A DNA stretch of 53,172 nt, from NCBI GenBank assembly GCA_903884945.1, contig CAISGR010000034.1, positions 1 through 53,172 of the forward strand, read 5' to 3'. Of the stretch, positions 1-53,172 are shown one piece after another. This stretch comes from an uncultured bacterium (GTDB taxonomy: Bacteria; Pseudomonadota; Alphaproteobacteria; Sphingomonadales; Sphingomonadaceae). Under the pieces are notes generated by a model. It did not search any database, was not told the origin of the DNA, and worked only from the letters and a program-made list of their open reading frames with translations. Numbering within the stretch: position 1 is the first letter of the stretch; each line of letters opens with the position of its first letter. The position numbers were made by a program, and so were the translations under genes.

Positions 1-90
1 CGTTTCGAGAAGAGCAAGCCGGGCCTTGTTGGAGAAGGTGTTGAAAAACGCCTCGTCCAACTCGACGGTATCGCGCCAGCGTCCGAAACC
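1..90. repeat. Terminal direct repeat, left copy (circular overlap)
   Basis: These 90 bases are identical to 53083-53172. A gene is open across the join in the same frame, so the repeat is best read as the overlap of a linearised circular molecule and not as a biological repeat. Confidence 0.95.
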
Positions 91-1881
91 GGCCTCGGCC
101 TCGATGCAGTTGGCAAGCTCACGGACCATGCGCGGGGTGCGACCATCAGAATAAGCCGAAGTGGTCGCCATCAGCATATGACCGGCGATCATCGCCGCCA
201 CCTTGTTCTTGTCCGTATCGGGCAGATTGCGAAACAGCGCAAAACCCTCAATCGGATCGCGGGCCGTCATCCATTCGCCCGATGCCAAGCCCTCCTTGGT
301 GGTGCGCCACCCGGCGCGCTCGGGGCGGCTCCCGACTAGATCGTGAATCTTGGTGGTGCCATCCTCATCGTGCGGAAGATCGTTGATGCCCTGATGTTCG
401 CCATGGAAATAGACGGTGTTCCCATAGCCCTGCGCCGGGGTTAGGATCGTGCGGGCCTGCGTGAACAGCATGAAGTCGAGCGCGAGTGACGAACCGGCGG
501 ATGCGGACTGCATAAGCTCGGCCCGGATCATGTCGCGCCGGATCAACATCATGACCTGCATGTTGTCCTTCGATAGCCCGAAACGTGCGCGCTCGGCCTC
601 TGCCGGTGTCGGCGCTGGCTTGGTTCCGCGCTGCTCGGTCGCGCCCTTCGGCAGTTCTGCGCCCTTCGCCGCGCGATCTGCAAACCACAGCTCTACGTCA
701 AAACTGCCATCGTTCTCGATGGACGCGACGGCAATGACCGCGCCCTTCTTGGGCAGGATGATAGTGCGCTGCGCGTCCAGCTCGGCAATTTCGCTCACCA
801 GCTTCTCGTAAGCCTCTTCCTGATCGGCCAGCGGCTCGTCATCCTCCCCGATCATCGCAGCGAGGCGCGTTTCTTTCGACGCATAGATTTTTGCGAGGTT
901 TTTGGGGAGGTCGCCCCGCTTCGGATTGCGAATGCGAAGATCATGGTCGGTCGAAAGATAGCCGTATTGCTTGATCTGCGGAGGTGTCGCCGCCCACGAA
1001 AACTGTAGGTCGGCAAGCCCCCACTTCTCGCCAAGCACACGGCCATTGCGGGAGATATTATGCTCGAACCGATCTTTATCCTCGGCCATGCGCTGCTCGA
1101 CTAGCTGGTGCAGCACATCGGGACTTTGGACGATGCCAGCGCCATCCTGCGCGAACAAGTCAGCCTCAAATTCCCCGCCTGCTTCGCGGTAAGCCTCGAC
1201 GCCGACATAGCACATTAGCTTGGTCAGTTCGTGATTGCCGGAGTTCATTGCCTTGCGGATGGCGCTCGCATTCTTCTCGTGCGGGCGGGTCGCCTCCTTC
1301 TCTAACTGGCGATGGACGGCGATCTGTAGCGAACGATCCTCGGTGGCCGCATAGGCTTGTGCCTGGGCATCATCAATTTCGCCCGCACTGTAGAGGTCCA
1401 TGATTTCCGGGTGCAGATTCGCAATCCGCATGATCCGCGCCGTTCGGGCCACATCATAGCCGAACATCGCGCCTAGTTCTTCTAGGGTCGCCTCGGGGCG
1501 CTCGGCCCGTATGGCAGCGAACCCCATATACACATCGGGCAAGGCCATTGCCTCGCGCGCGCGGTTCTCGGCCATGCTGATCTCTGTGACCTTGCTCAAG
1601 TCATCGACCTTCATGCACGGGAAAGTCAGGGCCTTTCGGGTCGCGTCGGCCTCGGCCAACGCGGTGAGAAGGCGACGGCGGCGATCACCGGCGATTACCT
1701 CATATCCGCCCGTCTCACGCTGGATCACGACCATGGGTTGAATAAGACCGACGGACAGCAGGGAAGCGGAGATTTCGGCATCGCTCGCGGCGCTGGACGG
1801 TTTCTTGCGAACATTCTGCTCGCTACGGTGAAGTTGATCGACTGTCAGGTGCAGGATCGTGGGCTTTGAAGTCTTAGCCAT
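1..1881 (-). CDS. ParB-like nuclease-domain protein (N-terminal 627 residues; continues at 53082)
   Basis: The start is ATG at 1881, preceded by GAAGGGAAA. The reading frame runs to base 1 and continues from 53082 down to the stop at 52813, giving 716 residues. Residues about 10-100 are a ParB/sulfiredoxin-type domain with the box GYEVIAGDRRRR, followed by a ParB-like helical DNA-binding region (EELGAMFGYDVARTARIMR). The remainder is a long tail not found in chromosomal ParB, which is about 300 residues. It ends in an acidic stretch rich in Glu and Asp. No ParA gene is adjacent; the plasmid's ParA sits at 28 kb with its own partner, so this protein is unlikely to be the partition ParB. Large ParB-like proteins of this type are common in plasmid leading regions. 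The gene has a long structured leader shared with ardC. Confidence 0.85.
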   Translation of the reverse strand, partial: MAKTSKPTILHLTVDQLHRSEQNVRKKPSSAASDAEISASLLSVGLIQPMVVIQRETGGYEVIAGDRRRRLLTALAEADATRKALTFPCMKVDDLSKVTEISMAENRAREAMALPDVYMGFAAIRAERPEATLEELGAMFGYDVARTARIMRIANLHPEIMDLYSAGEIDDAQAQAYAATEDRSLQIAVHRQLEKEATRPHEKNASAIRKAMNSGNHELTKLMCYVGVEAYREAGGEFEADLFAQDGAGIVQSPDVLHQLVEQRMAEDKDRFEHNISRNGRVLGEKWGLADLQFSWAATPPQIKQYGYLSTDHDLRIRNPKRGDLPKNLAKIYASKETRLAAMIGEDDEPLADQEEAYEKLVSEIAELDAQRTIILPKKGAVIAVASIENDGSFDVELWFADRAAKGAELPKGATEQRGTKPAPTPAEAERARFGLSKDNMQVMMLIRRDMIRAELMQSASAGSSLALDFMLFTQARTILTPAQGYGNTVYFHGEHQGINDLPHDEDGTTKIHDLVGSRPERAGWRTTKEGLASGEWMTARDPIEGFALFRNLPDTDKNKVAAMIAGHMLMATTSAYSDGRTPRMVRELANCIEAEAGFGRWRDTVELDEAFFNTFSNKARLALLET

Positions 1882-1892
1882 TGTGCTGTTTC

Positions 1893-2120
1893 CCTTCTTA
1901 AAATGGAGCCGAAGGCGATGGCCCCATCGACTTCTGCCAAGTGGCGAACTGGGTCGGGGAATGGCGCAAATACGGGCTGATCGCGGGGGAGGGGGATCAC
2001 CCGCCCTGCACAGAGCGCAGCGACGGAAGGGCGGGGAAACCCCCGCGATCACCAAGCGGAGCCGCGTAGCGGCGTAGACGGCCAGGCCCTTGCGCCAGGG
2101 GGCAGGAACAGGCCCCCGTC
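1893..2120 (-). promoter_or_regulatory. Structured leader element, copy A (upstream of the ParB-like gene)
   Basis: About 230 bp that align almost end to end with 3962-4190 upstream of ardC. An outer 12-bp perfect stem pairs 1978-1989 (TGATCGCGGGGG) with 2040-2051. Inside it an 8-bp stem pairs 2000-2007 (CCCGCCCT) with 2028-2035. A further hairpin is GCCGC-GTA-GCGGC near 2061-2073. Stem positions that differ from copy B change on both sides, which supports selection on folding. It ends just before the ribosome binding site. It may act as a folded mRNA leader or as a promoter formed in single-stranded DNA during transfer; the sequence alone does not decide. Confidence 0.7.
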
Positions 2121-2121
2121 C

Positions 2122-2149
2122 AAAAAAACGGCGCGGCGGCAAAGCCGCC
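2122..2149 (-). terminator. Probable intrinsic terminator of the 2943-2400 genes
   Basis: Read on the minus strand, GGCGGC-TTT-GCCGCC is followed after six bases by seven T. It separates the small genes upstream from the structured leader of the ParB-like gene. A similar hairpin without the T run lies at the same place relative to copy B (about 4200-4215). Confidence 0.55.
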
Positions 2150-2221
2150 TCATATTGCGCTGAAGGACAATGCTCGATCTCGTCTGCTACTCTCTCGGCA
2201 TCTGAAGCCCAGCCACGACAA

Positions 2222-2253
2222 GGCGCGCCTGCCACCTAGGGGGCGGGCGCGCC
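2222..2253. other. Strong GC hairpin
   Basis: GGCGCGCC-TGCC faces GGGC-GGGCGCGCC around a short CCTAGG-containing loop. There is no T run on either strand, so it is not a classical terminator. Function unknown. Confidence 0.4.
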
Positions 2254-2265
2254 GGATTATCCCGG

Positions 2266-2340
2266 TCATGGGTCTCCATCCGCTACGAGCGTCGGGGTAC
2301 AAGCGAACAAAAGTCCTGCGGCGACCAATGATGCTGCCAT
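2266..2340 (-). CDS. Possible 24-residue signal-peptide-like small protein
   Basis: A 25-codon frame with a good ribosome binding site (AAAGGAATAGACC before ATG). The product is a short hydrophobic segment followed by CTPTLVADGDP, resembling a lipoprotein or export signal with almost no mature part. Its stop overlaps an ATG of a 39-codon arginine-rich frame that I do not believe is coding. This may be a real microprotein of the 2400-2943 group or a chance frame; support is only the Shine-Dalgarno sequence and the hydrophobic profile. Confidence 0.25.
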   Translation of the reverse strand: MAASLVAAGLLFACTPTLVADGDP

Positions 2341-2399
2341 GGTCTATTCCTTTCATGGGAGGAAAAGGCGCGCGGGCCGACAGGTCCGCGCCGTGAATT

Positions 2400-2606
2400 T
2401 TACGCGCTCTCGGGCTGCGGCGGTGTCGCATAGGGTGCCAGGCCGCGCCATTGGCCCTCGCCCGCGCGAAACTGGCGGACCACTGTGCCGCCATCCCAAT
2501 CGCCGCGCAGGATACCTTTGCGGTTGATGCCACCCATGGGCCGGGTCCGCGCTGCCAAAAGGCGCGCGCGTCGGGTGTCGCGGTCGAGGTGTCGTAAGGG
2601 CGTCAT
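2400..2606 (-). CDS. Hypothetical protein, 68 aa
   Basis: The start is ATG at 2606, with AGGGAGA seven to eight bases upstream. The product is basic and arginine-rich, with the stretch MGGINRKGILRGDWDGGTVV, and has no membrane segment or cysteine cluster. It lies 34 bases downstream of the gene at 2641-2943 and is probably co-transcribed with it. I do not recognise the family. Confidence 0.6.
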   Translation of the reverse strand: MTPLRHLDRDTRRARLLAARTRPMGGINRKGILRGDWDGGTVVRQFRAGEGQWRGLAPYATPPQPESA

Positions 2607-2640
2607 TGGTTCAATCTCCCTATTTCAAACGCGCGGCGGC

Positions 2641-2943
2641 TCATGCCGCCTCCGCTGCGGGATTGGCGCGAACATCGCCGCTCGTGATGCGGAAGCCTGC
2701 CCGGTCCAGTTCGTCGCAAAGCGCGCGCTGCCGATCCTCACGGGTGCCCTTTGTAGCGATATAGCTGCATCGGCCTTGGTGGAAATCGAAGGCCGCACGT
2801 TTCAGGCATCCGCGAAAGCGCTGGTGGGTGCGCTCGCTCCAATCGAGCGTGCCCGCATAGTTGCGGAAGGCCGCGACGGCGCAGACGGAACCATAATTCT
2901 CATCACGCCAGCTAAGTTCTATCATCGGGGGATTCTTGGGCAT
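2641..2943 (-). CDS. Hypothetical protein, 100 aa
   Basis: The start is ATG at 2943 with AAGGATCG upstream. The protein is soluble and of mixed composition, with two cysteines near the middle and a cysteine/aspartate-rich helix (RQRALCDELDRAGF). It lies downstream of ardC on the same strand with 60 bases between them, so it is plausibly part of the ardC transcript. The family is not recognised. Codon use matches its neighbours. Confidence 0.65.
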   Translation of the reverse strand: MPKNPPMIELSWRDENYGSVCAVAAFRNYAGTLDWSERTHQRFRGCLKRAAFDFHQGRCSYIATKGTREDRQRALCDELDRAGFRITSGDVRANPAAEAA

Positions 2944-3003
2944 TGGTCGATCCTTCGGGAACGGGGGAAGAGGGGGCAGCGCTGCTGGCCGCCCTCGCTC
3001 GGA

Positions 3004-3948
3004 TCAGGCGACGCGAGCCATGGCGGGCGCTGCCATGTGGGATAGGATCAGTTCGCTTCCCGCCTGTGCTGCGGTGGCGGCGCGAAAGATCGCGCGCTTG
3101 TCGTTGCGAAGGGCTGTGAGCCAGGACGCAACATAAGCCGCGTGGTCCTCGCGCTCGGTCGGCTCCATGCCAAGCTGTGCGCAAAGCATCGCTGCACCAA
3201 TCTCCGCAATCAATTCCTCTGCGGCCCTGATTTCCTTGGCCTTGCCATAGTCGCGCAGTGTTTCGCGGGCGAGGCGTGAAGCATGGCCGGTGCTGTGAAT
3301 CGCCTCATGGGCAAGCGTGGCATAGAAAGCATTGCCGGTTACAAAGTCGGCAAAGATGGGCATCTGGATACGGTCGGCACCGGGGTTGTAGTGGGCGCTG
3401 CTACCTCCCTCGCTATAGGGCACGGGATAGCGGCTAAACGCTTCATCAAGCTCGCTGTCGCGCTGGTCGCGGTTTTTCACCTCGATCTGAGGCGCGGGAA
3501 ACCGGCTCATGTCCAAGCCCTCGATCTGCTCGACGTTGAACACGACATATTTTTTCAGATAGGCGCGGCTCGTTTCCTCGCCCTCGCTGTTGGTGATCGG
3601 CTCGCCTGTCTCGCCATCCTTGGGGGTGAAAGTGCCCGCATGAACGACAAGATTGCCCTTCTCGCCTTTGCGGACCTGTCCACCCAGCTCATGCGCCTGT
3701 CGGTAGGTCATCCAATGCGGGTTTGTGTAGCCGTGCGCCATGGCGGCGGACCACAACAGGAGGATATTGATACCACGATAGGCGGTGCCCTCATGACGCA
3801 AGGGGAGCGATGCCGCGCCCGATGCCCAGCGGGGGGACCATGGGCGGGTGCCTGCCTCTAGCAGCGCAACAATCTGGTTGGTGACTTCCTCGTAAACGTC
3901 AACGCGCGCAGCGGAGGTCTTGCGGGTCTTGCTGGTGTTCCGTGGCAT
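3004..3948 (-). CDS. ardC: ArdC-type antirestriction protein
   Basis: 314 residues starting at ATG 3948 (AGGGAAAAGCAC upstream); the frame stays open further upstream, but that part is the structured leader and has no homology. Residues about 15-140 are the ArdC N-terminal domain, a single-stranded-DNA-binding module (VYEEVTNQIVALLEAG, RGINILLLW, WMTYRQA). Residues about 150-300 are a zincin-like metallopeptidase domain with HEAIH at 214-218 followed by SxGH. ArdC proteins protect incoming plasmid DNA from host restriction and are typical of leading regions. The position among ssb and ParB-like genes, in the orientation expected for early expression, fits that role. Identification is firm; action on a particular restriction system is inference. 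Confidence 0.92.
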   Translation of the reverse strand: MPRNTSKTRKTSAARVDVYEEVTNQIVALLEAGTRPWSPRWASGAASLPLRHEGTAYRGINILLLWSAAMAHGYTNPHWMTYRQAHELGGQVRKGEKGNLVVHAGTFTPKDGETGEPITNSEGEETSRAYLKKYVVFNVEQIEGLDMSRFPAPQIEVKNRDQRDSELDEAFSRYPVPYSEGGSSAHYNPGADRIQMPIFADFVTGNAFYATLAHEAIHSTGHASRLARETLRDYGKAKEIRAAEELIAEIGAAMLCAQLGMEPTEREDHAAYVASWLTALRNDKRAIFRAATAAQAGSELILSHMAAPAMARVA

Positions 3949-3961
3949 GTGCTTTTCCCTT

Positions 3962-4190
3962 CCTAAACTGGAGCCGAAGGCGATGGCGTCCATCGACTTC
4001 TGCCCGCTGGCGAAGTGGGTCGGGGAATGGCGCAGTGAGGGCCGATCAGGGTGGAGGGGGATCGCCCGTCCTGCACGGAGCGCAGCGAAGGAAGGATGGG
4101 GATACCGCCCTGATCGCCAAGGGAGGTCGCGCAGCGGCCGAGACGGTCTAGCCTTTGCGCCAGGGGGCAGGAACAGGCCCCAAAAGTGGA
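3962..4190 (-). promoter_or_regulatory. Structured leader element, copy B (upstream of ardC)
   Basis: Homologous to 1893-2120. The outer stem pairs 4043-4051 (CGATCAGGG) perfectly with 4108-4116, extended by a T-G wobble and two GC pairs. The inner stem pairs 4065-4072 (CCCGTCCT) with 4093-4100. The loop between them (TGCAC.GAGCGCAGCGA) and the 3' block CCAGGGGGCAGGAACAGGCC are nearly identical to copy A. The remaining bases up to the ssb stop at 4397 hold a GCGGC-AAC-GCCGC hairpin and no convincing gene. Confidence 0.7.
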
Positions 4191-4396
4191 TCAATGACGT
4201 GGCGGCAACGCCGCTTCTTGTTCGATCGCGCTGGTATTCCGGCGTGCCAGATACAAAAACACCGCAAGAATCTCGTTCGAGATCCTGCGGCGATTTCAAG
4301 GCGAGGATCGTCACCCGAATGGGACGAAACCGCTTGCGGGTTCGGTCGGAGCGGAGCGGAGATAGAGCCGTGCCGAAGGCCGCCCCCAGCTCCATG

Positions 4397-4714
4397 TTAC
4401 CCAGCATCTTTACGAACAAGAACGGAATATGAATCAGCAACTAGATCAGTGTTATAAATCGTCTGTCCATCACGATCATATGAGGTCTGCTTTACCCGCC
4501 CCGTTACATGAACCATGTCACCTTTTGCCGAATTTTGGGCATATTCAGCGCACTTTCCAAAGCAAGTCACTCGGTTCCAATGAACCTCTTCCTGCCACTC
4601 ACCGTCAACCTGCCGATTATAATTCGATGCAACATTGACGAACGTGACCTTTTCCTTCTCATCAACGCCGCCAACCTGTCCAATAATACGAAATTCAGCG
4701 ATATTCCTTGGCAT
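4397..4714 (-). CDS. ssb: Single-stranded DNA-binding protein (first copy)
   Basis: 105 residues. ATG at 4714 is chosen because TAGGAG lies eight bases upstream; a GTG nine bases earlier is in frame. The protein is a single OB-fold domain (RNIAEFRIIGQVGG, WNRVTCFGK, KGDMVHVTGRVKQTSYDRDGQ) with no acidic C-terminal tail of the chromosomal SSB type, so it may coat DNA without recruiting the usual SSB partners. It lies eleven bases downstream of the gene at 4726-5550. Plasmid SSBs of this size protect the strand entering a recipient. A second, different ssb is at 28924-29268. Confidence 0.93.
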   Translation of the reverse strand: MPRNIAEFRIIGQVGGVDEKEKVTFVNVASNYNRQVDGEWQEEVHWNRVTCFGKCAEYAQNSAKGDMVHVTGRVKQTSYDRDGQTIYNTDLVADSYSVLVRKDAG

Positions 4715-4725
4715 TTCCAGCACTC

Positions 4726-5550
4726 CTACTGTTGCGGGTAAAGTGGCTCGGTCGGGATTGCCGGCACCTCGTATGGCTCCGGGTCAACCAGCTCGGCTTG
4801 CAAGATCAGCGGTTCCCCTGCGACCTGGGCACGTTGCCCCTCGATCTGGCCGACAGTAGGGGACGTGAACGGGGGAAACTGCTCGGGCGACACGGCCCAT
4901 TTCAAAGGCATTTGATACTGAGCGAGATTTTTCGGCGTCATTGCGCGCTGATACGTGTCGCGCCAATCGGCAGCGATCCGCTGTTGCGCGACCGAAAGCG
5001 CAATCTGGCCGTTGCAGACCATCTTCGTCAGAAGCATTTCGAGTTGGTCTTTCAGCTCGCGGTCAGGCCCGGTCCACGTCTGCAACCATAGATTTCGCGG
5101 ATCGACCATCGCCCCGCCGAGAGAGATTGGCACCAAATAGTCGAGTGAAAAATCGTCGGGATTTTCGCCGGGATAGAGCCTTTCAACAAGGCGGCGGGTC
5201 GCCGCGGCCTTCCACGAAGGCGGCGGCGACTTTTCGGCCTGGTACTCGCCTTTGCAGATGGTTGCGGCGATATTGTCTTGGTCGATCACGGGATTTATCG
5301 CGCCAGGTGTGCGAGCTGGGTCGGGGATCGAAGGCAAGACGATCTGGCGGATCGGCTGTTTTGCATTGATTGCGGCGAAGGTCGCCGCTGCCTGACAATT
5401 CGCCGGATCGAAGAACTGGTCGCAGGCCTCGCGCGAGTTACGGGGAGGATGCGCGACAAAATCAGGGTGAGATTGCACGAAAACCGCGCCAAGAATGACG
5501 GCCACTGCGAGCAAAACACCTATCTGAGCTTTCACGCGGCGGCTCGCCAT
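4726..5550 (-). CDS. Secreted or membrane-anchored HNH-like protein
   Basis: 274 residues with an N-terminal hydrophobic segment (IGVLLAVAVILGAVFV, about residues 11-26) that is either an uncleaved anchor or a signal. The middle carries SLDYLVPISLGG followed by DPRNLWLQ, which matches the HNH-nuclease fold of proteins with a DH(L/I)(V/I)P...LGG...NLWPQ pattern. Here the expected His is Tyr (codon TAT; CAT would give His), so the catalytic residue appears lost. The C-terminal part is proline-rich. The gene overlaps the upstream primase-like gene by 19 bases. The substrate is unknown and periplasmic location is inferred. It could be a structural derivative of a nuclease. Confidence 0.6.
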   Translation of the reverse strand: MASRRVKAQIGVLLAVAVILGAVFVQSHPDFVAHPPRNSREACDQFFDPANCQAAATFAAINAKQPIRQIVLPSIPDPARTPGAINPVIDQDNIAATICKGEYQAEKSPPPSWKAAATRRLVERLYPGENPDDFSLDYLVPISLGGAMVDPRNLWLQTWTGPDRELKDQLEMLLTKMVCNGQIALSVAQQRIAADWRDTYQRAMTPKNLAQYQMPLKWAVSPEQFPPFTSPTVGQIEGQRAQVAGEPLILQAELVDPEPYEVPAIPTEPLYPQQ

Positions 5551-6383
5551 GCGTCATTCCAATCGCCGCCGATAGGCGGCAATTCGACGGATAGACGGCG
5601 CCCGTTTGCGGTCAGGTTCGCCTCGCCTTTGGTGAGGCCACGGGTCGCGGCTGATCCGTGTTGGGAATAGACTGTTATCGTGCGGACATGATCGGGGATT
5701 ACGAGGTGGGCATATTGCTCGATGCCGTTCGCAGACCAGCATCCCGGCAAACCGAACATGTGTATGACGGACTCGGCATCTTCAAAGCCCTCGGCCAGAT
5801 TCAGATGGTCGACCTCGATGCGACCGATCTGAATTGCGCCGCCGCGCGGAAGAGCAAGGGTGCGTTTGGGGTCGGCCAAACTGCCGTTCTTATTTCCTGC
5901 CCGGTCCACGAAGATGCGCTTGAGAGCGACGACTTGGCGGCGCTCGGTGATTGGCAAGAGCAGCGCCGGCAGGCGCAGCTTTTTGCCCGCTTCGTAAACA
6001 AGCGAGGCAGGATCATATCGGCCGATTGTCGAATGGCCGATTTTGCGCATTTCAAGATAGCGTTGGGCAGGGGTGCCGGCTATCGGCAACGCCTTGCTCC
6101 ATAGCTCGCGTGCCAGCGGCGCGAGGTCGCGGGCAACAGGCGGCGTAGTGTCGCGTTCTGTAGGGCGGACATAACCGCCACTCCGGGAGAGCGCAGTCAT
6201 TATCTCGGCCTGGTTGCAACCGCCGAAACAATGGAACAACACCACCTCTTTGCCAGGTGTGATGGAAAGCGACGGGCTGCGATCCTCATGAGCGGGGCAA
6301 CACGCTTTGCCGTAAGACCCGTGCCACGTTCCGTTGAGGCGCTTCACAGCTTCTTTAGCAGCGGCGGTCGGCGTCAATTTCAT
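5532..6383 (-). CDS. CHC2 zinc-finger / Toprim primase-like protein
   Basis: 283 residues from ATG 6383; an in-frame ATG at 6422 is possible but adds residues without homology. Residues about 28-65 hold a zinc finger (CCPAHEDRSPSL, then FHCFGGC), as in DnaG-type primases. The C-terminal half is Toprim-like with LNLAEGFEDAESV supplying the conserved Glu. The usual DxD strand reads TVYSQHGSAA and lacks the paired aspartates, and the end reads GGDWNDAW. Relatives of this layout are common on alphaproteobacterial plasmids and phages. It may prime DNA synthesis on the incoming strand or at replication; catalytic competence is uncertain. Confidence 0.75.
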   Translation of the reverse strand: MKLTPTAAAKEAVKRLNGTWHGSYGKACCPAHEDRSPSLSITPGKEVVLFHCFGGCNQAEIMTALSRSGGYVRPTERDTTPPVARDLAPLARELWSKALPIAGTPAQRYLEMRKIGHSTIGRYDPASLVYEAGKKLRLPALLLPITERRQVVALKRIFVDRAGNKNGSLADPKRTLALPRGGAIQIGRIEVDHLNLAEGFEDAESVIHMFGLPGCWSANGIEQYAHLVIPDHVRTITVYSQHGSAATRGLTKGEANLTANGRRLSVELPPIGGDWNDAWRAAA

Positions 6384-6662
6384 AGTCCGGTAATAGCGTA
6401 TTGAACAAAAGCGGACAATCATTAACCTGACGACTTATCGTTTTTAGGCTTTGAAAATCGGTTCGTATTCCCTGCAAAGGGGGCCGTATATCGACGCTGA
6501 GGCTGTTCAATGCGTGCAGCAAGCGCGACGGGTACCAATATGAAGCTGTCATAGCCGCTTGCTCCATCTGGGGAGCATTCCGGCGGCGGAGCCGACGGTC
6601 CTGTCCTCTGGTCTATCACTTACGGTGAGATTGAAGCGGTGAGCGTTCCGTCTCGGTGCCCG
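6384..6662. other. Intergenic region between rep candidate and primase-like gene
   Basis: About 280 bases with no convincing gene; the open frames here lack ribosome binding sites and protein-like composition. It is less GC-rich next to the primase-like start. It could hold part of the replication origin, but I see no iterons. Confidence 0.3.
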
Positions 6663-7688
6663 TCAGGGCTGAATCGTTGCCCGACTAGGGCAACTCCGCT
6701 TCTCCGTAGAGATAGAATATAAAACTGTATGAGGAGCAGTGCCATTATTGCACCCACGGGGATATGCATCTGAGGCTTGCCGGGCAGCAGAGCGCTCAGC
6801 GGCCAGGATCAGAGCCGCCCGCTGGGCTGGGTCATCGGGCATAAGGCGGCGGCGCTCGATCGCTCCGACCGACGCGAGCATATCGGCGTGTTGCTCCAAG
6901 CTGTCAGCCCGGCGCTGCATCTCGTCCTCGGGGACGGGGGAGAAAAGCCCGATCATCTTACCGATCCACTGAGGGACATGGCAGCGGTAGAGATTGGAGG
7001 TCTGTTCGGATCGCGCGCCGTGCTGGCTGTCGCGGGTGTAGTCGTAGCGTCTGATCCATTCCAGCAAGCCCAGCTCGCGCAGTCGATCGAGTGCGTATTT
7101 CACGGTACGTCGGCCAAGCCGGGTCCAACGCATGAGCGTCTCATAAGACGGTACGCACCAGCCCTTGCGATAGCGCAGCTCGTCCACGATCCGGAGAAGC
7201 ATATCGCGGCATGAGCGGGTGAAGAGGGTCAGCTTATGCTGTTCGGGGGTCAGCTCGCCGCCCTTCCTCGCCTCGGCGGCTAGATCTCGCGCACGATCGA
7301 ACATCAGATGGATGGCGCGGCGCAGCTCTTTGAGTTGATCGAATGATACCGGGCGGACAAATTCGGCCTCGGCCGCATCGCCGGTCCTGACGCTGTTCGC
7401 CCATACGGGCCGCCCTGTGACGTGCGTACCGCCCCGACTTGTGCGGGCGCGGGGTTTGGTGCCGATCAGGCGCGAGGTAGTATGACTAAGCCCGGTCTTC
7501 GTGCCTCGTTCGAGCGGACGCACGCCGCAGATGACGGCCAGGGGCAGAACCGGCACGCCGCATGATCGTTGCTTCTGTTGAAGCACGAAGGCGGCGGCAA
7601 TGTCCGCGTCAACAATTCCGAAAGCGCGTAGCTCCGCAACTGCGCCTGTCGGCACATCAGCGAGGCTTGTTTCAAGGGCAAGCAACAT
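6663..7688 (-). CDS. Winged-helix protein, probable plasmid replication initiator
   Basis: 341 residues; ATG 7688 has a strong GGGAGGACGAACG upstream. The central part (about residues 165-245) is a winged helix: WCVPSYETLMRWTRLGRRTVKYALDRLRELGLLEWI followed by a basic wing and TSNLYRC. The N-terminal 100 residues are of unclear fold and the tail is rich in Arg and Ala. No other gene in the plasmid looks like an initiator. The upstream region carries an opposing promoter and terminator consistent with a counter-transcribed RNA, a typical rep control arrangement. A transcription regulator remains the main alternative. Confidence 0.5.
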   Translation of the reverse strand: MLLALETSLADVPTGAVAELRAFGIVDADIAAAFVLQQKQRSCGVPVLPLAVICGVRPLERGTKTGLSHTTSRLIGTKPRARTSRGGTHVTGRPVWANSVRTGDAAEAEFVRPVSFDQLKELRRAIHLMFDRARDLAAEARKGGELTPEQHKLTLFTRSCRDMLLRIVDELRYRKGWCVPSYETLMRWTRLGRRTVKYALDRLRELGLLEWIRRYDYTRDSQHGARSEQTSNLYRCHVPQWIGKMIGLFSPVPEDEMQRRADSLEQHADMLASVGAIERRRLMPDDPAQRAALILAAERSAARQASDAYPRGCNNGTAPHTVLYSISTEKRSCPSRATIQP

Positions 7689-7756
7689 CGTTCGTCCTCC
7701 CGTGCGGAAGGCCGTTCGCAGGCAAAGCTATAGCGTGGCGCGAGACGCGCTGTTTC

Positions 7757-7785
7757 TTGACAGTGGGTTCGGGGAGGGCTATCTA
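7757..7785 (+). promoter_or_regulatory. Sigma-70-like promoter of a small antisense transcript
   Basis: TTGACA at 7757-7762, a 17-base spacer, and TATCTA at 7780-7785. It points away from the rep candidate, into the region that would form the rep mRNA leader on the other strand. Confidence 0.5.
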
Positions 7786-7791
7786 ATCACT

Positions 7792-7877
7792 AGCTTTGAA
7801 TGACTGACTTGCGATTTAAGTGGCGCCAACCACCTGATAGCAACCCCGATGCCCGGCCTCGTGCCGGGCTTCGTTTA
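7792..7877 (+). ncRNA. Candidate counter-transcribed RNA of the rep leader
   Basis: A transcript of about 85 bases is expected between the promoter at 7757-7785 and the hairpin at 7851-7869. It contains a small stem GTGG-CGCCAA-CCAC before the terminator stem and no open frame with a ribosome binding site. It would be complementary to the 5' leader of any rep mRNA starting upstream of 7688. Such RNAs control copy number in several plasmid families. Prediction only. Confidence 0.4.
7851..7877 (+). terminator. Hairpin terminator
   Basis: GCCCGGC-CTCGT-GCCGGGC followed by TTCGTTTA on the plus strand. The T run is weak. It lies directly next to the stop of the minus-strand gene ending at 7875 and may work in both directions. 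Confidence 0.5.
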
Positions 7878-8318
7878 TCCGCTCACGGCTCCCCCTTCTT
7901 CAATCAGTGGCAATTGCACGGGTGCCGGCGTCAAATCCTTGACGTAGGCACCAATGGTTTCGAGCGCGGCACCCAGCGGAATGCCCCGGTTGCGATGCGC
8001 GATGGCTTCAAGGAAGGCATGATGCTCGCGCGGGATATGCACGGCGATCTGCTTCCTATTCATGTGATCCTCTGGCGGCGGCGGTGGAACTAGCTCGGCC
8101 GCAGAATAGGCAAGAATAGCTTTCCTAATCATCGCAGAAACAACATGGTCTAGGCCCCGCATCTTATGGCGGGCCTTTAGCTCCTTTAGGTGCTCGGCAA
8201 AACTAATAGGGATTTGCAACTTGCACTGAACAAAGTCAGCATCATAGAGCGCCTGCCGCTTGCGTCTCATACAGGCGGCAGGAGTTACGACTCGATTCTG
8301 TGCGGCGGGTTGGCCCAT
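7875..8318 (-). CDS. Tandem ribbon-helix-helix-like protein
   Basis: 147 residues from ATG 8318; the frame is open to 8354 (TTG) and a further ATG is at 8270, and none has a clear ribosome binding site. Two similar segments follow one another: CKLQIPISFAEHLKELKAR...VVSAMIRKAI and KQIAVHIPREHHAFLEAIA...LGAALETIGAYV, each like a strand plus two helices of ribbon-helix-helix regulators, joined by a proline linker. This suggests a single-chain dimer-like DNA binder. It sits upstream of the rep candidate on the same strand and divergent from an XRE gene, so it may regulate replication. Function is inferred from fold and place only. Confidence 0.5.
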   Translation of the reverse strand: MGQPAAQNRVVTPAACMRRKRQALYDADFVQCKLQIPISFAEHLKELKARHKMRGLDHVVSAMIRKAILAYSAAELVPPPPPEDHMNRKQIAVHIPREHHAFLEAIAHRNRGIPLGAALETIGAYVKDLTPAPVQLPLIEEGGAVSG

Positions 8319-8369
8319 AGTGCAGTGGCTATTGCGATTGCGCGTGGATGTCAAATTGAGACGCCCGAC

Positions 8370-8446
8370 AGGTAGTTAATCGGAGATAGTGTCGCGGTGG
8401 CCGCCACAGCGCTATATGTCTCCAAATCGGATGATTAACCTCTGGG
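8370..8446. promoter_or_regulatory. Divergent operator region with nested inverted repeats
   Basis: TTAATC near 8377 faces GATTAA near 8433, GGAGATAG faces CTATATGTCTCC, and the centre holds GTGGC-C-GCCAC. The region lies between the divergent ribbon-helix-helix and XRE genes, the usual place for a self-regulated operator. Confidence 0.4.
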
Positions 8447-8465
8447 AAAGGGTAACGGGATCGCA

Positions 8466-8720
8466 ATGCCGCAATACTTAAAACTAGACCAAGCGGCGTC
8501 TGAGCTGGCCACAAGGCTGGGTGAAAATTGCCGCGCGCGCAGGGCGAAACTCAAGATTTCGCAGGCCGAATTGTCGGAACGAAGCGGCATCGCCGCTTCC
8601 CATTTATCGTATATCGAGCACGGAAAGGCGAATCCCACGCTGGAGGTCATCGAACATCTGGCACAAGGATTGGGGTGCAGCGTCATCGAGCTGCTGAGCG
8701 AACCAATAAAGAAGAAATAG
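8466..8720 (+). CDS. XRE-family helix-turn-helix regulator
   Basis: 84 residues, ATG 8466 with GAAAGGG upstream. Nearly the whole protein is a lambda-Cro/XRE helix-turn-helix: LGENCRARRAKLKISQAELS, SGIAASHLSYIEHGKANPTL, LAQGLGCSVIELL. It is divergent from the tandem ribbon-helix-helix gene across an inverted-repeat region, so it probably controls that gene and itself. No toxin gene is adjacent, which argues against an antitoxin role. Confidence 0.85.
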   Translation: MPQYLKLDQAASELATRLGENCRARRAKLKISQAELSERSGIAASHLSYIEHGKANPTLEVIEHLAQGLGCSVIELLSEPIKKK

Positions 8721-8806
8721 GCCTGCTATTGATTATTGTTAGCTGGACATGGTGAGAGGGGCACGGTTAGGGTGATTGGCTTCTCAACGGCAGCAGAGAC
8801 AATGAA

Positions 8807-9043
8807 ATGCTTAAGAATGAAGGCGGGGGATCAAGTCTAACTCGGACTCTCGCCAATCAAACGACAAGCGAATGCATTAAAGCTGGCATGTCAGTGGCTC
8901 AACTTTCCGAAGCGAGCGAAATAAATGAAGGCCGCCTTAACTCTATTATGAATGGCGATGCTCGCGACATTACGCTTCGAGAACTTGTGGCGTTATCAAT
9001 CGGATTGGGAATATCCCTAGCCTTACTGCTAGGAGACTCCTAA
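8807..9043 (+). CDS. Small XRE-like helix-turn-helix protein
   Basis: 78 residues. The helix-turn-helix covers about residues 20-70 (CIKAGMSVAQLSEASEINEGRLNSIMNGDARDITLRELVAL), ending in a hydrophobic tail LGISLALLLGDS. The ribosome binding site is weak. Its end overlaps by 15 bases the end of the convergent gene at 9029-9595. It may help regulate the transfer operon that starts 0.8 kb downstream; that is inference from position. Confidence 0.65.
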   Translation: MLKNEGGGSSLTRTLANQTTSECIKAGMSVAQLSEASEINEGRLNSIMNGDARDITLRELVALSIGLGISLALLLGDS

Positions 9044-9595
9044 CGATACGGCTTCAGTGTCCCGGTGGCGCTGCAAAAAATCAAATAGCGTCGTGCGGCC
9101 AACGCCGAGTTTCTTCGCCACGCTGCTAACCGTGGCACCCTCATCCTCAAGCATCTGTCGGATTTGAGGAAGCTGATCTTCGGTCAGCTTGGGCTTGCGT
9201 CCTGGCTTTGAATCGGTCGGGCGAGTTCTGACGCCGTGGGTGAGGCGCCAATGGTTGTCGAGGCCTGTGACAAGCTTGAATAGGTCGTTGCCTTCCTCGG
9301 GCTTGATAACAATCCCAGGGGCGGCGAACTGGATGCTGACCCCCTTTTTCAGCATTTGCCGCATGAAACGAAGAAGGTTCTGCGGGTGCATGGGCAGACA
9401 GGTGAAATCGTAGATTTTGATCCTGTCGCCGCTTTGCAACGGCATGCCTCCCTGCGCGAGTTTGTTCGGCAGATCATTTAGATCCATCCGCGCTTCGTTC
9501 GCGACTAGATCACTGTCCTCCATACAGAGAGCCTTCTGCTCCGAAATGGACAGAGAATGAGCCGTTTCCGACAGAAATAGGATCGTCTTTGGCAA
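9029..9595 (-). CDS. Recombinase-fold regulator lacking the catalytic serine
   Basis: 188 residues. The C-terminal 50 are a Hin/resolvase-type helix-turn-helix (GRKPKLTEDQLPQIRQMLED, VSSVAKKLGVGRTTLFDFL). The N-terminal part follows a serine-recombinase fold (SISEQKALC in place of the usual RVSTxxQ; GDRIKIYDFTCLPMHPQNLL in place of GDxLxVxxLDRLGRSLxxL), with neither the active-site Ser-Arg motif nor the DRLxR arginines. It is therefore probably a DNA-binding regulator derived from a recombinase. It is divergent from the virB operon, with about 230 bases between, and is the best candidate for its local regulator. Confidence 0.6.
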   Translation of the reverse strand: MPKTILFLSETAHSLSISEQKALCMEDSDLVANEARMDLNDLPNKLAQGGMPLQSGDRIKIYDFTCLPMHPQNLLRFMRQMLKKGVSIQFAAPGIVIKPEEGNDLFKLVTGLDNHWRLTHGVRTRPTDSKPGRKPKLTEDQLPQIRQMLEDEGATVSSVAKKLGVGRTTLFDFLQRHRDTEAVSLGVS

Positions 9596-9623
9596 TGCGG
9601 TTCCGCTTTGGCTCGTAGGTGAA

Positions 9624-9640
9624 GCTGAACAGCATTCAGC
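9624..9640. promoter_or_regulatory. Inverted repeat between regulator and virB1
   Basis: GCTGAA-CAGCA-TTCAGC, a perfect 6-bp palindrome with a 5-base centre, 29 bases upstream of the recombinase-fold regulator. Possible operator for that gene. Confidence 0.35.
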
Positions 9641-9772
9641 CGAAATTTGGAGGGAGAGCTAAGCCAAAGATGGCGTCTCCATCAAGCGCGTTCGGGTTCA
9701 GCTCCGGCCAAAAAGACGATCAACCGTTCATCGCATCGCGGAATCCCACAAGCCGAAAGCGTGTTGTCGGTA

Positions 9773-9785
9773 GTGTCGGATATGT
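9773..9785 (+). promoter_or_regulatory. GTGTCGGATATGT motif upstream of virB1
   Basis: A 13-base sequence found again exactly at 49612-49624 immediately upstream of another plus-strand gene. It lies 39 bases before the virB1 start, where promoter or operator elements are expected. Confidence 0.35.
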
Positions 9786-9823
9786 GTAACAGAGAAACCG
9801 GACTCTCCGAAAAGGTGCGCTGA

Positions 9824-10828
9824 ATGCCTTTAGATGCTACGGTTTTGGCGGCGTTACTGCAATCATGCGCGGCGAATGTCGCGCCTGCAACGATGACGGC
9901 AATCATACAGGTGGAATCTGAGGGCGATCCCTATCGGATCGGCGTCAATTCGGGCGGTTCGCTCCAACGCCAACCCGCCAACGGAGCCGATGCAAGCGCC
10001 ACAGCGCGGGGCCTACTCCGCAAAGGGGCCAACTTTGATGCTGGCCTCATGCAAATCAACAGCGCGAATTTTACGCGCCTCGGTGTGACAGCCGAGACGG
10101 TTTTCGACCCGTGCACAAACCTGCGGGCAGGCGCGGCGCTTCTTGCTGACAATTACAGCCGCGCTCGTGTGGCGGGGCACGCTGACCCTCTCCGCGCCGC
10201 CCTGAGCGAGTATAATACCGGCTCGCGGGCCAAGGGCTTATCCAACGGATATGTCCGTAAGGTCTACGCGGCGGCGACTGGTCGCACGCCTGCGCTGCGG
10301 TCTGCGGTGATGCAACTCTCCTATGGCTCGGTGTCGCCGGACACGGTTGGGAACCTATTGCTATCGGCATTCGGCGGCAGGATCACCGATACGCTGCGCC
10401 CGATCAACGCGACCTATGGAGCCGTCCATAGCTATCATAAGGTCGGTCGTGCGGTCGATTTCGTTCCGCGTGGCGGCGTTGGCGCGATCACCCGCGTTCA
10501 AATTCGCGCCGTGATGGCGGCCAATGGTGTTCGGATCGTAGAATTGCTTGGGCCAGGTGATCCGAAGCATTCGGATCATTGGCACGTCGCTTGGGGGACG
10601 AACACAGGCACTCCCCTCGAACCGCCTAGCTATGCTCAAGCGCCCTGGGCGGTGGCAACGTATCAGCCGCAACAAGATGCGGCAGGCGCTTATCAGGTGT
10701 CCGCCTCACTCAACTCCGAGACGCGGGACGCTGCGGAAGGCGCAAGCCCGCCCCCCGCTTGGGACGTTTTCGCACAGGCCAGTTGGCGGCAACGCCAGTC
10801 CTCCGGTTCGGCGGAGGGCGGTCTGTGA
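9824..10828 (+). CDS. virB1: VirB1-type lytic transglycosylase fused to an M15-like peptidase domain
   Basis: 334 residues, ATG 9824 with AAAAGGTG upstream. Residues about 15-150 are the lytic transglycosylase domain: IIQVESEGDPYRIGVN with the catalytic Glu, GLMQINSANF, and LSEYNTGS. Residues about 185-265 add a second module with SYHKVGRAVDF and SDHWHVAW, the zinc-binding pattern of M15-type peptidoglycan carboxypeptidases. Together they would cut glycan and peptide in the cell wall so the transfer channel can cross. A typical VirB1 lacks the second module. No obvious signal peptide is seen, so export may follow a non-classical N-terminus. It is the first gene of the transfer operon and overlaps the next by four bases. 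Confidence 0.85.
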   Translation: MPLDATVLAALLQSCAANVAPATMTAIIQVESEGDPYRIGVNSGGSLQRQPANGADASATARGLLRKGANFDAGLMQINSANFTRLGVTAETVFDPCTNLRAGAALLADNYSRARVAGHADPLRAALSEYNTGSRAKGLSNGYVRKVYAAATGRTPALRSAVMQLSYGSVSPDTVGNLLLSAFGGRITDTLRPINATYGAVHSYHKVGRAVDFVPRGGVGAITRVQIRAVMAANGVRIVELLGPGDPKHSDHWHVAWGTNTGTPLEPPSYAQAPWAVATYQPQQDAAGAYQVSASLNSETRDAAEGASPPPAWDVFAQASWRQRQSSGSAEGGL

Positions 10829-11079
10829 GCATCTTGCAGAAGATCATCAAGAGATTGTCGGTCGTTCTTGTGCTCGGCCTCGTTGCAACTCCCGCACATG
10901 CTGATGTGAATGGGATAGCAACAACGGTCCTCAACGAATTAAAAGCTCTCGTAGGACCGGCAATAATGCTTGGCGTAATTTGGCTGGGCATTCTCATCAT
11001 GACAGGAAGAGGGACACTTATCGTGTTCGTTACTTTCTGCGTGGGCATCGCAATCGTAGCAAGTGGAGGTTTCTTCTGA
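10825..11079 (+). CDS. virB2: VirB2-like pilin subunit, copy 1
   Basis: 84 residues from GTG 10825, overlapping the virB1 stop (GTGA). A signal sequence ends at ATPAHA, followed by two hydrophobic helices (LVGPAIMLGVIWLGILI and LIVFVTFCVGIAIVASG) with a short polar loop TGRGT. This is the TrbC/VirB2 pattern. The mature chain of about 57 residues is short for a pilin. Two similar genes follow, so which one forms the pilus is unclear. Confidence 0.65.
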   Translation: MSILQKIIKRLSVVLVLGLVATPAHADVNGIATTVLNELKALVGPAIMLGVIWLGILIMTGRGTLIVFVTFCVGIAIVASGGFF

Positions 11080-11393
11080 TGAAAAAGCTCGTTTCCAACA
11101 TCAAGGGGCGGTGGTCGACCAACTACGCGCTCGCCGGTGCCGTCCTCTCGATGCTGCCTGTTCCCGCATGGGCGCAGGCCGCAAACCAGACAGAGGTGGC
11201 GTCCATGGTCGACTCCATCCTCAATTTGCTGACCGGGCCTATCGCAAAGGGTCTGGCAGCAATCGCGCTCGTCATCGCCGGCATCATGTTCTTCTTCGGC
11301 GCTGGCAATAAGGGCCTGCTCGGCTCGATCATCGTCGGCTGCTTCATCGTTTTCGGCGCCGGTTGGCTCGTCGATACCATTTCGGGAACGTGA
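11079..11393 (+). CDS. virB2: VirB2-like pilin subunit, copy 2
   Basis: 104 residues; ATG 11079 overlaps the preceding stop (TGATG). The signal ends at PVPAWA and the mature part starts QAANQ, followed by two long hydrophobic helices around a polar loop AGNKG. Length and layout match classical VirB2/TrbC pilins best among the three copies, so this is the favoured major pilin. It overlaps the next gene by one base. Confidence 0.8.
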   Translation: MKKLVSNIKGRWSTNYALAGAVLSMLPVPAWAQAANQTEVASMVDSILNLLTGPIAKGLAAIALVIAGIMFFFGAGNKGLLGSIIVGCFIVFGAGWLVDTISGT

Positions 11394-11659
11394 TGCGCTG
11401 GGTTCGTCTCTCTGCGGCGACCCTTGCTGGGGTGGCTTGGTCGGTTCCGGGGGCGGCGCAAGTCGCCTCGGCCTCCGCCCAAGCCTCTTCCATGGCAACC
11501 AAGATGATGGCCGCTGGCGCTGCCATCGGGACGCTGGCGCTCGTCATCGCCGGGTATTTCTTCATGGCCGGTCACGGTGATCGCCAGTCGCTCGCGTTGT
11601 GGGCTGCTGGCCTAATCGTGCTGCTGTGTGCCCCGGCCATAGTTGCTTTGCTGACATGA
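11393..11659 (+). CDS. virB2: VirB2-like pilin subunit, copy 3
   Basis: 88 residues; ATG 11393 overlaps the preceding stop. A short signal ends near GAAQ, then two hydrophobic helices (AAGAAIGTLALVIAGYFFMAG and ALWAAGLIVLLCAPAIVALL) are separated by HGDRQS. It has the TrbC/VirB2 topology. It may be a minor pilin or a membrane adaptor. VirB3 starts 30 bases downstream. Confidence 0.65.
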   Translation: MRWVRLSAATLAGVAWSVPGAAQVASASAQASSMATKMMAAGAAIGTLALVIAGYFFMAGHGDRQSLALWAAGLIVLLCAPAIVALLT

Positions 11660-11689
11660 AGCCGCGCGGCGGCGAAAGAGAGGTTCCGG

Positions 11690-12028
11690 GTGTCTGAGCC
11701 AGAATATCTAACCGAAGATCCGCTGTTTCTGGCCCTGACACGTCCGACGCTGTGGTTCGGCGTACCTGTTGAGGCAACGCTGGCGATCGGAATGGCGTCG
11801 GTTTTTACGCTCATGGTCGTGGGCAACCCGATTTGGGCGCTGGCAATCGGTGGTGCGCTTCTGGGCGCAGCCCGGCTCATCGTCCGAGCAGACTACAATA
11901 TGTTCAAGATCATCTTCCTTTTCGGCCGCACGAAAGCGCCCGCGCCGAACAAGTCTGTTTGGGGCGGGTCCAGCTATTCGCCGCTGCCGGTCAAGGGCGT
12001 GAAGCGGAAAGGATTTGATCGTGTTTAA
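11690..12028 (+). CDS. virB3: VirB3 inner-membrane channel protein
   Basis: 112 residues from GTG 11690. The N-terminus EDPLFLALTRPTLWFGVPVE and two closely spaced membrane helices are diagnostic of VirB3, a small inner-membrane partner of VirB4. The last eight bases overlap the VirB4 start. Its place between VirB2 and VirB4 is the standard order. Confidence 0.92.
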   Translation: MSEPEYLTEDPLFLALTRPTLWFGVPVEATLAIGMASVFTLMVVGNPIWALAIGGALLGAARLIVRADYNMFKIIFLFGRTKAPAPNKSVWGGSSYSPLPVKGVKRKGFDRV

Positions 12029-14405
12029 GCGCAAGCCCCCTATCAAGCTGGAGCGCGACCCGTCGCTGTATCTGCCCTTCGCGCGCCATGTGAATGACAC
12101 CATCGTCGCGCTCGACAACGGCGAATATATGGCCGTTTTCGCGCTCGACGGGATCGCGTTCGAGACGGCTGATGTGTCCACCATCAACGATTGGCACGAG
12201 AAGCTGAATACCGCTTGGCGCACTATCGCGCATGAGCGGGTCGCGGTCATGGTCAACACGATCCGGCGTATCGACAGCGGCTATCCCGAAGGGGAGTTCC
12301 GGTCAGCCTTCGCGCGCGATCTCGACGCCGCTTATCGCAATCGCGTCCTCGCCAAGCGTATGTTCGTCAACGAGCATTATCTGACCGTCCTCTACCGGCC
12401 AGCGGTGGGCGCAGCCGACAAGGCCGCGTCATCGGTATTCTCGATGTTCTCCAAGGCCAGCGCTGCGGAAGCCGAAGAGGATATTATCGAGACGTTCACC
12501 GACATTCTGCGTGACGTGGATAAGCTGCTCGGTCGCGTCAATCCGCGCATCTTGGGCGTGTACGAGTTCAATGGCCTGCAATTCAGCGAGCCTATGGAAT
12601 TGATGCAGCGGATTATGACCGCCGACAAGCGGCGGGTGCCGTTGGTGCGCGGCCATTTGGGCCGTGCGGTCTACTCGGATCGGGTCATCTTCGGACAGGA
12701 ACTGTTCGAGGTTCGGGAGCCGGGAGGTTCGCGGTACGGCGGTATTTTAGCGGTGCGCGAACATGCTGCACGCACTTTCCCCGGCCAGCTCAACGCGCTG
12801 TTGGAATCGAAATTTGAGTTTGTGCTGGGCCAGGGCTTCGCCTTCCTCGGCAAGCAAATGGGTATGGAGACGGCGCGGCGGAAGCGCGCGCAACTGAGTG
12901 CCACCGATGATGTGGCGTTCAGCCAGCAATCCCAACTGGATGAAGCCATGGACGATTTGCAGTCCAATCGCTTCGTCCTTGGCGAGCATCATCTGGCACT
13001 GTCGGTCTTTGGCGAGACGCCCAAAAAGCTCGCTGAAAACATGAGCGTTGCCCGTGCGGCGCTCTCCGAAAGCGGCATCGTCGCGGCGCGCGAGGATTTG
13101 GCTCTGGAAGCGGCCTACTGGTCGATGCTGCCGGGCAACTTCGCATGGAGGACGCGGCCTGCGGCCCTCACATCGCGTAACTTTGGGGCACTGGCGCCGA
13201 TCCATACCTATCCTCTCGGTCAGCCGACAGGAAACCATTGGGGCAATGCAATTGCCCTGCTCAAGACAACGGCCAATTCCCCCTATTTCTTCAACTTCCA
13301 TTTTGGCGATGTAGGTCACACCCTCATTCTTGGACCTTCTGGCGGCGGTAAAACCGTCATCCAGAATTTCTTTCTGTCGCAGGCTGAAAAAACCGGCGCG
13401 CGCATGGCCTTCATCGACAAGGATCGCGGCGCGGAGATTTTCGTCCGCGCTTCGGGCGGCACCTACCTTGCTCTCAAGAACGGCCAGCCATCGGGCTTCG
13501 CGCCGCTCAAGGCGCTGGATCACAGCCCCCGCAACCGTGAGTTCCTTGCATCGTGGCTGCGTCAGCTTGTCACCCCTGACAATGGCGAACTGACGCCCCC
13601 GGAGCTTTACCAAATCAATCAGGCGCTCGATGCCGTGGCCCGACTGCCGCAAGAACTTCGGTCCCTCGCGGCGATACGGTCGCAGCTCGACCAAACCAGC
13701 GTGGAAGGCATTGGCGCACGTCTGGAACGGTGGACCAAATCTGGCGAATTTGGCTGGGTTTTCGATAATGACGAGGACACGTTGCGGCTCGATGCCCGCC
13801 TTATGGGCTTCGACATGACGGACTTTCTCGAAAACAACGCGATCCGTCCGCCGCTCATGAGCTACCTGTTCCACAGGCTTGATGACATCGTGGACGGGAA
13901 CCCGGTCATCATCGACATTGACGAGTTCTGGAAAGCCCTGGGCGATCCAGCATTTCGGCACTTCGCGCGTGATGGTCTGAAAACCTATCGTAAGCGCAAC
14001 GCCATGATGATGTTCGGAACGCAGTCACCGGCTGACGCTCTGCGCTCGGACATTGCCGAAACCATCATCGAGCAATGCCCGACGAAAATCCTTCTGCCGA
14101 ACCCGAATGCACAGGCCCGCGACTACATCGACGGCCTCAATCTGACCGAAGCCGAGTTCCGGCTTATCAAGGTCGATCTATCGCCGGAAAGTCGGCGCTT
14201 CCTCATCAAACAGGGTCATGATTCCGTTGTGGTCGAATTGGACCTCAACGGCATGGCTGACGAATTGGCGGTGCTCTCGGGCCGCCAAGGGACGGTCCAG
14301 TTGCTTGACGAGCTGCGGGCCGAGTTCGGGGATGATCCCGATGTTTGGCTGCCCGAGTTCAAGCGCCGCTGGCGTTCAGTTGGCAAGAAGGAATGGAGTG
14401 CCTGA
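12021..14405 (+). CDS. virB4: VirB4 transfer ATPase
   Basis: 794 residues from GTG 12021, which has AAAGGA seven bases upstream; a TTG at 12015 lies too close to that site. The N-terminal half is the CagE/VirB4 domain. The C-terminal half is a RecA-like ATPase with Walker A LGPSGGGKT at about residue 440 and a Walker B at VIIDIDEFWK. VirB4 powers pilus assembly and substrate handling at the inner membrane. Length and motifs are normal for the family. Confidence 0.96.
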   Translation: MFKRKPPIKLERDPSLYLPFARHVNDTIVALDNGEYMAVFALDGIAFETADVSTINDWHEKLNTAWRTIAHERVAVMVNTIRRIDSGYPEGEFRSAFARDLDAAYRNRVLAKRMFVNEHYLTVLYRPAVGAADKAASSVFSMFSKASAAEAEEDIIETFTDILRDVDKLLGRVNPRILGVYEFNGLQFSEPMELMQRIMTADKRRVPLVRGHLGRAVYSDRVIFGQELFEVREPGGSRYGGILAVREHAARTFPGQLNALLESKFEFVLGQGFAFLGKQMGMETARRKRAQLSATDDVAFSQQSQLDEAMDDLQSNRFVLGEHHLALSVFGETPKKLAENMSVARAALSESGIVAAREDLALEAAYWSMLPGNFAWRTRPAALTSRNFGALAPIHTYPLGQPTGNHWGNAIALLKTTANSPYFFNFHFGDVGHTLILGPSGGGKTVIQNFFLSQAEKTGARMAFIDKDRGAEIFVRASGGTYLALKNGQPSGFAPLKALDHSPRNREFLASWLRQLVTPDNGELTPPELYQINQALDAVARLPQELRSLAAIRSQLDQTSVEGIGARLERWTKSGEFGWVFDNDEDTLRLDARLMGFDMTDFLENNAIRPPLMSYLFHRLDDIVDGNPVIIDIDEFWKALGDPAFRHFARDGLKTYRKRNAMMMFGTQSPADALRSDIAETIIEQCPTKILLPNPNAQARDYIDGLNLTEAEFRLIKVDLSPESRRFLIKQGHDSVVVELDLNGMADELAVLSGRQGTVQLLDELRAEFGDDPDVWLPEFKRRWRSVGKKEWSA

Positions 14406-14406
14406 T

Positions 14407-15117
14407 ATGAAGAAAATTCTTACCTTCGCAGCACTGGCATTGTCGCTCGGCGGCATGTCCGGATCGGCCCATGCCCAATTGGCGGTCGTTGATGTTAAGT
14501 CGATCGCGCAAGCCCTGCAAACGGCCAAAAACACCCTTAATCAGTTGGAAGAGGCAAAGAAACTCTACAACACGATGAACAGCCTTTCGCAAATCTCCAA
14601 TGTCGCTCAATCGCTGAAAGCGGAGATTTTGCAGACGGCCTTGCCGGACGGAATGCAGGATTCAGTCAATCTGATCTCCGGCGATTTGGCTGACCTGGGC
14701 GCGCTCGGCAATCGCGCCAAGGGGATCATGGATACCAGCGATTTTTCGCTTTCCGGACTGAGCGGCGACTTTGGCGATGCCGAGGGCATCTTGAACGGCG
14801 CAGCCACGCGAGGCGCGCGCGATCAAGCCTATGGCGAATATATGCTGGAAGCCACCACGGCGAGCGGTGACGGCCTTAAGGAGCTGAGCACCGGCCTCGC
14901 GTCCGCCACAACGGCGCGTCAATCGCAGGACATTGCAGCGCGAGCGAACATCGAAAACGCCGCGATCAATAACCGGCTCTTGCAGATGCAAGCGGCGGAA
15001 CAGGCTGCGCGCGGTGCGCTGGCGGTTAAGTCCTCTGCGGACTTCGCCAATCAACAGCGCAAGACGCAGGAAAACATCGACAGCGGCGCGCTGTGGCCGA
15101 CGTGGAACGATAACTAA
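14407..15117 (+). CDS. virB5: VirB5 minor pilus-tip protein
   Basis: 236 residues from ATG 14407, one base after the virB4 stop. The signal peptide ends at GSAHA, followed by VVDVKSIAQALQTAKNTLNQLEEA-type coiled helices (about residues 25-60) and a long helical bundle, the VirB5 pattern. The C-terminus reads GALWPTWN, a motif also present at the end of the next gene product. VirB5 proteins localise to the pilus tip and contact recipients. Confidence 0.88.
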   Translation: MKKILTFAALALSLGGMSGSAHAQLAVVDVKSIAQALQTAKNTLNQLEEAKKLYNTMNSLSQISNVAQSLKAEILQTALPDGMQDSVNLISGDLADLGALGNRAKGIMDTSDFSLSGLSGDFGDAEGILNGAATRGARDQAYGEYMLEATTASGDGLKELSTGLASATTARQSQDIAARANIENAAINNRLLQMQAAEQAARGALAVKSSADFANQQRKTQENIDSGALWPTWNDN

Positions 15118-15137
15118 GTAGAATGGAGGATCGAGCC

Positions 15138-15410
15138 ATGCGGAAGTGCTTTGCAATACTTGTGGCTGCGGCGCTTCCGCTGGCCGCCTGCGGTGAGGCG
15201 GAAAAATCCGTCGATTACTATTTGAAGCATCTGGACGAGGCACGGGAAAAGACCGCGCGTTGCCAAAGTAATGGTGACGCGGGGGTCAACTGCGGGAACG
15301 CCGCTGTAGCCATCAAGCGCAATGCCGAAGAGCAATTCCAGCGTGAGCGCGCGCGGACGGAAAAGAACCTCAAGAATGGTTCGATCTGGCCGACCTGGAA
15401 TGGGAAATAG
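15138..15410 (+). CDS. eexN: Entry-exclusion-like lipoprotein (EexN type)
   Basis: 90 residues from ATG 15138, chosen because GGAGGA lies just upstream; an ATG at 15123 overlaps that site. The lipobox is LPLAAC, predicting a small outer-membrane or periplasmic lipoprotein. It contains SVDYYLKHLDEAREKTARCQSN and NCGNAAVAI, the layout of EexN proteins that block redundant transfer between donors. Its C-terminus GSIWPTWN mirrors the VirB5 end. The position between virB5 and virB6 is usual for eex. Confidence 0.8.
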   Translation: MRKCFAILVAAALPLAACGEAEKSVDYYLKHLDEAREKTARCQSNGDAGVNCGNAAVAIKRNAEEQFQRERARTEKNLKNGSIWPTWNGK

Positions 15411-15413
15411 GTC

Positions 15414-16457
15414 ATGCTCGACGCAATCTACAACATGCTTGAAGGCCAGATTACCGGCACCCTTTCAGGCAAGTACGCTGCCGTGATGGGGTTGGTGTCG
15501 GCGCCACTACAAACCGCTATGGCAATCAATCTGGTGATCGTCGGCTTCGCCGTCATGCGCGGGGTGTCCAATGAGCCATTCGGCAATTATCTCGGCACCT
15601 GGCTCAAATGCTACCTCGTGATCTTGGCGGCGACGTCCACGATCGCGCCGCAAATTGCAGCAGCAGCCCAACAAGCTCCGGACCAGCTTGCGAACGCATT
15701 GGGCGGTGGTGCGCTCAATGCGACGTTCGATGCGTTCGTTAAAAACGCCGTCGAGCCTGCGCTTTCGATCCATAACCAGATGGAGCCTTGGATCGAGCCA
15801 AGCACATTCTTCCCGTACACGATCCCGAACCTCGCGACCGGCCTGATGGTCATTCTCATTATGGTGATGGCCTACATCATCGCGGCTATCGCCATGACAA
15901 TCGTGCTGTTCATAAAGTTCGGCCTGTTCGTGACGATCGCCACGATGCCGATCTTTGTCGGCGCTCTTATTTTCCCGTCATCCTCGGGCCTGTTCTTTAG
16001 CTGGCTCGGTGCGGTGCTGAACTACGCCATTCAAACGGCGGCGGTCTCGATCGCGCTGCTTTTCGTGGTGGCGCTGGTGAACGCGATCCCCGGTTCTGTC
16101 GGCGCTGGCGCTGGTGGCGATACGTGGACGGCGCTGGCGGCGATGATGCTGCAACTTGTCGCCGTATTGGTCGGCGGCTTCATCATCATGCAGGCGCAGT
16201 CGATCGGTTCATTTGCGGGCGGCGGCGGATCATCTGGCGCGGGCTTCCTGTCCGCGATCTACCCGTCGATGCTCCAACGCAAAATCATGAACTCGACCCT
16301 TCGCGCGCCGAAGGGCGCGGCGAACGCGGTCGGCAACACGGCCCGCTGGTCGCTCAACAGGCAGACCGCCAACAGGGCCGCATTCGTTCAACAGGCTCAA
16401 GCATCTTCGGGTCGCACTTCGATGCCCGGTGCATCGTCCCGCCCCGGCAACAGGTAG
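15414..16457 (+). CDS. virB6: VirB6 polytopic channel protein
   Basis: 347 residues from ATG 15414, three bases after the EexN stop. At least five hydrophobic segments lie between residues about 25 and 270 (for example INLVIVGFAVM, GLMVILIMVMAYIIAAIAM, LLFVVALVN, LVAVLVGGFIIM). The tail is Ser/Pro-rich and cytoplasmic or periplasmic. This is the TrbL/VirB6 family, which forms part of the inner-membrane path for DNA. Confidence 0.9.
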   Translation: MLDAIYNMLEGQITGTLSGKYAAVMGLVSAPLQTAMAINLVIVGFAVMRGVSNEPFGNYLGTWLKCYLVILAATSTIAPQIAAAAQQAPDQLANALGGGALNATFDAFVKNAVEPALSIHNQMEPWIEPSTFFPYTIPNLATGLMVILIMVMAYIIAAIAMTIVLFIKFGLFVTIATMPIFVGALIFPSSSGLFFSWLGAVLNYAIQTAAVSIALLFVVALVNAIPGSVGAGAGGDTWTALAAMMLQLVAVLVGGFIIMQAQSIGSFAGGGGSSGAGFLSAIYPSMLQRKIMNSTLRAPKGAANAVGNTARWSLNRQTANRAAFVQQAQASSGRTSMPGASSRPGNR

Positions 16458-16462
16458 GAGTA

Positions 16463-16840
16463 ATGGCAATGTGGTTGAATAATCACGGTGCGCTGATTGC
16501 GCGCCGCTGGGGAAGGATTCTCTGTGTCGGGGTCGCAAGCTGCGGTGTTGTTGCCTGTGCGACGACCTCGGAAAGTCGCAATCCCCCTTCAACGTGCAGT
16601 CGTTCGGACGCGCGCCCCGCAAATCCCTATGGATCGGTCCTCTCCGCCCCGGTGGTCAGCACAGCGCCTCAAGGCGATGTGATGGTGTTCCCCAAAGAGG
16701 GCGATGCTGGGAAAGCCGATGGCTCTGACGGGGCAGTGGTGCCCGCGCCACCGCCCGCACCTGACCAGCCCGCGCCGGGCCAACCGCTCTCCATGATGCA
16801 AGCGCCGGCAACCCCTCAACTCGCATATAGGAGCTGCTGA
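16463..16840 (+). CDS. virB7: VirB7-like lipoprotein with proline-rich tail
   Basis: 125 residues, ATG 16463 with TAGGAG upstream. The lipobox is GVVAC at about residue 32, followed by a low-complexity region with PAPPPAPDQPAPGQP. It is longer than classical VirB7 (about 45 residues) but sits in the right place, between VirB6 and VirB8, and is predicted to be lipid-anchored. VirB7 normally stabilises VirB9 in the outer-membrane core. The role is assigned by position and lipobox. Confidence 0.6.
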   Translation: MAMWLNNHGALIARRWGRILCVGVASCGVVACATTSESRNPPSTCSRSDARPANPYGSVLSAPVVSTAPQGDVMVFPKEGDAGKADGSDGAVVPAPPPAPDQPAPGQPLSMMQAPATPQLAYRSC

Positions 16841-16842
16841 CG

Positions 16843-17532
16843 ATGGCCCTGGGCGTCAAGAAAAAGAGCGATCTGGACCAGTATTTCGCGGATGCGAAGG
16901 ATTGGGATTTTGATCGCGTTCGCGAGGCGAACAAGCAAAAGCGTATTGCTTATATGGTGGGCGCTGGCGGTGTCATCTTCGGCCTCTCCATGTTGGCATG
17001 GCACGTTGCGGCCCCGCTGCGATCGGTGGAACCCTATGTGATCCGCGTCGATCGCCAGACCGGCGCCATCGACGTGGTGACGCGGCTCACCAATACGCGG
17101 AACATCACCGCCGATGAAGCGGTCAACAAATACTTCCTGTCCGATTACGTTCGCAACCGGGAGTCTTGGAACCCCTCATCTTCGCGCGACACAGAGCGTA
17201 AGGTGCTCGCGCTGTCGGTGCCGCAAGAGCAGGAGAAGTTTGCAGGCACACGCCGCGCGACCAATCCCAACGCCCCGGTCAACGTGTACCAGGGCGGCGA
17301 ACTGGTCGCTGCCGCCGTCCGCAACATCACTTTCATCAACAACCGCGTGGCGCAGGTCCGTTTCGTCAAATCCGTAGCGAAGCCGGGGAACGTCCCTGAC
17401 GAACAGGTGCAATGGATTGCCACGATCAACTTCAAGTACGTGGATAAGCCGACAACCGAAGCTGGCAGGCTCGACAACCCGCTGGGCTTCCAAGTGGTCA
17501 GCTACCGCGCCGATCCGGAGATTGGCCGATGA
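16843..17532 (+). CDS. virB8: VirB8 assembly factor
   Basis: 229 residues from ATG 16843. A cytoplasmic N-terminus (WDFDRVREANKQKR), one membrane helix (about residues 38-58) and a periplasmic NTF2-like domain (VEPYVIRVDRQTGAIDVV, YVRNRESWNP, QVRFVK, WIATINFKY) match VirB8. It bridges the inner-membrane parts and the outer core. The gene overlaps virB9 by four bases. Confidence 0.94.
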   Translation: MALGVKKKSDLDQYFADAKDWDFDRVREANKQKRIAYMVGAGGVIFGLSMLAWHVAAPLRSVEPYVIRVDRQTGAIDVVTRLTNTRNITADEAVNKYFLSDYVRNRESWNPSSSRDTERKVLALSVPQEQEKFAGTRRATNPNAPVNVYQGGELVAAAVRNITFINNRVAQVRFVKSVAKPGNVPDEQVQWIATINFKYVDKPTTEAGRLDNPLGFQVVSYRADPEIGR

Positions 17533-18398
17533 ACGCGCTTCGCAATGTTCTCATGAGCGGGGCGCTGGTCGCCGCGATCGTCACCAACCCCGCCTTTGCT
17601 GAGGAAATTCCTCGCTCGGGCCAGCAAGATACCCGCATCCGATATATCAATTACAACATTGATGAAGTCGTGCGGATCAAAGGCGTTTTTCGTGCTGCTT
17701 CGCAGATTGTTTTCGGGGACGGGGAGACGATTTCGAGTGTCGCGCTAGGCGATACCGTAAGTTGGGAAGTTGCCCCGGCTGATAATATCCTTTTCATCAA
17801 GCCTCGCGAGAAAGCGCCGCCGACAAATCTGATCGTCGTAACGCGCAAAGCTGGGGTGGTTCGTACCTATACCTTTGCTCTGTCTGCGCGCAGCGGGGAC
17901 ATAGCAACCGGCACCGATGCCCAATTCGTCGTGCGTTTCCGCTATCCTGAACAGGAAGCGGCGGCTCGCCAGAATGCCGATATGCAGCGGTTGCAGATGC
18001 AAATGCTCATGGTCGAAGCTGGCGGGGTCAGGGTCGCGCTGGATGCGGCTGCGGTCCAAGGCAAGCGCAACCTTGACTATTCGATTGCGGGTTCATCGGA
18101 TCTCGCCCCGTCGGAAGTGACCGACAACGGGCAATTCACGATCTTGCGGTTCCCGCGCAACCAACAGCTTCCCGCGATCTTCACGGTCAGCCCTGACGGA
18201 TCGGAAGCTGTCGTACCCTATGACGTTCGCGGCGAATTTGTCGTGATTCATCAGGTCGCAAAGCAATTCCGCCTGCGTCGTGGCCTGTCGATCGCGTGCA
18301 TCTGGAACAATGCCTATGACCGATATGGGCCGGACAATTCATCGGGAACGGCATCGCCCGAAGTGCAACGCAAATTGGACGGGAGCAGCCCCCGATGA
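17529..18398 (+). CDS. virB9: VirB9 outer-membrane core protein
   Basis: 289 residues from ATG 17529. The signal peptide ends near NPAFA. The N-terminal domain contains RIRYINYNIDEVVRIKG and NLIVVTRKAGVVRTYTF; the C-terminal domain contains LDYSIAGSSDLAPSEVTDNGQ and FRLRRGLSIACIWN. These match VirB9/TrbG. It pairs with the lipoprotein upstream and VirB10 downstream, which it overlaps by four bases. Confidence 0.95.
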   Translation: MNALRNVLMSGALVAAIVTNPAFAEEIPRSGQQDTRIRYINYNIDEVVRIKGVFRAASQIVFGDGETISSVALGDTVSWEVAPADNILFIKPREKAPPTNLIVVTRKAGVVRTYTFALSARSGDIATGTDAQFVVRFRYPEQEAAARQNADMQRLQMQMLMVEAGGVRVALDAAAVQGKRNLDYSIAGSSDLAPSEVTDNGQFTILRFPRNQQLPAIFTVSPDGSEAVVPYDVRGEFVVIHQVAKQFRLRRGLSIACIWNNAYDRYGPDNSSGTASPEVQRKLDGSSPR

Positions 18399-19684
18399 GT
18401 GAGATTGAAAACAGCGCCGATCATGGCACGCCTCACCAGCGTCCGACTTACGATGAGACGGACGTGAATGCGGAAGCGCTCAATGAAGCGAACAGCACAA
18501 CCCCGGAGGTCGATCGCAAGGCGTTCAACCCTCGCGGACGATTGCAGTCTATGGGCAAGGGCACAGGCGTAGCCGTGGCGTGCGGCGCGGCATTCGTCGG
18601 GTTCATTGTTTTCTCAATGGCCTCGCAAAGCGACAAGGGCCAGCCAAAGCGGGATGATAGCACGTTCCAGCTCGGGGATGACGTGTCGGCCGAGAAATCG
18701 GCGCGCCAGGCCGCCTCGGTTGTTGTGGGTCAGACCGATCCCAACAAGCTCGCACAGGTGGGGACTGATCCATTCGGCAATCCGATCATGGCTCCCGGCC
18801 AAGATTTGTCCGGTGCGGCGGTCCCTGCGGTGCAGGGTGGTCCCCGCGATCCGGTAGCAGAGCGTTTGGAGAAGGCCGAACAGGCGCGTCTCGCCGCGAT
18901 CGAGCGCGAGCGGGCGCGCCAGGACGCGATGCGCCGTGCGCCGATCATGGCGGTTTCGCCCGCCGCTGGCGTTCCGGGCATCGGCAGCAACCCCAATGCA
19001 GGGCCTTTCAGTAATTTGCGCGTTGGAGGATCTGGCGATGACGAGGCCGGAGCCAAAGCCCCGAACGAACTGGCTCAGAAACTGAACGGGATGGACATAG
19101 CCAAAGTGTCTGCCGGTCAGCTTGGCAACCGCAATTTCCTCATCACCGCAGGAATGCAGATTCCGTGCGTCCTCCAAACTGCGATGGATTCCACGCAGCC
19201 GGGTTTGACGAGCTGCCTGATCCCGCAAGATATTTGGTCGGCTAACGGCAGTGTGATCCTGATGGAGAAGGGAACGCGCGTCCTGGGTGAGTATCAGGGC
19301 GGGTTCTCGACCGGGCAAAACCGCATCTTTGTCCTGTGGAACCGGGCAATCACGCCTGCGGGTGTGTCGGTCACGCTGGGTTCGCCTGCGGCCGATCAGC
19401 TCGGCCGCGCCGGTATGGGCGGCCAGGTGGAAACCTTCTTCTGGAAGCGCTTCGGCGGCGCGCTGCTGCTGTCGATCGTCGGAGACGCCGGCAATGCTCT
19501 CGGCAATAGCGTGTCGGGCGTCGAACAGACGATCGCTGCGCCAAATGCTGCGGCGGGCATCGCAGCGCAGGACTCGCAACGCATCCGTCCACGCCTTCGC
19601 GCTCCTCAAGGCAAGGAAATGACAATCATGGTCGCGCGCGACGTGGATTTCAGCAGCGTCTACTCTTTGAGGTTGCGCCGATGA
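18395..19684 (+). CDS. virB10: VirB10 energy-sensing core protein
   Basis: 429 residues. A single membrane helix (GVAVACGAAFVGFIVFSMA, about residues 55-75) is followed by a charged linker and the conserved periplasmic TrbI/VirB10 domain: LITAGMQIPCVLQTAMDSTQ, GSVILMEKGTRVLGEY, RIFVLWNRAITPAGV, and the C-terminal end KEMTIMVARDVDFSSVY. It spans from the inner to the outer membrane and overlaps virB11 by four bases. Confidence 0.96.
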   Translation: MSEIENSADHGTPHQRPTYDETDVNAEALNEANSTTPEVDRKAFNPRGRLQSMGKGTGVAVACGAAFVGFIVFSMASQSDKGQPKRDDSTFQLGDDVSAEKSARQAASVVVGQTDPNKLAQVGTDPFGNPIMAPGQDLSGAAVPAVQGGPRDPVAERLEKAEQARLAAIERERARQDAMRRAPIMAVSPAAGVPGIGSNPNAGPFSNLRVGGSGDDEAGAKAPNELAQKLNGMDIAKVSAGQLGNRNFLITAGMQIPCVLQTAMDSTQPGLTSCLIPQDIWSANGSVILMEKGTRVLGEYQGGFSTGQNRIFVLWNRAITPAGVSVTLGSPAADQLGRAGMGGQVETFFWKRFGGALLLSIVGDAGNALGNSVSGVEQTIAAPNAAAGIAAQDSQRIRPRLRAPQGKEMTIMVARDVDFSSVYSLRLRR

Positions 19685-20679
19685 TGTTCGATCAAGCCAT
19701 TCTCACTCATCACCTTGAGCCGCTGCGCGCGTTGCTCGATGCCGACGCGGTTACGGAACTCGTCATCAACAAGCCCGGTGAGGTCGGCATTGAGGGGCGC
19801 AAGGGCTGGGAGTGGGTGACGGAAGAACGACTGTCCGTCCAATGGCTCGAAACGCTGTCGAACTCGATGGCGAACTATACAAAGCAAAAGGTAGGGCCGC
19901 AAACGCCCATATGCTCCACCAGTTTGCCGACAGGCGAGCGTGTTCAGATTGTCGCTCCCCCTGCCTGCGACCTCGGCAATTATTCAATCACGATCCGCAA
20001 GCCCTCGGTCAGGACGTTCGGATTGGGCGAGCTTCATGCCGGTGGCCTGTTTGAGCATACAAAAATTGCTCGGGGCAGGTCCACGGCGGCGGATGCTGAA
20101 TTGGTGGCGCTCAAGGAAAAGCAGGAATGGGCAGGCTTCCTCGAACTTGCCGTCAAAACCCGCAAGAATATCCTGATTTCCGGCGCAACCGGGTCCGGTA
20201 AGACTACGCTTTCCAAGGCGCTGATCCAGCTTATCCCGTCCGAAGAGCGATTGCTGACGATCGAGGATACGCGCGAATTGATCGTGCCGCACCGCAATGC
20301 GGTGCACATGATCTATTCCAAGGATGGGCAGGGCCAAGCCCAGGTTGGCGCGAAGCATCTGCTAGAAGCGAGCCTGCGAATGCGGCCCGACCGCATCTTG
20401 CTGCAAGAGCTGCGTGACGGGACCGCGTTCTTCTATCTGCGAAACGTAAACAGCGGCCATCCCGGTTCGATCACGACCGTTCATGCGGATTCCGCCGCGC
20501 TGGCCTTCGAGCAATTGTCGCTGCTGGTGAAGGAATCGGAAGGCGGTCGCGACCTCGAACGCAAAGACATTCTCGATCTGCTGCACCTGCTCGTTGACGT
20601 GGTTGTCCAGTGCAAGAAGGTCGATGGCCGCTTTCGCGTCACTGAAATCTTTTTCGAGCCGGATTTGACCGGCATGTAG
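19681..20679 (+). CDS. virB11: VirB11 hexameric ATPase
   Basis: 332 residues. Walker A ISGATGSGKTT lies at about residue 170, the Asp box LLTIEDTREL follows, then RMRPDRILLQELRDGTAFFYL and the His box GHPGSITTVHADS. These are the standard VirB11/GspE motifs. It acts at the cytoplasmic face to switch between pilus assembly and DNA transfer. A GGAGGG site for virD4 follows its stop. Confidence 0.97.
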   Translation: MMFDQAILTHHLEPLRALLDADAVTELVINKPGEVGIEGRKGWEWVTEERLSVQWLETLSNSMANYTKQKVGPQTPICSTSLPTGERVQIVAPPACDLGNYSITIRKPSVRTFGLGELHAGGLFEHTKIARGRSTAADAELVALKEKQEWAGFLELAVKTRKNILISGATGSGKTTLSKALIQLIPSEERLLTIEDTRELIVPHRNAVHMIYSKDGQGQAQVGAKHLLEASLRMRPDRILLQELRDGTAFFYLRNVNSGHPGSITTVHADSAALAFEQLSLLVKESEGGRDLERKDILDLLHLLVDVVVQCKKVDGRFRVTEIFFEPDLTGM

Positions 20680-20690
20680 GAGGGTGGCTC

Positions 20691-22646
20691 ATGGAGCGAC
20701 GGAAACTGATCGGTTACGTACTAATCGGCACCATCACGGTTCTGACCTTGGGCGGCTTGGTAGCGATCATAGGCTTGGGGCAGTTCAGGACCGATCTGAA
20801 CATTTTCAAAATGCCCGAATATTTCTGGTTCTACCGCCATAATCCCGCCGTCATGGGTTGGCTCGCCAAGGGGATGGGCGGTGTAGCCGCCGCTGGCGCG
20901 CTGGTCGCCTTCATGGTGTTCCTCAACCATAAGCAATCCCTTCACGGCGCCGCGCGCTGGGCCAACAGGAATGAAGCTCGCGAGGCGGGCTTGATGGACC
21001 CGAACGAAGGGTTGCTGCTCGGGCGCAGCCCGAAAACCTTCTTCCAGTCCCTATTCGGGCGGGGTGGCGATTTCATCCAGTTTAGCGGCACTGAGCATGT
21101 CTTGCTTGAGGCTCCGACGCGCGCCGGTAAAGGCGTAGGCGTCGTTATTCCCAATCTGCTGACCTGGGCGGACTCTGTTGTCGTCCTCGATGTGAAGCAG
21201 GAGAATTGGGAGAAATCTGCTGGTTGGCGCAAAAGCCTCGGCCACCAGGTTCTCCTTTTTGATCCGCTCGATCCACAAGGCCGCACCGCGCGCTATAATC
21301 CTTTCGCGCATATCAAGCGCAGCGATCCGGTAGAGGTCATTGACGAGCTGCAAAAGATCGCAGCGATGCTTTGGCCGCCGCCCGCCAACGGCGAAAGCTT
21401 CTGGATGGACAGCGCGCGCACCGCATTTCTCGGTGTGTCGGCGTATATCGCAGCAACACCGGATCTCCCTTTCACGATGGGGGAGATATACCGCAATTTC
21501 AGCGCGGGCGATGCGAAGGAGCGGTTTCCCAAGATCATCAAGGAACGACAGGCCGCAGGCGATCCCCTGTCAGAAGCCTGCATTTCGGCCCTGAACGACT
21601 GGATTTCCAGCTCGGCCAATACCTTCACCGGCATTCGGCAATCCGTTTCGGCCAAGATCAATCTTTGGATCAACCCATATGTGGACGCCGCCACGTCGGA
21701 ATCCGATTTTGACCTGAGAGATTTCCGGACGAAGCCGATTTCGCTCTATCTCGGCGTGTCACCGGACAACATGGAACGCATGGCAGACGTGTATAATCTG
21801 CTGTTCCAGCAACTCATTGACCTGAACGTGCGCGAGCTGCCCGATCCGGAGAAGGGCAGGCACCCCCTCAAGCTGCTGCTCCTTTTGGACGAGTTTGCCC
21901 GGCTTGGTCGCGCCAGTGTGATCGCCTCGGGCTTCTCCTACGTCGCCGGCTACGGCATTCGCCTTGTGCCGGTCATTCAGGCACGCGGCCAGCTCCGCGA
22001 CGTGTACGGGCCTGACGTGACCAGCGAAATCGTCCAAAACTGCGGTGTCGAGTTGGTCTTTACGCCAAAGCACGTCGATGTGGCGAAGGAGGTATCCGAA
22101 CGCCTCGGCAATTACACCTACGAGGCAAAATCCCGCTCCAAGCGGGTGTGGGATGCGTTTGAGGGGTCTGTATCGACCTCCGACCAGCGCCGGCCCCTGA
22201 TGCTGCCGCAAGAGCTGCTGCTACTGTCTCAGGAAGAGGTGATTGTGCTTCGCGCCGGCATCCCTCCGCTCAAGGGCGGGAAAATCCGTTACTACAAAGA
22301 CAAGTGGATGCTGCAAGCGTCGAAAGTCCCGCCGCCACCGGTTCGGCCGCGGCCTCTCGATCCTTCCATAGCGCGCCGTTCGCTCGCCCTGATCGAACGG
22401 GCAGAATCCCCCGAAATGACGGACGAGGAAGCATTACAGGGCGTCGATTACGGGCGCTTGGTCGGCTTCCCCATTGATGAACTTCCCGATGATGGCGATC
22501 CCCACAAAGCCGCCGCGTTCTTCGCGGCGCTCGGATTACGTGGCGACTTCACGGGCATGAACTTCGATCAGGTCGGGTCCGCCGATCCTGCCGAGGAAGA
22601 GGGCGACAACGACGCACTATCATTTCTGAAAGGAGCTAAGGGATAA
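20691..22646 (+). CDS. virD4: VirD4/TraG coupling protein
   Basis: 651 residues from ATG 20691. Two N-terminal membrane helices (about residues 8-30 and 55-80) anchor a cytoplasmic ATPase with Walker A LEAPTRAGKGVGVVIPN at about residue 140 and Walker B KLLLLLDEFARLGR. It brings the relaxase-DNA complex to the channel. The tail after residue 560 is acidic. It overlaps the next gene by one base, so the coupling protein is the last identifiable core gene of the operon. Confidence 0.96.
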   Translation: MERRKLIGYVLIGTITVLTLGGLVAIIGLGQFRTDLNIFKMPEYFWFYRHNPAVMGWLAKGMGGVAAAGALVAFMVFLNHKQSLHGAARWANRNEAREAGLMDPNEGLLLGRSPKTFFQSLFGRGGDFIQFSGTEHVLLEAPTRAGKGVGVVIPNLLTWADSVVVLDVKQENWEKSAGWRKSLGHQVLLFDPLDPQGRTARYNPFAHIKRSDPVEVIDELQKIAAMLWPPPANGESFWMDSARTAFLGVSAYIAATPDLPFTMGEIYRNFSAGDAKERFPKIIKERQAAGDPLSEACISALNDWISSSANTFTGIRQSVSAKINLWINPYVDAATSESDFDLRDFRTKPISLYLGVSPDNMERMADVYNLLFQQLIDLNVRELPDPEKGRHPLKLLLLLDEFARLGRASVIASGFSYVAGYGIRLVPVIQARGQLRDVYGPDVTSEIVQNCGVELVFTPKHVDVAKEVSERLGNYTYEAKSRSKRVWDAFEGSVSTSDQRRPLMLPQELLLLSQEEVIVLRAGIPPLKGGKIRYYKDKWMLQASKVPPPPVRPRPLDPSIARRSLALIERAESPEMTDEEALQGVDYGRLVGFPIDELPDDGDPHKAAAFFAALGLRGDFTGMNFDQVGSADPAEEEGDNDALSFLKGAKG

Positions 22647-23038
22647 TGGCCGACGATAGAACCGAAAGGGCTGCATCATCCGGCAAGCCTGCTGATAGGT
22701 TGGATGGGTCACGCGATGCCGCGCGCGAGGATCGCGATCGGCGTGTTGCATCCGATTTCAGGCAAATGTCGCAAGCGGAGCGATTGGACGACAAGCGCCT
22801 GAATCCTGCCGCCAAACAAGTAGCCGCAATGGATGCGGCCATTGATAAGAAGTACGGCCAGGCCACGCCTGAGGCGGCCAGGATGAAGGTTGCGGCACGG
22901 GAAGCTGTTGCCCAAACGATGGAGCGCGGTGGCGAAATACGAACACCTCGTGTTCGAGAGGTCGAACAGCGCCGGGACGAAACGCGCGACCAGCACCGCA
23001 CGGCTGCTGATAAGACCTCAAAAGATCTCGAACGATAG
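22646..23038 (+). CDS. Hypothetical charged helical protein, 130 aa
   Basis: ATG 22646 overlaps the virD4 stop. The product is extremely rich in Arg, Asp, Glu, Lys and Ala with no hydrophobic core, so it is likely extended or coiled coil. The middle (KQVAAMDAAIDKKYGQATPEAARMKVAAREAVAQTM) is a plausible helical hairpin. It is translationally coupled to virD4, which suggests a transfer-related accessory role. Family not recognised. Confidence 0.65.
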   Translation: MADDRTERAASSGKPADRLDGSRDAAREDRDRRVASDFRQMSQAERLDDKRLNPAAKQVAAMDAAIDKKYGQATPEAARMKVAAREAVAQTMERGGEIRTPRVREVEQRRDETRDQHRTAADKTSKDLER

Positions 23039-23040
23039 TC

Positions 23041-23394
23041 ATGCGACCGACTGACCATGCCGATTCAGGACCGCTCCGTATCATCAGCGCGGAGACGAAA
23101 GGGATCGTGCTGAGCAACGGCAATGAGCAATGGTGCGAGCCATGGGCGGCGATTGATGAAGTGACGGTTGGCCGGGTTTCATTCGGCTTCAAACCCGTAG
23201 TGGTCGCGTGTGTCGGCATCGACAGTGAAAGGGTGGTTATGGTGCGTGACACCGATCCCAATTTTCGAAAGATGATGGATCAATTGCACACTGCATTGGG
23301 ATGCGAGCATGTGGAGGGTTGGTGTAACGACCCCGGCATAAGCGCCAAACCACGGCTCATCTATTTACGCCAGGGCATGATCGAAGAACCTTAA
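23041..23394 (+). CDS. Hypothetical protein, 117 aa
   Basis: ATG 23041, two bases after the preceding stop, last gene of the transfer operon. It is a small soluble beta-rich protein (GIVLSNGNEQWCEPWAAIDEVTVGRVSFGFKPVVVACVGI) with three cysteines. Its stop overlaps the stop of the convergent gene by four bases. Family not recognised. Confidence 0.65.
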   Translation: MRPTDHADSGPLRIISAETKGIVLSNGNEQWCEPWAAIDEVTVGRVSFGFKPVVVACVGIDSERVVMVRDTDPNFRKMMDQLHTALGCEHVEGWCNDPGISAKPRLIYLRQGMIEEP

Positions 23395-23888
23395 CCTTGA
23401 TCTCCGCGATCTGTCTCACGAAGGGGCGTGCCGGCGACGGCACGCCCCTTTTCTATGGCCTCAAGATCGCCATACTTCTCGCGCGCTATACGCTCGATCT
23501 GCCTGTTGCGGACGCGCTCAATCAAAGACAGATGCGTCTGCCTCTCAAGGTCGCGGAAGCCTGCTGCAAGGCGGGTCGGGTCGATCTGATCCAATCGCGC
23601 CAGGTGCTCATCCATTGCCGCCTTGCCCATGATCGGGGGACCATCAAGCGGGTAGTTGTCGAGGAAACGCGCGAAGGCGCGATCCTCAAGAACATCGACG
23701 GGAAGCGGCGCCTCAGTCCCCGTTGCAAGGTAGGTCAATCCCACTGCAACGCCGATAGCGGCCAAGCTCGACGCATGCTCATCCAGCTTCGCGGATAGCG
23801 CCTGTTGGTTCTCCATGACCGCCTGCACACCTTCGGCCAGCGTCCCGATCTGCTCAAGCAAAGCGCCCAATAGTTCGTCGTCATTCAC
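23391..23888 (-). CDS. Hypothetical protein, 165 aa, downstream of relaxase
   Basis: Starts at GTG 23888, overlapping the relaxase stop (GTGA), so it is translationally coupled. The N-terminal 50 residues form a probable coiled coil (LLEQIGTLAEGVQAVMENQQALSAKLDEHASSL), followed by a hydrophobic patch and a helical basic C-terminus (LIERVRNRQIERIAREKYGDLEAIEKG). It is a likely accessory to DNA processing, but I do not recognise the family. Its 3' end contains a terminator hairpin of the opposing operon. Confidence 0.6.
   Translation of the reverse strand: MNDDELLGALLEQIGTLAEGVQAVMENQQALSAKLDEHASSLAAIGVAVGLTYLATGTEAPLPVDVLEDRAFARFLDNYPLDGPPIMGKAAMDEHLARLDQIDPTRLAAGFRDLERQTHLSLIERVRNRQIERIAREKYGDLEAIEKGRAVAGTPLRETDRGDQG
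23421..23454 (+). terminator. Strong bidirectional terminator inside the end of the convergent gene
   Basis: AAGGGGCGTGCC-GGCGAC-GGCACGCCCCTT followed by TTC, a perfect 12-bp stem. It lies 27 bases after the end of the transfer operon and inside codons of the gene ending at 23391, so protein coding and termination share the same bases. Confidence 0.75.
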
Positions 23889-25360
23889 CGGCCCGGCCCT
23901 TCCCTATCGGGATCGCGAGTGCGGTCCTGGCTGCGATCTCGATCCTTATCCTGCGCGCGATCCTTGATGGTTTTATCCATCTTGCGCTGCATAGCCTGTA
24001 GCCGCTCACGGGCGCTAGCAAGCGCACGATCGGGTGCGGCGTTGGGAGGTACGCTGTCGTTCTTCAGCTCGGCCGACTTGGCACGAATACGGTCGAATAC
24101 GGTCGGCTCCCCCTCCCCTGCCCCGGCTTTGTTGTCGCTCCCTTTCAGCTCGGCTGAAACAGATTTGATCCTCCCGGTTGCCCGCTCAATCCTGTCCAGG
24201 GCGGCGGTTCGCTGTTCAGCGTCACGCTGCTGGACGCGAGCCTTAAGCCGCTCAAGCTCGCGATCGGGCGCGAAGTCCTTAGGCAGCGCATTGCCGGTAC
24301 GCAGGCGCTCGATGATCTCCGCGCGCGCGTTGGCGGGCGCGGGCATAGCCTCCACAAATGCGCGAAGCGCCCTTGCTCGATCTGCCTCGGCAGAACCGCC
24401 ATGAGCCTCCAATTCTGCCGCCGCACGCGCATAGATTTCGCGTACCGAAACATGGTTTGCGACGGTCTTGCTCCGCTCCCTCTCGCGCTCGCCAAGGCGC
24501 TGCGCGGCATCGGGAGCCTGCCCACCGATAACGGCCAATCTCCCCTTATCCGCGACTGGCTCCGCGCCACGTTCACGCATCATTAGAACGGGCGTGGGGT
24601 CTTGTTTGGGAGGGTAGCCGCGAGCCATCCTCTTGGTCGCGTCGGCTTCAACGCCACGATCCCGAAGGTTCTCCGCAAAGCGTTCACGGCACTGTTGCAG
24701 GAACTCGCGGTTAGGGTTGAACCGGCGTCCGTCATTATCACGGCCCGCTATGATAAGGTGGACATGCGGATGCGCCTCGTCCGTATGGAGGGCCATCACC
24801 CAGCGACGATTTGAAAGGTCAGTTTCCGCAAAATCGCGCACCGCCTCACGGACCTTTTCGGGGTCAGTGCCGGGAGGCATAGAGAACACCATGGCGATAG
24901 CTGTCGCACCATTGCGGCGCGCTTCGTCCGCCGTTTCCCACTGTTGCCATTCACGCGCCAGGACCATCATATCCTGCGCGCTCATCAGCTCCTTGCCCTC
25001 GCTAGTTTCGATCCCGATAGGCTCCTGATCGGACATGCCGATGCGACCGGCGTAGGTAAACGCGCCAACGGTGCTGGCCGCGCCATGGATGCGGCTAGTA
25101 ATCTTCACGACGACCTGAGGCGCGCGCTTGGCTGTTCGACTAAGCTGTTCAATGGCCCTTGCGCTTCGATCTCCACGGCTGCGCGAAGCGGCACGGGCGG
25201 CGGTAGAAGCGAGTTGCCCCGGCGCGCGCATGAGACTGCCTAAGTCGCGGGACAGAGCACGGTTTCCCCGATGGTCAACCTTGCCACGCCCACCCCCCCG
25301 CGCGCCCTGCACCCGCTCCAACTCCTCAAGGGTCTGATCGGAAAACTCAAAGCCGTTCAC
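23885..25360 (-). CDS. MOBP/VirD2-like relaxase
   Basis: 491 residues from GTG 25360, overlapping the stop of the upstream gene. The relaxase domain covers about residues 80-270. Motif I is ASTVGAFTYAGRIG with the candidate nicking Tyr, and motif III is HTDEAHPHVHLII with the three metal-binding His, followed by DGRRFNPN. The remaining half is charged helix, including a basic, Arg/Asp-rich tail that could be the transport signal. The enzyme would cut at oriT, remain on the 5' end and be pumped through VirD4 and VirB. The candidate nic upstream matches the P-type consensus. Confidence 0.92.
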   Translation of the reverse strand: MNGFEFSDQTLEELERVQGARGGGRGKVDHRGNRALSRDLGSLMRAPGQLASTAARAASRSRGDRSARAIEQLSRTAKRAPQVVVKITSRIHGAASTVGAFTYAGRIGMSDQEPIGIETSEGKELMSAQDMMVLAREWQQWETADEARRNGATAIAMVFSMPPGTDPEKVREAVRDFAETDLSNRRWVMALHTDEAHPHVHLIIAGRDNDGRRFNPNREFLQQCRERFAENLRDRGVEADATKRMARGYPPKQDPTPVLMMRERGAEPVADKGRLAVIGGQAPDAAQRLGERERERSKTVANHVSVREIYARAAAELEAHGGSAEADRARALRAFVEAMPAPANARAEIIERLRTGNALPKDFAPDRELERLKARVQQRDAEQRTAALDRIERATGRIKSVSAELKGSDNKAGAGEGEPTVFDRIRAKSAELKNDSVPPNAAPDRALASARERLQAMQRKMDKTIKDRAQDKDRDRSQDRTRDPDREGPGR

Positions 25361-25944
25361 GGCTGAACCTCATCCGCGATAGGGGACGCGGTGCCCCGCC
25401 CCGTCCAGTAATCAACCTCCCCTGACACGATAGCAGTGAGAGTGGCATTCGCCTCTTTGATGGTCGCTGAAAGCCGCCCCTCCATGGCGATGACATGGGG
25501 TGCAACCTGCTCGATCAAGAGCGGACTTTCTGGACGGTTGGCAGCGTTCATCGCCTTCACGGCCTGATTAAGCGAATAGCCAATGGCCCGTACTTGGCCG
25601 ACGATCTTCATGATCGAACGATAGCTGCTAGGCGCGAGGCGCAGCTCGCCGGCCTTCGTCCAGAGTTGCCAACGCAATGTACGTTTGACCCATTGCGAAC
25701 GGGTCAGGCCCGCCTTGGCTGCGACCAAATCAATGGCCGTCAGCTCGTCAGCGGGCAAACGCAGCGATAGCATTTTAGAGGCGCCTGCAACTGTTGGCAC
25801 GTCTCGAACCTCGTCGGGCCGCGCAGGCAAGGCATCGCGGATAGCACGGTTGATCCACTTGCTGCGGGTCATGCCTGCCGCCCTCGCCAGCATGTCGATG
25901 GCTTCGGCAATGTCGTCCTCAACTCGCAACGTCAGATGCGCCAT
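25357..25944 (-). CDS. mobC: MobC-like relaxosome protein with two ribbon-helix-helix domains
   Basis: 195 residues from ATG 25944; an in-frame ATG at 25980 would place the start inside the oriT palindrome and is less likely. Two tandem ribbon-helix-helix units are visible: HLTLRVEDDIAEAIDMLARA with GMTRSKWINRAI, and LSLRLPADELTAIDLVAAKA with GLTRSQWVKRTL. A MobC-like segment follows (IVGQVRAIGYSLNQAVKAMN). It is likely to bind oriT next to its own gene and assist nicking. It overlaps the relaxase gene by four bases. Confidence 0.8.
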   Translation of the reverse strand: MAHLTLRVEDDIAEAIDMLARAAGMTRSKWINRAIRDALPARPDEVRDVPTVAGASKMLSLRLPADELTAIDLVAAKAGLTRSQWVKRTLRWQLWTKAGELRLAPSSYRSIMKIVGQVRAIGYSLNQAVKAMNAANRPESPLLIEQVAPHVIAMEGRLSATIKEANATLTAIVSGEVDYWTGRGTASPIADEVQP

Positions 25945-25976
25945 TCTTAAGCCCCGTGCAGCGGACACCATAGATT

Positions 25977-26020
25977 GCATTGTGTTACAATGCTGTCGAT
26001 GGTGCTATCCTGCGAACTTC
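25977..26020 (+). other. oriT: Candidate origin of transfer (oriT) with P-type nic site
   Basis: A perfect 7-bp inverted repeat GCATTGT-GTT-ACAATGC (25977-25993) is followed 11 bases later by CTATCCTG|C at 26005-26013. CTATCCTG with cleavage after the G is the nic consensus of the RP4/VirD2 group. The site lies directly upstream of the mobC-like and relaxase genes. The rest of the 26021-26412 spacer has further palindromes, including ATTCTT-CGCGAC-AAGAAT at 26231-26248 and GCGGC-TTT-GCCGC near 26172, and no gene. Confidence 0.65.
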
Positions 26021-26412
26021 AATCTCTATCTCTTCCCTACCACTCGCAATTCTCTCCCTCAAGCAAAACCCAAAAACGTGGACGGGGGGGATGCACTTTC
26101 TGGCAACCGCTATTCGACCGTAGGCGATTTGAGCGCGTGGCTGGATCGTCGCAGAGAGAAAAGGAGCGGCTTTGCCGCGCGTTTCTGGAATTAGGATTTC
26201 AAGATTCGACGCATCGCACACGGTCTGGACATTCTTCGCGACAAGAATAGAACAATCCTGAAATGTCGGATAGAGAAAGCGGACTGGATTCAAACTAGGC
26301 CTCGCATGTGTTGCAGTGATAGCCTGATAGCCAGGTGACGATGGCTGATCCCCTCGACACAATCCCAGCTCAAACCGACCGATAGTTCGACCACAACGAA
26401 GGAACCTATCTC

Positions 26413-26670
26413 ATGGCAAAGTCCCCCGCCCTTGAAAGCATCAAGCAAGAGCGAGTCAAACTTGAGGCTGCGCTGGCGGCCATTGTTCAGCGCGAAAAGG
26501 AGGCTGAGGACGCATTGCGCGATGCGGGCCGCCCTGTGCTTCTGGCGGCTCTAGAACGTGTCAAAATTCCTGAACTGGATCGCTCGGACGCACGCGCCAT
26601 TGCCGGCGCCATTGCGAAGCATGGTGCCGCGAACGTGGCTGCGGCGTTGGTCGGATTGTCCGGAGACTAA
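26413..26670 (+). CDS. Hypothetical protein, 85 aa
   Basis: ATG 26413, with AAGGAAC upstream. It begins with a coiled-coil helix (ESIKQERVKLEAALAAIVQREKEAEDAL) followed by GRPVLLAALERVKIPELD and an Ala-rich C-terminal helical part. Proteins of this pattern occur near mobilisation genes in sphingomonads, but I know no function. It faces away from the relaxase operon across oriT and its end overlaps the convergent gene by four bases. It would be the first gene after nic on the transferred strand. Confidence 0.65.
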   Translation: MAKSPALESIKQERVKLEAALAAIVQREKEAEDALRDAGRPVLLAALERVKIPELDRSDARAIAGAIAKHGAANVAAALVGLSGD

Positions 26671-27002
26671 AAGCGGCTTTCCCGGTCGCGGCGATGATAC
26701 TCGCTGGCGAGGCGCGCTTGCTCGGCGGCATAGTCATAGCCCCCGGATCGGGCTTCGTGGTCCAGCTCGCCGCGACCTCCAAAGATGCTTCCGATGATGG
26801 CTAGGCCGCCATAAAGCACAATGCCCATGATAGCCGCTAGGACGGGCTGTGCCTCTCCCGCGTTCCAAGTTCCGAACAGGCAGAGGATTGCGAAAGCGAT
26901 CGACATAACGCCACGGAAGCGAACAGCCAGGATCAGCATCATAAGGCCGGTAACGACGATGAGGCCGGTAGGAATGTCGGCAATGATGGTCGATGCGGTC
27001 AT
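26667..27002 (-). CDS. Small membrane protein, 111 aa
   Basis: ATG 27002 with GGAGAAGAAC upstream. Three hydrophobic segments (IPTGLIVVTGLMMLILAV, GVMSIAFAILCLFGTW, PVLAAIMGIVLYGGLAIIGSIF) are followed by a charged cytoplasmic tail. No family is recognised. It lies in the presumed leading region near oriT and in the orientation shared by the other early genes. A role in the membrane of a new recipient is possible but speculative. Confidence 0.6.
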   Translation of the reverse strand: MTASTIIADIPTGLIVVTGLMMLILAVRFRGVMSIAFAILCLFGTWNAGEAQPVLAAIMGIVLYGGLAIIGSIFGGRGELDHEARSGGYDYAAEQARLASEYHRRDRESRF

Positions 27003-27171
27003 GTTCTTCTCCGTCAGCCTGCGCCCTCACCACAGACGGGCGCTGCGATGGCGGGGAAGGATCAGCGAGCCGAATGACACTGGCACGCGCCCCGGTCATG
27101 ATCCTTCTGGTTGGTTTCTGCAACGGCTCTGCGTCACAGTCGCCTTGCTATAGGTTCACCGGAGCAGGGTA

Positions 27172-27196
27172 GCGGCCAGCACATCGCGCTGGCCGC
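27172..27196. terminator. Hairpin downstream of 27204-27560
   Basis: GCGGCCAGC-ACATCGC-GCTGGCCGC, a perfect 9-bp stem eight bases beyond the stop of the minus-strand gene. There is no T run, so it may act as an mRNA-end stabiliser. Confidence 0.4.
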
Positions 27197-27203
27197 CCTC
27201 GTC

Positions 27204-27560
27204 TCAGTGAAGGGGATACGGCAATAGTCGATCATCCCCGCTCGTGATCCCGATCAAGCCAAGCACGTCCCTCAAAAGGATCTCTGCGAGGTTGGGATAG
27301 AGCTGCCCGAGATTTACCAGATTGTCGGCTGCTCTGATTTTCTGGCCGATCTGGACGACATGCGTTGTCGGCGTCCCGATAAGCGCCACGGCTGCAAATG
27401 CGTGAGCATCGGTGGTGGCCTGGTCAATGTCGTCACCGGCAGCGGCGGCGCGTTTCACCTCGGCATGAAAGCTCGTAACTGCGGCTCGATAATCTCCAAG
27501 CACAACGGTCCAAGCTGCATCGCTCGCAGGATGCGGATTCGGTAGGGTGGTGTCAGTCAT
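27204..27560 (-). CDS. Hypothetical protein, 118 aa
   Basis: ATG 27560 with TTGGAGC upstream. The protein is helical and soluble (AWTVVLGDYRAAVTSFHAEVKRAAAAGDDIDQ, then HVVQIGQKIRAADNLVNLGQ). No cysteines or membrane segments are seen. It lies downstream of the partition genes on the same strand with about 130 bases between. Family not recognised. Confidence 0.6.
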   Translation of the reverse strand: MTDTTLPNPHPASDAAWTVVLGDYRAAVTSFHAEVKRAAAAGDDIDQATTDAHAFAAVALIGTPTTHVVQIGQKIRAADNLVNLGQLYPNLAEILLRDVLGLIGITSGDDRLLPYPLH

Positions 27561-27688
27561 GATTCGCAAAGCTCCAATTTTGCGGTTGTGATTAGGGCGG
27601 GGTCGCTGGTTCCAGCCAACGGCCTCGCCCGCCATTTTAGGGGTTGGCCCTGCCCTCCCCGTTCTCGTTGATCGTCATCGACGGCGCA

Positions 27689-28036
27689 TCACTTTGCGAC
27701 CGCTCGGTGAGCCTCCACAAGCTCCTCGATCACCTGTGCCAAGGGAATATCGCGCGAGTTTGCCACCTCGTATATGTATTCCATCGTGGCGGGCGAGAGC
27801 TTCACCGAGAAGGGCATCGAGCGCCCTGCCCCGCGTTTCCGGCGCGGCGGTTCGCTGTTCTGATTGGCTCTCAGGCGATCTACCTCGCTCGCCGCGATCG
27901 GCACCTTGTCGAACCCGTGACGCAGCGCCGTCTCCCTGGCGCTGTCGTCGGCCGTAGGCGTCTCCGTGGCGGCACTACGCACCGATGCCAGAGGCAGGCT
28001 CAGATTGCGCCTCTGAGGCTTTTGCGGCTCGGTCAT
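27689..28036 (-). CDS. parG: ParG-like ribbon-helix-helix partition partner
   Basis: 115 residues; ATG 28036 overlaps the parA stop by four bases. The N-terminal 70 residues are flexible and basic, and the C-terminal 40 form a ribbon-helix-helix unit (MPFSVKLSPATMEYIYEVAN, IPLAQVIEELVEAH). A small ParA followed by a ribbon-helix-helix protein with a disordered basic N-terminus is the type Ib partition layout (ParF-ParG). It probably binds the repeats upstream of parA. The family assignment rests on fold pattern and operon. Confidence 0.7.
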   Translation of the reverse strand: MTEPQKPQRRNLSLPLASVRSAATETPTADDSARETALRHGFDKVPIAASEVDRLRANQNSEPPRRKRGAGRSMPFSVKLSPATMEYIYEVANSRDIPLAQVIEELVEAHRAVAK

Positions 28037-28707
28037 GCGGCTTTCTCCTGATCGGCCAAAATCGCGTCGGCCACTGCGTTCGCAAGCGCGGCCCCCTCGG
28101 CCCGCGCTTTGTCGGTGCCCGGCACTTCGTCGCGCGGGAGCTGGTCCAATGTGGTGCAGTATGAAAACAGAGCCTTGTAGGCGGTGCGTTCGACAAACTG
28201 GCCTATGACCGGCACGCCTGCCTCAGCGAGTTGCCCAGCCAGTGCGGCAAACTCACGAGATTGGAACCCTGTTGAAACCCGCGTCCATAGCAACCCGTAA
28301 GGAACACTGCGCCCGTGTTTGCTTGGGGTGTCCAGAACGACGCGCACGGTCGCGATAGCGTCCTCTACGTCCGCCGCTGATGGGTTAGCCGGGATGATGA
28401 CGAAATTGGCGTGGGCGATGGCAAACGGAACAACCATGTTCGCGCTTCCCTCCACGTCGATGATGACGATTTGCGCCTCGCTCTCGGCTGCACGGATCGT
28501 TGCGACAATCGTTTCTGCCTTTGCGCTGACAACCGCGATCTGTGGACCAGTTTGACCCGCCTCGCCCCAGCGCATGACACGCTGGCGGGGGTCGGCATCT
28601 ATGATCCTGACGGTATAACCCTGCTCGGCATATGCACCGGCCAACGCGATTGCCGTTGTGGATTTGCCGCAACCTCCTTTCGGGGATGCCAAGGCGATGA
28701 CTGCCAT
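28033..28707 (-). CDS. parA: ParA-type partition ATPase (type Ib)
   Basis: 224 residues from ATG 28707, with AAAGGAAAGC upstream; the longer open frame to 28803 has no homology. The deviant Walker A SPKGGCGKSTT is at about residues 8-18, Walker A' at RIIDADPRQR, and the Walker B strand is IVIIDVEG where DxPG is usual. There is no N-terminal helix-turn-helix, so autoregulation would be by the small partner, as in ParF-ParG systems. Confidence 0.93.
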   Translation of the reverse strand: MAVIALASPKGGCGKSTTAIALAGAYAEQGYTVRIIDADPRQRVMRWGEAGQTGPQIAVVSAKAETIVATIRAAESEAQIVIIDVEGSANMVVPFAIAHANFVIIPANPSAADVEDAIATVRVVLDTPSKHGRSVPYGLLWTRVSTGFQSREFAALAGQLAEAGVPVIGQFVERTAYKALFSYCTTLDQLPRDEVPGTDKARAEGAALANAVADAILADQEKAA

Positions 28708-28796
28708 TTGCTTTCCTTTACATTCATAGAATGCCCTGAACCTGCACGAGACAGCAAAGGCATTCTCATACCATACTGGCACTTGAAAGCCTTGGA

Positions 28797-28893
28797 AAGC
28801 CATTTAATGACAATGAATACTTTGTGATGCCATTTACATGCCTGCACATGGCATTACATGTATATGATTGTAATTTGATTTGCATGTAATGTG
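28797..28893. promoter_or_regulatory. parS: AT-rich repeat region upstream of parA: candidate centromere/operator
   Basis: Variants of the same 11-12 base word recur: GCCATTTAATG at 28798, GCCATTTACATG at 28829, GGCATTACATG at 28850, and inverted TGCATGTAATG at 28881. TGCCAT and ATGGCA half-sites face each other. The region is clearly more AT-rich than its surroundings. In type Ib systems the centromere and operator lie upstream of parA in this way. Confidence 0.5.
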
Positions 28894-28923
28894 ATGGGCG
28901 GCGCACTTCGCCGCCCGCACGCT

Positions 28924-29268
28924 TCAATCCTCGCCGCCGTCGCGATCGTCATCGGCGGGGCGGCCATTCTTCGCGATCACGGCCAAGCGATCAACAATCA
29001 GGTCAACGCCGTAAACGGTCTGACCCTCACGATCGTAGCGGGATTGGCGGATGCGACCAGTGATATGCACCAAGTCGCCCTTGGCCATCTTGGCTGCGCG
29101 CTCGATATTCTTGCCGAAGCAGGTGACTCGGTTCCAATGGGTATCGTCCTCCCAATCGTTGCCGACCTTGCGGCCGTAGTTTGCTGCAACGTCGAGCGTT
29201 GCCACCTTTTCCTTGATCTCCGTGCTACCGATGCGACCGATGATGCGAAATTCAGCGATGTTCTGCAT
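28924..29268 (-). CDS. ssb: Single-stranded DNA-binding protein (second copy)
   Basis: 114 residues from ATG 29268 (GAAGGAACGGAC upstream). OB-fold with NIAEFRIIGRIGSTEIKEKVATL, THWNRVTCFGKNIER and KGDLVHITGRIRQSRYDREGQ. Unlike the copy at 4397 it ends in an acidic tail (DDDRDGGED), though not the canonical DDDIPF. The two copies share the fold and many residues but are diverged. It would be among the first genes to enter a recipient if nic is at 26012. Confidence 0.93.
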   Translation of the reverse strand: MQNIAEFRIIGRIGSTEIKEKVATLDVAANYGRKVGNDWEDDTHWNRVTCFGKNIERAAKMAKGDLVHITGRIRQSRYDREGQTVYGVDLIVDRLAVIAKNGRPADDDRDGGED

Positions 29269-29577
29269 GTCCGTTCCTTCGTGCTGTCTTTGCTGACGCA
29301 CTTTGGAGGGGCGGCCCCCCTGACGCGGGCAAGCTGAAAAACGGAGGGTCCGCTTGCGGAAACCGTAGGCGCGTAGCGGTGGTTTTCTGCTTGGGGCCGA
29401 AGGTCCGATCCCGCATGAGGCAGGGGGAGCCGCCCAGGTGCGTCAATCAGCAGTGACGAGCACGAGGGGATATGCTCGCTCGCACAATCATCACCGGCCT
29501 AGGTAGCTGCCCAAGGAAAGGCGACGCTTAAGGGGAGTGCGCTAATCGAAGGGAAGGGCAGGGGGGTATTCCATGGA
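29269..29577. other. Gene-poor region with structured ssb leader
   Basis: Around 300 bases with no credible gene. Upstream of ssb it contains TCCGC-TT-GCGGA, an AAACC/GGTTT pairing around CGCGTAGCGG, and GC-rich palindromes. Words such as CGCTACGCG and GGGCCGAAGG recall the leaders of the ParB-like gene and ardC, but I could not align them over any length. Confidence 0.35.
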
Positions 29578-30159
29578 TCAAGCCTCGACTGGTTCGGCCA
29601 GTTTCTCAGCGCTGAGCCGTTTATAGATGGCCTGGCGGGTGACATTCAACAGGCCCGCGACTGCCACCACGCTCATTTTGTGAGGTTCGGCTAGCAGCGC
29701 CTTGGCCTGTTTCCATTGATCCTCAGCGATCGACACGGGCCGCCCCAGCTTCGTACCGGCACGGCGCGCCGCTTGAATCCCCGCGTTGGTGCGCTCGCGG
29801 ATTACATCACGCTCAAATTGGGCAAATGCCCCAACCATATGGAAAAACAACCGGCCTGCCGGTGTCACCGTTTCGATCTGCTCCGTGAGTGATCGGAACC
29901 CGACACCAAGGCTTCCCAGCATTTCTAGTTCGATAATCAGGCCAGGGAGAGAGCGGCCTAGACGATCGAGCCGCCAAACCATGATTTCGTCACCAGCTCG
30001 CGCATGACGCAACATATCGCCGTAGGCTGGCTTGAACACCGTCGAGCCACTTACTCCCTTGTCCTCGAAAATCCGCTCGGCACCAGCGGCGCGAAGGGCG
30101 TCGATTTGCAAGGCTAGGTTCTGCTCGCCGGTGCTGACACGGGCATATCCAAGTTTCAT
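29578..30159 (-). CDS. Serine recombinase (resolvase/invertase family)
   Basis: 193 residues from ATG 30159. Catalytic N-terminus KLGYARVSTGEQNLALQ with the active Ser, VWRLDRLGRSLPGLI, and VIRERTNAGIQAARRAG, followed by a helix-turn-helix (SVVAVAGLLNVTRQAIYKRL). All key residues are present. It is probably a plasmid multimer resolvase or the remnant resolvase of a Tn3-type element. A palindrome just upstream (30174-30190) may be its site or operator. It lies outside the left repeat of the accessory island. Confidence 0.93.
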   Translation of the reverse strand: MKLGYARVSTGEQNLALQIDALRAAGAERIFEDKGVSGSTVFKPAYGDMLRHARAGDEIMVWRLDRLGRSLPGLIIELEMLGSLGVGFRSLTEQIETVTPAGRLFFHMVGAFAQFERDVIRERTNAGIQAARRAGTKLGRPVSIAEDQWKQAKALLAEPHKMSVVAVAGLLNVTRQAIYKRLSAEKLAEPVEA

Positions 30160-30173
30160 ACGCCGTTCTCCAT

Positions 30174-30190
30174 TTGTACCAAGGGTACAA
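30174..30190. promoter_or_regulatory. Palindrome upstream of resolvase
   Basis: TTGTACC-AAG-GGTACAA, a perfect 7-bp inverted repeat 15 bases before the resolvase start; a candidate resolvase-binding or operator site. Confidence 0.45.
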
Positions 30191-30320
30191 TAATGAGGCG
30201 CGCATAGCTGTCAACTTAATCGACCTTTTTTCTAATTGGTTGTCATTCCCCGGTTCACGGCAAATGCTGCACTGCACAACTGAGGGAAACCGGGGCTTGA
30301 GGTCTGCTGAATCGTGGTTT

Positions 30321-30347
30321 GGTTGTCTGTAAATAAAACCACCGTTT
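30321..30347 (+). repeat. Left 27-bp direct repeat of the accessory island
   Basis: GGTTGTCTGTAAATA followed by AAACCACCGTTT. It matches 47920-47946 at 25 of 27 positions in the same orientation. It touches the stop codon of the recombinase at 30347. With flanking bases it forms an imperfect 11-bp inverted pair (GTGGTTTGGTT and AATAAAACCAC) around a 7-base spacer, like a site-specific recombination site. Confidence 0.7.
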
Positions 30348-30997
30348 CACGGAGTAGGGCAGGGGGCCTCCTGTCGTTCGACCTGCCGCTGTCGTACTTC
30401 CCGTGCAATCTTGGCTAACAGCGTCCGACTGCATCCGGTGGCATCAATGACCTCGCGCCAGGTACGCCCGTCGCCAAGCATAGACGCGATAGCGAGATTG
30501 CGGGCCTTGTTCTCGGGCCTCCCTTTGTACAAGCCAGCGGCTTTTGCACGCGCCGTCCCTTCGGACTGGCGGCGGCGCCGATCATCATAATCCTTTCGGG
30601 CGACCGCAGCGAGCACATCAAGCATCATGTTGTTAACGGCGGCGAACATGCGCGCGGTGAAATCGTCATCAGCGGCAGCGAGACTCCATGACGTAGGCAG
30701 GTCCAATGCCACGATCCGAACCTGCTTCGCGTCGATCTCCGATCGCAGCTTCATCCAGTCCGGAGCGGTGAGACGGGAAAGCCGATCAACCTGCTCCACC
30801 AGAAGAACGTCGCCAGGTTCGCAATCTGCCAAGAGACGAAACAGCTCGGGCCGATCGAGCTTCGCCCCACTTTCGTTTTCCATGTAGCGGGCAGCGATGC
30901 GCAAGCCTCGCTCGGCCGCGAACGCATCAAGGGCACCTCTCGCCCGAGAAGCATCCTGTTGCGAGGTTGAGGCACGAAGATAAGCACGGACGAACAT
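30347..30997 (-). CDS. Serine recombinase at the island edge
   Basis: 216 residues from ATG 30997. Begins RAYLRASTSQQDASRARGAL (catalytic Ser in the RAST motif), then VLLVEQVDRLSRLT, and a C-terminal helix-turn-helix (WREVIDATGCSRTLLAKIAREV). It belongs to the small resolvase/invertase group and is clearly different from the neighbour at 29578. Its stop codon overlaps the left island repeat by one base, and its upstream region holds an array of short repeats. It is a candidate integrase or resolvase of the island. Confidence 0.9.
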   Translation of the reverse strand: MFVRAYLRASTSQQDASRARGALDAFAAERGLRIAARYMENESGAKLDRPELFRLLADCEPGDVLLVEQVDRLSRLTAPDWMKLRSEIDAKQVRIVALDLPTSWSLAAADDDFTARMFAAVNNMMLDVLAAVARKDYDDRRRRQSEGTARAKAAGLYKGRPENKARNLAIASMLGDGRTWREVIDATGCSRTLLAKIAREVRQRQVERQEAPCPTP

Positions 30998-31000
30998 GGG

Positions 31001-31092
31001 CAGTCTCTTTTAAGCAGTCCGTTTTAGCGCGGTCTTTTTTACATTGTCAAACGCCAATAATGAGACCGGACTGGAGACGGTCCTCAAAAGGT
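31001..31092. promoter_or_regulatory. Repeat array upstream of the recombinase: candidate res site
   Basis: Three direct repeats CAGTCTCTTTTAAG (31001), CAGTCCGTTTTAGC (31015) and CGGTCTTTTTTAC (31030), followed by inverted relatives GAGACCGGACTG (31062) and GAGACGGTCCTCAAAAGG (31075). Several subsites just upstream of a resolvase gene is the layout of a res site with overlapping promoter. Confidence 0.45.
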
Positions 31093-31173
31093 ATAGCTTA
31101 AAAGCACCCTTTCATCGAGATTGCGAGAGTAGAATGCTGAGCAAGCAATGATGCACATCAAGTACGAGAACTA

Positions 31174-31214
31174 CTTGCCCTTGCAATCGGATCAAATTTT
31201 CGAGTAAGGGCAAG
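31174..31214. other. Inverted repeat between recombinase and SulP
   Basis: CTTGCCCTT (31174-31182) faces AAGGGCAAG (31206-31214), a perfect 9-bp pair around a 23-base loop. The surrounding 30998-31363 region has no gene. Confidence 0.35.
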
Positions 31215-31238
31215 CTCTCCATTGGACCCGGCGCTGTC

Positions 31239-31274
31239 GGGTGGCTCGGCCCGGCGCCTATCCCCGGGATAACC
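31239..31274 (+). repeat. Left 36-bp inverted repeat
   Basis: GGGTGGCTCGGCCCGGCGCC then TATCCCCGGGATAACC. The reverse complement at 40007-40042 differs by one base. Both point inward. They may be ends of a transposable unit or a shared upstream regulatory element, since each lies 90-140 bases before an outermost gene. No target-site duplication is evident. Confidence 0.6.
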
Positions 31275-31363
31275 ACTAGCGAAATTTGGGCTTCGCTTTT
31301 CCGAGTTCTGAGCGTTTCCGCGCATAGGCGCGATGCCCCGCTAGCCAAACTGTAGGTTCCCGA

Positions 31364-32848
31364 ATGACATCTTTTGCCTCGCTGAAACGCGAATGGCTCG
31401 CAAATCCGCGTGCGGACATACTTGCGGGTATCGTCGTTGCATTGGCGCTGATCCCCGAAGCCATCGGCTTCTCGATCATCGCGGGCGTCGATCCGCGCGT
31501 CGGCCTTTATGCCTCCTTCTCCATTGCCGTCATCACCGCCCTTGTCGGCGGTCGCCCCGGCATGATTTCCGCTGCCACAGCCGCCATCGCGGTGCTGGTG
31601 CTTCCACTGATCCGCGACCATGGCGTCGAATATCTGTTCGCCGCCACGATCCTCATGGGCGTGATACAGGTCATTGCCGGATTCCTCCGGCTCGACATGC
31701 TGATGCAGTATGTGTCGCGGTCGGTGATTACCGGCTTCGTCAATGCGCTGGCGATCCTGATTTTCATCGCCCAGCTCCCACAACTGACGGGCGTGACCTG
31801 GGTGACATATGCGATGGTCGCTGGCGGCCTTGCCATCATCTACCTGTTCCCACGCATCACCAAGGCAGTGCCTTCGCCGCTGGTCGCGATCGTAATCCTG
31901 ACGGTCCTCTCGATTTATGGCGGGCTGAACGTCAACACGGTCGGGGACATGGGCAAACTGCCATCGTCGCTGCCTGCTTTCCTCATCCCCAACGTCCCTT
32001 TCACGCTGGAGACACTGCAAATCATTCTGCCCTTCTCGCTCACGATGGCCGCCGTTGGTCTGCTGGAGTCGATGATGACGGCGCAGATCGTGGATGACCT
32101 GACCGACACCGGATCGGACAAGCGCCGCGAAATGAAGGGCCAGGGCATCGCTAATTTCGCAACCGGATTCCTCGGCGGCATGGGCGGCTGCGCTATGATC
32201 GGCCAATCAGTCATCAACGTGAAGTCGGGTGGTTCAACCCGGCTGTCCACCTTCGTATCGGGCGTGTTCCTGCTATTCCTGATCGTGGTGCTTGGCCCAC
32301 TGGTGGCGCAGATTCCGATGCCTTCACTGGTCGCCGTGATGATTATGGTGTCGATCGGCACATTCAGTTGGCGCTCGATCAAGGATCTCCGCACCAATCC
32401 ATGGCAGTCCTCGATTGTCATGGTCGCCACCGTCGTCATCGTCGTATGGACGCATGACCTGGCGCAAGGTGTGCTGGCGGGCGTTATCCTGTCGGGCCTG
32501 TTCTTCGCCAGCAAGGTCAAACGCCTCTTCACCGTTGCGTCCGAGCTTTCGGCCGATGGCAATGCGCGCACCTATCGTGTTGCGGGCCAGGTGTTCTTCG
32601 CCTCGTCGGACAGTTTCACGTCCGCCTTCGACTACAAGGAGGTTCTCGATCGTGTCGTGATCGACGTGAGCAACGCCCATTTCTGGGACATTTCGGCGAT
32701 CGGCACGCTCGACAAGGCCATTCTCAAATTCCGCCGTGAAGGCACGGCGGTTGAGGTAATCGGTCTTAATGACGCCAGCGCCTCGATGGTCGAACGCTAT
32801 GCCATTCACGACAAGCCGGGTGCGGAAGCGCAACTCGGCGCGCATTGA
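31364..32848 (+). CDS. SulP family anion transporter with STAS domain (copy 1)
   Basis: 494 residues from ATG 31364. About ten to twelve membrane segments (residues 20-400) carry the SulP signature ([20 protein letters not shown]) and the [16 protein letters not shown] region; residues about 420-494 are a STAS domain ([34 protein letters not shown]). SulP carriers move sulfate, bicarbonate or other anions across the inner membrane; the substrate here is not clear. The universal stress protein gene follows after eleven bases. A very similar gene lies inverted at 37028-38512. Confidence 0.93.
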
Positions 32849-32859
32849 GGAGAGAAGCC

Positions 32860-33711
32860 ATGACCAAGATACTCGCATGTATCGACGCCTCGGCCTACGC
32901 GGCCAGCGTTTGCGATCTCGCCGCCTGGGCGTCCAAACGCCTCGATTTACCCGTCGAGCTGCTCCATGTCGTGCAGCGCAAGGATGCCGTGGCAGAGCGG
33001 CATGATTTGAGCGGTGCTATCGGCCTGGGAGCCAGGACTGACCTTCTCGAAGAACTGACGAAACTGGAAGAGGCCGATGCCAGGCTTCAGGTCGAGCGTG
33101 GCCGCATCTTGCTTGCGACGATGGCTGAGCGCCTCCAGGCTGACGGTGCGAAAGCGATTGCCCCCCTGCACCGCCATGGCGGCATCGTGGAAACGATCCT
33201 GGAGCGCGAAAGCGATGCCCGCGTCATTGTCATTGGCAAACGCGGAGCCAGCCATGAGTTCGCATCCGATCATATCGGGTCGAAAATCGAACGGGTCGTG
33301 CGCGCCAGCGCCAAGCCCGTGCTGATCGCGTCCAGGGCAGTCGCGGAACCGCAATCGGTCATCCTTGCCTATGATGGCAGCAAGGCCGCCGATCGTGCGC
33401 TGGAGCGGGTTGCCAACTCACCCCTGTTCGATGGGCTGCCGGTCCATGTCGTCACAGTCGGTCCTGATGACGAAAAGCATCGCAAGCTGCTGGATAACGC
33501 GGGCGCTGCCCTGGCCGGTGGCCGGTCTGTCGAATTGACGGTCGTGCAAGGCAAGCCCGAGGATGCCATTGCCGAGGTGGTGGGCAAGGCCCCGGACGCG
33601 CTGCTGGTCATGGGAGCTTATGGGCATTCGCCCCTGCGTACCCTGATTGTCGGCAGCACCACGACGACGCTCATTCGCACGGTTCATGTGCCGGTGCTGC
33701 TGGTGCGTTGA
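32860..33711 (+). CDS. Tandem universal stress protein (UspA family, copy 1)
   Basis: 283 residues from ATG 32860 (GAGGAGAGAAGCC upstream). Two Usp domains: residues 1-145 (ILACIDASAYAASV, VIVIGKRGASHEFASDHIGS) and 155-283 (SVILAYDGSKAADRAL, LLVMGAYGHSPLRTLIVGST), the second with the GxxGHSxxR...GS ATP-binding pattern. It is coupled to the SulP gene and probably regulates or accompanies it under stress. Its paralogue is at 36163-37017. Confidence 0.93.
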   Translation: MTKILACIDASAYAASVCDLAAWASKRLDLPVELLHVVQRKDAVAERHDLSGAIGLGARTDLLEELTKLEEADARLQVERGRILLATMAERLQADGAKAIAPLHRHGGIVETILERESDARVIVIGKRGASHEFASDHIGSKIERVVRASAKPVLIASRAVAEPQSVILAYDGSKAADRALERVANSPLFDGLPVHVVTVGPDDEKHRKLLDNAGAALAGGRSVELTVVQGKPEDAIAEVVGKAPDALLVMGAYGHSPLRTLIVGSTTTTLIRTVHVPVLLVR

Positions 33712-33712
33712 C

Positions 33713-33972
33713 GTGGCGCTCGACCTCGACCTTTTTCGCGAGAAGCTGCTGCTGCTGTTGAGGCAGATGCTTCTCGCCCAGGAGGAGATGTCGAAAGGAG
33801 ACCGTGCGCCGGTCACGCTCAACAGGACAGCGTAGGCCGACTGTCGCGGATCGACGCCATGCAGGTGCAGGCCATGGCGCTTACCCAGCAACGTCGCCGC
33901 GCAAGCGAGCGTGCAGCTATCGACGTTGCCTTACGCCGGATCGAACAGGACGAGTTCGGCTATTGCGTTATG
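33713..33972 (+). pseudogene. Frameshifted, truncated TraR/DksA gene (copy 1)
   Basis: Starting at GTG 33713 the frame gives VALDLDLFREKLLLLLRQML and APVTLN, then hits TAG. Removing one base-pair deletion restores SVGRLSRIDAMQVQAMAL, matching the intact copy at 35822-36160. Homology ends at DEFGYCV, before the second half of the zinc finger, where the sequence changes to recombinase-derived DNA. The gene therefore has both a frameshift and a lost 3' end. Confidence 0.85.
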
Positions 33973-34036
33973 CACGCGCGGCGGGCGCCTTCCTGGCCTG
34001 GGGAGCGGAGCGTAGCGTCGCCTCGCTCGGCGCCGT

Positions 34037-34345
34037 ACAGCCCTTCATGTTGCGGCCAAGATCGAGGCGCTCGGGCGCGAGGTCAATGCGCCTAGCGTCA
34101 AGCAGCAGCTCGCCGGCGTACGCCACCTGTTCGACTGGCTGGTCACGGGCCAGGTCGTGCCGGTGAACCCGGCGACATCGGCGCGCGGACCGGCGCACAG
34201 CGTCCGGCGCGGCAAGACACCGGTGCTCGATCCCACGAAGGCGCGGGCATTACTGGACCCGATCGACGTAAACACGCCTGCGGGGTCGCGCGACCGTGCC
34301 TTGATCGGGCTGATAGTCTATTCGTTCGCGCGGCTCCGGCATTAA
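34037..34345 (+). pseudogene. Tyrosine recombinase (integrase) N-terminal fragment
   Basis: The frame reads VAAKIEALGREVNAPSVKQQ, LAGVRHLFDWLVTGQVVPVN, GKTPVLDPTKARALLDPID, DRALIGLIVYSFAR, then LRH and a stop. This is the core-binding domain and the very start of the catalytic domain of an XerC/D-like phage integrase. The catalytic Arg region and everything after it is missing. It is a scar of a past recombination event between the triad and the MFS gene, whose stop overlaps its own. Confidence 0.8.
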
Positions 34346-35577
34346 GCCGAGTGCGCTTCGAGGTTTTCCGGTGACCGGACGCGGGTATCGAGCCGGCGTG
34401 CGACGAAGGTGAGGACGATCGATGCGATCACGCACCATGCTGCCATCCAGAGAAGCTGGGTGGGCAGATCGATGCCAGCGTCGATCAAGGCGCCGGTGAG
34501 ACCGGGACCAACGGCGGTCGCTAGCACCATGCCCGACACGGTGATCGCGCGGATTCCGCCCAAGTGCGCCGTGCCGTAAACCTCTGGCCACAATGCGCCG
34601 AGCAGGGTCGATGTGAAGCCGTAGCTGACCCCGAAAAGCAGCATGAACAGGTAAATGCCCCACACGGGCGTTACCAAAGCGGCAACTAGGATCGCGACGA
34701 ATAGCGGGGCGAGAAAGAACGGCAGGATGCGCACCGCGCTGAACCGATCGATCAACGCGCCGCAGATCAGGCCGAAGACGATGGTGGTGACCGCCATCAC
34801 GGGGAAAGCCGCCGCAAATGCGAGTTTGTCGTAGCCGCGCAGGTCGATCAGGTAGCCCTGATGGAAGAAGATGGTGGTGCCGATGAAAGGCGGTGCCAGT
34901 ACGCCGGTTAGCAACATCCAGAAGGTCGGATCGCGCACCACTTCGGCTTGCGTCCAATCACGTACTACAGGCACATCTGCCAGCAGAGTCTCGCTTTGAG
35001 GCACGCGTTCGATCCGTAGCAGGAAGACGATCAGCGGAAAGGCGATGAGCAGGATGACGGCTGCCGCGAGTACCCAGGCACCCTGCCAACCGATCCGGGC
35101 ACTGACCAATACGAATGCGAGCGGCAGGATGGCTTCGCCGGTCTGGTGACCGGGTACGATCAGCGAGATGGCGCGACCGCGATTGGCCGAGAACCAGCGC
35201 CCCACAACCGTGTATGCCGTTTCTGTCATCATGCCCTGCCCGAACAGGCGCAGCAGGTAGAGCCCGATGGCCAGGCCGATCATGTTCGGCATGAACGGGA
35301 ATAGCAGGCAAGACACCGCCAGCGCCGGAAGGACGAAGAGCGCTACGCGCCATGCCGGCATGACATCGAGGAGGCGGCCCAGCCACGGCAGCGTCAACGC
35401 GCTGCCGAGTGTCGCCACCATGTAGAGGCCACCAAATGCTCCCCCCGACAGGTGGAAGGTTCGGCGGATTTCACTTCCCGACAGGCCGATGAAGAAGGTC
35501 TGACCGAAGGACGAGAACAGCGTGAGCAGGAATCCGCATGCGAGCCAACGGAAATTGGCGCGCAGAAAGGTAAGCAT
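34342..35577 (-). CDS. Major facilitator superfamily transporter
   Basis: 411 residues from ATG 35577 with twelve predicted membrane segments. The loop between segments 2 and 3 has LGRLLDVMPAWR and there is a central cytoplasmic loop around RIERVPQSETLLADVPVVRDW. Substrate cannot be read from the sequence; oxalate/formate-type and nitrate/cyanate-type carriers share this size. It is downstream of the cold-shock-like gene with eight bases between, so the 37-34 kb genes are probably one transcript. Confidence 0.88.
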   Translation of the reverse strand: MLTFLRANFRWLACGFLLTLFSSFGQTFFIGLSGSEIRRTFHLSGGAFGGLYMVATLGSALTLPWLGRLLDVMPAWRVALFVLPALAVSCLLFPFMPNMIGLAIGLYLLRLFGQGMMTETAYTVVGRWFSANRGRAISLIVPGHQTGEAILPLAFVLVSARIGWQGAWVLAAAVILLIAFPLIVFLLRIERVPQSETLLADVPVVRDWTQAEVVRDPTFWMLLTGVLAPPFIGTTIFFHQGYLIDLRGYDKLAFAAAFPVMAVTTIVFGLICGALIDRFSAVRILPFFLAPLFVAILVAALVTPVWGIYLFMLLFGVSYGFTSTLLGALWPEVYGTAHLGGIRAITVSGMVLATAVGPGLTGALIDAGIDLPTQLLWMAAWCVIASIVLTFVARRLDTRVRSPENLEAHSA

Positions 35578-35585
35578 GGAGAGCC

Positions 35586-35801
35586 TCAGTCGTCGGGCAG
35601 GAGGGATAGATTGTCCGCTTTGGGCCTGCCATCGCGCCCCTCAACGATGTCGAACGACCAACGCTGATGCTTGCGTATTTCAGCGTAGCCCGCACGGACG
35701 ACGGCTTCGATGTGCAGGAAAACCTTGGGTTGCTTGTCGTCGCGCGAGATGAAGCCATACTGCCCCTTCGCATCGACATATTTGACCGTGCCGGTCAGCA
35801 T
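35586..35801 (-). CDS. Cold-shock-domain-like small protein
   Basis: 71 residues from ATG 35801 (GAGAGGATC upstream). It begins LTGTVKYVDAKGQYGFISRDD and continues VFLHIEAV, matching the RNP1 (KGxYGFI) and RNP2 (VFLH) motifs of CspA-type nucleic-acid-binding proteins. The remainder is diverged from CspA. It probably acts as an RNA chaperone or transcript antiterminator in the stress cluster. Confidence 0.85.
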   Translation of the reverse strand: MLTGTVKYVDAKGQYGFISRDDKQPKVFLHIEAVVRAGYAEIRKHQRWSFDIVEGRDGRPKADNLSLLPDD

Positions 35802-35821
35802 GATCCTCTCCTTGTGGGATT

Positions 35822-36160
35822 TCAGGTGCCGCGGGCGCAATCGAGACAGGTCGGCGCTTCGGGGGCATGGTCGAGTCGAGTCTGAGCGATTTCCTCACCG
35901 CAGATGACGCACCAACCATAATCGCCGGCGTCGATGCGCTTGAGTGCGGCGTCGATTCGTTCGCGTTCCTGAGCGCGACGTCGCTGTGCGGCGAGTGCCA
36001 TCGCCTGGATTTGCATGGCATCGATCCGTGACAAGCGACCGACGCTTTCCTGGTCGAGCGTGACCGGGGCGCGTTCGGCTTCACCGAGCCGATCCTCATC
36101 GACCAGCGCCGCCCGCTTGGCGAGCAGTTGCTGCCGCACAATGTCGAGGTCGATATCCAT
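35822..36160 (-). CDS. TraR/DksA zinc-finger protein (copy 2, intact)
   Basis: 112 residues from ATG 36160. A coiled-coil N-terminus (LDIVRQQLLAKRAALVDEDR, QRRRAQERERIDAALKRID) and a four-cysteine zinc finger (CVICGEEIA ... CLDCA) define the DksA/TraR group, which binds the RNA polymerase secondary channel. It is linked to the universal stress protein with two bases between. The broken paralogue is at 33713. Confidence 0.92.
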   Translation of the reverse strand: MDIDLDIVRQQLLAKRAALVDEDRLGEAERAPVTLDQESVGRLSRIDAMQIQAMALAAQRRRAQERERIDAALKRIDAGDYGWCVICGEEIAQTRLDHAPEAPTCLDCARGT

Positions 36161-36162
36161 TG

Positions 36163-37017
36163 TCAGCGTACCAACAGGATCGGCACGTGAACGGTACGGA
36201 TCATCGTCGTCGTGGTGCTGCCGACGATGAGGGTGCGCAGCGGCGAGTGACCATAAGCTCCCATGACAAGAATGCCTTCGGCATGCCCCATCAGATAGTC
36301 GGGAATGACCTGTTCGGGCTTGCCGTCATCGACGAATGTATCGACCTCTAAACCTGCGCGGCGCAGCGGTTCCGCCGCCCGATCCAGGATGTCGCGACCG
36401 TCCGGTTTGCGGGCCTCGGCCGAGACCAGATGGACGGGCATGCCGCTGAACAGCGGTGACTCCGCGATCATCGCCACGGCACGGGTTGCGGCCATGCTGT
36501 CGTCGTATGCCACCACGACGGATCGGGGTGCCTGTTTGAACTCGCGCGGCGCGATCAGCACCGGCTTGTCGCTTGCACGCACCACGCGTTCGACCTTGGA
36601 GCCGATATGCTCCATCGCGAACTCTCCTGACGCCCCGCGCTTGCCGATAACGACCAGGCTGGCGTCGGCCTCCCGTTCGACGATCGTCTCTACGATGCCG
36701 CCGTGGCGGTGGAGCTGATGGACGGTAAAGCCCGCACTCTGGAGCCTGGCGGCTCCAGCCTCGAGAATGATGCGTCCCTCTTCGATCGCAAGACGCCCGG
36801 CAGCGGCATCGATACGAGTGAGTTCGTCGAGCAGTTCAGTTTTCGCACCGAGGCCGATGGCACCGCTGTGATCGTGCCGTGCCGCGACCGCGTCCTTGCG
36901 CTGGACAACATGAAGCAGCTCGATTTCAGCATCGAGTCCACGTGCTGCCCAACCTGCCAATTCCACCACGCTGGCAGCGTAGGTGGACGCATCTATGCAT
37001 GCCAATATCTTGGTCAT
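36163..37017 (-). CDS. Tandem universal stress protein (UspA family, copy 2)
   Basis: 284 residues from ATG 37017. Two Usp domains with the same key segments as copy 1 (ILACIDASTYAASV, VIGKRGASGEFAMEHIGSK, LVMGAYGHSPLRTLIVGST). The two copies share long identical runs, mostly in the first domain and at the C-terminus, and differ mainly around residues 180-235. It lies between SulP and TraR as in the first triad. Confidence 0.93.
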   Translation of the reverse strand: MTKILACIDASTYAASVVELAGWAARGLDAEIELLHVVQRKDAVAARHDHSGAIGLGAKTELLDELTRIDAAAGRLAIEEGRIILEAGAARLQSAGFTVHQLHRHGGIVETIVEREADASLVVIGKRGASGEFAMEHIGSKVERVVRASDKPVLIAPREFKQAPRSVVVAYDDSMAATRAVAMIAESPLFSGMPVHLVSAEARKPDGRDILDRAAEPLRRAGLEVDTFVDDGKPEQVIPDYLMGHAEGILVMGAYGHSPLRTLIVGSTTTTMIRTVHVPILLVR

Positions 37018-37027
37018 ATCTCTCTCC

Positions 37028-38512
37028 TTAGTGAGCGCCCAGCGCTGCTTCGGCACCGGGCTTGTCGTGGATTGCAAAGCGATCGATCATCGTCGTGCTA
37101 GCTTCATTGAGGCCCAGCACTTCAACGTGCGTGCCCTCGCGGCGGAATTTGAGGATGGCTTTGTCCAGGCTTCCGACCGCCGAGATGTCCCAGAAATGCG
37201 CAGCGGACAGGTCGATCACGACATTGTCGATGACTTCCTTGAAGTCGAAGGCATCAGCAAACCGTTCGGATGAGGCGAAGAAGACCTGCCCCGCGACGCG
37301 GTAGGTTCGCGTATTGCCGTCATCGTTGAGCTCGGACGTGACGTCGAACAGCCGCTTAACCTTGCTAGCGAAGAACAATCCTGAAAGGACGACACCAGCA
37401 ACGACGCCCTGTGCCAGATCGTGCGTCGAGACGACGACCAGGACGGTAACGAGCATTACGACGGAGGACTGCCAGGGGTGGCTGCGCAGGTTCTTGATCG
37501 ACCCCCAGGAGAAGGTACCGATCGCGACCATGATCATCACCGCAACCAGCGCGGGCATGGGGATGCGGGCAACCAGCGGACCCAGCACGACGATCAGGAA
37601 CAGCAGGATCACACCTGACAGGAAGGTCGAGAACCGGGTGTAGCCACCCGATTTGATATTGATGACCGACTGGCCGATCATCGCACAACCACCCATGCCG
37701 CCGAGGAAGCCGGTCAGGAAGTTAGCGATGCCTTGGCCCTTCATTTCCCTGCGCTTGTCCGATCCGGTGTCGGTCAAGTCGTCCACGATCTGTGCCGTCA
37801 TCATCGACTCCAGCAGACCGACCGCCGCCATCGTCAACGAGAAGGGCAGGATGATACGCAGCGTTTCCAACGTGAAGGGAACCTGTGGAATCCAGAACGA
37901 CGGCAGCGACGAGGGCAGCTTGCCCATGTCGCCGACCGTGTTGACCCGGATTCCGGCATAGATCGAGACGATCGTCAGAATGACGATCGCGACCAGCGGC
38001 GAGGGCACCGCCTTGGTCAGGCGCGGGAATAGGTAGATGATCGCCAGCCCTGCCGCGACCATCGCATAGGTTTCCCAGCCTACATTCGTGAGCTGGGGAA
38101 GCTGCGCGATGAAGATGAGGATCGCGAGCGCGTTGACGAAGCCGGTGATGACCGAGCGCGACACATACTGCATCAGCAGGTCGAGCTTCAGGAAGCCGGC
38201 AATGGCTTGGAGGATGCCCATCAGGATCGTGGCGGCAAACAGATATTCGACGCCATGGTCGCGGATCAACGGCAGGACGAGCACCGCGATCGCGGCAGTT
38301 GAGGCCGAGATCATGCCGGGGCGTCCGCCCACAAGCGAGATGATGACGGCGATGGAGAAAGAGGCGAAGAGCCCGACGCTTGGATCGACGCCAGCGATGA
38401 TCGAGAAGCCGATCGCTTCTGGAATCAATGCGAGGGCCACGACGATGCCGGCAAGAGCATCCCCCTTTGGATTGGAAAGCCAATCTCGTCGTATTGATGC
38501 GAAGTTGGTCAT
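37028..38512 (-). CDS. SulP family anion transporter with STAS domain (copy 2)
   Basis: 494 residues, exactly the length of copy 1 and collinear with it. The segments around residues 235-290 ([38 protein letters not shown]) are identical and most differences are conservative. It has a C-terminal STAS domain ([20 protein letters not shown]). Since both copies keep intact frames, both may be functional. Confidence 0.93.
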
Positions 38513-38587
38513 GATGTCCCTGTTGATGATGGTGCGCGGGTTCGAGCCGCGATGAGATGTGATGAGTGCAATCCGCCCGTTACCGGC

Positions 38588-39868
38588 TCAGGCGGCGTCG
38601 GCGATCAATGTCGCCGCATTGCGGTCACGATCGGTGATGTAGTCTCGCGTCAGCGGAACGGTGTCGATCCGCTTCGCGAGCTGGATTTGAAAGTTCATGT
38701 GCCCCTGGTGGCGAAAGGCGCTCTCGCTTGCGGCCAGATAGAAGTCCCACATGCGGCAGAAGCGCTCGTCGTAAAGCACAGCAACCTCGGCACGGTGCGC
38801 AGCGTAGCGCGCCTGCCAGTCCGCCAGCGTCTTGGCGTAGTGAAGACGCAGGATCTCGATATCAGTCACCCAGAGCCCTGCCCTTTCGATGGCGGGCAGC
38901 ACCTCGGAAAGCGCGGGGATGTAGCCGCCTGGGAAGATATACTTGTCTATCCAGGGATTGGTGATGTCAGGCCCATCCTTTCGGCCGATCGAGTGGATTA
39001 CGGCGACACCGTCCTCGGTCAGCAAGCGGGCGATCTGTTGGAAGAAAGCGTCATAGTTGGGCAGGCCGACATGTTCGAACATGCCCACGGAGACGATACG
39101 CTGAAAGCTGCCCTTTACGTCGCGATAATCGATAAGCTGGAACCGTGCGCGCGAGCCGCGGGCCCGCTCATTGGCGATCTTGAGCTGTTCGGAGGAGAGG
39201 GTAACGCCGAGAACGGAGACGTTGGCGGACCGCGCCACTTCCAATGCCATGCCGCCCCATCCGCATCCGATATCCAGCACGCGCTGCTCGGGTTCGAGCA
39301 GCATCTTGGAAATAAGATGGCGCTTTTTGGCGAGCTGCGCCTCTTCGAGACTGACCCCCGGCTGCGCGTAATAGGCGCAGCTATACTGCATGTCGGGATC
39401 GAGGAAGAGTCGATAGAGATCGGACGAGAGGTCGTAGTGGTGCTCGACATTGCGTCGGGCGCGTACGCGTGAGTTCATCTGCTGCATACGCCTCCGCAGA
39501 CGCAGCGCCATGTTACCCATATTGGATTGCGACAATGCAAGCGCGGCCTGATTGCGAAAGAGAAGCGCGAACAGGTCGTTGAGGGTGCCGCGTACCAGCA
39601 CTAGCGCGCCGTCGACATAGGCTTCACCGAAGGCAAGGTCGGGATTTGCGGCAATTTTGCGAGCAGCGCTGGCGGTAAGGCCAATCACGACCTCCGCACC
39701 AGTACCGTCGCCGAAGCGGCAAAGGTCGCCGGTTACACCGTCGACGAAAGCTAGATTGCCTTCCGTCAGAATGCGCCGGAGCAGCACTGATAATCCCGTG
39801 CCAGGGTGGACATGATCGGATGTAAAACGGGGTTCTTGAACGTCGGATTGTACCGCGCAAAGCGTCAT
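38588..39868 (-). CDS. cfa: Cyclopropane-fatty-acyl-phospholipid synthase
   Basis: 426 residues from ATG 39868. The SAM-binding loop is VLDIGCGWGGMALEVA, followed by GVTLSSEQLKIANERA, DYRDVKG, VSVGMFEHVG and FFQQIARLLTEDGVAVIHSIG; the lipid-site segment HYDLSSDLYRLFLDPDMQYS is also present. It converts unsaturated membrane lipids to cyclopropane forms, a protection against acid and other stress. It lies 75 bases upstream of the SulP gene on the same strand and may head that operon. The intervening bases have a T-arm-like hairpin I do not accept as a tRNA. Confidence 0.94.
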   Translation of the reverse strand: MTLCAVQSDVQEPRFTSDHVHPGTGLSVLLRRILTEGNLAFVDGVTGDLCRFGDGTGAEVVIGLTASAARKIAANPDLAFGEAYVDGALVLVRGTLNDLFALLFRNQAALALSQSNMGNMALRLRRRMQQMNSRVRARRNVEHHYDLSSDLYRLFLDPDMQYSCAYYAQPGVSLEEAQLAKKRHLISKMLLEPEQRVLDIGCGWGGMALEVARSANVSVLGVTLSSEQLKIANERARGSRARFQLIDYRDVKGSFQRIVSVGMFEHVGLPNYDAFFQQIARLLTEDGVAVIHSIGRKDGPDITNPWIDKYIFPGGYIPALSEVLPAIERAGLWVTDIEILRLHYAKTLADWQARYAAHRAEVAVLYDERFCRMWDFYLAASESAFRHQGHMNFQIQLAKRIDTVPLTRDYITDRDRNAATLIADAA

Positions 39869-40362
39869 CGGCTTATAACCTCAACTGGCCGAACGCGGAC
39901 CGGACAGCACGTAGCTGTAACGGTCGAGTGTCAGCGATCAGATTGACAGGAAACAAACCACACGTGCGGCGACCTGAACGGTCTGCAAACATCACGGGGT
40001 TTGTCAGGTTATCCCGGGGATTGGCGCCGGGCCGAGCCACCCATCATTAAGACAGGTCCGGCGGATGCTCCTCCGATTAAAGTGCTCAGCCATCGATAGC
40101 AAGCGCAAATATCATGGCGTATATTTCGCCTGTTTAGCGCGCACGATTCTGATCCTTGGCCGGGTCCAAATCAGCTGATCGGCGAGTTTGATATCGGCGC
40201 ATCTCTTTCGATTTACCGTGATTTCAATGGGATAGTTGCGTGGTAGCTGTGCTAGTGGACTGCTTGTGTTTCGACTTCACGTTCGAAGGAACGGTCATTC
40301 AACTTGATCTATCAAGGTAGCGAACCTGTTTCTGATGCGTGAGTTGACAGGGTCGCGGCAGG
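39869..40362. other. Gene-free region containing the right inverted repeat
   Basis: Nearly 500 bases with no credible gene. It contains the 36-bp repeat at 40007-40042 and short palindromes such as TTCACGTTCGAAGGAAC near 40278-40294. Base composition drops in GC between 40080 and 40350. Promoters of the cfa and 40363-40677 genes presumably lie here and upstream respectively. Confidence 0.4.
40007..40042 (-). repeat. Right 36-bp inverted repeat
   Basis: Reverse complement of 31239-31274 with a single mismatch at the 21st base. It points toward cfa and lies 139 bases upstream of it. Confidence 0.6.
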
Positions 40363-40677
40363 TTATTTCAGCGCGCGCATCAGCGCGCGAAGTATGGCGA
40401 GAGACACCGTTGGTGCTACGGCATAACCTCGGCGTTTATCGCAGGTGACCGTCGCGGTGGGGAATACACCCGAAACGTCATAGCCAACCTTCAAGTTTGC
40501 TTCGGGCCAAGTGTCACTCACCAGTTTCCGGGCCGCCACCGCACTTGACAAATAGGCGGCCGATTCCGCCTGAAATATGCGCGCGATCATTTCATCTATG
40601 GCCGGATCGGGGCCATCGGCATCGTCGAGATGTCCGGTCATGGTGTCGATCTCGATAATTGATGGACGTCTCGCCAT
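40363..40677 (-). CDS. Hypothetical protein, 104 aa
   Basis: ATG 40677 with GGAGAGCGAG upstream. Acidic N-terminal half (DDADGPDPAIDEMIARIF) and a C-terminal half with YDVSGVFPTATVTCDKRRGY. No recognised domain. It follows the gene at 40700-41290 after 22 bases on the same strand, so they form a probable two-gene unit between the two halves of the island. Confidence 0.6.
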   Translation of the reverse strand: MARRPSIIEIDTMTGHLDDADGPDPAIDEMIARIFQAESAAYLSSAVAARKLVSDTWPEANLKVGYDVSGVFPTATVTCDKRRGYAVAPTVSLAILRALMRALK

Positions 40678-40699
40678 CTCGCTCTCCTAACCAGCAGCC

Positions 40700-41290
40700 T
40701 CAGCGCGCAAGATGGGCCTCGGCGGCCGCGACAAATCCCGGTCGGAAGACCCAAGGCTGGTTCGCCTCGCGACTGATCGCGATCCGCTCCCCAATCAGGT
40801 TGAGTGCTGCGGCGGCATTGCCGGTGCCCTTAGGAAGGGTGAAGCCAAGGATATCTGCCACGGATCGTGCCATTCGGACGAGATCGCGCATCAAAGTTTC
40901 CTCGTCGACACCCGATCTCCGCTGCACAAGCTGGGGTAGAACTTCTGGCCCGTGCCGTAGGGCTTCCAGCAGATGTTGAAGCGATGGCGTTATCTTGGTC
41001 GACGCCAGCGTAAGGGCCAGTTCCAGATCTTCACGCGAGGGAAGCTCGCCTTCTCGTCTCAGCGCCCGTGTGTCGAAATCACGGTCGATCTGCCCCTTGA
41101 GGTCGTCAAGCGCCCCTTCAAGATCACACCCGCTACCCGAGAAGATGCTGATTTTACCCGCATAAGCGACCGACGAAAACCCACCTCCCCTCTGACCGGC
41201 GACCAGTCTGTAGTGGCGGTACGTCTCATCCGTGCTTCTGCGTACCGGGGCATGCCGCATGGCGGAACTGGTAGTCGTGGAACCAAGCAA
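40700..41290 (-). CDS. Hypothetical protein, 196 aa
   Basis: I favour TTG 41290, which has AAGGAG seven bases upstream; ATG codons at 41317 and 41260 are in frame but lack a site. The protein has a short beta-like region (HYRLVAGQRGGGFSSVAYAG) and then a mostly helical body (VDEETLMRDLVRMARSVADI). No known domain is recognised. It is the upstream partner of the gene at 40363. Confidence 0.5.
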   Translation of the reverse strand: MLGSTTTSSAMRHAPVRRSTDETYRHYRLVAGQRGGGFSSVAYAGKISIFSGSGCDLEGALDDLKGQIDRDFDTRALRREGELPSREDLELALTLASTKITPSLQHLLEALRHGPEVLPQLVQRRSGVDEETLMRDLVRMARSVADILGFTLPKGTGNAAAALNLIGERIAISREANQPWVFRPGFVAAAEAHLAR

Positions 41291-41660
41291 TGGGAATCTC
41301 CTTCGCGAACCAAGCATGCGGTTGCAAAAGAGGCAGGCGGCAACCCTGATCGGGTTTCCCTGAACTTACTCCCGGTTCGCGCTTGCACTAAATCAAGCTT
41401 TCCGAGAGCATTCAGGGACCAAAGTCCGAGCCATGTCTCGTTCGCTTGCGCAAGCTTCTAACCGGGATGCTGTGCTGGAAGACTGCGAAGCGTAGGCTTC
41501 GTGCCAATACGGCATCCGTGGTGATTCTATAAGCATCTCAGGCGGCTTTGTGTAGCCCTTCAATTCTCAAGGTGACAGCGCAGTCGGATTCTGCTACCTG
41601 ATAGGCTCTTATCGATGATGAAGCATCATTGGTTCGAGTTTCCGACATTCAGACGGAATC

Positions 41661-41754
41661 TCGTGAACATGGAGGTTCTGGCCTCGACGGCATGCAGCCG
41701 GCGACGCTGAGATCTCCTACGGCCATAGCCGGTTCGTGAGATATTCAGCGTCCA
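41661..41754 (+). promoter_or_regulatory. Structured leader upstream of prfC
   Basis: GACGCTGA-G-ATCTC pairs with GAGAT-AT-TCAGCGTC to form a long hairpin (about 41703-41754) enclosing GGC-CATA-GCC. Just upstream are GAAC-ATGGAG-GTTC and CAGC/GCTG stems. The segment GCTGAGATCTCCTAC recalls the 3' part of fluoride aptamers, but the AAAC linker and the 5' stem are not right. A leader regulating release factor 3 is plausible. The rest of 41291-41660 holds only small hairpins. Confidence 0.35.
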
Positions 41755-41815
41755 CCGACCGCGATGGTCGGTTCGTCCCACTGCGCGCCTGTAGCGGCCT
41801 TGCAGGAGACAACGG

Positions 41816-43471
41816 ATGTTGTTTGATCAAACACTGAACTCAGATCTCGCCGAAGGCGTCGATTCGATCGAACGCGAAAAACTGCCTCTCGCCCGGCGCA
41901 CATTTGCTATCATCTCTCACCCGGATGCCGGCAAGACTACGCTGACGGAAAGGCTGCTTCACGAAGGCGGCGCCATCCGTGAGGCGGGAGACGTCTTTGC
42001 GAAAGGCAGCCGCCGCCGCCGCGCCCGCTCGGACTGGATGGCCATCGAGCAACAGCGGGGCATTTCGGTGACCAGCTCGGTCATGACGTTCGAGCATCAG
42101 GGTATCCGGTTCAACCTGCTCGACACGCCAGGCCACGAGGACTTTTCGGAAGACACCTACCGCACGCTCACCGCCGTCGATTGCGCAGTTATGGTAATCG
42201 ATGCGGCCAAGGGTATCGAGGCCCAGACGCTCAAGCTGTTCGAGGTTTGCCGCCTGCGAAACGTCCCGATCATTACCTTCATCAACAAAATTGACCGCGA
42301 AGGCCGCTCACCCTTCGAGCTTCTCGACGAAATCGCCGACAAGCTCGCCCTCGACACGGTGCCTATGTCCTGGCCGATCGGGATGGGTGGCATGTTTCGG
42401 GGGCTTTACTCCTTCGAAGAGAAACGCGCCTGGCTGGTCGACAAAGTAGGTGGTGCCCTTTGCCCGGACATTATCGACGTCACTGGTCTCGAAGACGCGC
42501 GCCTGCTCCAGTCAATCACTTCGTACACTCGCGATTCGTTGCTGGAGGACGCGGCTTTGGCGGCAGAGTCCTGTCCCCAATTTTCACAGGCGGCGTTCCT
42601 GTCAGGCGACATGACGCCCGTCTACTTTGGCAGCGCACTGCGCAAATATGGAGTTGGATCGCTGCTCTCGGCGCTGGCACGCCATGCCCCGCCACCGCAG
42701 CCGCAACCGGCCATCCCGCACCCTATCGAGCCAAACGCGAGGGACGTTTCGGGCTTTATTTTCAAGATGCAGGCGAACATGGATCCCAACCATCGGGATC
42801 GCGTCGCCTTCATGCGGGTATGCTCGGGGACGCTGAAACGCGGCATGAAGCTGGACAACAACCGCACCGGCAAAACAATCGGACTGCACAATCCCATATT
42901 CTTTTTGGCGAGGGACCGCGAGTTGACCGAAGAGGCGCGGCCTGGCGACATCGTCGGTATTCCCAATCACGGCACGTTGCGCGTCGGCGATACGCTCAGC
43001 GAAAAAAGTGGCATCACGTTCACCGGCCTGCCTGATTTCGCGCCTGAAATCCTGCGCCGCGTCCGGCTCGATGACCCTATGAAGATCAAACAAATGCGAA
43101 AGGCGCTTCTTGATCTCGCCGAAGAAGGCATAGCCAGAGTCTTCCGCCCTTTGGTCGGATCGAACTGGGTTGTCGGAGTTGTTGGCCCCTTGCAGCTGGA
43201 TGTCATTTCGACCCGAGCGGAGGCTGAATATGGCCTCGCTATCGGGTTTGAGCCGACGATGTATGAAACGGCGCGCTGGATTGAGCCGGCTGACGAAATG
43301 CTACGCAAGCGCTTCATCGCGTCGCAGCGGCCCAACCTCGCAGAGGATGGTGACAATGCGCTCGTCTTCCTGGTTCGTAACATCTGGGACCTTGAGCGGG
43401 TTGAGAAGGAGTGGCCGGACGTCCGTTTCCTCGCTGTTCGGGAGCGCATCCACACTGCTGATTATTTGTGA
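41816..43471 (+). CDS. prfC: Peptide chain release factor 3
   Basis: 551 residues from ATG 41816 (GCAGGAGACAACGG upstream). Translational GTPase: ISHPDAGKTTLTE (G1), DTPGHEDFSEDTYRTL (G3), NKIDREGRSPFELLDEI (G4 with the RF3-specific continuation), then domains II and III, ending FLVRNIWDLERVEKEWPDVR. RF3 recycles RF1/RF2 after termination. A plasmid copy of a housekeeping factor is unusual; it sits in the fluoride-linked part of the island. Full length with all G motifs, so probably active. Confidence 0.95.
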   Translation: MLFDQTLNSDLAEGVDSIEREKLPLARRTFAIISHPDAGKTTLTERLLHEGGAIREAGDVFAKGSRRRRARSDWMAIEQQRGISVTSSVMTFEHQGIRFNLLDTPGHEDFSEDTYRTLTAVDCAVMVIDAAKGIEAQTLKLFEVCRLRNVPIITFINKIDREGRSPFELLDEIADKLALDTVPMSWPIGMGGMFRGLYSFEEKRAWLVDKVGGALCPDIIDVTGLEDARLLQSITSYTRDSLLEDAALAAESCPQFSQAAFLSGDMTPVYFGSALRKYGVGSLLSALARHAPPPQPQPAIPHPIEPNARDVSGFIFKMQANMDPNHRDRVAFMRVCSGTLKRGMKLDNNRTGKTIGLHNPIFFLARDRELTEEARPGDIVGIPNHGTLRVGDTLSEKSGITFTGLPDFAPEILRRVRLDDPMKIKQMRKALLDLAEEGIARVFRPLVGSNWVVGVVGPLQLDVISTRAEAEYGLAIGFEPTMYETARWIEPADEMLRKRFIASQRPNLAEDGDNALVFLVRNIWDLERVEKEWPDVRFLAVRERIHTADYL

Positions 43472-43680
43472 TGTCATTGAACACCGAGACGCTGCTCGAC
43501 CGAATTCTGGTGGCAAGGCCCAACGCCACGCTGGAGGACGTTCGCGTGATGGCACCGGCATTGAGTCATTTGTCGGAAGCAAAGATCGCTGCGAGGATCG
43601 CAAAGGCGCGGCGGCGCCGGAACCGGGAACAGCAACAAAAAATTGATCATCATAGAAGCGAGGAATTTCGATGGATCTGA
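43471..43680 (+). CDS. Small basic protein, 69 aa, coupled to prfC
   Basis: ATG 43471 overlaps the prfC stop. The N-terminal half is TLLDRILVARPNATLEDVRV, and the C-terminal half is strongly basic (KAKARRRRNREQQQK-like). It may bind RNA or DNA. Its coupling to prfC suggests joint expression. Family not recognised. Confidence 0.6.
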   Translation: MSLNTETLLDRILVARPNATLEDVRVMAPALSHLSEAKIAARIAKARRRRNREQQQKIDHHRSEEFRWI

Positions 43681-43871
43681 ATGAACTATTTCGCCGCCAT
43701 CAGCTGGCGCTGATGGCATTCGCTCAACCTTCATCTGTGGCCACCCGGTCAGATAGAGCACGGGAGTTGGAACACTACAGTCACCTCATCGAGGATGCTC
43801 GGCAATCTCAAGGTTCGAGAGCTGCGGTGCTAAGCCCTGGAACCCTATCGAGAGTAATAGGCAAAAGCTAG
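43671..43871 (+). CDS. Hypothetical protein, 66 aa
   Basis: ATG 43671 overlaps the preceding gene by ten bases and has AAGCGAGGAA upstream. Helical N-terminus (DLNELFRRHQLALMAFA). Last gene of the prfC transcript; a hairpin follows directly. Family not recognised. Confidence 0.5.
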   Translation: MDLNELFRRHQLALMAFAQPSSVATRSDRARELEHYSHLIEDARQSQGSRAAVLSPGTLSRVIGKS

Positions 43872-43872
43872 G

Positions 43873-43894
43873 CTCGCCGTGCCCTTACGGCGAG
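43873..43894. terminator. Hairpin between convergent prfC and NAD-kinase-like genes
   Basis: CTCGCCGT-GCCCTT-ACGGCGAG, a perfect 8-bp stem two bases after the last prfC-operon stop, shared with the convergent gene. No T run. Confidence 0.5.
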
Positions 43895-43922
43895 ACGAGG
43901 CAGCTAGTTTTCAGCTGGACGC

Positions 43923-44744
43923 TCACCGGTTTGGGCTACGCCTGTGCTCAATCAACTGGTGCTTGAACCACAAGGCCGGCTCCGCTTCCGACGAGAATTG
44001 GGCGAGAAGCTGGCGCTCATTCAGGTCGAGCTCGGGGTCGAATAGCAAGGTCACTGCACGACGTTCGTCCGTCGATACAGTCACTTCGCGGATAGGCCGG
44101 CCGGCGAGATGGTCCGCAGTGACTTGTGCTGGGCCGCCAGCATGCATATCCACCCGGAATGTCACTCGGCGGTTGAACGGTAGTAACGCGCCTCGCCAGC
44201 GCAGGGGATCGGCAAGCGCAATTGGCGTGAGCGCTAGCACCTTTGCCTGGAGCGGGATAACCGGCCCGCCAGCGGATCTGTTATAGGCGGTGCTTCCGAA
44301 CGGTGTCGCCAGGAGCACACCATCGCCTCGCAATCTTATCTGATGCACGCCGCCGATCAGGACGTCGATAACGATCATGCGATGGCTCGCGCGTGACACT
44401 GCAATTTCGTTGAAAGCAACGATCCGTTCATCGCTACCCCTGTCGATCGACGCCACGAGCGGCGCCACGACGGCTGCTCGCGAACGGGCAATGCGCGTAT
44501 GGAGTGGCCCGCTGCGACGCGGATTTGTAAGGAAAGCCGCCTCCGTCGCACTTAAGCCGAATAGGCGCTTTGATGATCCAGACCATTCATGCAAGGCACG
44601 TAGCATACGACTGTTGCCCCCAACGACGACAAGCACATCGGCTATGTCCGGAGCGGCCGAGTATTGCCTTGCCAGCATTGCAGCCAGGGTCTGCTCAGCG
44701 GCAGACGCGGCATCATCGTGGAGAATCGCTAGAATCGGTTTCAT
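43923..44744 (-). CDS. Degenerate NAD kinase-like protein
   Basis: 273 residues from ATG 44744. The C-terminal domain is clearly NAD kinase: VAFNEIAVSR, GDGVLLATPFGSTAYNRSAGGP and LLFDPELDLNERQLLAQF. In the N-terminal domain the catalytic GGDG is GGNS (VVVGGNSRMLRALH) and the following NxGTxGFLxN loop is LSATEAAFLTN. The essential Asp is missing, so ordinary NADP synthesis is unlikely. The frame is intact, suggesting a binding or regulatory role, or early decay. Downstream of nothing obvious; convergent to the prfC group. Confidence 0.8.
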   Translation of the reverse strand: MKPILAILHDDAASAAEQTLAAMLARQYSAAPDIADVLVVVGGNSRMLRALHEWSGSSKRLFGLSATEAAFLTNPRRSGPLHTRIARSRAAVVAPLVASIDRGSDERIVAFNEIAVSRASHRMIVIDVLIGGVHQIRLRGDGVLLATPFGSTAYNRSAGGPVIPLQAKVLALTPIALADPLRWRGALLPFNRRVTFRVDMHAGGPAQVTADHLAGRPIREVTVSTDERRAVTLLFDPELDLNERQLLAQFSSEAEPALWFKHQLIEHRRSPNR

Positions 44745-45032
44745 ACAGTCGCACAGATGGCTGCCGGCACCTCGATAACATTACCGTTCCTCAGGGCGAT
44801 GGAGTGGCAGGACAACATATCGTGTCTGGACGGTATGATCCTAAATCGCGTTCTGCCACGCCGGGCGGGAGCGGCCCCTGTTCTCTAATGCTTTACATAG
44901 CAGCCAGCGGCTGCGCCTAAGCACGACGCTCTGTTTGCAAGCAGCGCCGGATGATTGCAAGCACCTACACCTAATGATCCGCCAGCAGGCCCGCTTTGCC
45001 GTGATCCAGCCTTTTAGTGGAGTCCTGAAGAC

Positions 45033-45284
45033 ATCGAGCATCTCTCGCTTGATCTCCAACCCTACGAGCAGAAAGAAGACCGCCATCAACGCATCGTTGA
45101 TCCAGTGCGCCAGCGAGAGCGGCCCGACATAGGCATGAAGCAGCGCTTCATATCCCGGCCCAAGCGGCGAGTTGGCGATGATGAGCGCTGCTGCTGCTGC
45201 TGCCATAAGAACAAGGCCGGCAGACGATTGACCGTCAAGGAAACGGCGTAACGCGCTTGGATTTGTACGATCGTGATCGATCAT
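45033..45284 (-). pseudogene. nhaA: Truncated NhaA Na+/H+ antiporter
   Basis: The first 84 residues match NhaA ([45 protein letters not shown]). After that the frame continues without homology to 44841. A full NhaA is about 390 residues with the ion-binding aspartates far downstream, so it cannot work as an antiporter. The junction near 45033 marks a deletion or insertion boundary. The 44745-45032 stretch is of unknown origin. Confidence 0.85.
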
Positions 45285-45437
45285 CAGGCCCAGCCTAGGT
45301 TAGTGGTGCTGGCCGCCTGAAAATCGCTTCATGGACAAGGACGCAAACTGCCGGAGGGCCTGATATTCACAGATCGTCATGAGAGGGAAATTGTAAGTTT
45401 CATTGCTCCTTATAGAGCTAGACTATAAGACGGGTTG

Positions 45438-46349
45438 ATGCCGACTTTGCAGCAGCTCCGCTATCTCGTGGCCGTCGCGGACACCCTGAGCTTTAGCCGC
45501 GCCGCGTCTGCTTGCCACGTGACCCAGCCAACGCTGAGCCTTCAGCTCAAGGAACTGGAAGGCAGACTGAACACCCAATTGGTGGAGCGCACGCGCGCGC
45601 GGGTACTGCTGACATCTGCGGGGAGGGACATAGCCCAGCGAGCCAGACGAGTGCTCGCGGACGTCGACGATATTCGCGAAGTCGCCCGCCATGATGAATT
45701 GAACCCACTAAACGGCACGCTTCAAATGGGTGTTGTCCAGACTGTGGGCGCTTACGTTCTCTCCGTTGCGATGCCCTCGCTGCGGGCGACCTACCCGGAT
45801 TTGCGGATTTTCGTGCGCGAGGACCGCCTCGAAAATCTGCCGCCCAAACTGTCCGAAGGCGCGCATGACTTGCTGCTTTTGCCCGAGCGCATCGATCACC
45901 CGGACTTTACCTCTGCTCCGCTCGTCCGCGAACCGTTGTAACTCGTGATGCCTTCCGACCATCGGCTAGCAAAGCTGGAATCTGTTCAGCCCGAGGATAT
46001 TGCCGGGGAGACCATATTGGTGATGGAAAGGGGCCGACGCCTCCACGATGAGATCGCCACCCTATGCAGTGAGTTTGGGGCCACTCTGGCGCAGGATTTT
46101 GCCGGAACGACGCTCGATACCCTGCGCCTGATGGTAACGACGGGTATGGGACTGTCGCTCTTGCCAGCACTCTACGTCCGCTCCGATGTGCTTCGGGAAA
46201 CATTGATCGTGGCTCGACCTTTGGCGCGCAGAGCGCCAGTACGCGACGTGACTATGGTTTGGCGCAGCTCGTCGCCTCGCAGCGTTGCCTACCAGGCACT
46301 CGCAGCAATCGTCGCACAAACTCTTATTCCGTGGGCGGAGGATGAATGA
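45438..46349 (+). pseudogene. LysR-type regulator interrupted by one nonsense codon
   Basis: The frame from ATG 45438 gives a LysR DNA-binding domain (LQQLRYLVAVADTLSFSRAA, VTQPTLSLQLKELEGRL) and effector domain, then TAA at 45939-45941. The same frame resumes at once with LVMPSDHRLAKLE and runs to 46349. The context EPL-stop-LVMPSDH fits an original Tyr codon (TAC or TAT to TAA). Total length about 303 residues is normal, and the layout resembles OxyR-type regulators without their reactive cysteines. Readthrough, reinitiation at 45945 or a sequencing error are possible. Divergent from the nhaA remnant. Confidence 0.85.
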
Positions 46350-46413
46350 GCTGACGTGCGGGGTGCGCCCGCCTGCCTTGACCTCAAAGGCTGCGCATTA
46401 CATATGCCGCACC

Positions 46414-46478
46414 ACGGCAATGGATTCCTGCCGGGCCTGTGGGCCAAACCGCCCTGACAAGGGACGATGATTCCTACT
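46414..46478 (+). promoter_or_regulatory. Fluoride riboswitch (crcB motif)
   Basis: A 5-bp stem CGGCA...TGCCG encloses ATGGATTCC (46415-46433), matching the conserved GATGGxGTTC loop. A short GGCC-TGTG-GGCC insert is followed by AAACCGCCC-TGACAA-GGG (46446-46463) and GATGATTCCTAC (46466-46477). Order, AAAC linker and the 3' GATGxxTCCTAC are those of the fluoride aptamer. It lies 29 bases before the start of a CLC-F exporter, its standard target, with the ribosome binding site GAGGAGG in the expression platform. Confidence 0.9.
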
Positions 46479-46506
46479 TGACGCCGCAAGGCAGTGAGGA
46501 GGAATC

Positions 46507-47895
46507 GTGCGCTCTACTTTCCGCAATCTTTTCGATCGAGTGAATGCAGCGGCCTTGCTGCGCGACCGGCACGACCACGCCATGTCAGTCCTGCGGTGGG
46601 CATTGATCCTGACTCCAATGGCCGCTGCCGTTGGTACATTGTGCGCCGCCTTTTTGTGGAGCCTCGATGCTGCAACGCAGGCGCGGTTCGATCATCCATG
46701 GCTGCTGTTCCTACTTCCCGTCAGCGGCGCGGCGGTAGCCCTCCTTTACCATCGTATGGGTCGCACGGTGGAAGCAGGCAATAACCTGATCGTGGAACAG
46801 ATACATGAGCCAGGGGGCGGGGTGCCACTGCGAATGGCACCACTCGTTTTTATCGGAACGATCGCCACGCACCTGTTCGGCGGATCGGCGGGGCGTGAAG
46901 GAACAGCCGTGCAGTTAGGCGGGAGCCTTGCCAGCGGAGTTGCAAGCCTCTTTCGGTTAGATCAGTCGAGCCTCCGCATCCTGCTCATGGCGGGCGTAGC
47001 TGCGGGCTTCGGAGCCGTGTTCGGTACGCCACTGGCCGGGGCGATCTTCGCGTTGGAGGTGCTGGCTATCGGCCGAGTTGAATATACCGGTCTTCTACCC
47101 TGCCTGTTCGCTGCGCTCATAGGAGATTGGACCTGCCAAGCCTGGGGCATTCACCACACGCATTACCATATCAGCCTCATCGCTTCCGCATCCGGCGCGT
47201 TGCTCACTGATCCACTACTCATCGCCAAAGCGGCTGTCGCCGGTGTCGCATTTGGCCTTGCCGGACTTGTCTTTGCAGAAGCGAACCATGCACTAGGCGG
47301 CTTTCTCAAGCGTCATGTCCCCTATGGCCCGCTGCGCGCCGCGCTGGGGGGTGTCGCTATCATCGGTCTCGTCTATCTGTTCGGGACACGAGCATATCTC
47401 GGTTTGGGCGTATGGTCCGCGATTCCCGGTGACCCGACTATTGTCAGCTTTTTCTCGTCCGACGCAGACCCTTGGATCTGGGCGATCAAAATGCTTTTCA
47501 CCGTGGTCACGTTGAGTGCTGGCTACAAAGGCGGGGAAGTAACCCCGCTGTTTTTCATAGGGGCTGCGTTAGGTAACGCGCTAGCGGCGCCGCTGGGCGT
47601 TTCAACTAGCCTGTTCGCTGGCCTTGGATTTGTCGCTGTGTTTGCAGGGGCCGCAAACGTGCCGCTGGCCTGCACAATCATGGGCATAGAGCTGTTCGGA
47701 TCGGAATACGCGGTCCCGATCGCAGTCGCCTGCTTCGTTGCCTATGTCTGCTCGGGCCATAATGGGATCTACCTGTCGCAGCGCATCGCTATACCCAAGC
47801 GAAAAGGCGCAGCAATTCAGGCTCAGACACTCCGCGAGATCCGTGCAACGCGACATCAGCGCCTTTCTGACGATCGGTCGCGACCTCCCGGATGA
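46507..47895 (+). CDS. CLC-F type fluoride/proton antiporter
   Basis: 462 residues from GTG 46507 (GAGGAGGAATC upstream). CLC fold with ten or more hydrophobic segments. The signature after helix E is [13 protein letters not shown], with GREGT where chloride CLCs have GREGP, and [22 protein letters not shown] and [18 protein letters not shown] follow, all features of the fluoride-exporting subgroup. It expels fluoride from the cytoplasm and is controlled by the riboswitch directly upstream. It is the last island gene before the right repeat. Confidence 0.93.
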
Positions 47896-47919
47896 CGCCG
47901 GCAAGCCCGCTCGCAAGCC

Positions 47920-47946
47920 GGTTGTCTGTAAACTAAACCACCGTTT
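47920..47946 (+). repeat. Right 27-bp direct repeat of the accessory island
   Basis: GGTTGTCTGTAAACT followed by AAACCACCGTTT; 25 of 27 bases equal to 30321-30347. The left half-arm present at the left copy (GTGGTTT) is replaced here by unrelated bases, as expected if recombination joined two different flanks. Confidence 0.7.
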
Positions 47947-47960
47947 TGTTGTCACCGAAG

Positions 47961-48164
47961 TCAATTCATGAGCCTACCGCCTGATTCCTCGGCGCTCTTT
48001 TCATCCTCGATCAGGATGGTACGATACAGCTTATCTAAAAAACCGCGTTCCTCAAGAATACGAACCTCATCTGCTGATAATGAAAGGCCAGTTCCGTCGA
48101 GGAATGCGCGCTGGAGTTTTTCAGATAGCTCTGTTTCTGCCTCCGTTAATTCCGTTCCTGACAT
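47961..48164 (-). CDS. Hypothetical acidic protein, 67 aa
   Basis: ATG 48164 with AGGAAGTGTC upstream. Glu-rich helices (ELTEAETELSEKLQRAFLDG, SADEVRILEERGFLDKLYRT). It is separated from the RES gene by a strong terminator, so it has its own promoter. It resembles a small antitoxin in size and acidity, but no evidence ties it to a toxin. Confidence 0.55.
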   Translation of the reverse strand: MSGTELTEAETELSEKLQRAFLDGTGLSLSADEVRILEERGFLDKLYRTILIEDEKSAEESGGRLMN

Positions 48165-48198
48165 GACACTTCCTTATACTATATCTGCTTGGATGGGC

Positions 48199-48223
48199 AA
48201 AAAAGGGAGGCCGAAGCCCCTTT
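48199..48223 (-). terminator. Intrinsic terminator of the RES-domain operon
   Basis: On the minus strand AAAGGGGC-TTCG-GCCTCCCTTTTTT forms a stable stem with a TTCG loop and six T. It lies about 150 bases downstream of the RES gene stop; the bases between encode only a 35-codon remnant with a membrane helix and no start codon. Confidence 0.75.
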
Positions 48224-48370
48224 GGTCCTAACTGAACAGTTTGACGAAGGCTGGCGCAAGGCCAATGACGGCCAGGACGAACCTGACAGAGCCGATTACC
48301 CACGTCTGGGTGGTCAGCTTGCTTTCTAGGCCCTTGTTCGCCTCCAGGGCGATTGGTGACTTCTATAACG

Positions 48371-49195
48371 TCACCCCGCGCTCTTGTACCAATCGTTTCC
48401 GAACTGGCTTGCCGTGACCTTGAGCGCCTCCACCTTGTATGGCGCACAGGTCACGATCTCGACAGCATTGGGATCGAAGATGGCGATGTTATAGCCCTTC
48501 TTGTCCTCGGCATCGCCAAAGTGGCTCTTATACCCAATCGCGTCATAACCGTGCTTGCGAAACAGTTCTGCTAGCATTTGTGTCGGTGCGTAGTCAGCGC
48601 GATCATCCGAATGGGTGACAGGTCGGGAAAAAGCGTTGTCGATATCGATCCAGACAGCCCGCTCTTTGTCCTCCGCAGTGAGCGGATCACCGCCCAAGAC
48701 ATGCTTGAAAACAGGCCCCATGAAGGAAGACTTTCCGTGACCAAGGGATAGATCGAGCGTCTTCAACGGGCGCAAGATCCGGCACTTCGCTACAGACACC
48801 TCAGCGCCAACCCATGGGCGAACCTCAGAAACGACTGTCTCGACGGTATTCCCGACGTACAGCACAGGTATGCCCGTAGGATTAGCTCGGCCTTCCTTGG
48901 CGCGGTCAACTAGTGGCTTCATCCGTGAAGAGCCGTAGCCATAAACGTCCTCACCGATCCAGTTGCCGTCGTCGTCCTTCTTATCGTCCCAGTCTACCCC
49001 CAATTGAGCGCGGTAGAGTATGCTTCCCGCTTTCAATTCCCCATCGCGGTTGCGAATGGTGGCCAATATGGTCTCGAGAAATGCCTTTTCTTCTTCACCC
49101 AAGACATAACGGCTCTCAAAACGGACATATCGAGCAAACTTGTTGTAACTATCCCATGAGGCGAACTCGGGTATTTTGGGATCATTTTCGGTCAT
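48371..49195 (-). CDS. RES-domain protein (probable NAD+-degrading toxin)
   Basis: 274 residues from ATG 49195. RES motifs in order: ILYRAQLG (Arg), VLYVGNTVETVVSEVRPWVG (Glu), ADYAPTQMLAELFRKHGYDA, IGYKSHFG (Ser) and GYNIAIFDPNAVEIV (Asn). All usual active-site residues are present. RES proteins break down NAD+ and act as toxins, normally with an XRE/DUF2384 antitoxin upstream. Here the upstream coupled gene is a small membrane protein instead, and the RES protein is longer than the common 150-230 residues. It may be a toxin with a new partner or an abortive-infection effector. Confidence 0.82.
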   Translation of the reverse strand: MTENDPKIPEFASWDSYNKFARYVRFESRYVLGEEEKAFLETILATIRNRDGELKAGSILYRAQLGVDWDDKKDDDGNWIGEDVYGYGSSRMKPLVDRAKEGRANPTGIPVLYVGNTVETVVSEVRPWVGAEVSVAKCRILRPLKTLDLSLGHGKSSFMGPVFKHVLGGDPLTAEDKERAVWIDIDNAFSRPVTHSDDRADYAPTQMLAELFRKHGYDAIGYKSHFGDAEDKKGYNIAIFDPNAVEIVTCAPYKVEALKVTASQFGNDWYKSAG

Positions 49196-49201
49196 CGGGC
49201 A

Positions 49202-49471
49202 TCACCAGCCTTTGGGCTTACGAGGCGCCTTGCCGTAAGGATTTTTGTTGAAGTCGCGAACGATCTTGTTGGAGCTACTACCGCCAAAGGGATTGGTGCC
49301 CTTGCGCGGCTTATAGCTGATCTGGGACACGTCAACGCCCTGCTTACGGGCTTTCTTCCGCATGTAGCGCAATTGTCCACGGGACAGCGGTTCATGGCCT
49401 TGATCGCGCAAGTTTTTCTGGATCACTGCCCAGAGAATTACGCAGATAACCATCACTATGCCGACAAACAT
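49202..49471 (-). CDS. Small membrane-anchored basic protein, partner of the RES gene
   Basis: 89 residues from ATG 49471 with GGGGTGGGC upstream. One N-terminal membrane helix (FVGIVMVICVILWAVI) and a strongly basic tail (LRYMRKKARKQG, NPFGGSSSNKIVRDFNKNPYGK). The stop lies seven bases before the RES start, so the pair is co-translated. It does not look like a known antitoxin. It could hold the RES protein at the membrane or neutralise it. Confidence 0.65.
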   Translation of the reverse strand: MFVGIVMVICVILWAVIQKNLRDQGHEPLSRGQLRYMRKKARKQGVDVSQISYKPRKGTNPFGGSSSNKIVRDFNKNPYGKAPRKPKGW

Positions 49472-49611
49472 TGCCCACCCCCCGTTAGTCGATGAGTTGA
49501 TGCTATCAGGGGTGCAGCGATTCCGCCACTGTACGAAAAGCAAGTGATACCCGACATATAGCGCGGGACGAGTGTGCCGCCACATGACAACCCGATCGTG
49601 CTAGCGTAGGG

Positions 49612-49624
49612 GTGTCGGATATGT
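49612..49624 (+). promoter_or_regulatory. GTGTCGGATATGT motif, second copy
   Basis: Identical 13 bases to 9773-9785 upstream of virB1, here touching the start of the gene at 49625. Confidence 0.35.
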
Positions 49625-50185
49625 ATGAGCTGTGTCGCAAAGGTCGTTCTGCCGATTATGGATGAAATCGAGGTAGAAGGCGTACTCAGGGACTTGCGGC
49701 ACCTACATAGCTTTGTCGTCACCGTGCCCGGAAAAGGGCTGGACGATGGTGATTTACGGGTCCGAATATCGCTTGGCCTTCATACCATCTCCAAGAGCTG
49801 CCCTCGTGGCGAGCATCATCTGGAAGACGAGAACGGCAAGCCCCGCGCTTTCTGCGAGGATCGCTATGCCTTTTCGCTTGGCCTCCCAGAATTAGCTAGG
49901 CGCATGATCGAGCAGAATTACTTCTGCTGGCAGTCGCTGGATCGAAACCGGGCCATGAACTATGCCGTCATCGACATCGCGCCAGGTCGTATCCGCGAGC
50001 TGGTGGATGGCGAGCATCAAGTGATCTTCTTCTACCTTTATCCCTGCGGCCAAGGGGTAGCTGACGTCAATCTGGTCGTGACCAGTTGCCATGCACGCGA
50101 AGTTGCGTTCGGCCGTATCAAACGGCGTTTCAACATGCTCACGGTGCTCAGAACCTGCCTGTTTCAGCAGAAAAGGGTGCCTTAA
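49625..50185 (+). CDS. Hypothetical protein, 186 aa
   Basis: The start may be ATG 49625 or ATG 49658 (175 residues); neither has a clear ribosome binding site. The product is soluble with several His and Cys (SKSCPRGEHHLEDENGKPRAFC, NYFCWQSLDRNRAMNYAVIDI, FFYLYPCGQGVADVNLVV). It is the only plus-strand gene in the 48-53 kb part and ends at a perfect terminator. It may be controlled with the transfer operon through the shared upstream motif. Family not recognised. Confidence 0.6.
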   Translation: MSCVAKVVLPIMDEIEVEGVLRDLRHLHSFVVTVPGKGLDDGDLRVRISLGLHTISKSCPRGEHHLEDENGKPRAFCEDRYAFSLGLPELARRMIEQNYFCWQSLDRNRAMNYAVIDIAPGRIRELVDGEHQVIFFYLYPCGQGVADVNLVVTSCHAREVAFGRIKRRFNMLTVLRTCLFQQKRVP

Positions 50186-50189
50186 CGGA

Positions 50190-50220
50190 AAAGGGCCTCC
50201 GCTTTAGGCGGAAGCCCTTT
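50190..50220. terminator. Strong terminator after 49625-50185
   Basis: AAAGGGCCTCCGC-TTTA-GGCGGAAGCCCTTT, a long stem with one mismatch and A/T runs at both ends, able to act in both directions. The following 50221-50405 region has no credible gene. Confidence 0.8.
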
Positions 50221-50405
50221 AAAGAAGCGGGTGTGCCTTACCGTGGTGTACCGGCCTTAGAGGCGCACATGCTGCGGCGACCGTATTACCGGAAGCCCCG
50301 CTATCCGTAGCTGATTCTTTAATGCCCTAGAGTGGTAAAGGTTTCAATAAAAAAGTTGAACCGAGGGGTGCGTGGGCCGCTATGCGTAACGCCGATCCCG
50401 CACAA

Positions 50406-51305
50406 CTAGCGGTCGCGGTCCTCGTCGCGACGGGGCGGGGAAGGGGGCCTGTCCCTGACCGGCACCTGATCTGCACGATGCTGCGGATCTCGCGCGGGGA
50501 TGACGCCGTGCTTTTGCAGGATGGGGGTCAGCCTATCAATCTCTCGCTGCTTATATTGGGCTTCCTGCGGGGACAGGGGCCGACTGCGCTCTCTTTCCAC
50601 CAGCTCGCGGGCGCGAGGCTCGCCGGCGCGTGGTGGCCCGCTGAGGTCGAAGCTATGGATCACCTCGCCACCGCGTCTATAACTCGTGAGCTTGTCGGCT
50701 AGTCGACCATCCTGAATCCGGTCCACCGTGTCGAGCATCCCGCGCAAAGCATTCTGGTGGGCCTCAGTTGTGGTCATCCGCCCGATGCCCCGGCTCTCCT
50801 TTTGCTCCGCATAGCGCTGTAATACGCCAAGGCTCGACATTTCTGGGCTTACGGCCAGGGCGCGTGCATCGGTGCGGAACCCGGCATCCCTGAACTGCTG
50901 CAAGGTCGCAGCTACCGTCTCGGGGTTGCGCATCGTACCTTCTACCAGAACATTTACGCGCCGCTGTGCAGCCTCGGAAATGGCTTTCTCGACCAATCGG
51001 CCAGAATCGCGGTCGGTATAGAAGGCCGCGGTTTTGTCGTCGGCACGCTGCAAGCTCTTATAGTGAGGCAAATAGGCGCGAAGATCGTCACCGATGATCT
51101 TCACCATTCCGCCGCTGCCCGCAAATTCGCGGGTAGCATGGTTCTGCATGGGGGTTTTGCCGGAGCCGGGTTGCCCTCCTAGAACAATCGCGGTCGGCTG
51201 CTCGACGCTCTCCGCGCCCCTGAAAAGGCGGGGAGATACGCGGGTTTCATAGATTTTCTGTAGGGCGTCGGATGACAGGCTATGTCGTTCGGGGTCGCGG
51301 TCCAT
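50406..51305 (-). CDS. Zeta toxin family kinase
   Basis: 299 residues from ATG 51305. Walker A is VLGGQPGSGKTPMQN at about residues 41-55, followed by KIIGDDLRAYLPHY (catalytic Asp region) and NVLVEGTMRNPETV, the zeta-toxin pattern. These enzymes phosphorylate UDP-N-acetylglucosamine and poison cell-wall synthesis. The C-terminal 70 residues are charged and proline-rich. It follows its presumed antitoxin gene by eight bases and would enforce plasmid retention. Confidence 0.9.
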   Translation of the reverse strand: MDRDPERHSLSSDALQKIYETRVSPRLFRGAESVEQPTAIVLGGQPGSGKTPMQNHATREFAGSGGMVKIIGDDLRAYLPHYKSLQRADDKTAAFYTDRDSGRLVEKAISEAAQRRVNVLVEGTMRNPETVAATLQQFRDAGFRTDARALAVSPEMSSLGVLQRYAEQKESRGIGRMTTTEAHQNALRGMLDTVDRIQDGRLADKLTSYRRGGEVIHSFDLSGPPRAGEPRARELVERERSRPLSPQEAQYKQREIDRLTPILQKHGVIPARDPQHRADQVPVRDRPPSPPRRDEDRDR

Positions 51306-51313
51306 GCTGCTTC

Positions 51314-51616
51314 TTAGGCAGCGATGGGGACGGCCTCGGCGGCGTCACGCGCGCGAACAATCGCGCTATATTCGGAAAGGACTTGCCGGACATTCTCATT
51401 ATCGGTCACGTTGAGCGAGTGCATGATTGCGGTTGCCTGATCCGTCCGCATTTCAAGCCATTCGATGCGCGCCGTGTTGGGTGCAGCCCGCTCCTGCTCA
51501 AGCGCGATCTGCTCGCTATACCCGGCGATCACGTCATTGATGGCTTCAAGCGCGGCCTCGTAGGCAATCGCCTGATCTTGGGTCCACAGGGGGCCAGTTT
51601 CGCCGCTCATCGTCAT
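51314..51616 (-). CDS. Probable antitoxin of the zeta toxin
   Basis: 100 residues from ATG 51616 (AGGAAAGGC upstream), directly upstream of the toxin gene. Helical with QDQAIAYEAALEAINDVIAG and ARIEWLEMRTDQATAIMHSL. It has the size and helical nature of epsilon-like antitoxins but no sequence similarity that I recognise. The role is inferred from gene order. Confidence 0.65.
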   Translation of the reverse strand: MTMSGETGPLWTQDQAIAYEAALEAINDVIAGYSEQIALEQERAAPNTARIEWLEMRTDQATAIMHSLNVTDNENVRQVLSEYSAIVRARDAAEAVPIAA

Positions 51617-51675
51617 GCCTTTCCTATATCATCAAGTCTTGAACGAATAAAGAACGGTGTCGATCCAGCGAAGGG

Positions 51676-51704
51676 GGCCGGTGGAGCGGAACGCTCCACC
51701 GGCC
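51676..51704. terminator. Perfect 12-bp hairpin
   Basis: GGCCGGTGGAGC-GGAAC-GCTCCACCGGCC between the gene ending at 51772 and the antitoxin start. No T run; it may block transcription or protect mRNA ends. Confidence 0.5.
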
Positions 51705-51771
51705 AGCACGACGAGCAACCTCGGACATTTCGCCTTCGTCCTCGGATGCCCGCAAACTCATTTGGCGGGGG

Positions 51772-52077
51772 TCACGTCTCGCGCCACTTCTCGACAAGAT
51801 CGGCCATAGCCTCCCGGTACTGTTCGCCGAAAGCATGGACGTAGATCGCGCCGGGGTACTGGCCCAGGAAGGCGAAGATCGTCGCCATGTCGGTCGCTAT
51901 GTCGCGGTCCACTCCAAACAAGTCTGAGATAGGGAAATGGCCCCAATCGTCACCGTTCCACCATGCCAGAAGGAAGTTGGCGACACGGGCGGACTGGCCG
52001 GTGTCAGACCGGGCAATGTCAATTAAGCGGTCAATTACCACCTTAACCTGAGGATCAGCGAGAATTTCAACGGTCAT
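51772..52077 (-). CDS. Hypothetical protein, 101 aa
   Basis: ATG 52077 with GGAGAAGAAC upstream, overlapping the upstream gene end by eleven bases. Mostly helical with aromatic residues (VANFLLAWWNGDDWGHFPIS, TIFAFLGQYPGAIYVHAFGE). Similar small proteins are common on sphingomonad plasmids; function unknown. It belongs to the same transcript as the ParB-like gene or follows it. Confidence 0.65.
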   Translation of the reverse strand: MTVEILADPQVKVVIDRLIDIARSDTGQSARVANFLLAWWNGDDWGHFPISDLFGVDRDIATDMATIFAFLGQYPGAIYVHAFGEQYREAMADLVEKWRET

Positions 52078-52756
52078 GTTCTTCTCCGTTCGCCAGTGTA
52101 TCAGGGAATGCGCTCGATGATAGATCGGCGCCATCGCGCCGCGTCATGCGCGACAGCCAAGCCAATTGGTCACCAATACCCAAGCCCTCCATGGGCGCGG
52201 TCGCGCGCGGTGCGATGCTCCGCCACAGAGGATCGCGATAGCTGCGGCCAGCAAGAACGATCAGGGGGGCGGCCACGTCCACAACGCGGGCCAGCTCGTC
52301 CAGCACGCGAGCGCCCCAAAGGCTGCGAGCGGGAGCGTCCATCGCCCCAAGGATCGCATCATAGGGTTCGATAACCGTGCCGGGGGCGATCAGGCCATGT
52401 TTTGCCGAAAGGATCAGCCAAGGCGATCCGGTGCGCTCGACATAGGCGCGGGCCTTGCGAAACCACGGGGAGATATAAAGCTCGCGCGCCTCGGCGGCGT
52501 GATCCAGCTTTGCGGCAACGCAAGCGACGAGATAGACGGGGAGGGGGGCCGGTGCTTTCTCGAGAACGGTTTTCCGGTCCACGTCGCCAAGCCAAGGGGT
52601 GATGGCCCATTTCGTGATAGCGCGAAGCGCCTTCGCCCCTACGGGTTTCCGCTCGGTCGCGTGGCTGATCGTAGGGCCTCCGAACAAGTCAGGCTGTTCG
52701 CCAATGACGTGGACAGGCGGGATATAACGGGGTTCGCGGATGCAATGTCGGGCCAT
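52067..52756 (-). CDS. DUF6884-like protein, 229 aa
   Basis: ATG 52756 with AAGAGGGACC upstream. The middle shows VACVAAKLDHAAEARELYIS, WFRKARAYVERTGSPWLILS, AKHGLIAPGTVIEPYD, which resembles the DUF6884 pattern of plasmid and phage proteins with conserved Cys, Lys and AKHGL. Biochemical activity is unknown; the conserved polar residues suggest an enzyme. It lies 56 bases downstream of the ParB-like gene on the same strand, so it is likely co-transcribed. Confidence 0.65.
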   Translation of the reverse strand: MARHCIREPRYIPPVHVIGEQPDLFGGPTISHATERKPVGAKALRAITKWAITPWLGDVDRKTVLEKAPAPLPVYLVACVAAKLDHAAEARELYISPWFRKARAYVERTGSPWLILSAKHGLIAPGTVIEPYDAILGAMDAPARSLWGARVLDELARVVDVAAPLIVLAGRSYRDPLWRSIAPRATAPMEGLGIGDQLAWLSRMTRRDGADLSSSAFPDTLANGEEHDR

Positions 52757-52812
52757 GGTGGTCCCTCTTTCTGCGTAGGAATGAGCGGGGAACCGAAGCC
52801 CCCCGCTCTGGA

Positions 52813-53172
52813 TCAAGCGGCCTCGTCGATCTGGTCGAGATCGTCGTCCTGATCCTCGGCCCCCAGCTCGTCGGCTTCATCGGCCTCCGGTTCCTCCTTG
52901 GCGGAGAGAGGTTCAACGGTGGCGCTCTCCATGAAGTCGGGGAGCCAGTTCACCGCCTCGGCAACATCGTCGGGATGAAGGCCAAGCAACTTGGCGTCCT
53001 CTTCGTCGCAATTCGCGATGCGGGCACAGAGGGCGGCGGTTTCGTTGCCCTTCATGCCCTTGGCGCGATCTGCCAGACCCCACGTTTCGAGAAGAGCAAG
53101 CCGGGCCTTGTTGGAGAAGGTGTTGAAAAACGCCTCGTCCAACTCGACGGTATCGCGCCAGCGTCCGAAACC
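52813..53172 (-). CDS. ParB-like nuclease-domain protein (C-terminal part; continues from base 1)
   Basis: This is the 3' end of the gene that starts at 1881; the last 90 bases shown here duplicate 1-90. The encoded tail includes FFNTFSNKARLALLETWGLA, LLGLHPDDVAEAVNWLPDFM and an acidic end (EPEADEADELGAEDQDDDLD). Frame and length agree exactly across the join (2151 bases, 716 residues). Confidence 0.85.
   Translation of the reverse strand, partial: GFGRWRDTVELDEAFFNTFSNKARLALLETWGLADRAKGMKGNETAALCARIANCDEEDAKLLGLHPDDVAEAVNWLPDFMESATVEPLSAKEEPEADEADELGAEDQDDDLDQIDEAA
53083..53172. repeat. Terminal direct repeat, right copy (circular overlap)
   Basis: Identical to 1-90; see the left copy. Confidence 0.95.

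What the first reader, a model, noticed from the sequence alone, without database searches (positions are those of the whole stretch)
1893..4190. Repeated structured leader with compensatory base changes upstream of the ParB-like gene and ardC
Copies at 1893-2120 and 3962-4190 align over about 230 bases. In the outer 12-bp stem three positions differ and each is changed on both strands of the stem (T-A to C-G, G-C to A-T, C-G to G-C), and a fourth becomes a wobble. The inner 8-bp stem shows one more compensated pair (C-G to T-A) and one wobble. Loops and the 3' block are nearly invariant. That is the signature of a conserved fold. Both copies precede genes expected to be expressed as soon as the plasmid enters a cell. 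I infer either a regulatory RNA family or a single-stranded-DNA promoter like Frpo of F.
Basis: partly seen in the sequence, partly recalled or inferred. Interest (0 to 1): 0.87.

Follow-up and report, generated by a model that had tools for sequence, protein, structure and literature searches.

The report
Folded DNA switch upstream anti-defence genes
A DNA segment of about 230 bases, repeated upstream of anti-defence and plasmid-establishment genes on conjugative plasmids and related elements of many bacteria, shows paired changes that preserve folding mainly on one strand, and it likely lets those genes be switched on from that single strand as it enters a new cell.

Summary
In detail: two copies (1889-2120, 3954-4186) lie directly upstream of the minus-strand parB-like and ardC genes, with the stated compensatory changes. 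Core stems covary beyond a phylogeny-preserving null (8 of 2,628 column pairs, all 8 predicted). G.T pairs on the plus strand outnumber A.C in gene-distal helices (about 64 versus 24 inferred events) but not in gene-proximal hairpins (13 versus 16); short terminal loops favour GNA triloops (33 of 58; 3.4 in shuffles). I read this as a fold of plus-strand single-stranded DNA. A nic-like site suggests that strand is transferred; elsewhere, relaxase orientation agrees on 34 of 39 decided contigs. The chosen start codon lies 85-135 nt from the core in 119 of 150 copies, before ParB-like, ArdC, ArdA, DUF932, DUF3768 or methylase genes. Most likely this is a single-stranded-DNA promoter working like Frpo of F but not shown homologous to it: no BLAST match in E. 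coli records, a CTTG -35-like box in about half the leaders, no -10 box. Transcription is untested; five rhodobacteral contigs contradict the orientation rule.

The parts
1889..2120 (+). Copy 1 of the element; + strand = strand inferred to fold and to be transferred, template of the parB-like gene
   Evidence: T-strand from the nic-like site
3954..4186 (+). Copy 2 of the element, upstream of ardC
1911..1934 (.). H1 hairpin next to the ribosome-binding site (1911-1921 / 1924-1934); gene-proximal hairpins as a group show no strand bias in their wobbles, so H1 may be in the transcript (inferred)
1937..1952 (+). H2 hairpin with loop GGCGA
1962..1977 (+). P1 outer stem, 5' arm TGGCGCAA + GGGC
2086..2097 (+). 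P1 outer stem, 3' arm GCCCTTGCGCCA, carrying the CTTG (-35-like) box in non-template sense
1978..2051 (+). P2 stem (1978-1989 / 2040-2051) enclosing the core
1988..2011 (+). Core GGAGGGGGATCACCCGCCCTGCAC, match to the pattern used for the genome scan
2000..2035 (+). P3 inner stem (2000-2007 / 2028-2035) with terminal GC-GCA-GC mini-hairpin at 2015-2021
2098..2117 (+). H3 hairpin at the gene-distal end (2098-2103 / 2112-2117)
4043..4116 (+). P2/P3 core of copy 2 (P2 4043-4054 / 4105-4116; P3 4065-4072 / 4093-4100; pattern match 4053-4076)
1..1881 (-). ParB-like gene (ParB_N), first 627 codons; its C-terminus reads at the right end of the circular contig
3004..3948 (-). ArdC anti-restriction gene (ArdcN + MPTase-PolyVal)
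26006..26013 (+). nic-like TATCCTG|C with an inverted repeat on its 5' side: proposed start of the transferred strand (nic family recalled)
23885..25360 (-). Relaxase (PF03432)
25357..25980 (-). Ribbon-helix-helix / NikA-like relaxosome gene
2133..2148 (-). Terminator-like hairpin reading toward copy 1, its T-run ending one or two bases before the element
   Evidence: 5 such sites found in the region, 2.6 expected

Best explanation
The element keeps its pairing mainly on the strand that is most likely the transferred one, and it likely folds there as single-stranded DNA into a promoter from which host RNA polymerase would transcribe the adjoining gene before the second strand is made. Shown here: covariation of the core stems, wobble bias toward the template strand in the gene-distal helices, similar spacing to the start codon in most copies, anti-defence/establishment genes downstream, and a consistent orientation to the relaxase in most contigs. 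Inferred: on entry the strand folds (P1-P2-P3, with H3 and the GNA tip), the P1 duplex presents a CTTG -35-like box, RNA starts between P1 and hairpin H1 near the ribosome-binding site, and second-strand synthesis later removes the fold and turns the signal off. Which polymerase and sigma factor read it is unknown.
For: Covariation: 8 of 2,628 column pairs exceed every pair value of 60 phylogeny-preserving simulated alignments, and all 8 are predicted pairs (121 sequences; own script). Strand: 65 G.T versus 11 A.C cells in 54 core representatives (P2 pairs 1-12 and P3); inferred events about 64 versus 24 in distal helices and 13 versus 16 in gene-proximal hairpins, Fisher p 0.012 (three groups, 81 sequences), so a plain C->T mutation bias does not easily explain it. 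RNAalifold energy is lower for the T-strand in 4 of 4 groups. GNA triloops in 33 of the 58 terminal loops of 16 nt or less, 3.4 in shuffles, TNC 0. Geometry: nic-like site on the + strand; nic-like sites in 3 of 6 plasmids searched; in these and the window 9 of 10 copies have the fold on the T-strand. Relaxase orientation: 68 of 77 copies; 34 contigs for, 5 against, 1 tie. Start codon 85-135 nt from the core in 119 of 150 copies. 86 downstream proteins: HTH_ParB 28, ArdcN 26, DUF932 7, DUF3768 6, ArdA 4, N6_N4_Mtase 4. CTTG 12-60 nt from the core in 68 of 130 leaders versus 22 in shuffles. No sigma70-like promoter on the minus strand of 1800-4500, and a terminator-like site at the border of copy 1.
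Against: No transcription data. No -10 box at 15-19 nt from CTTG (0 of 130), and no CTTG in 62 of 130 leaders. Five contigs (G685:C17, G689:C1, G696:C60, G701:C1, G712:C1), all with a relaxase beginning MILKG, have the relaxase on the same strand as the fold; two TrwC-type contigs of one genome do too; single copies opposite to their neighbours exist (W06, W08, G684, G693). In the window the copies lie about 29 and 31 kb from the nic-like site of a 53-kb circle, behind cargo. P2 pairs 10-12 are not significant (E 1-3.5); P3 alone is not significant by events (13 versus 7), and the lean of rhizo H1 toward mRNA-strand wobbles in cells (4 versus 16) vanishes for the gene-proximal hairpins of that group in events (7.0 versus 6.9). 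The two columns outside P2, left out of the core count, lean the other way (6 G.T, 15 A.C). The terminator count is within chance, and terminator-like sites upstream are only mildly enriched (22 of 133; 15 of 133 in the opposite direction; 41 of 535 elsewhere). Copy 2 folds only modestly better than shuffles.
Confidence: 0.68

Rival explanations
1. A single-strand initiation (ssi) site: primase or the restart machinery loads on the folded T-strand and primes second-strand synthesis; gene expression follows from the new duplex.
For: The CCTGCAC of the core holds a CTG, the DnaG start triplet (recalled). A toprim/zinc-ribbon primase-like gene lies nearby in the window. Frpo itself is described as both promoter and primer site (title of Masai and Arai, seen only as a reference).
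Against: Priming needs neither a copy at each of several genes nor similar spacing to the ATG. No gene is annotated as primase or SSB on the 17-kb Nitrosospira plasmid that carries the core (hypothetical proteins remain). No -10 is found downstream of CTTG that the new duplex would use.
Confidence: 0.14
2. A 5' leader RNA (cis-regulatory RNA) of parB/ardC-type genes made from a double-stranded promoter upstream.
For: The fold lies directly upstream of the start codon; copy 1 also folds well as mRNA-sense RNA (z -3.08; copy 2 only -1.07); in the rhizo group H1 cells lean to mRNA-strand wobbles (4 G.T, 16 A.C), though not in events.
Against: Distal helices keep pairing on the opposite strand. 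No Rfam match. No promoter-like site on that strand near the window copies. Strand follows the relaxase orientation.
Confidence: 0.1
3. A plus-strand antisense RNA, or a cruciform protein-binding site in duplex DNA that represses these genes in donors.
For: A plus-strand RNA would give the same G.T bias; an extruded cruciform would also favour paired arms.
Against: A duplex site gives no strand bias; GNA triloops suit DNA (the sheared G:A loop of N4 promoter hairpins). An antisense RNA does not predict the relaxase orientation.
Confidence: 0.06

Closest known systems
Frpo / ssi single-stranded-DNA promoters of F and ColIb-P9 (passages of PMC9849209 and PMC11541004 read)
   Same: More than one related copy per plasmid, folded T-strand, genes read from the T-strand, anti-restriction/establishment genes among those served
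   Different: No blastn match of copy 1 in 20,395 E. coli records; a variable stem around a conserved core with a GNA tip; -35-like box in about half the leaders and no -10 box; other hosts
N4 virion RNA polymerase promoter hairpins (passages of PMC4496689 read)
   Same: Template-strand DNA hairpin with a sheared G:A three-base loop that SSB leaves intact
   Different: The N4 hairpin is short and read by a phage enzyme; this fold is about 200 nt. Whether the plasmids carry such a polymerase was not searched
STAXI and radC motifs of Rfam (passages of PMC2864571 read; radC seen only as a table row, its gene context recalled)
   Same: Structured elements near SSB/anti-restriction genes; the STAXI authors considered single-stranded DNA before favouring RNA
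   Different: No Rfam match at the element in the window or on 18 relatives; STAXI is a repeated pseudoknot with UUCG loops

Membership tests
Frpo/ssi single-stranded-DNA promoter | Sequence similarity to known Frpo/ssi | tested here: not met
   No blastn match of copy 1 in 20,395 E. coli chromosome and plasmid records; F itself was not fetched (not found), so no direct alignment was made
Frpo/ssi single-stranded-DNA promoter | Stems of the single strand are under selection | tested here: met
   covariation and strand bias; the fold itself was not probed
Frpo/ssi single-stranded-DNA promoter | Folded strand is the transferred strand and template of the downstream gene | tested here: met
   by proxy: 68 of 77 copies, 34 of 39 decided contigs; nic-like sites; 5 contigs against
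Frpo/ssi single-stranded-DNA promoter | Canonical -35 and -10 boxes rebuilt in the stem | tested here: not met
   -35-like CTTG in 68 of 130 leaders; -10 in 0 of 130
Frpo/ssi single-stranded-DNA promoter | RNA polymerase starts RNA on the single strand; early expression in the recipient | not testable with these tools
   needs in vitro transcription and conjugation assays
Known Rfam RNA families (radC, STAXI and others) | Covariance-model match | tested here: not met
Replication ssi site | Priming of second-strand synthesis | not testable with these tools
   no assay here
N4-type hairpin promoter | Template-strand hairpin with a G-A-closed three-base loop | tested here: inconclusive
   GNA triloop in 33 of 58 short terminal loops (58 of 98 distinct loops are short); position relative to a start site unknown

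The most novel reading that the evidence does not exclude
A separate, non-Frpo class of single-stranded-DNA promoter, recognised through a conserved folded core rather than a -10 box, switches on anti-restriction, methylase and establishment genes during conjugation across Alphaproteobacteria and reaches Beta- and Gammaproteobacteria and a Verrucomicrobiota genome.
Probability: 0.55. Interest if true: 0.93.

Novelty: new variant of a known kind. Interest (0 to 1): 0.86.

Why it matters
Early gene expression from the incoming strand is described for F-type plasmids of enterobacteria. A covariation-supported fold upstream of anti-restriction and establishment genes in so many other plasmids and integrated elements would suggest that this strategy is general and was reached with another DNA fold. 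It gives a simple sequence handle to find leading regions and unknown anti-defence genes outside enterobacteria, and a concrete DNA to test how a polymerase reads folded single-stranded DNA.

Tried and rejected
Rfam at gathering and at E up to 5: only unrelated sub-threshold hits in 1800-4400; the sul1 and fluoride motifs lie elsewhere. Promoter/terminator scan: two promoter-like sites, both on the plus strand. -10 search: none. Terminator enrichment upstream: about twofold, not used as main evidence. An automatic P1 finder picked other stems in many copies and scored G.T above A.C, so its TTG count (81 of 138 in the 3' arm, 12 of 138 in the 5' arm) is descriptive. The start codons were chosen by a score (length, plus bonuses for ATG and a Shine-Dalgarno-like motif), with no shuffled control for the spacing; 3 further copies had no reading frame (contig edges) and 31 of 150 fell outside 85-135 nt. 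The triloop count used loops of 16 nt or less (58 of 98 distinct loops). The event count left out the 11 sequences of the group 'other'. BLAST hits in the C. sphaeroides and B. ottawaense plasmids carry no core within 1 mismatch. In one search, 38 of 115 copies were left out for want of a PF03432 relaxase over cut-off on the contig or within 60 kb; 37 of the 120 pattern loci were chosen by hand; the nearest relaxase was taken by linear distance. Not counted there: weak relaxases of W14, G686, G706 (agree), the MOBQ-type G705 and W09 and the MOBF-type W12 (agree), the two MOBF-type contigs of G697 (disagree). In the five contrary contigs, 8-base nic matches occur at about chance level and decide nothing. 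Genome draws: strict pattern in 6 of 385 class genomes, own genome included; blastn of copy 1 in 24 of 298 family genomes at E 0.001, many of them short weak matches. Literature: the listed rows of searches held no paper on this element; the library lacks preprints and most subscription journals. The rows were all about an unrelated psychology scale.
Full report
What is there. The window is a circular plasmid contig: the same stretch of the ParB-like protein reads at both ends. It carries a T4SS coupling-protein gene and, by comparison with the gene order of relative pHAL16, virB genes before it; a relaxase (PF03432) and a ribbon-helix-helix gene on the minus strand; a nic-like TATCCTGC on the plus strand at 26006-26013 directly upstream of these, with an inverted repeat on its 5' side (the nic family is recalled); cargo; and then minus-strand genes for a zeta toxin, DUF6884, ParB-like, ArdC, an SSB-like protein, a toprim/zinc-ribbon protein and an HTH_36 protein. 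If that site is the nic, the plus strand is the transferred strand and the template of all these genes. The two element copies sit directly upstream of the parB-like and ardC start codons and take in an AAGAAGGG-like ribosome-binding site.

Both wobbles between the copies are G.T on the plus strand, which would be A.C mismatches in the mRNA. That suggested a test with relatives.

Relatives. Blastn of copy 1 found 60 plasmid records with 121 places, 46 of the 60 named Sphingobium, Sphingomonas, Novosphingobium, Sphingopyxis or Tardibacter. A conserved core also appeared in Caulobacter, Paracoccus, Thiothrix, Nitrosospira and Geminicoccaceae. The pattern GGAGGGGGATCRCCCNNCNTGCAC gave 120 stretches in the species genomes, the scan stopping at its limit: several alphaproteobacterial orders, Thiothrix, Pseudoxanthomonas, Pseudomonas veronii and Cerasicoccus (Verrucomicrobiota), plus metagenome bins whose labels may be unsafe. 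It gave 1 stretch in the viral contigs. Phage records and E. coli genomes gave no blastn match. Of 16 plasmid records searched whole with at most 1 mismatch, 14 hold the core and 10 hold two to five copies.

Architecture on the plus-type strand, 5' to 3': start codon complement, ribosome-binding site, hairpin H1, hairpin H2, outer stem P1, stem P2 of variable sequence, a conserved AGGGGGATCR, inner stem P3, a terminal mini-hairpin in many copies, the return strands, and hairpin H3. Pairs 3 to 12 of P2 each carry at least three Watson-Crick types. On 121 copies, with substitutions redistributed along a tree, 8 of 2,628 column pairs exceeded every value of 60 simulated alignments and all 8 are predicted pairs (P2 pairs 3-9 and P3 pair 5); P2 pairs 10-12 did not reach significance (my own script in the manner of R-scape, not R-scape itself). 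On 19 copies the named structure has 48 cells changed on both sides, against 16.7 in shuffles and 4-14 in slid controls.

Which strand folds. In 54 core representatives G.T outnumbers A.C 65 to 11 (P2 pairs 1-12 plus P3); the two columns beyond P2 were left out (6 to 15). On pairs predicted from both strands, cells are 151 to 71 and columns 54 to 27, p 0.0036. By helix the cells are 46 to 23 (P1/P2), 44 to 8 (P3), 29 to 11 (gene-distal hairpins) and 24 to 28 (gene-proximal hairpins). Counted as inferred events on trees of three groups (81 sequences, averaged over 20 reconstructions), distal helices give 64 to 24 while gene-proximal hairpins give 13 to 16, Fisher p 0.012; P3 alone gives 13 to 7, not significant. 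A general C-to-T bias on the transferred strand would be expected in both parts. The simplest reading is that P1-P3 and H3 act as single-stranded DNA and are not transcribed, while the gene-proximal hairpins may be in the transcript; that would place the start between them. This step is inferred. Terminal loops of 16 nt or less hold a GNA triloop closed by two Watson-Crick pairs in 33 of 58 (shuffles 3.4, at most 10 in 500; TNC 0) (58 of 98 distinct loops are that short). A sheared G:A three-base loop is said to explain the stability of the N4 phage promoter hairpin, and SSB does not perturb that template-strand hairpin (passages of PMC4496689).

Transfer direction. Nic-like sites were found in 3 of 6 plasmids searched besides the window; in these four, 9 of 10 copies have the fold on the transferred strand. 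Using the nearest PF03432 relaxase as proxy, the fold strand is opposite to the relaxase strand in 68 of 77 copies; 34 contigs agree, 5 disagree, 1 ties, p 2.4e-6 (16 plasmids, 37 of 120 pattern loci, and the window; 38 further copies had no such relaxase on the contig or within 60 kb). The five contrary contigs share one relaxase type (proteins beginning MILKG) and hold ArdC copies; 8-base nic matches there are at about chance level, so either their origin is arranged differently or the rule fails. Two TrwC-type contigs of one genome also disagree. Two of the single inverted copies (in L010 and L048) lie next to MerR-family genes.

Genes served. The chosen start codon lies 85-135 nt from the core in 119 of 150 copies, most often 101; frames were picked by a score and there is no shuffled control. 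Of 86 downstream proteins, Pfam finds HTH_ParB in 28, ArdcN in 26, ParB_N in 16, DUF932 in 7, DUF3768 in 6, ArdA in 4, N6_N4_Mtase in 4 and MerR in 2 (families can share a protein). Samuel et al. (PMC11541004, passages read) report that among the prevalent leading-region families anti-defence genes, methylases, SSBs and toxin-antitoxin genes all lie on the T-strand, that Frpo occurs among them, and that they searched with five known Frpo/ssi sequences plus candidates from four islands. For R388 the abstract (listing) says ardC is needed in recipients, not donors.

Promoter features. CTTG occurs 12-60 nt from the core in 68 of 130 leaders (22 in shuffles), with peaks at 14-15 and 21-23 nt, in many copies inside P1 with differing flanks, for example GGTGCAAGGG/CCCTTGCACC and CCGTCAAGAC/GTCTTGACGG. 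CTTGAC is the alphaproteobacterial -35 (recalled). No -10 box follows (0 of 130). Frpo of F is described as rebuilding both boxes (PMC9849209, passages read), so the element is not filed as Frpo. The absence of a -10 is compatible with an already single-stranded template but leaves recognition unexplained.

Verdict. A widespread, covariation-supported fold, biased to the strand that is most likely transferred, upstream of anti-defence and establishment genes; most likely a single-stranded-DNA promoter of a kind distinct from Frpo. The covariation, the strand bias and the gene content are shown; the spacing and the orientation are shown with exceptions; the folding in the cell and the promoter activity are inferred.

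Noticed in passing
L010 20001-20062; G684:C3:63654; W06 29285; G693:C40:33816: Single copies inverted relative to the others on the same contig; the L010 copy lies about 250 nt from the nic-like site upstream of a MerR-family gene, and the copies in L048 and L062 also precede MerR genes.
   Followed up: partly
L005 4958-8920; L007 6537-9889: ArdC reading frames interrupted by a reverse-transcriptase/maturase gene (group II intron-like) in two plasmids.
   Followed up: no
window 31221-31274 (+), 40007-40062 (-): Two sul1 RNA motifs (Rfam RF03058) in the cargo; the first lies just upstream of a sulfate-permease-type gene (31364-32848), a second such gene is at 37028-38512.
   Followed up: no
window 46407-46483 (+): Fluoride riboswitch directly upstream of a CLC-type channel gene (46507-47895).
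   Followed up: no
window 1-120 and 52804-53172: Both ends encode the same stretch of the ParB-like protein: the contig is circular with a terminal overlap.
   Followed up: yes
L012 27150-27400: A copy with many single-base losses in homopolymer runs, perhaps sequencing error or decay.
   Followed up: no
L051, L056, L069, L105, L117, L127, L141: Copies, several from Brevundimonas, with terminal loops of about 40 nt, some with GAT repeats, in place of the short GNA tip.
   Followed up: no
G685:C17, G689:C1, G696:C60, G701:C1, G712:C1: ArdC-type copies near MILKG-type relaxases with the opposite relative orientation.
   Followed up: partly
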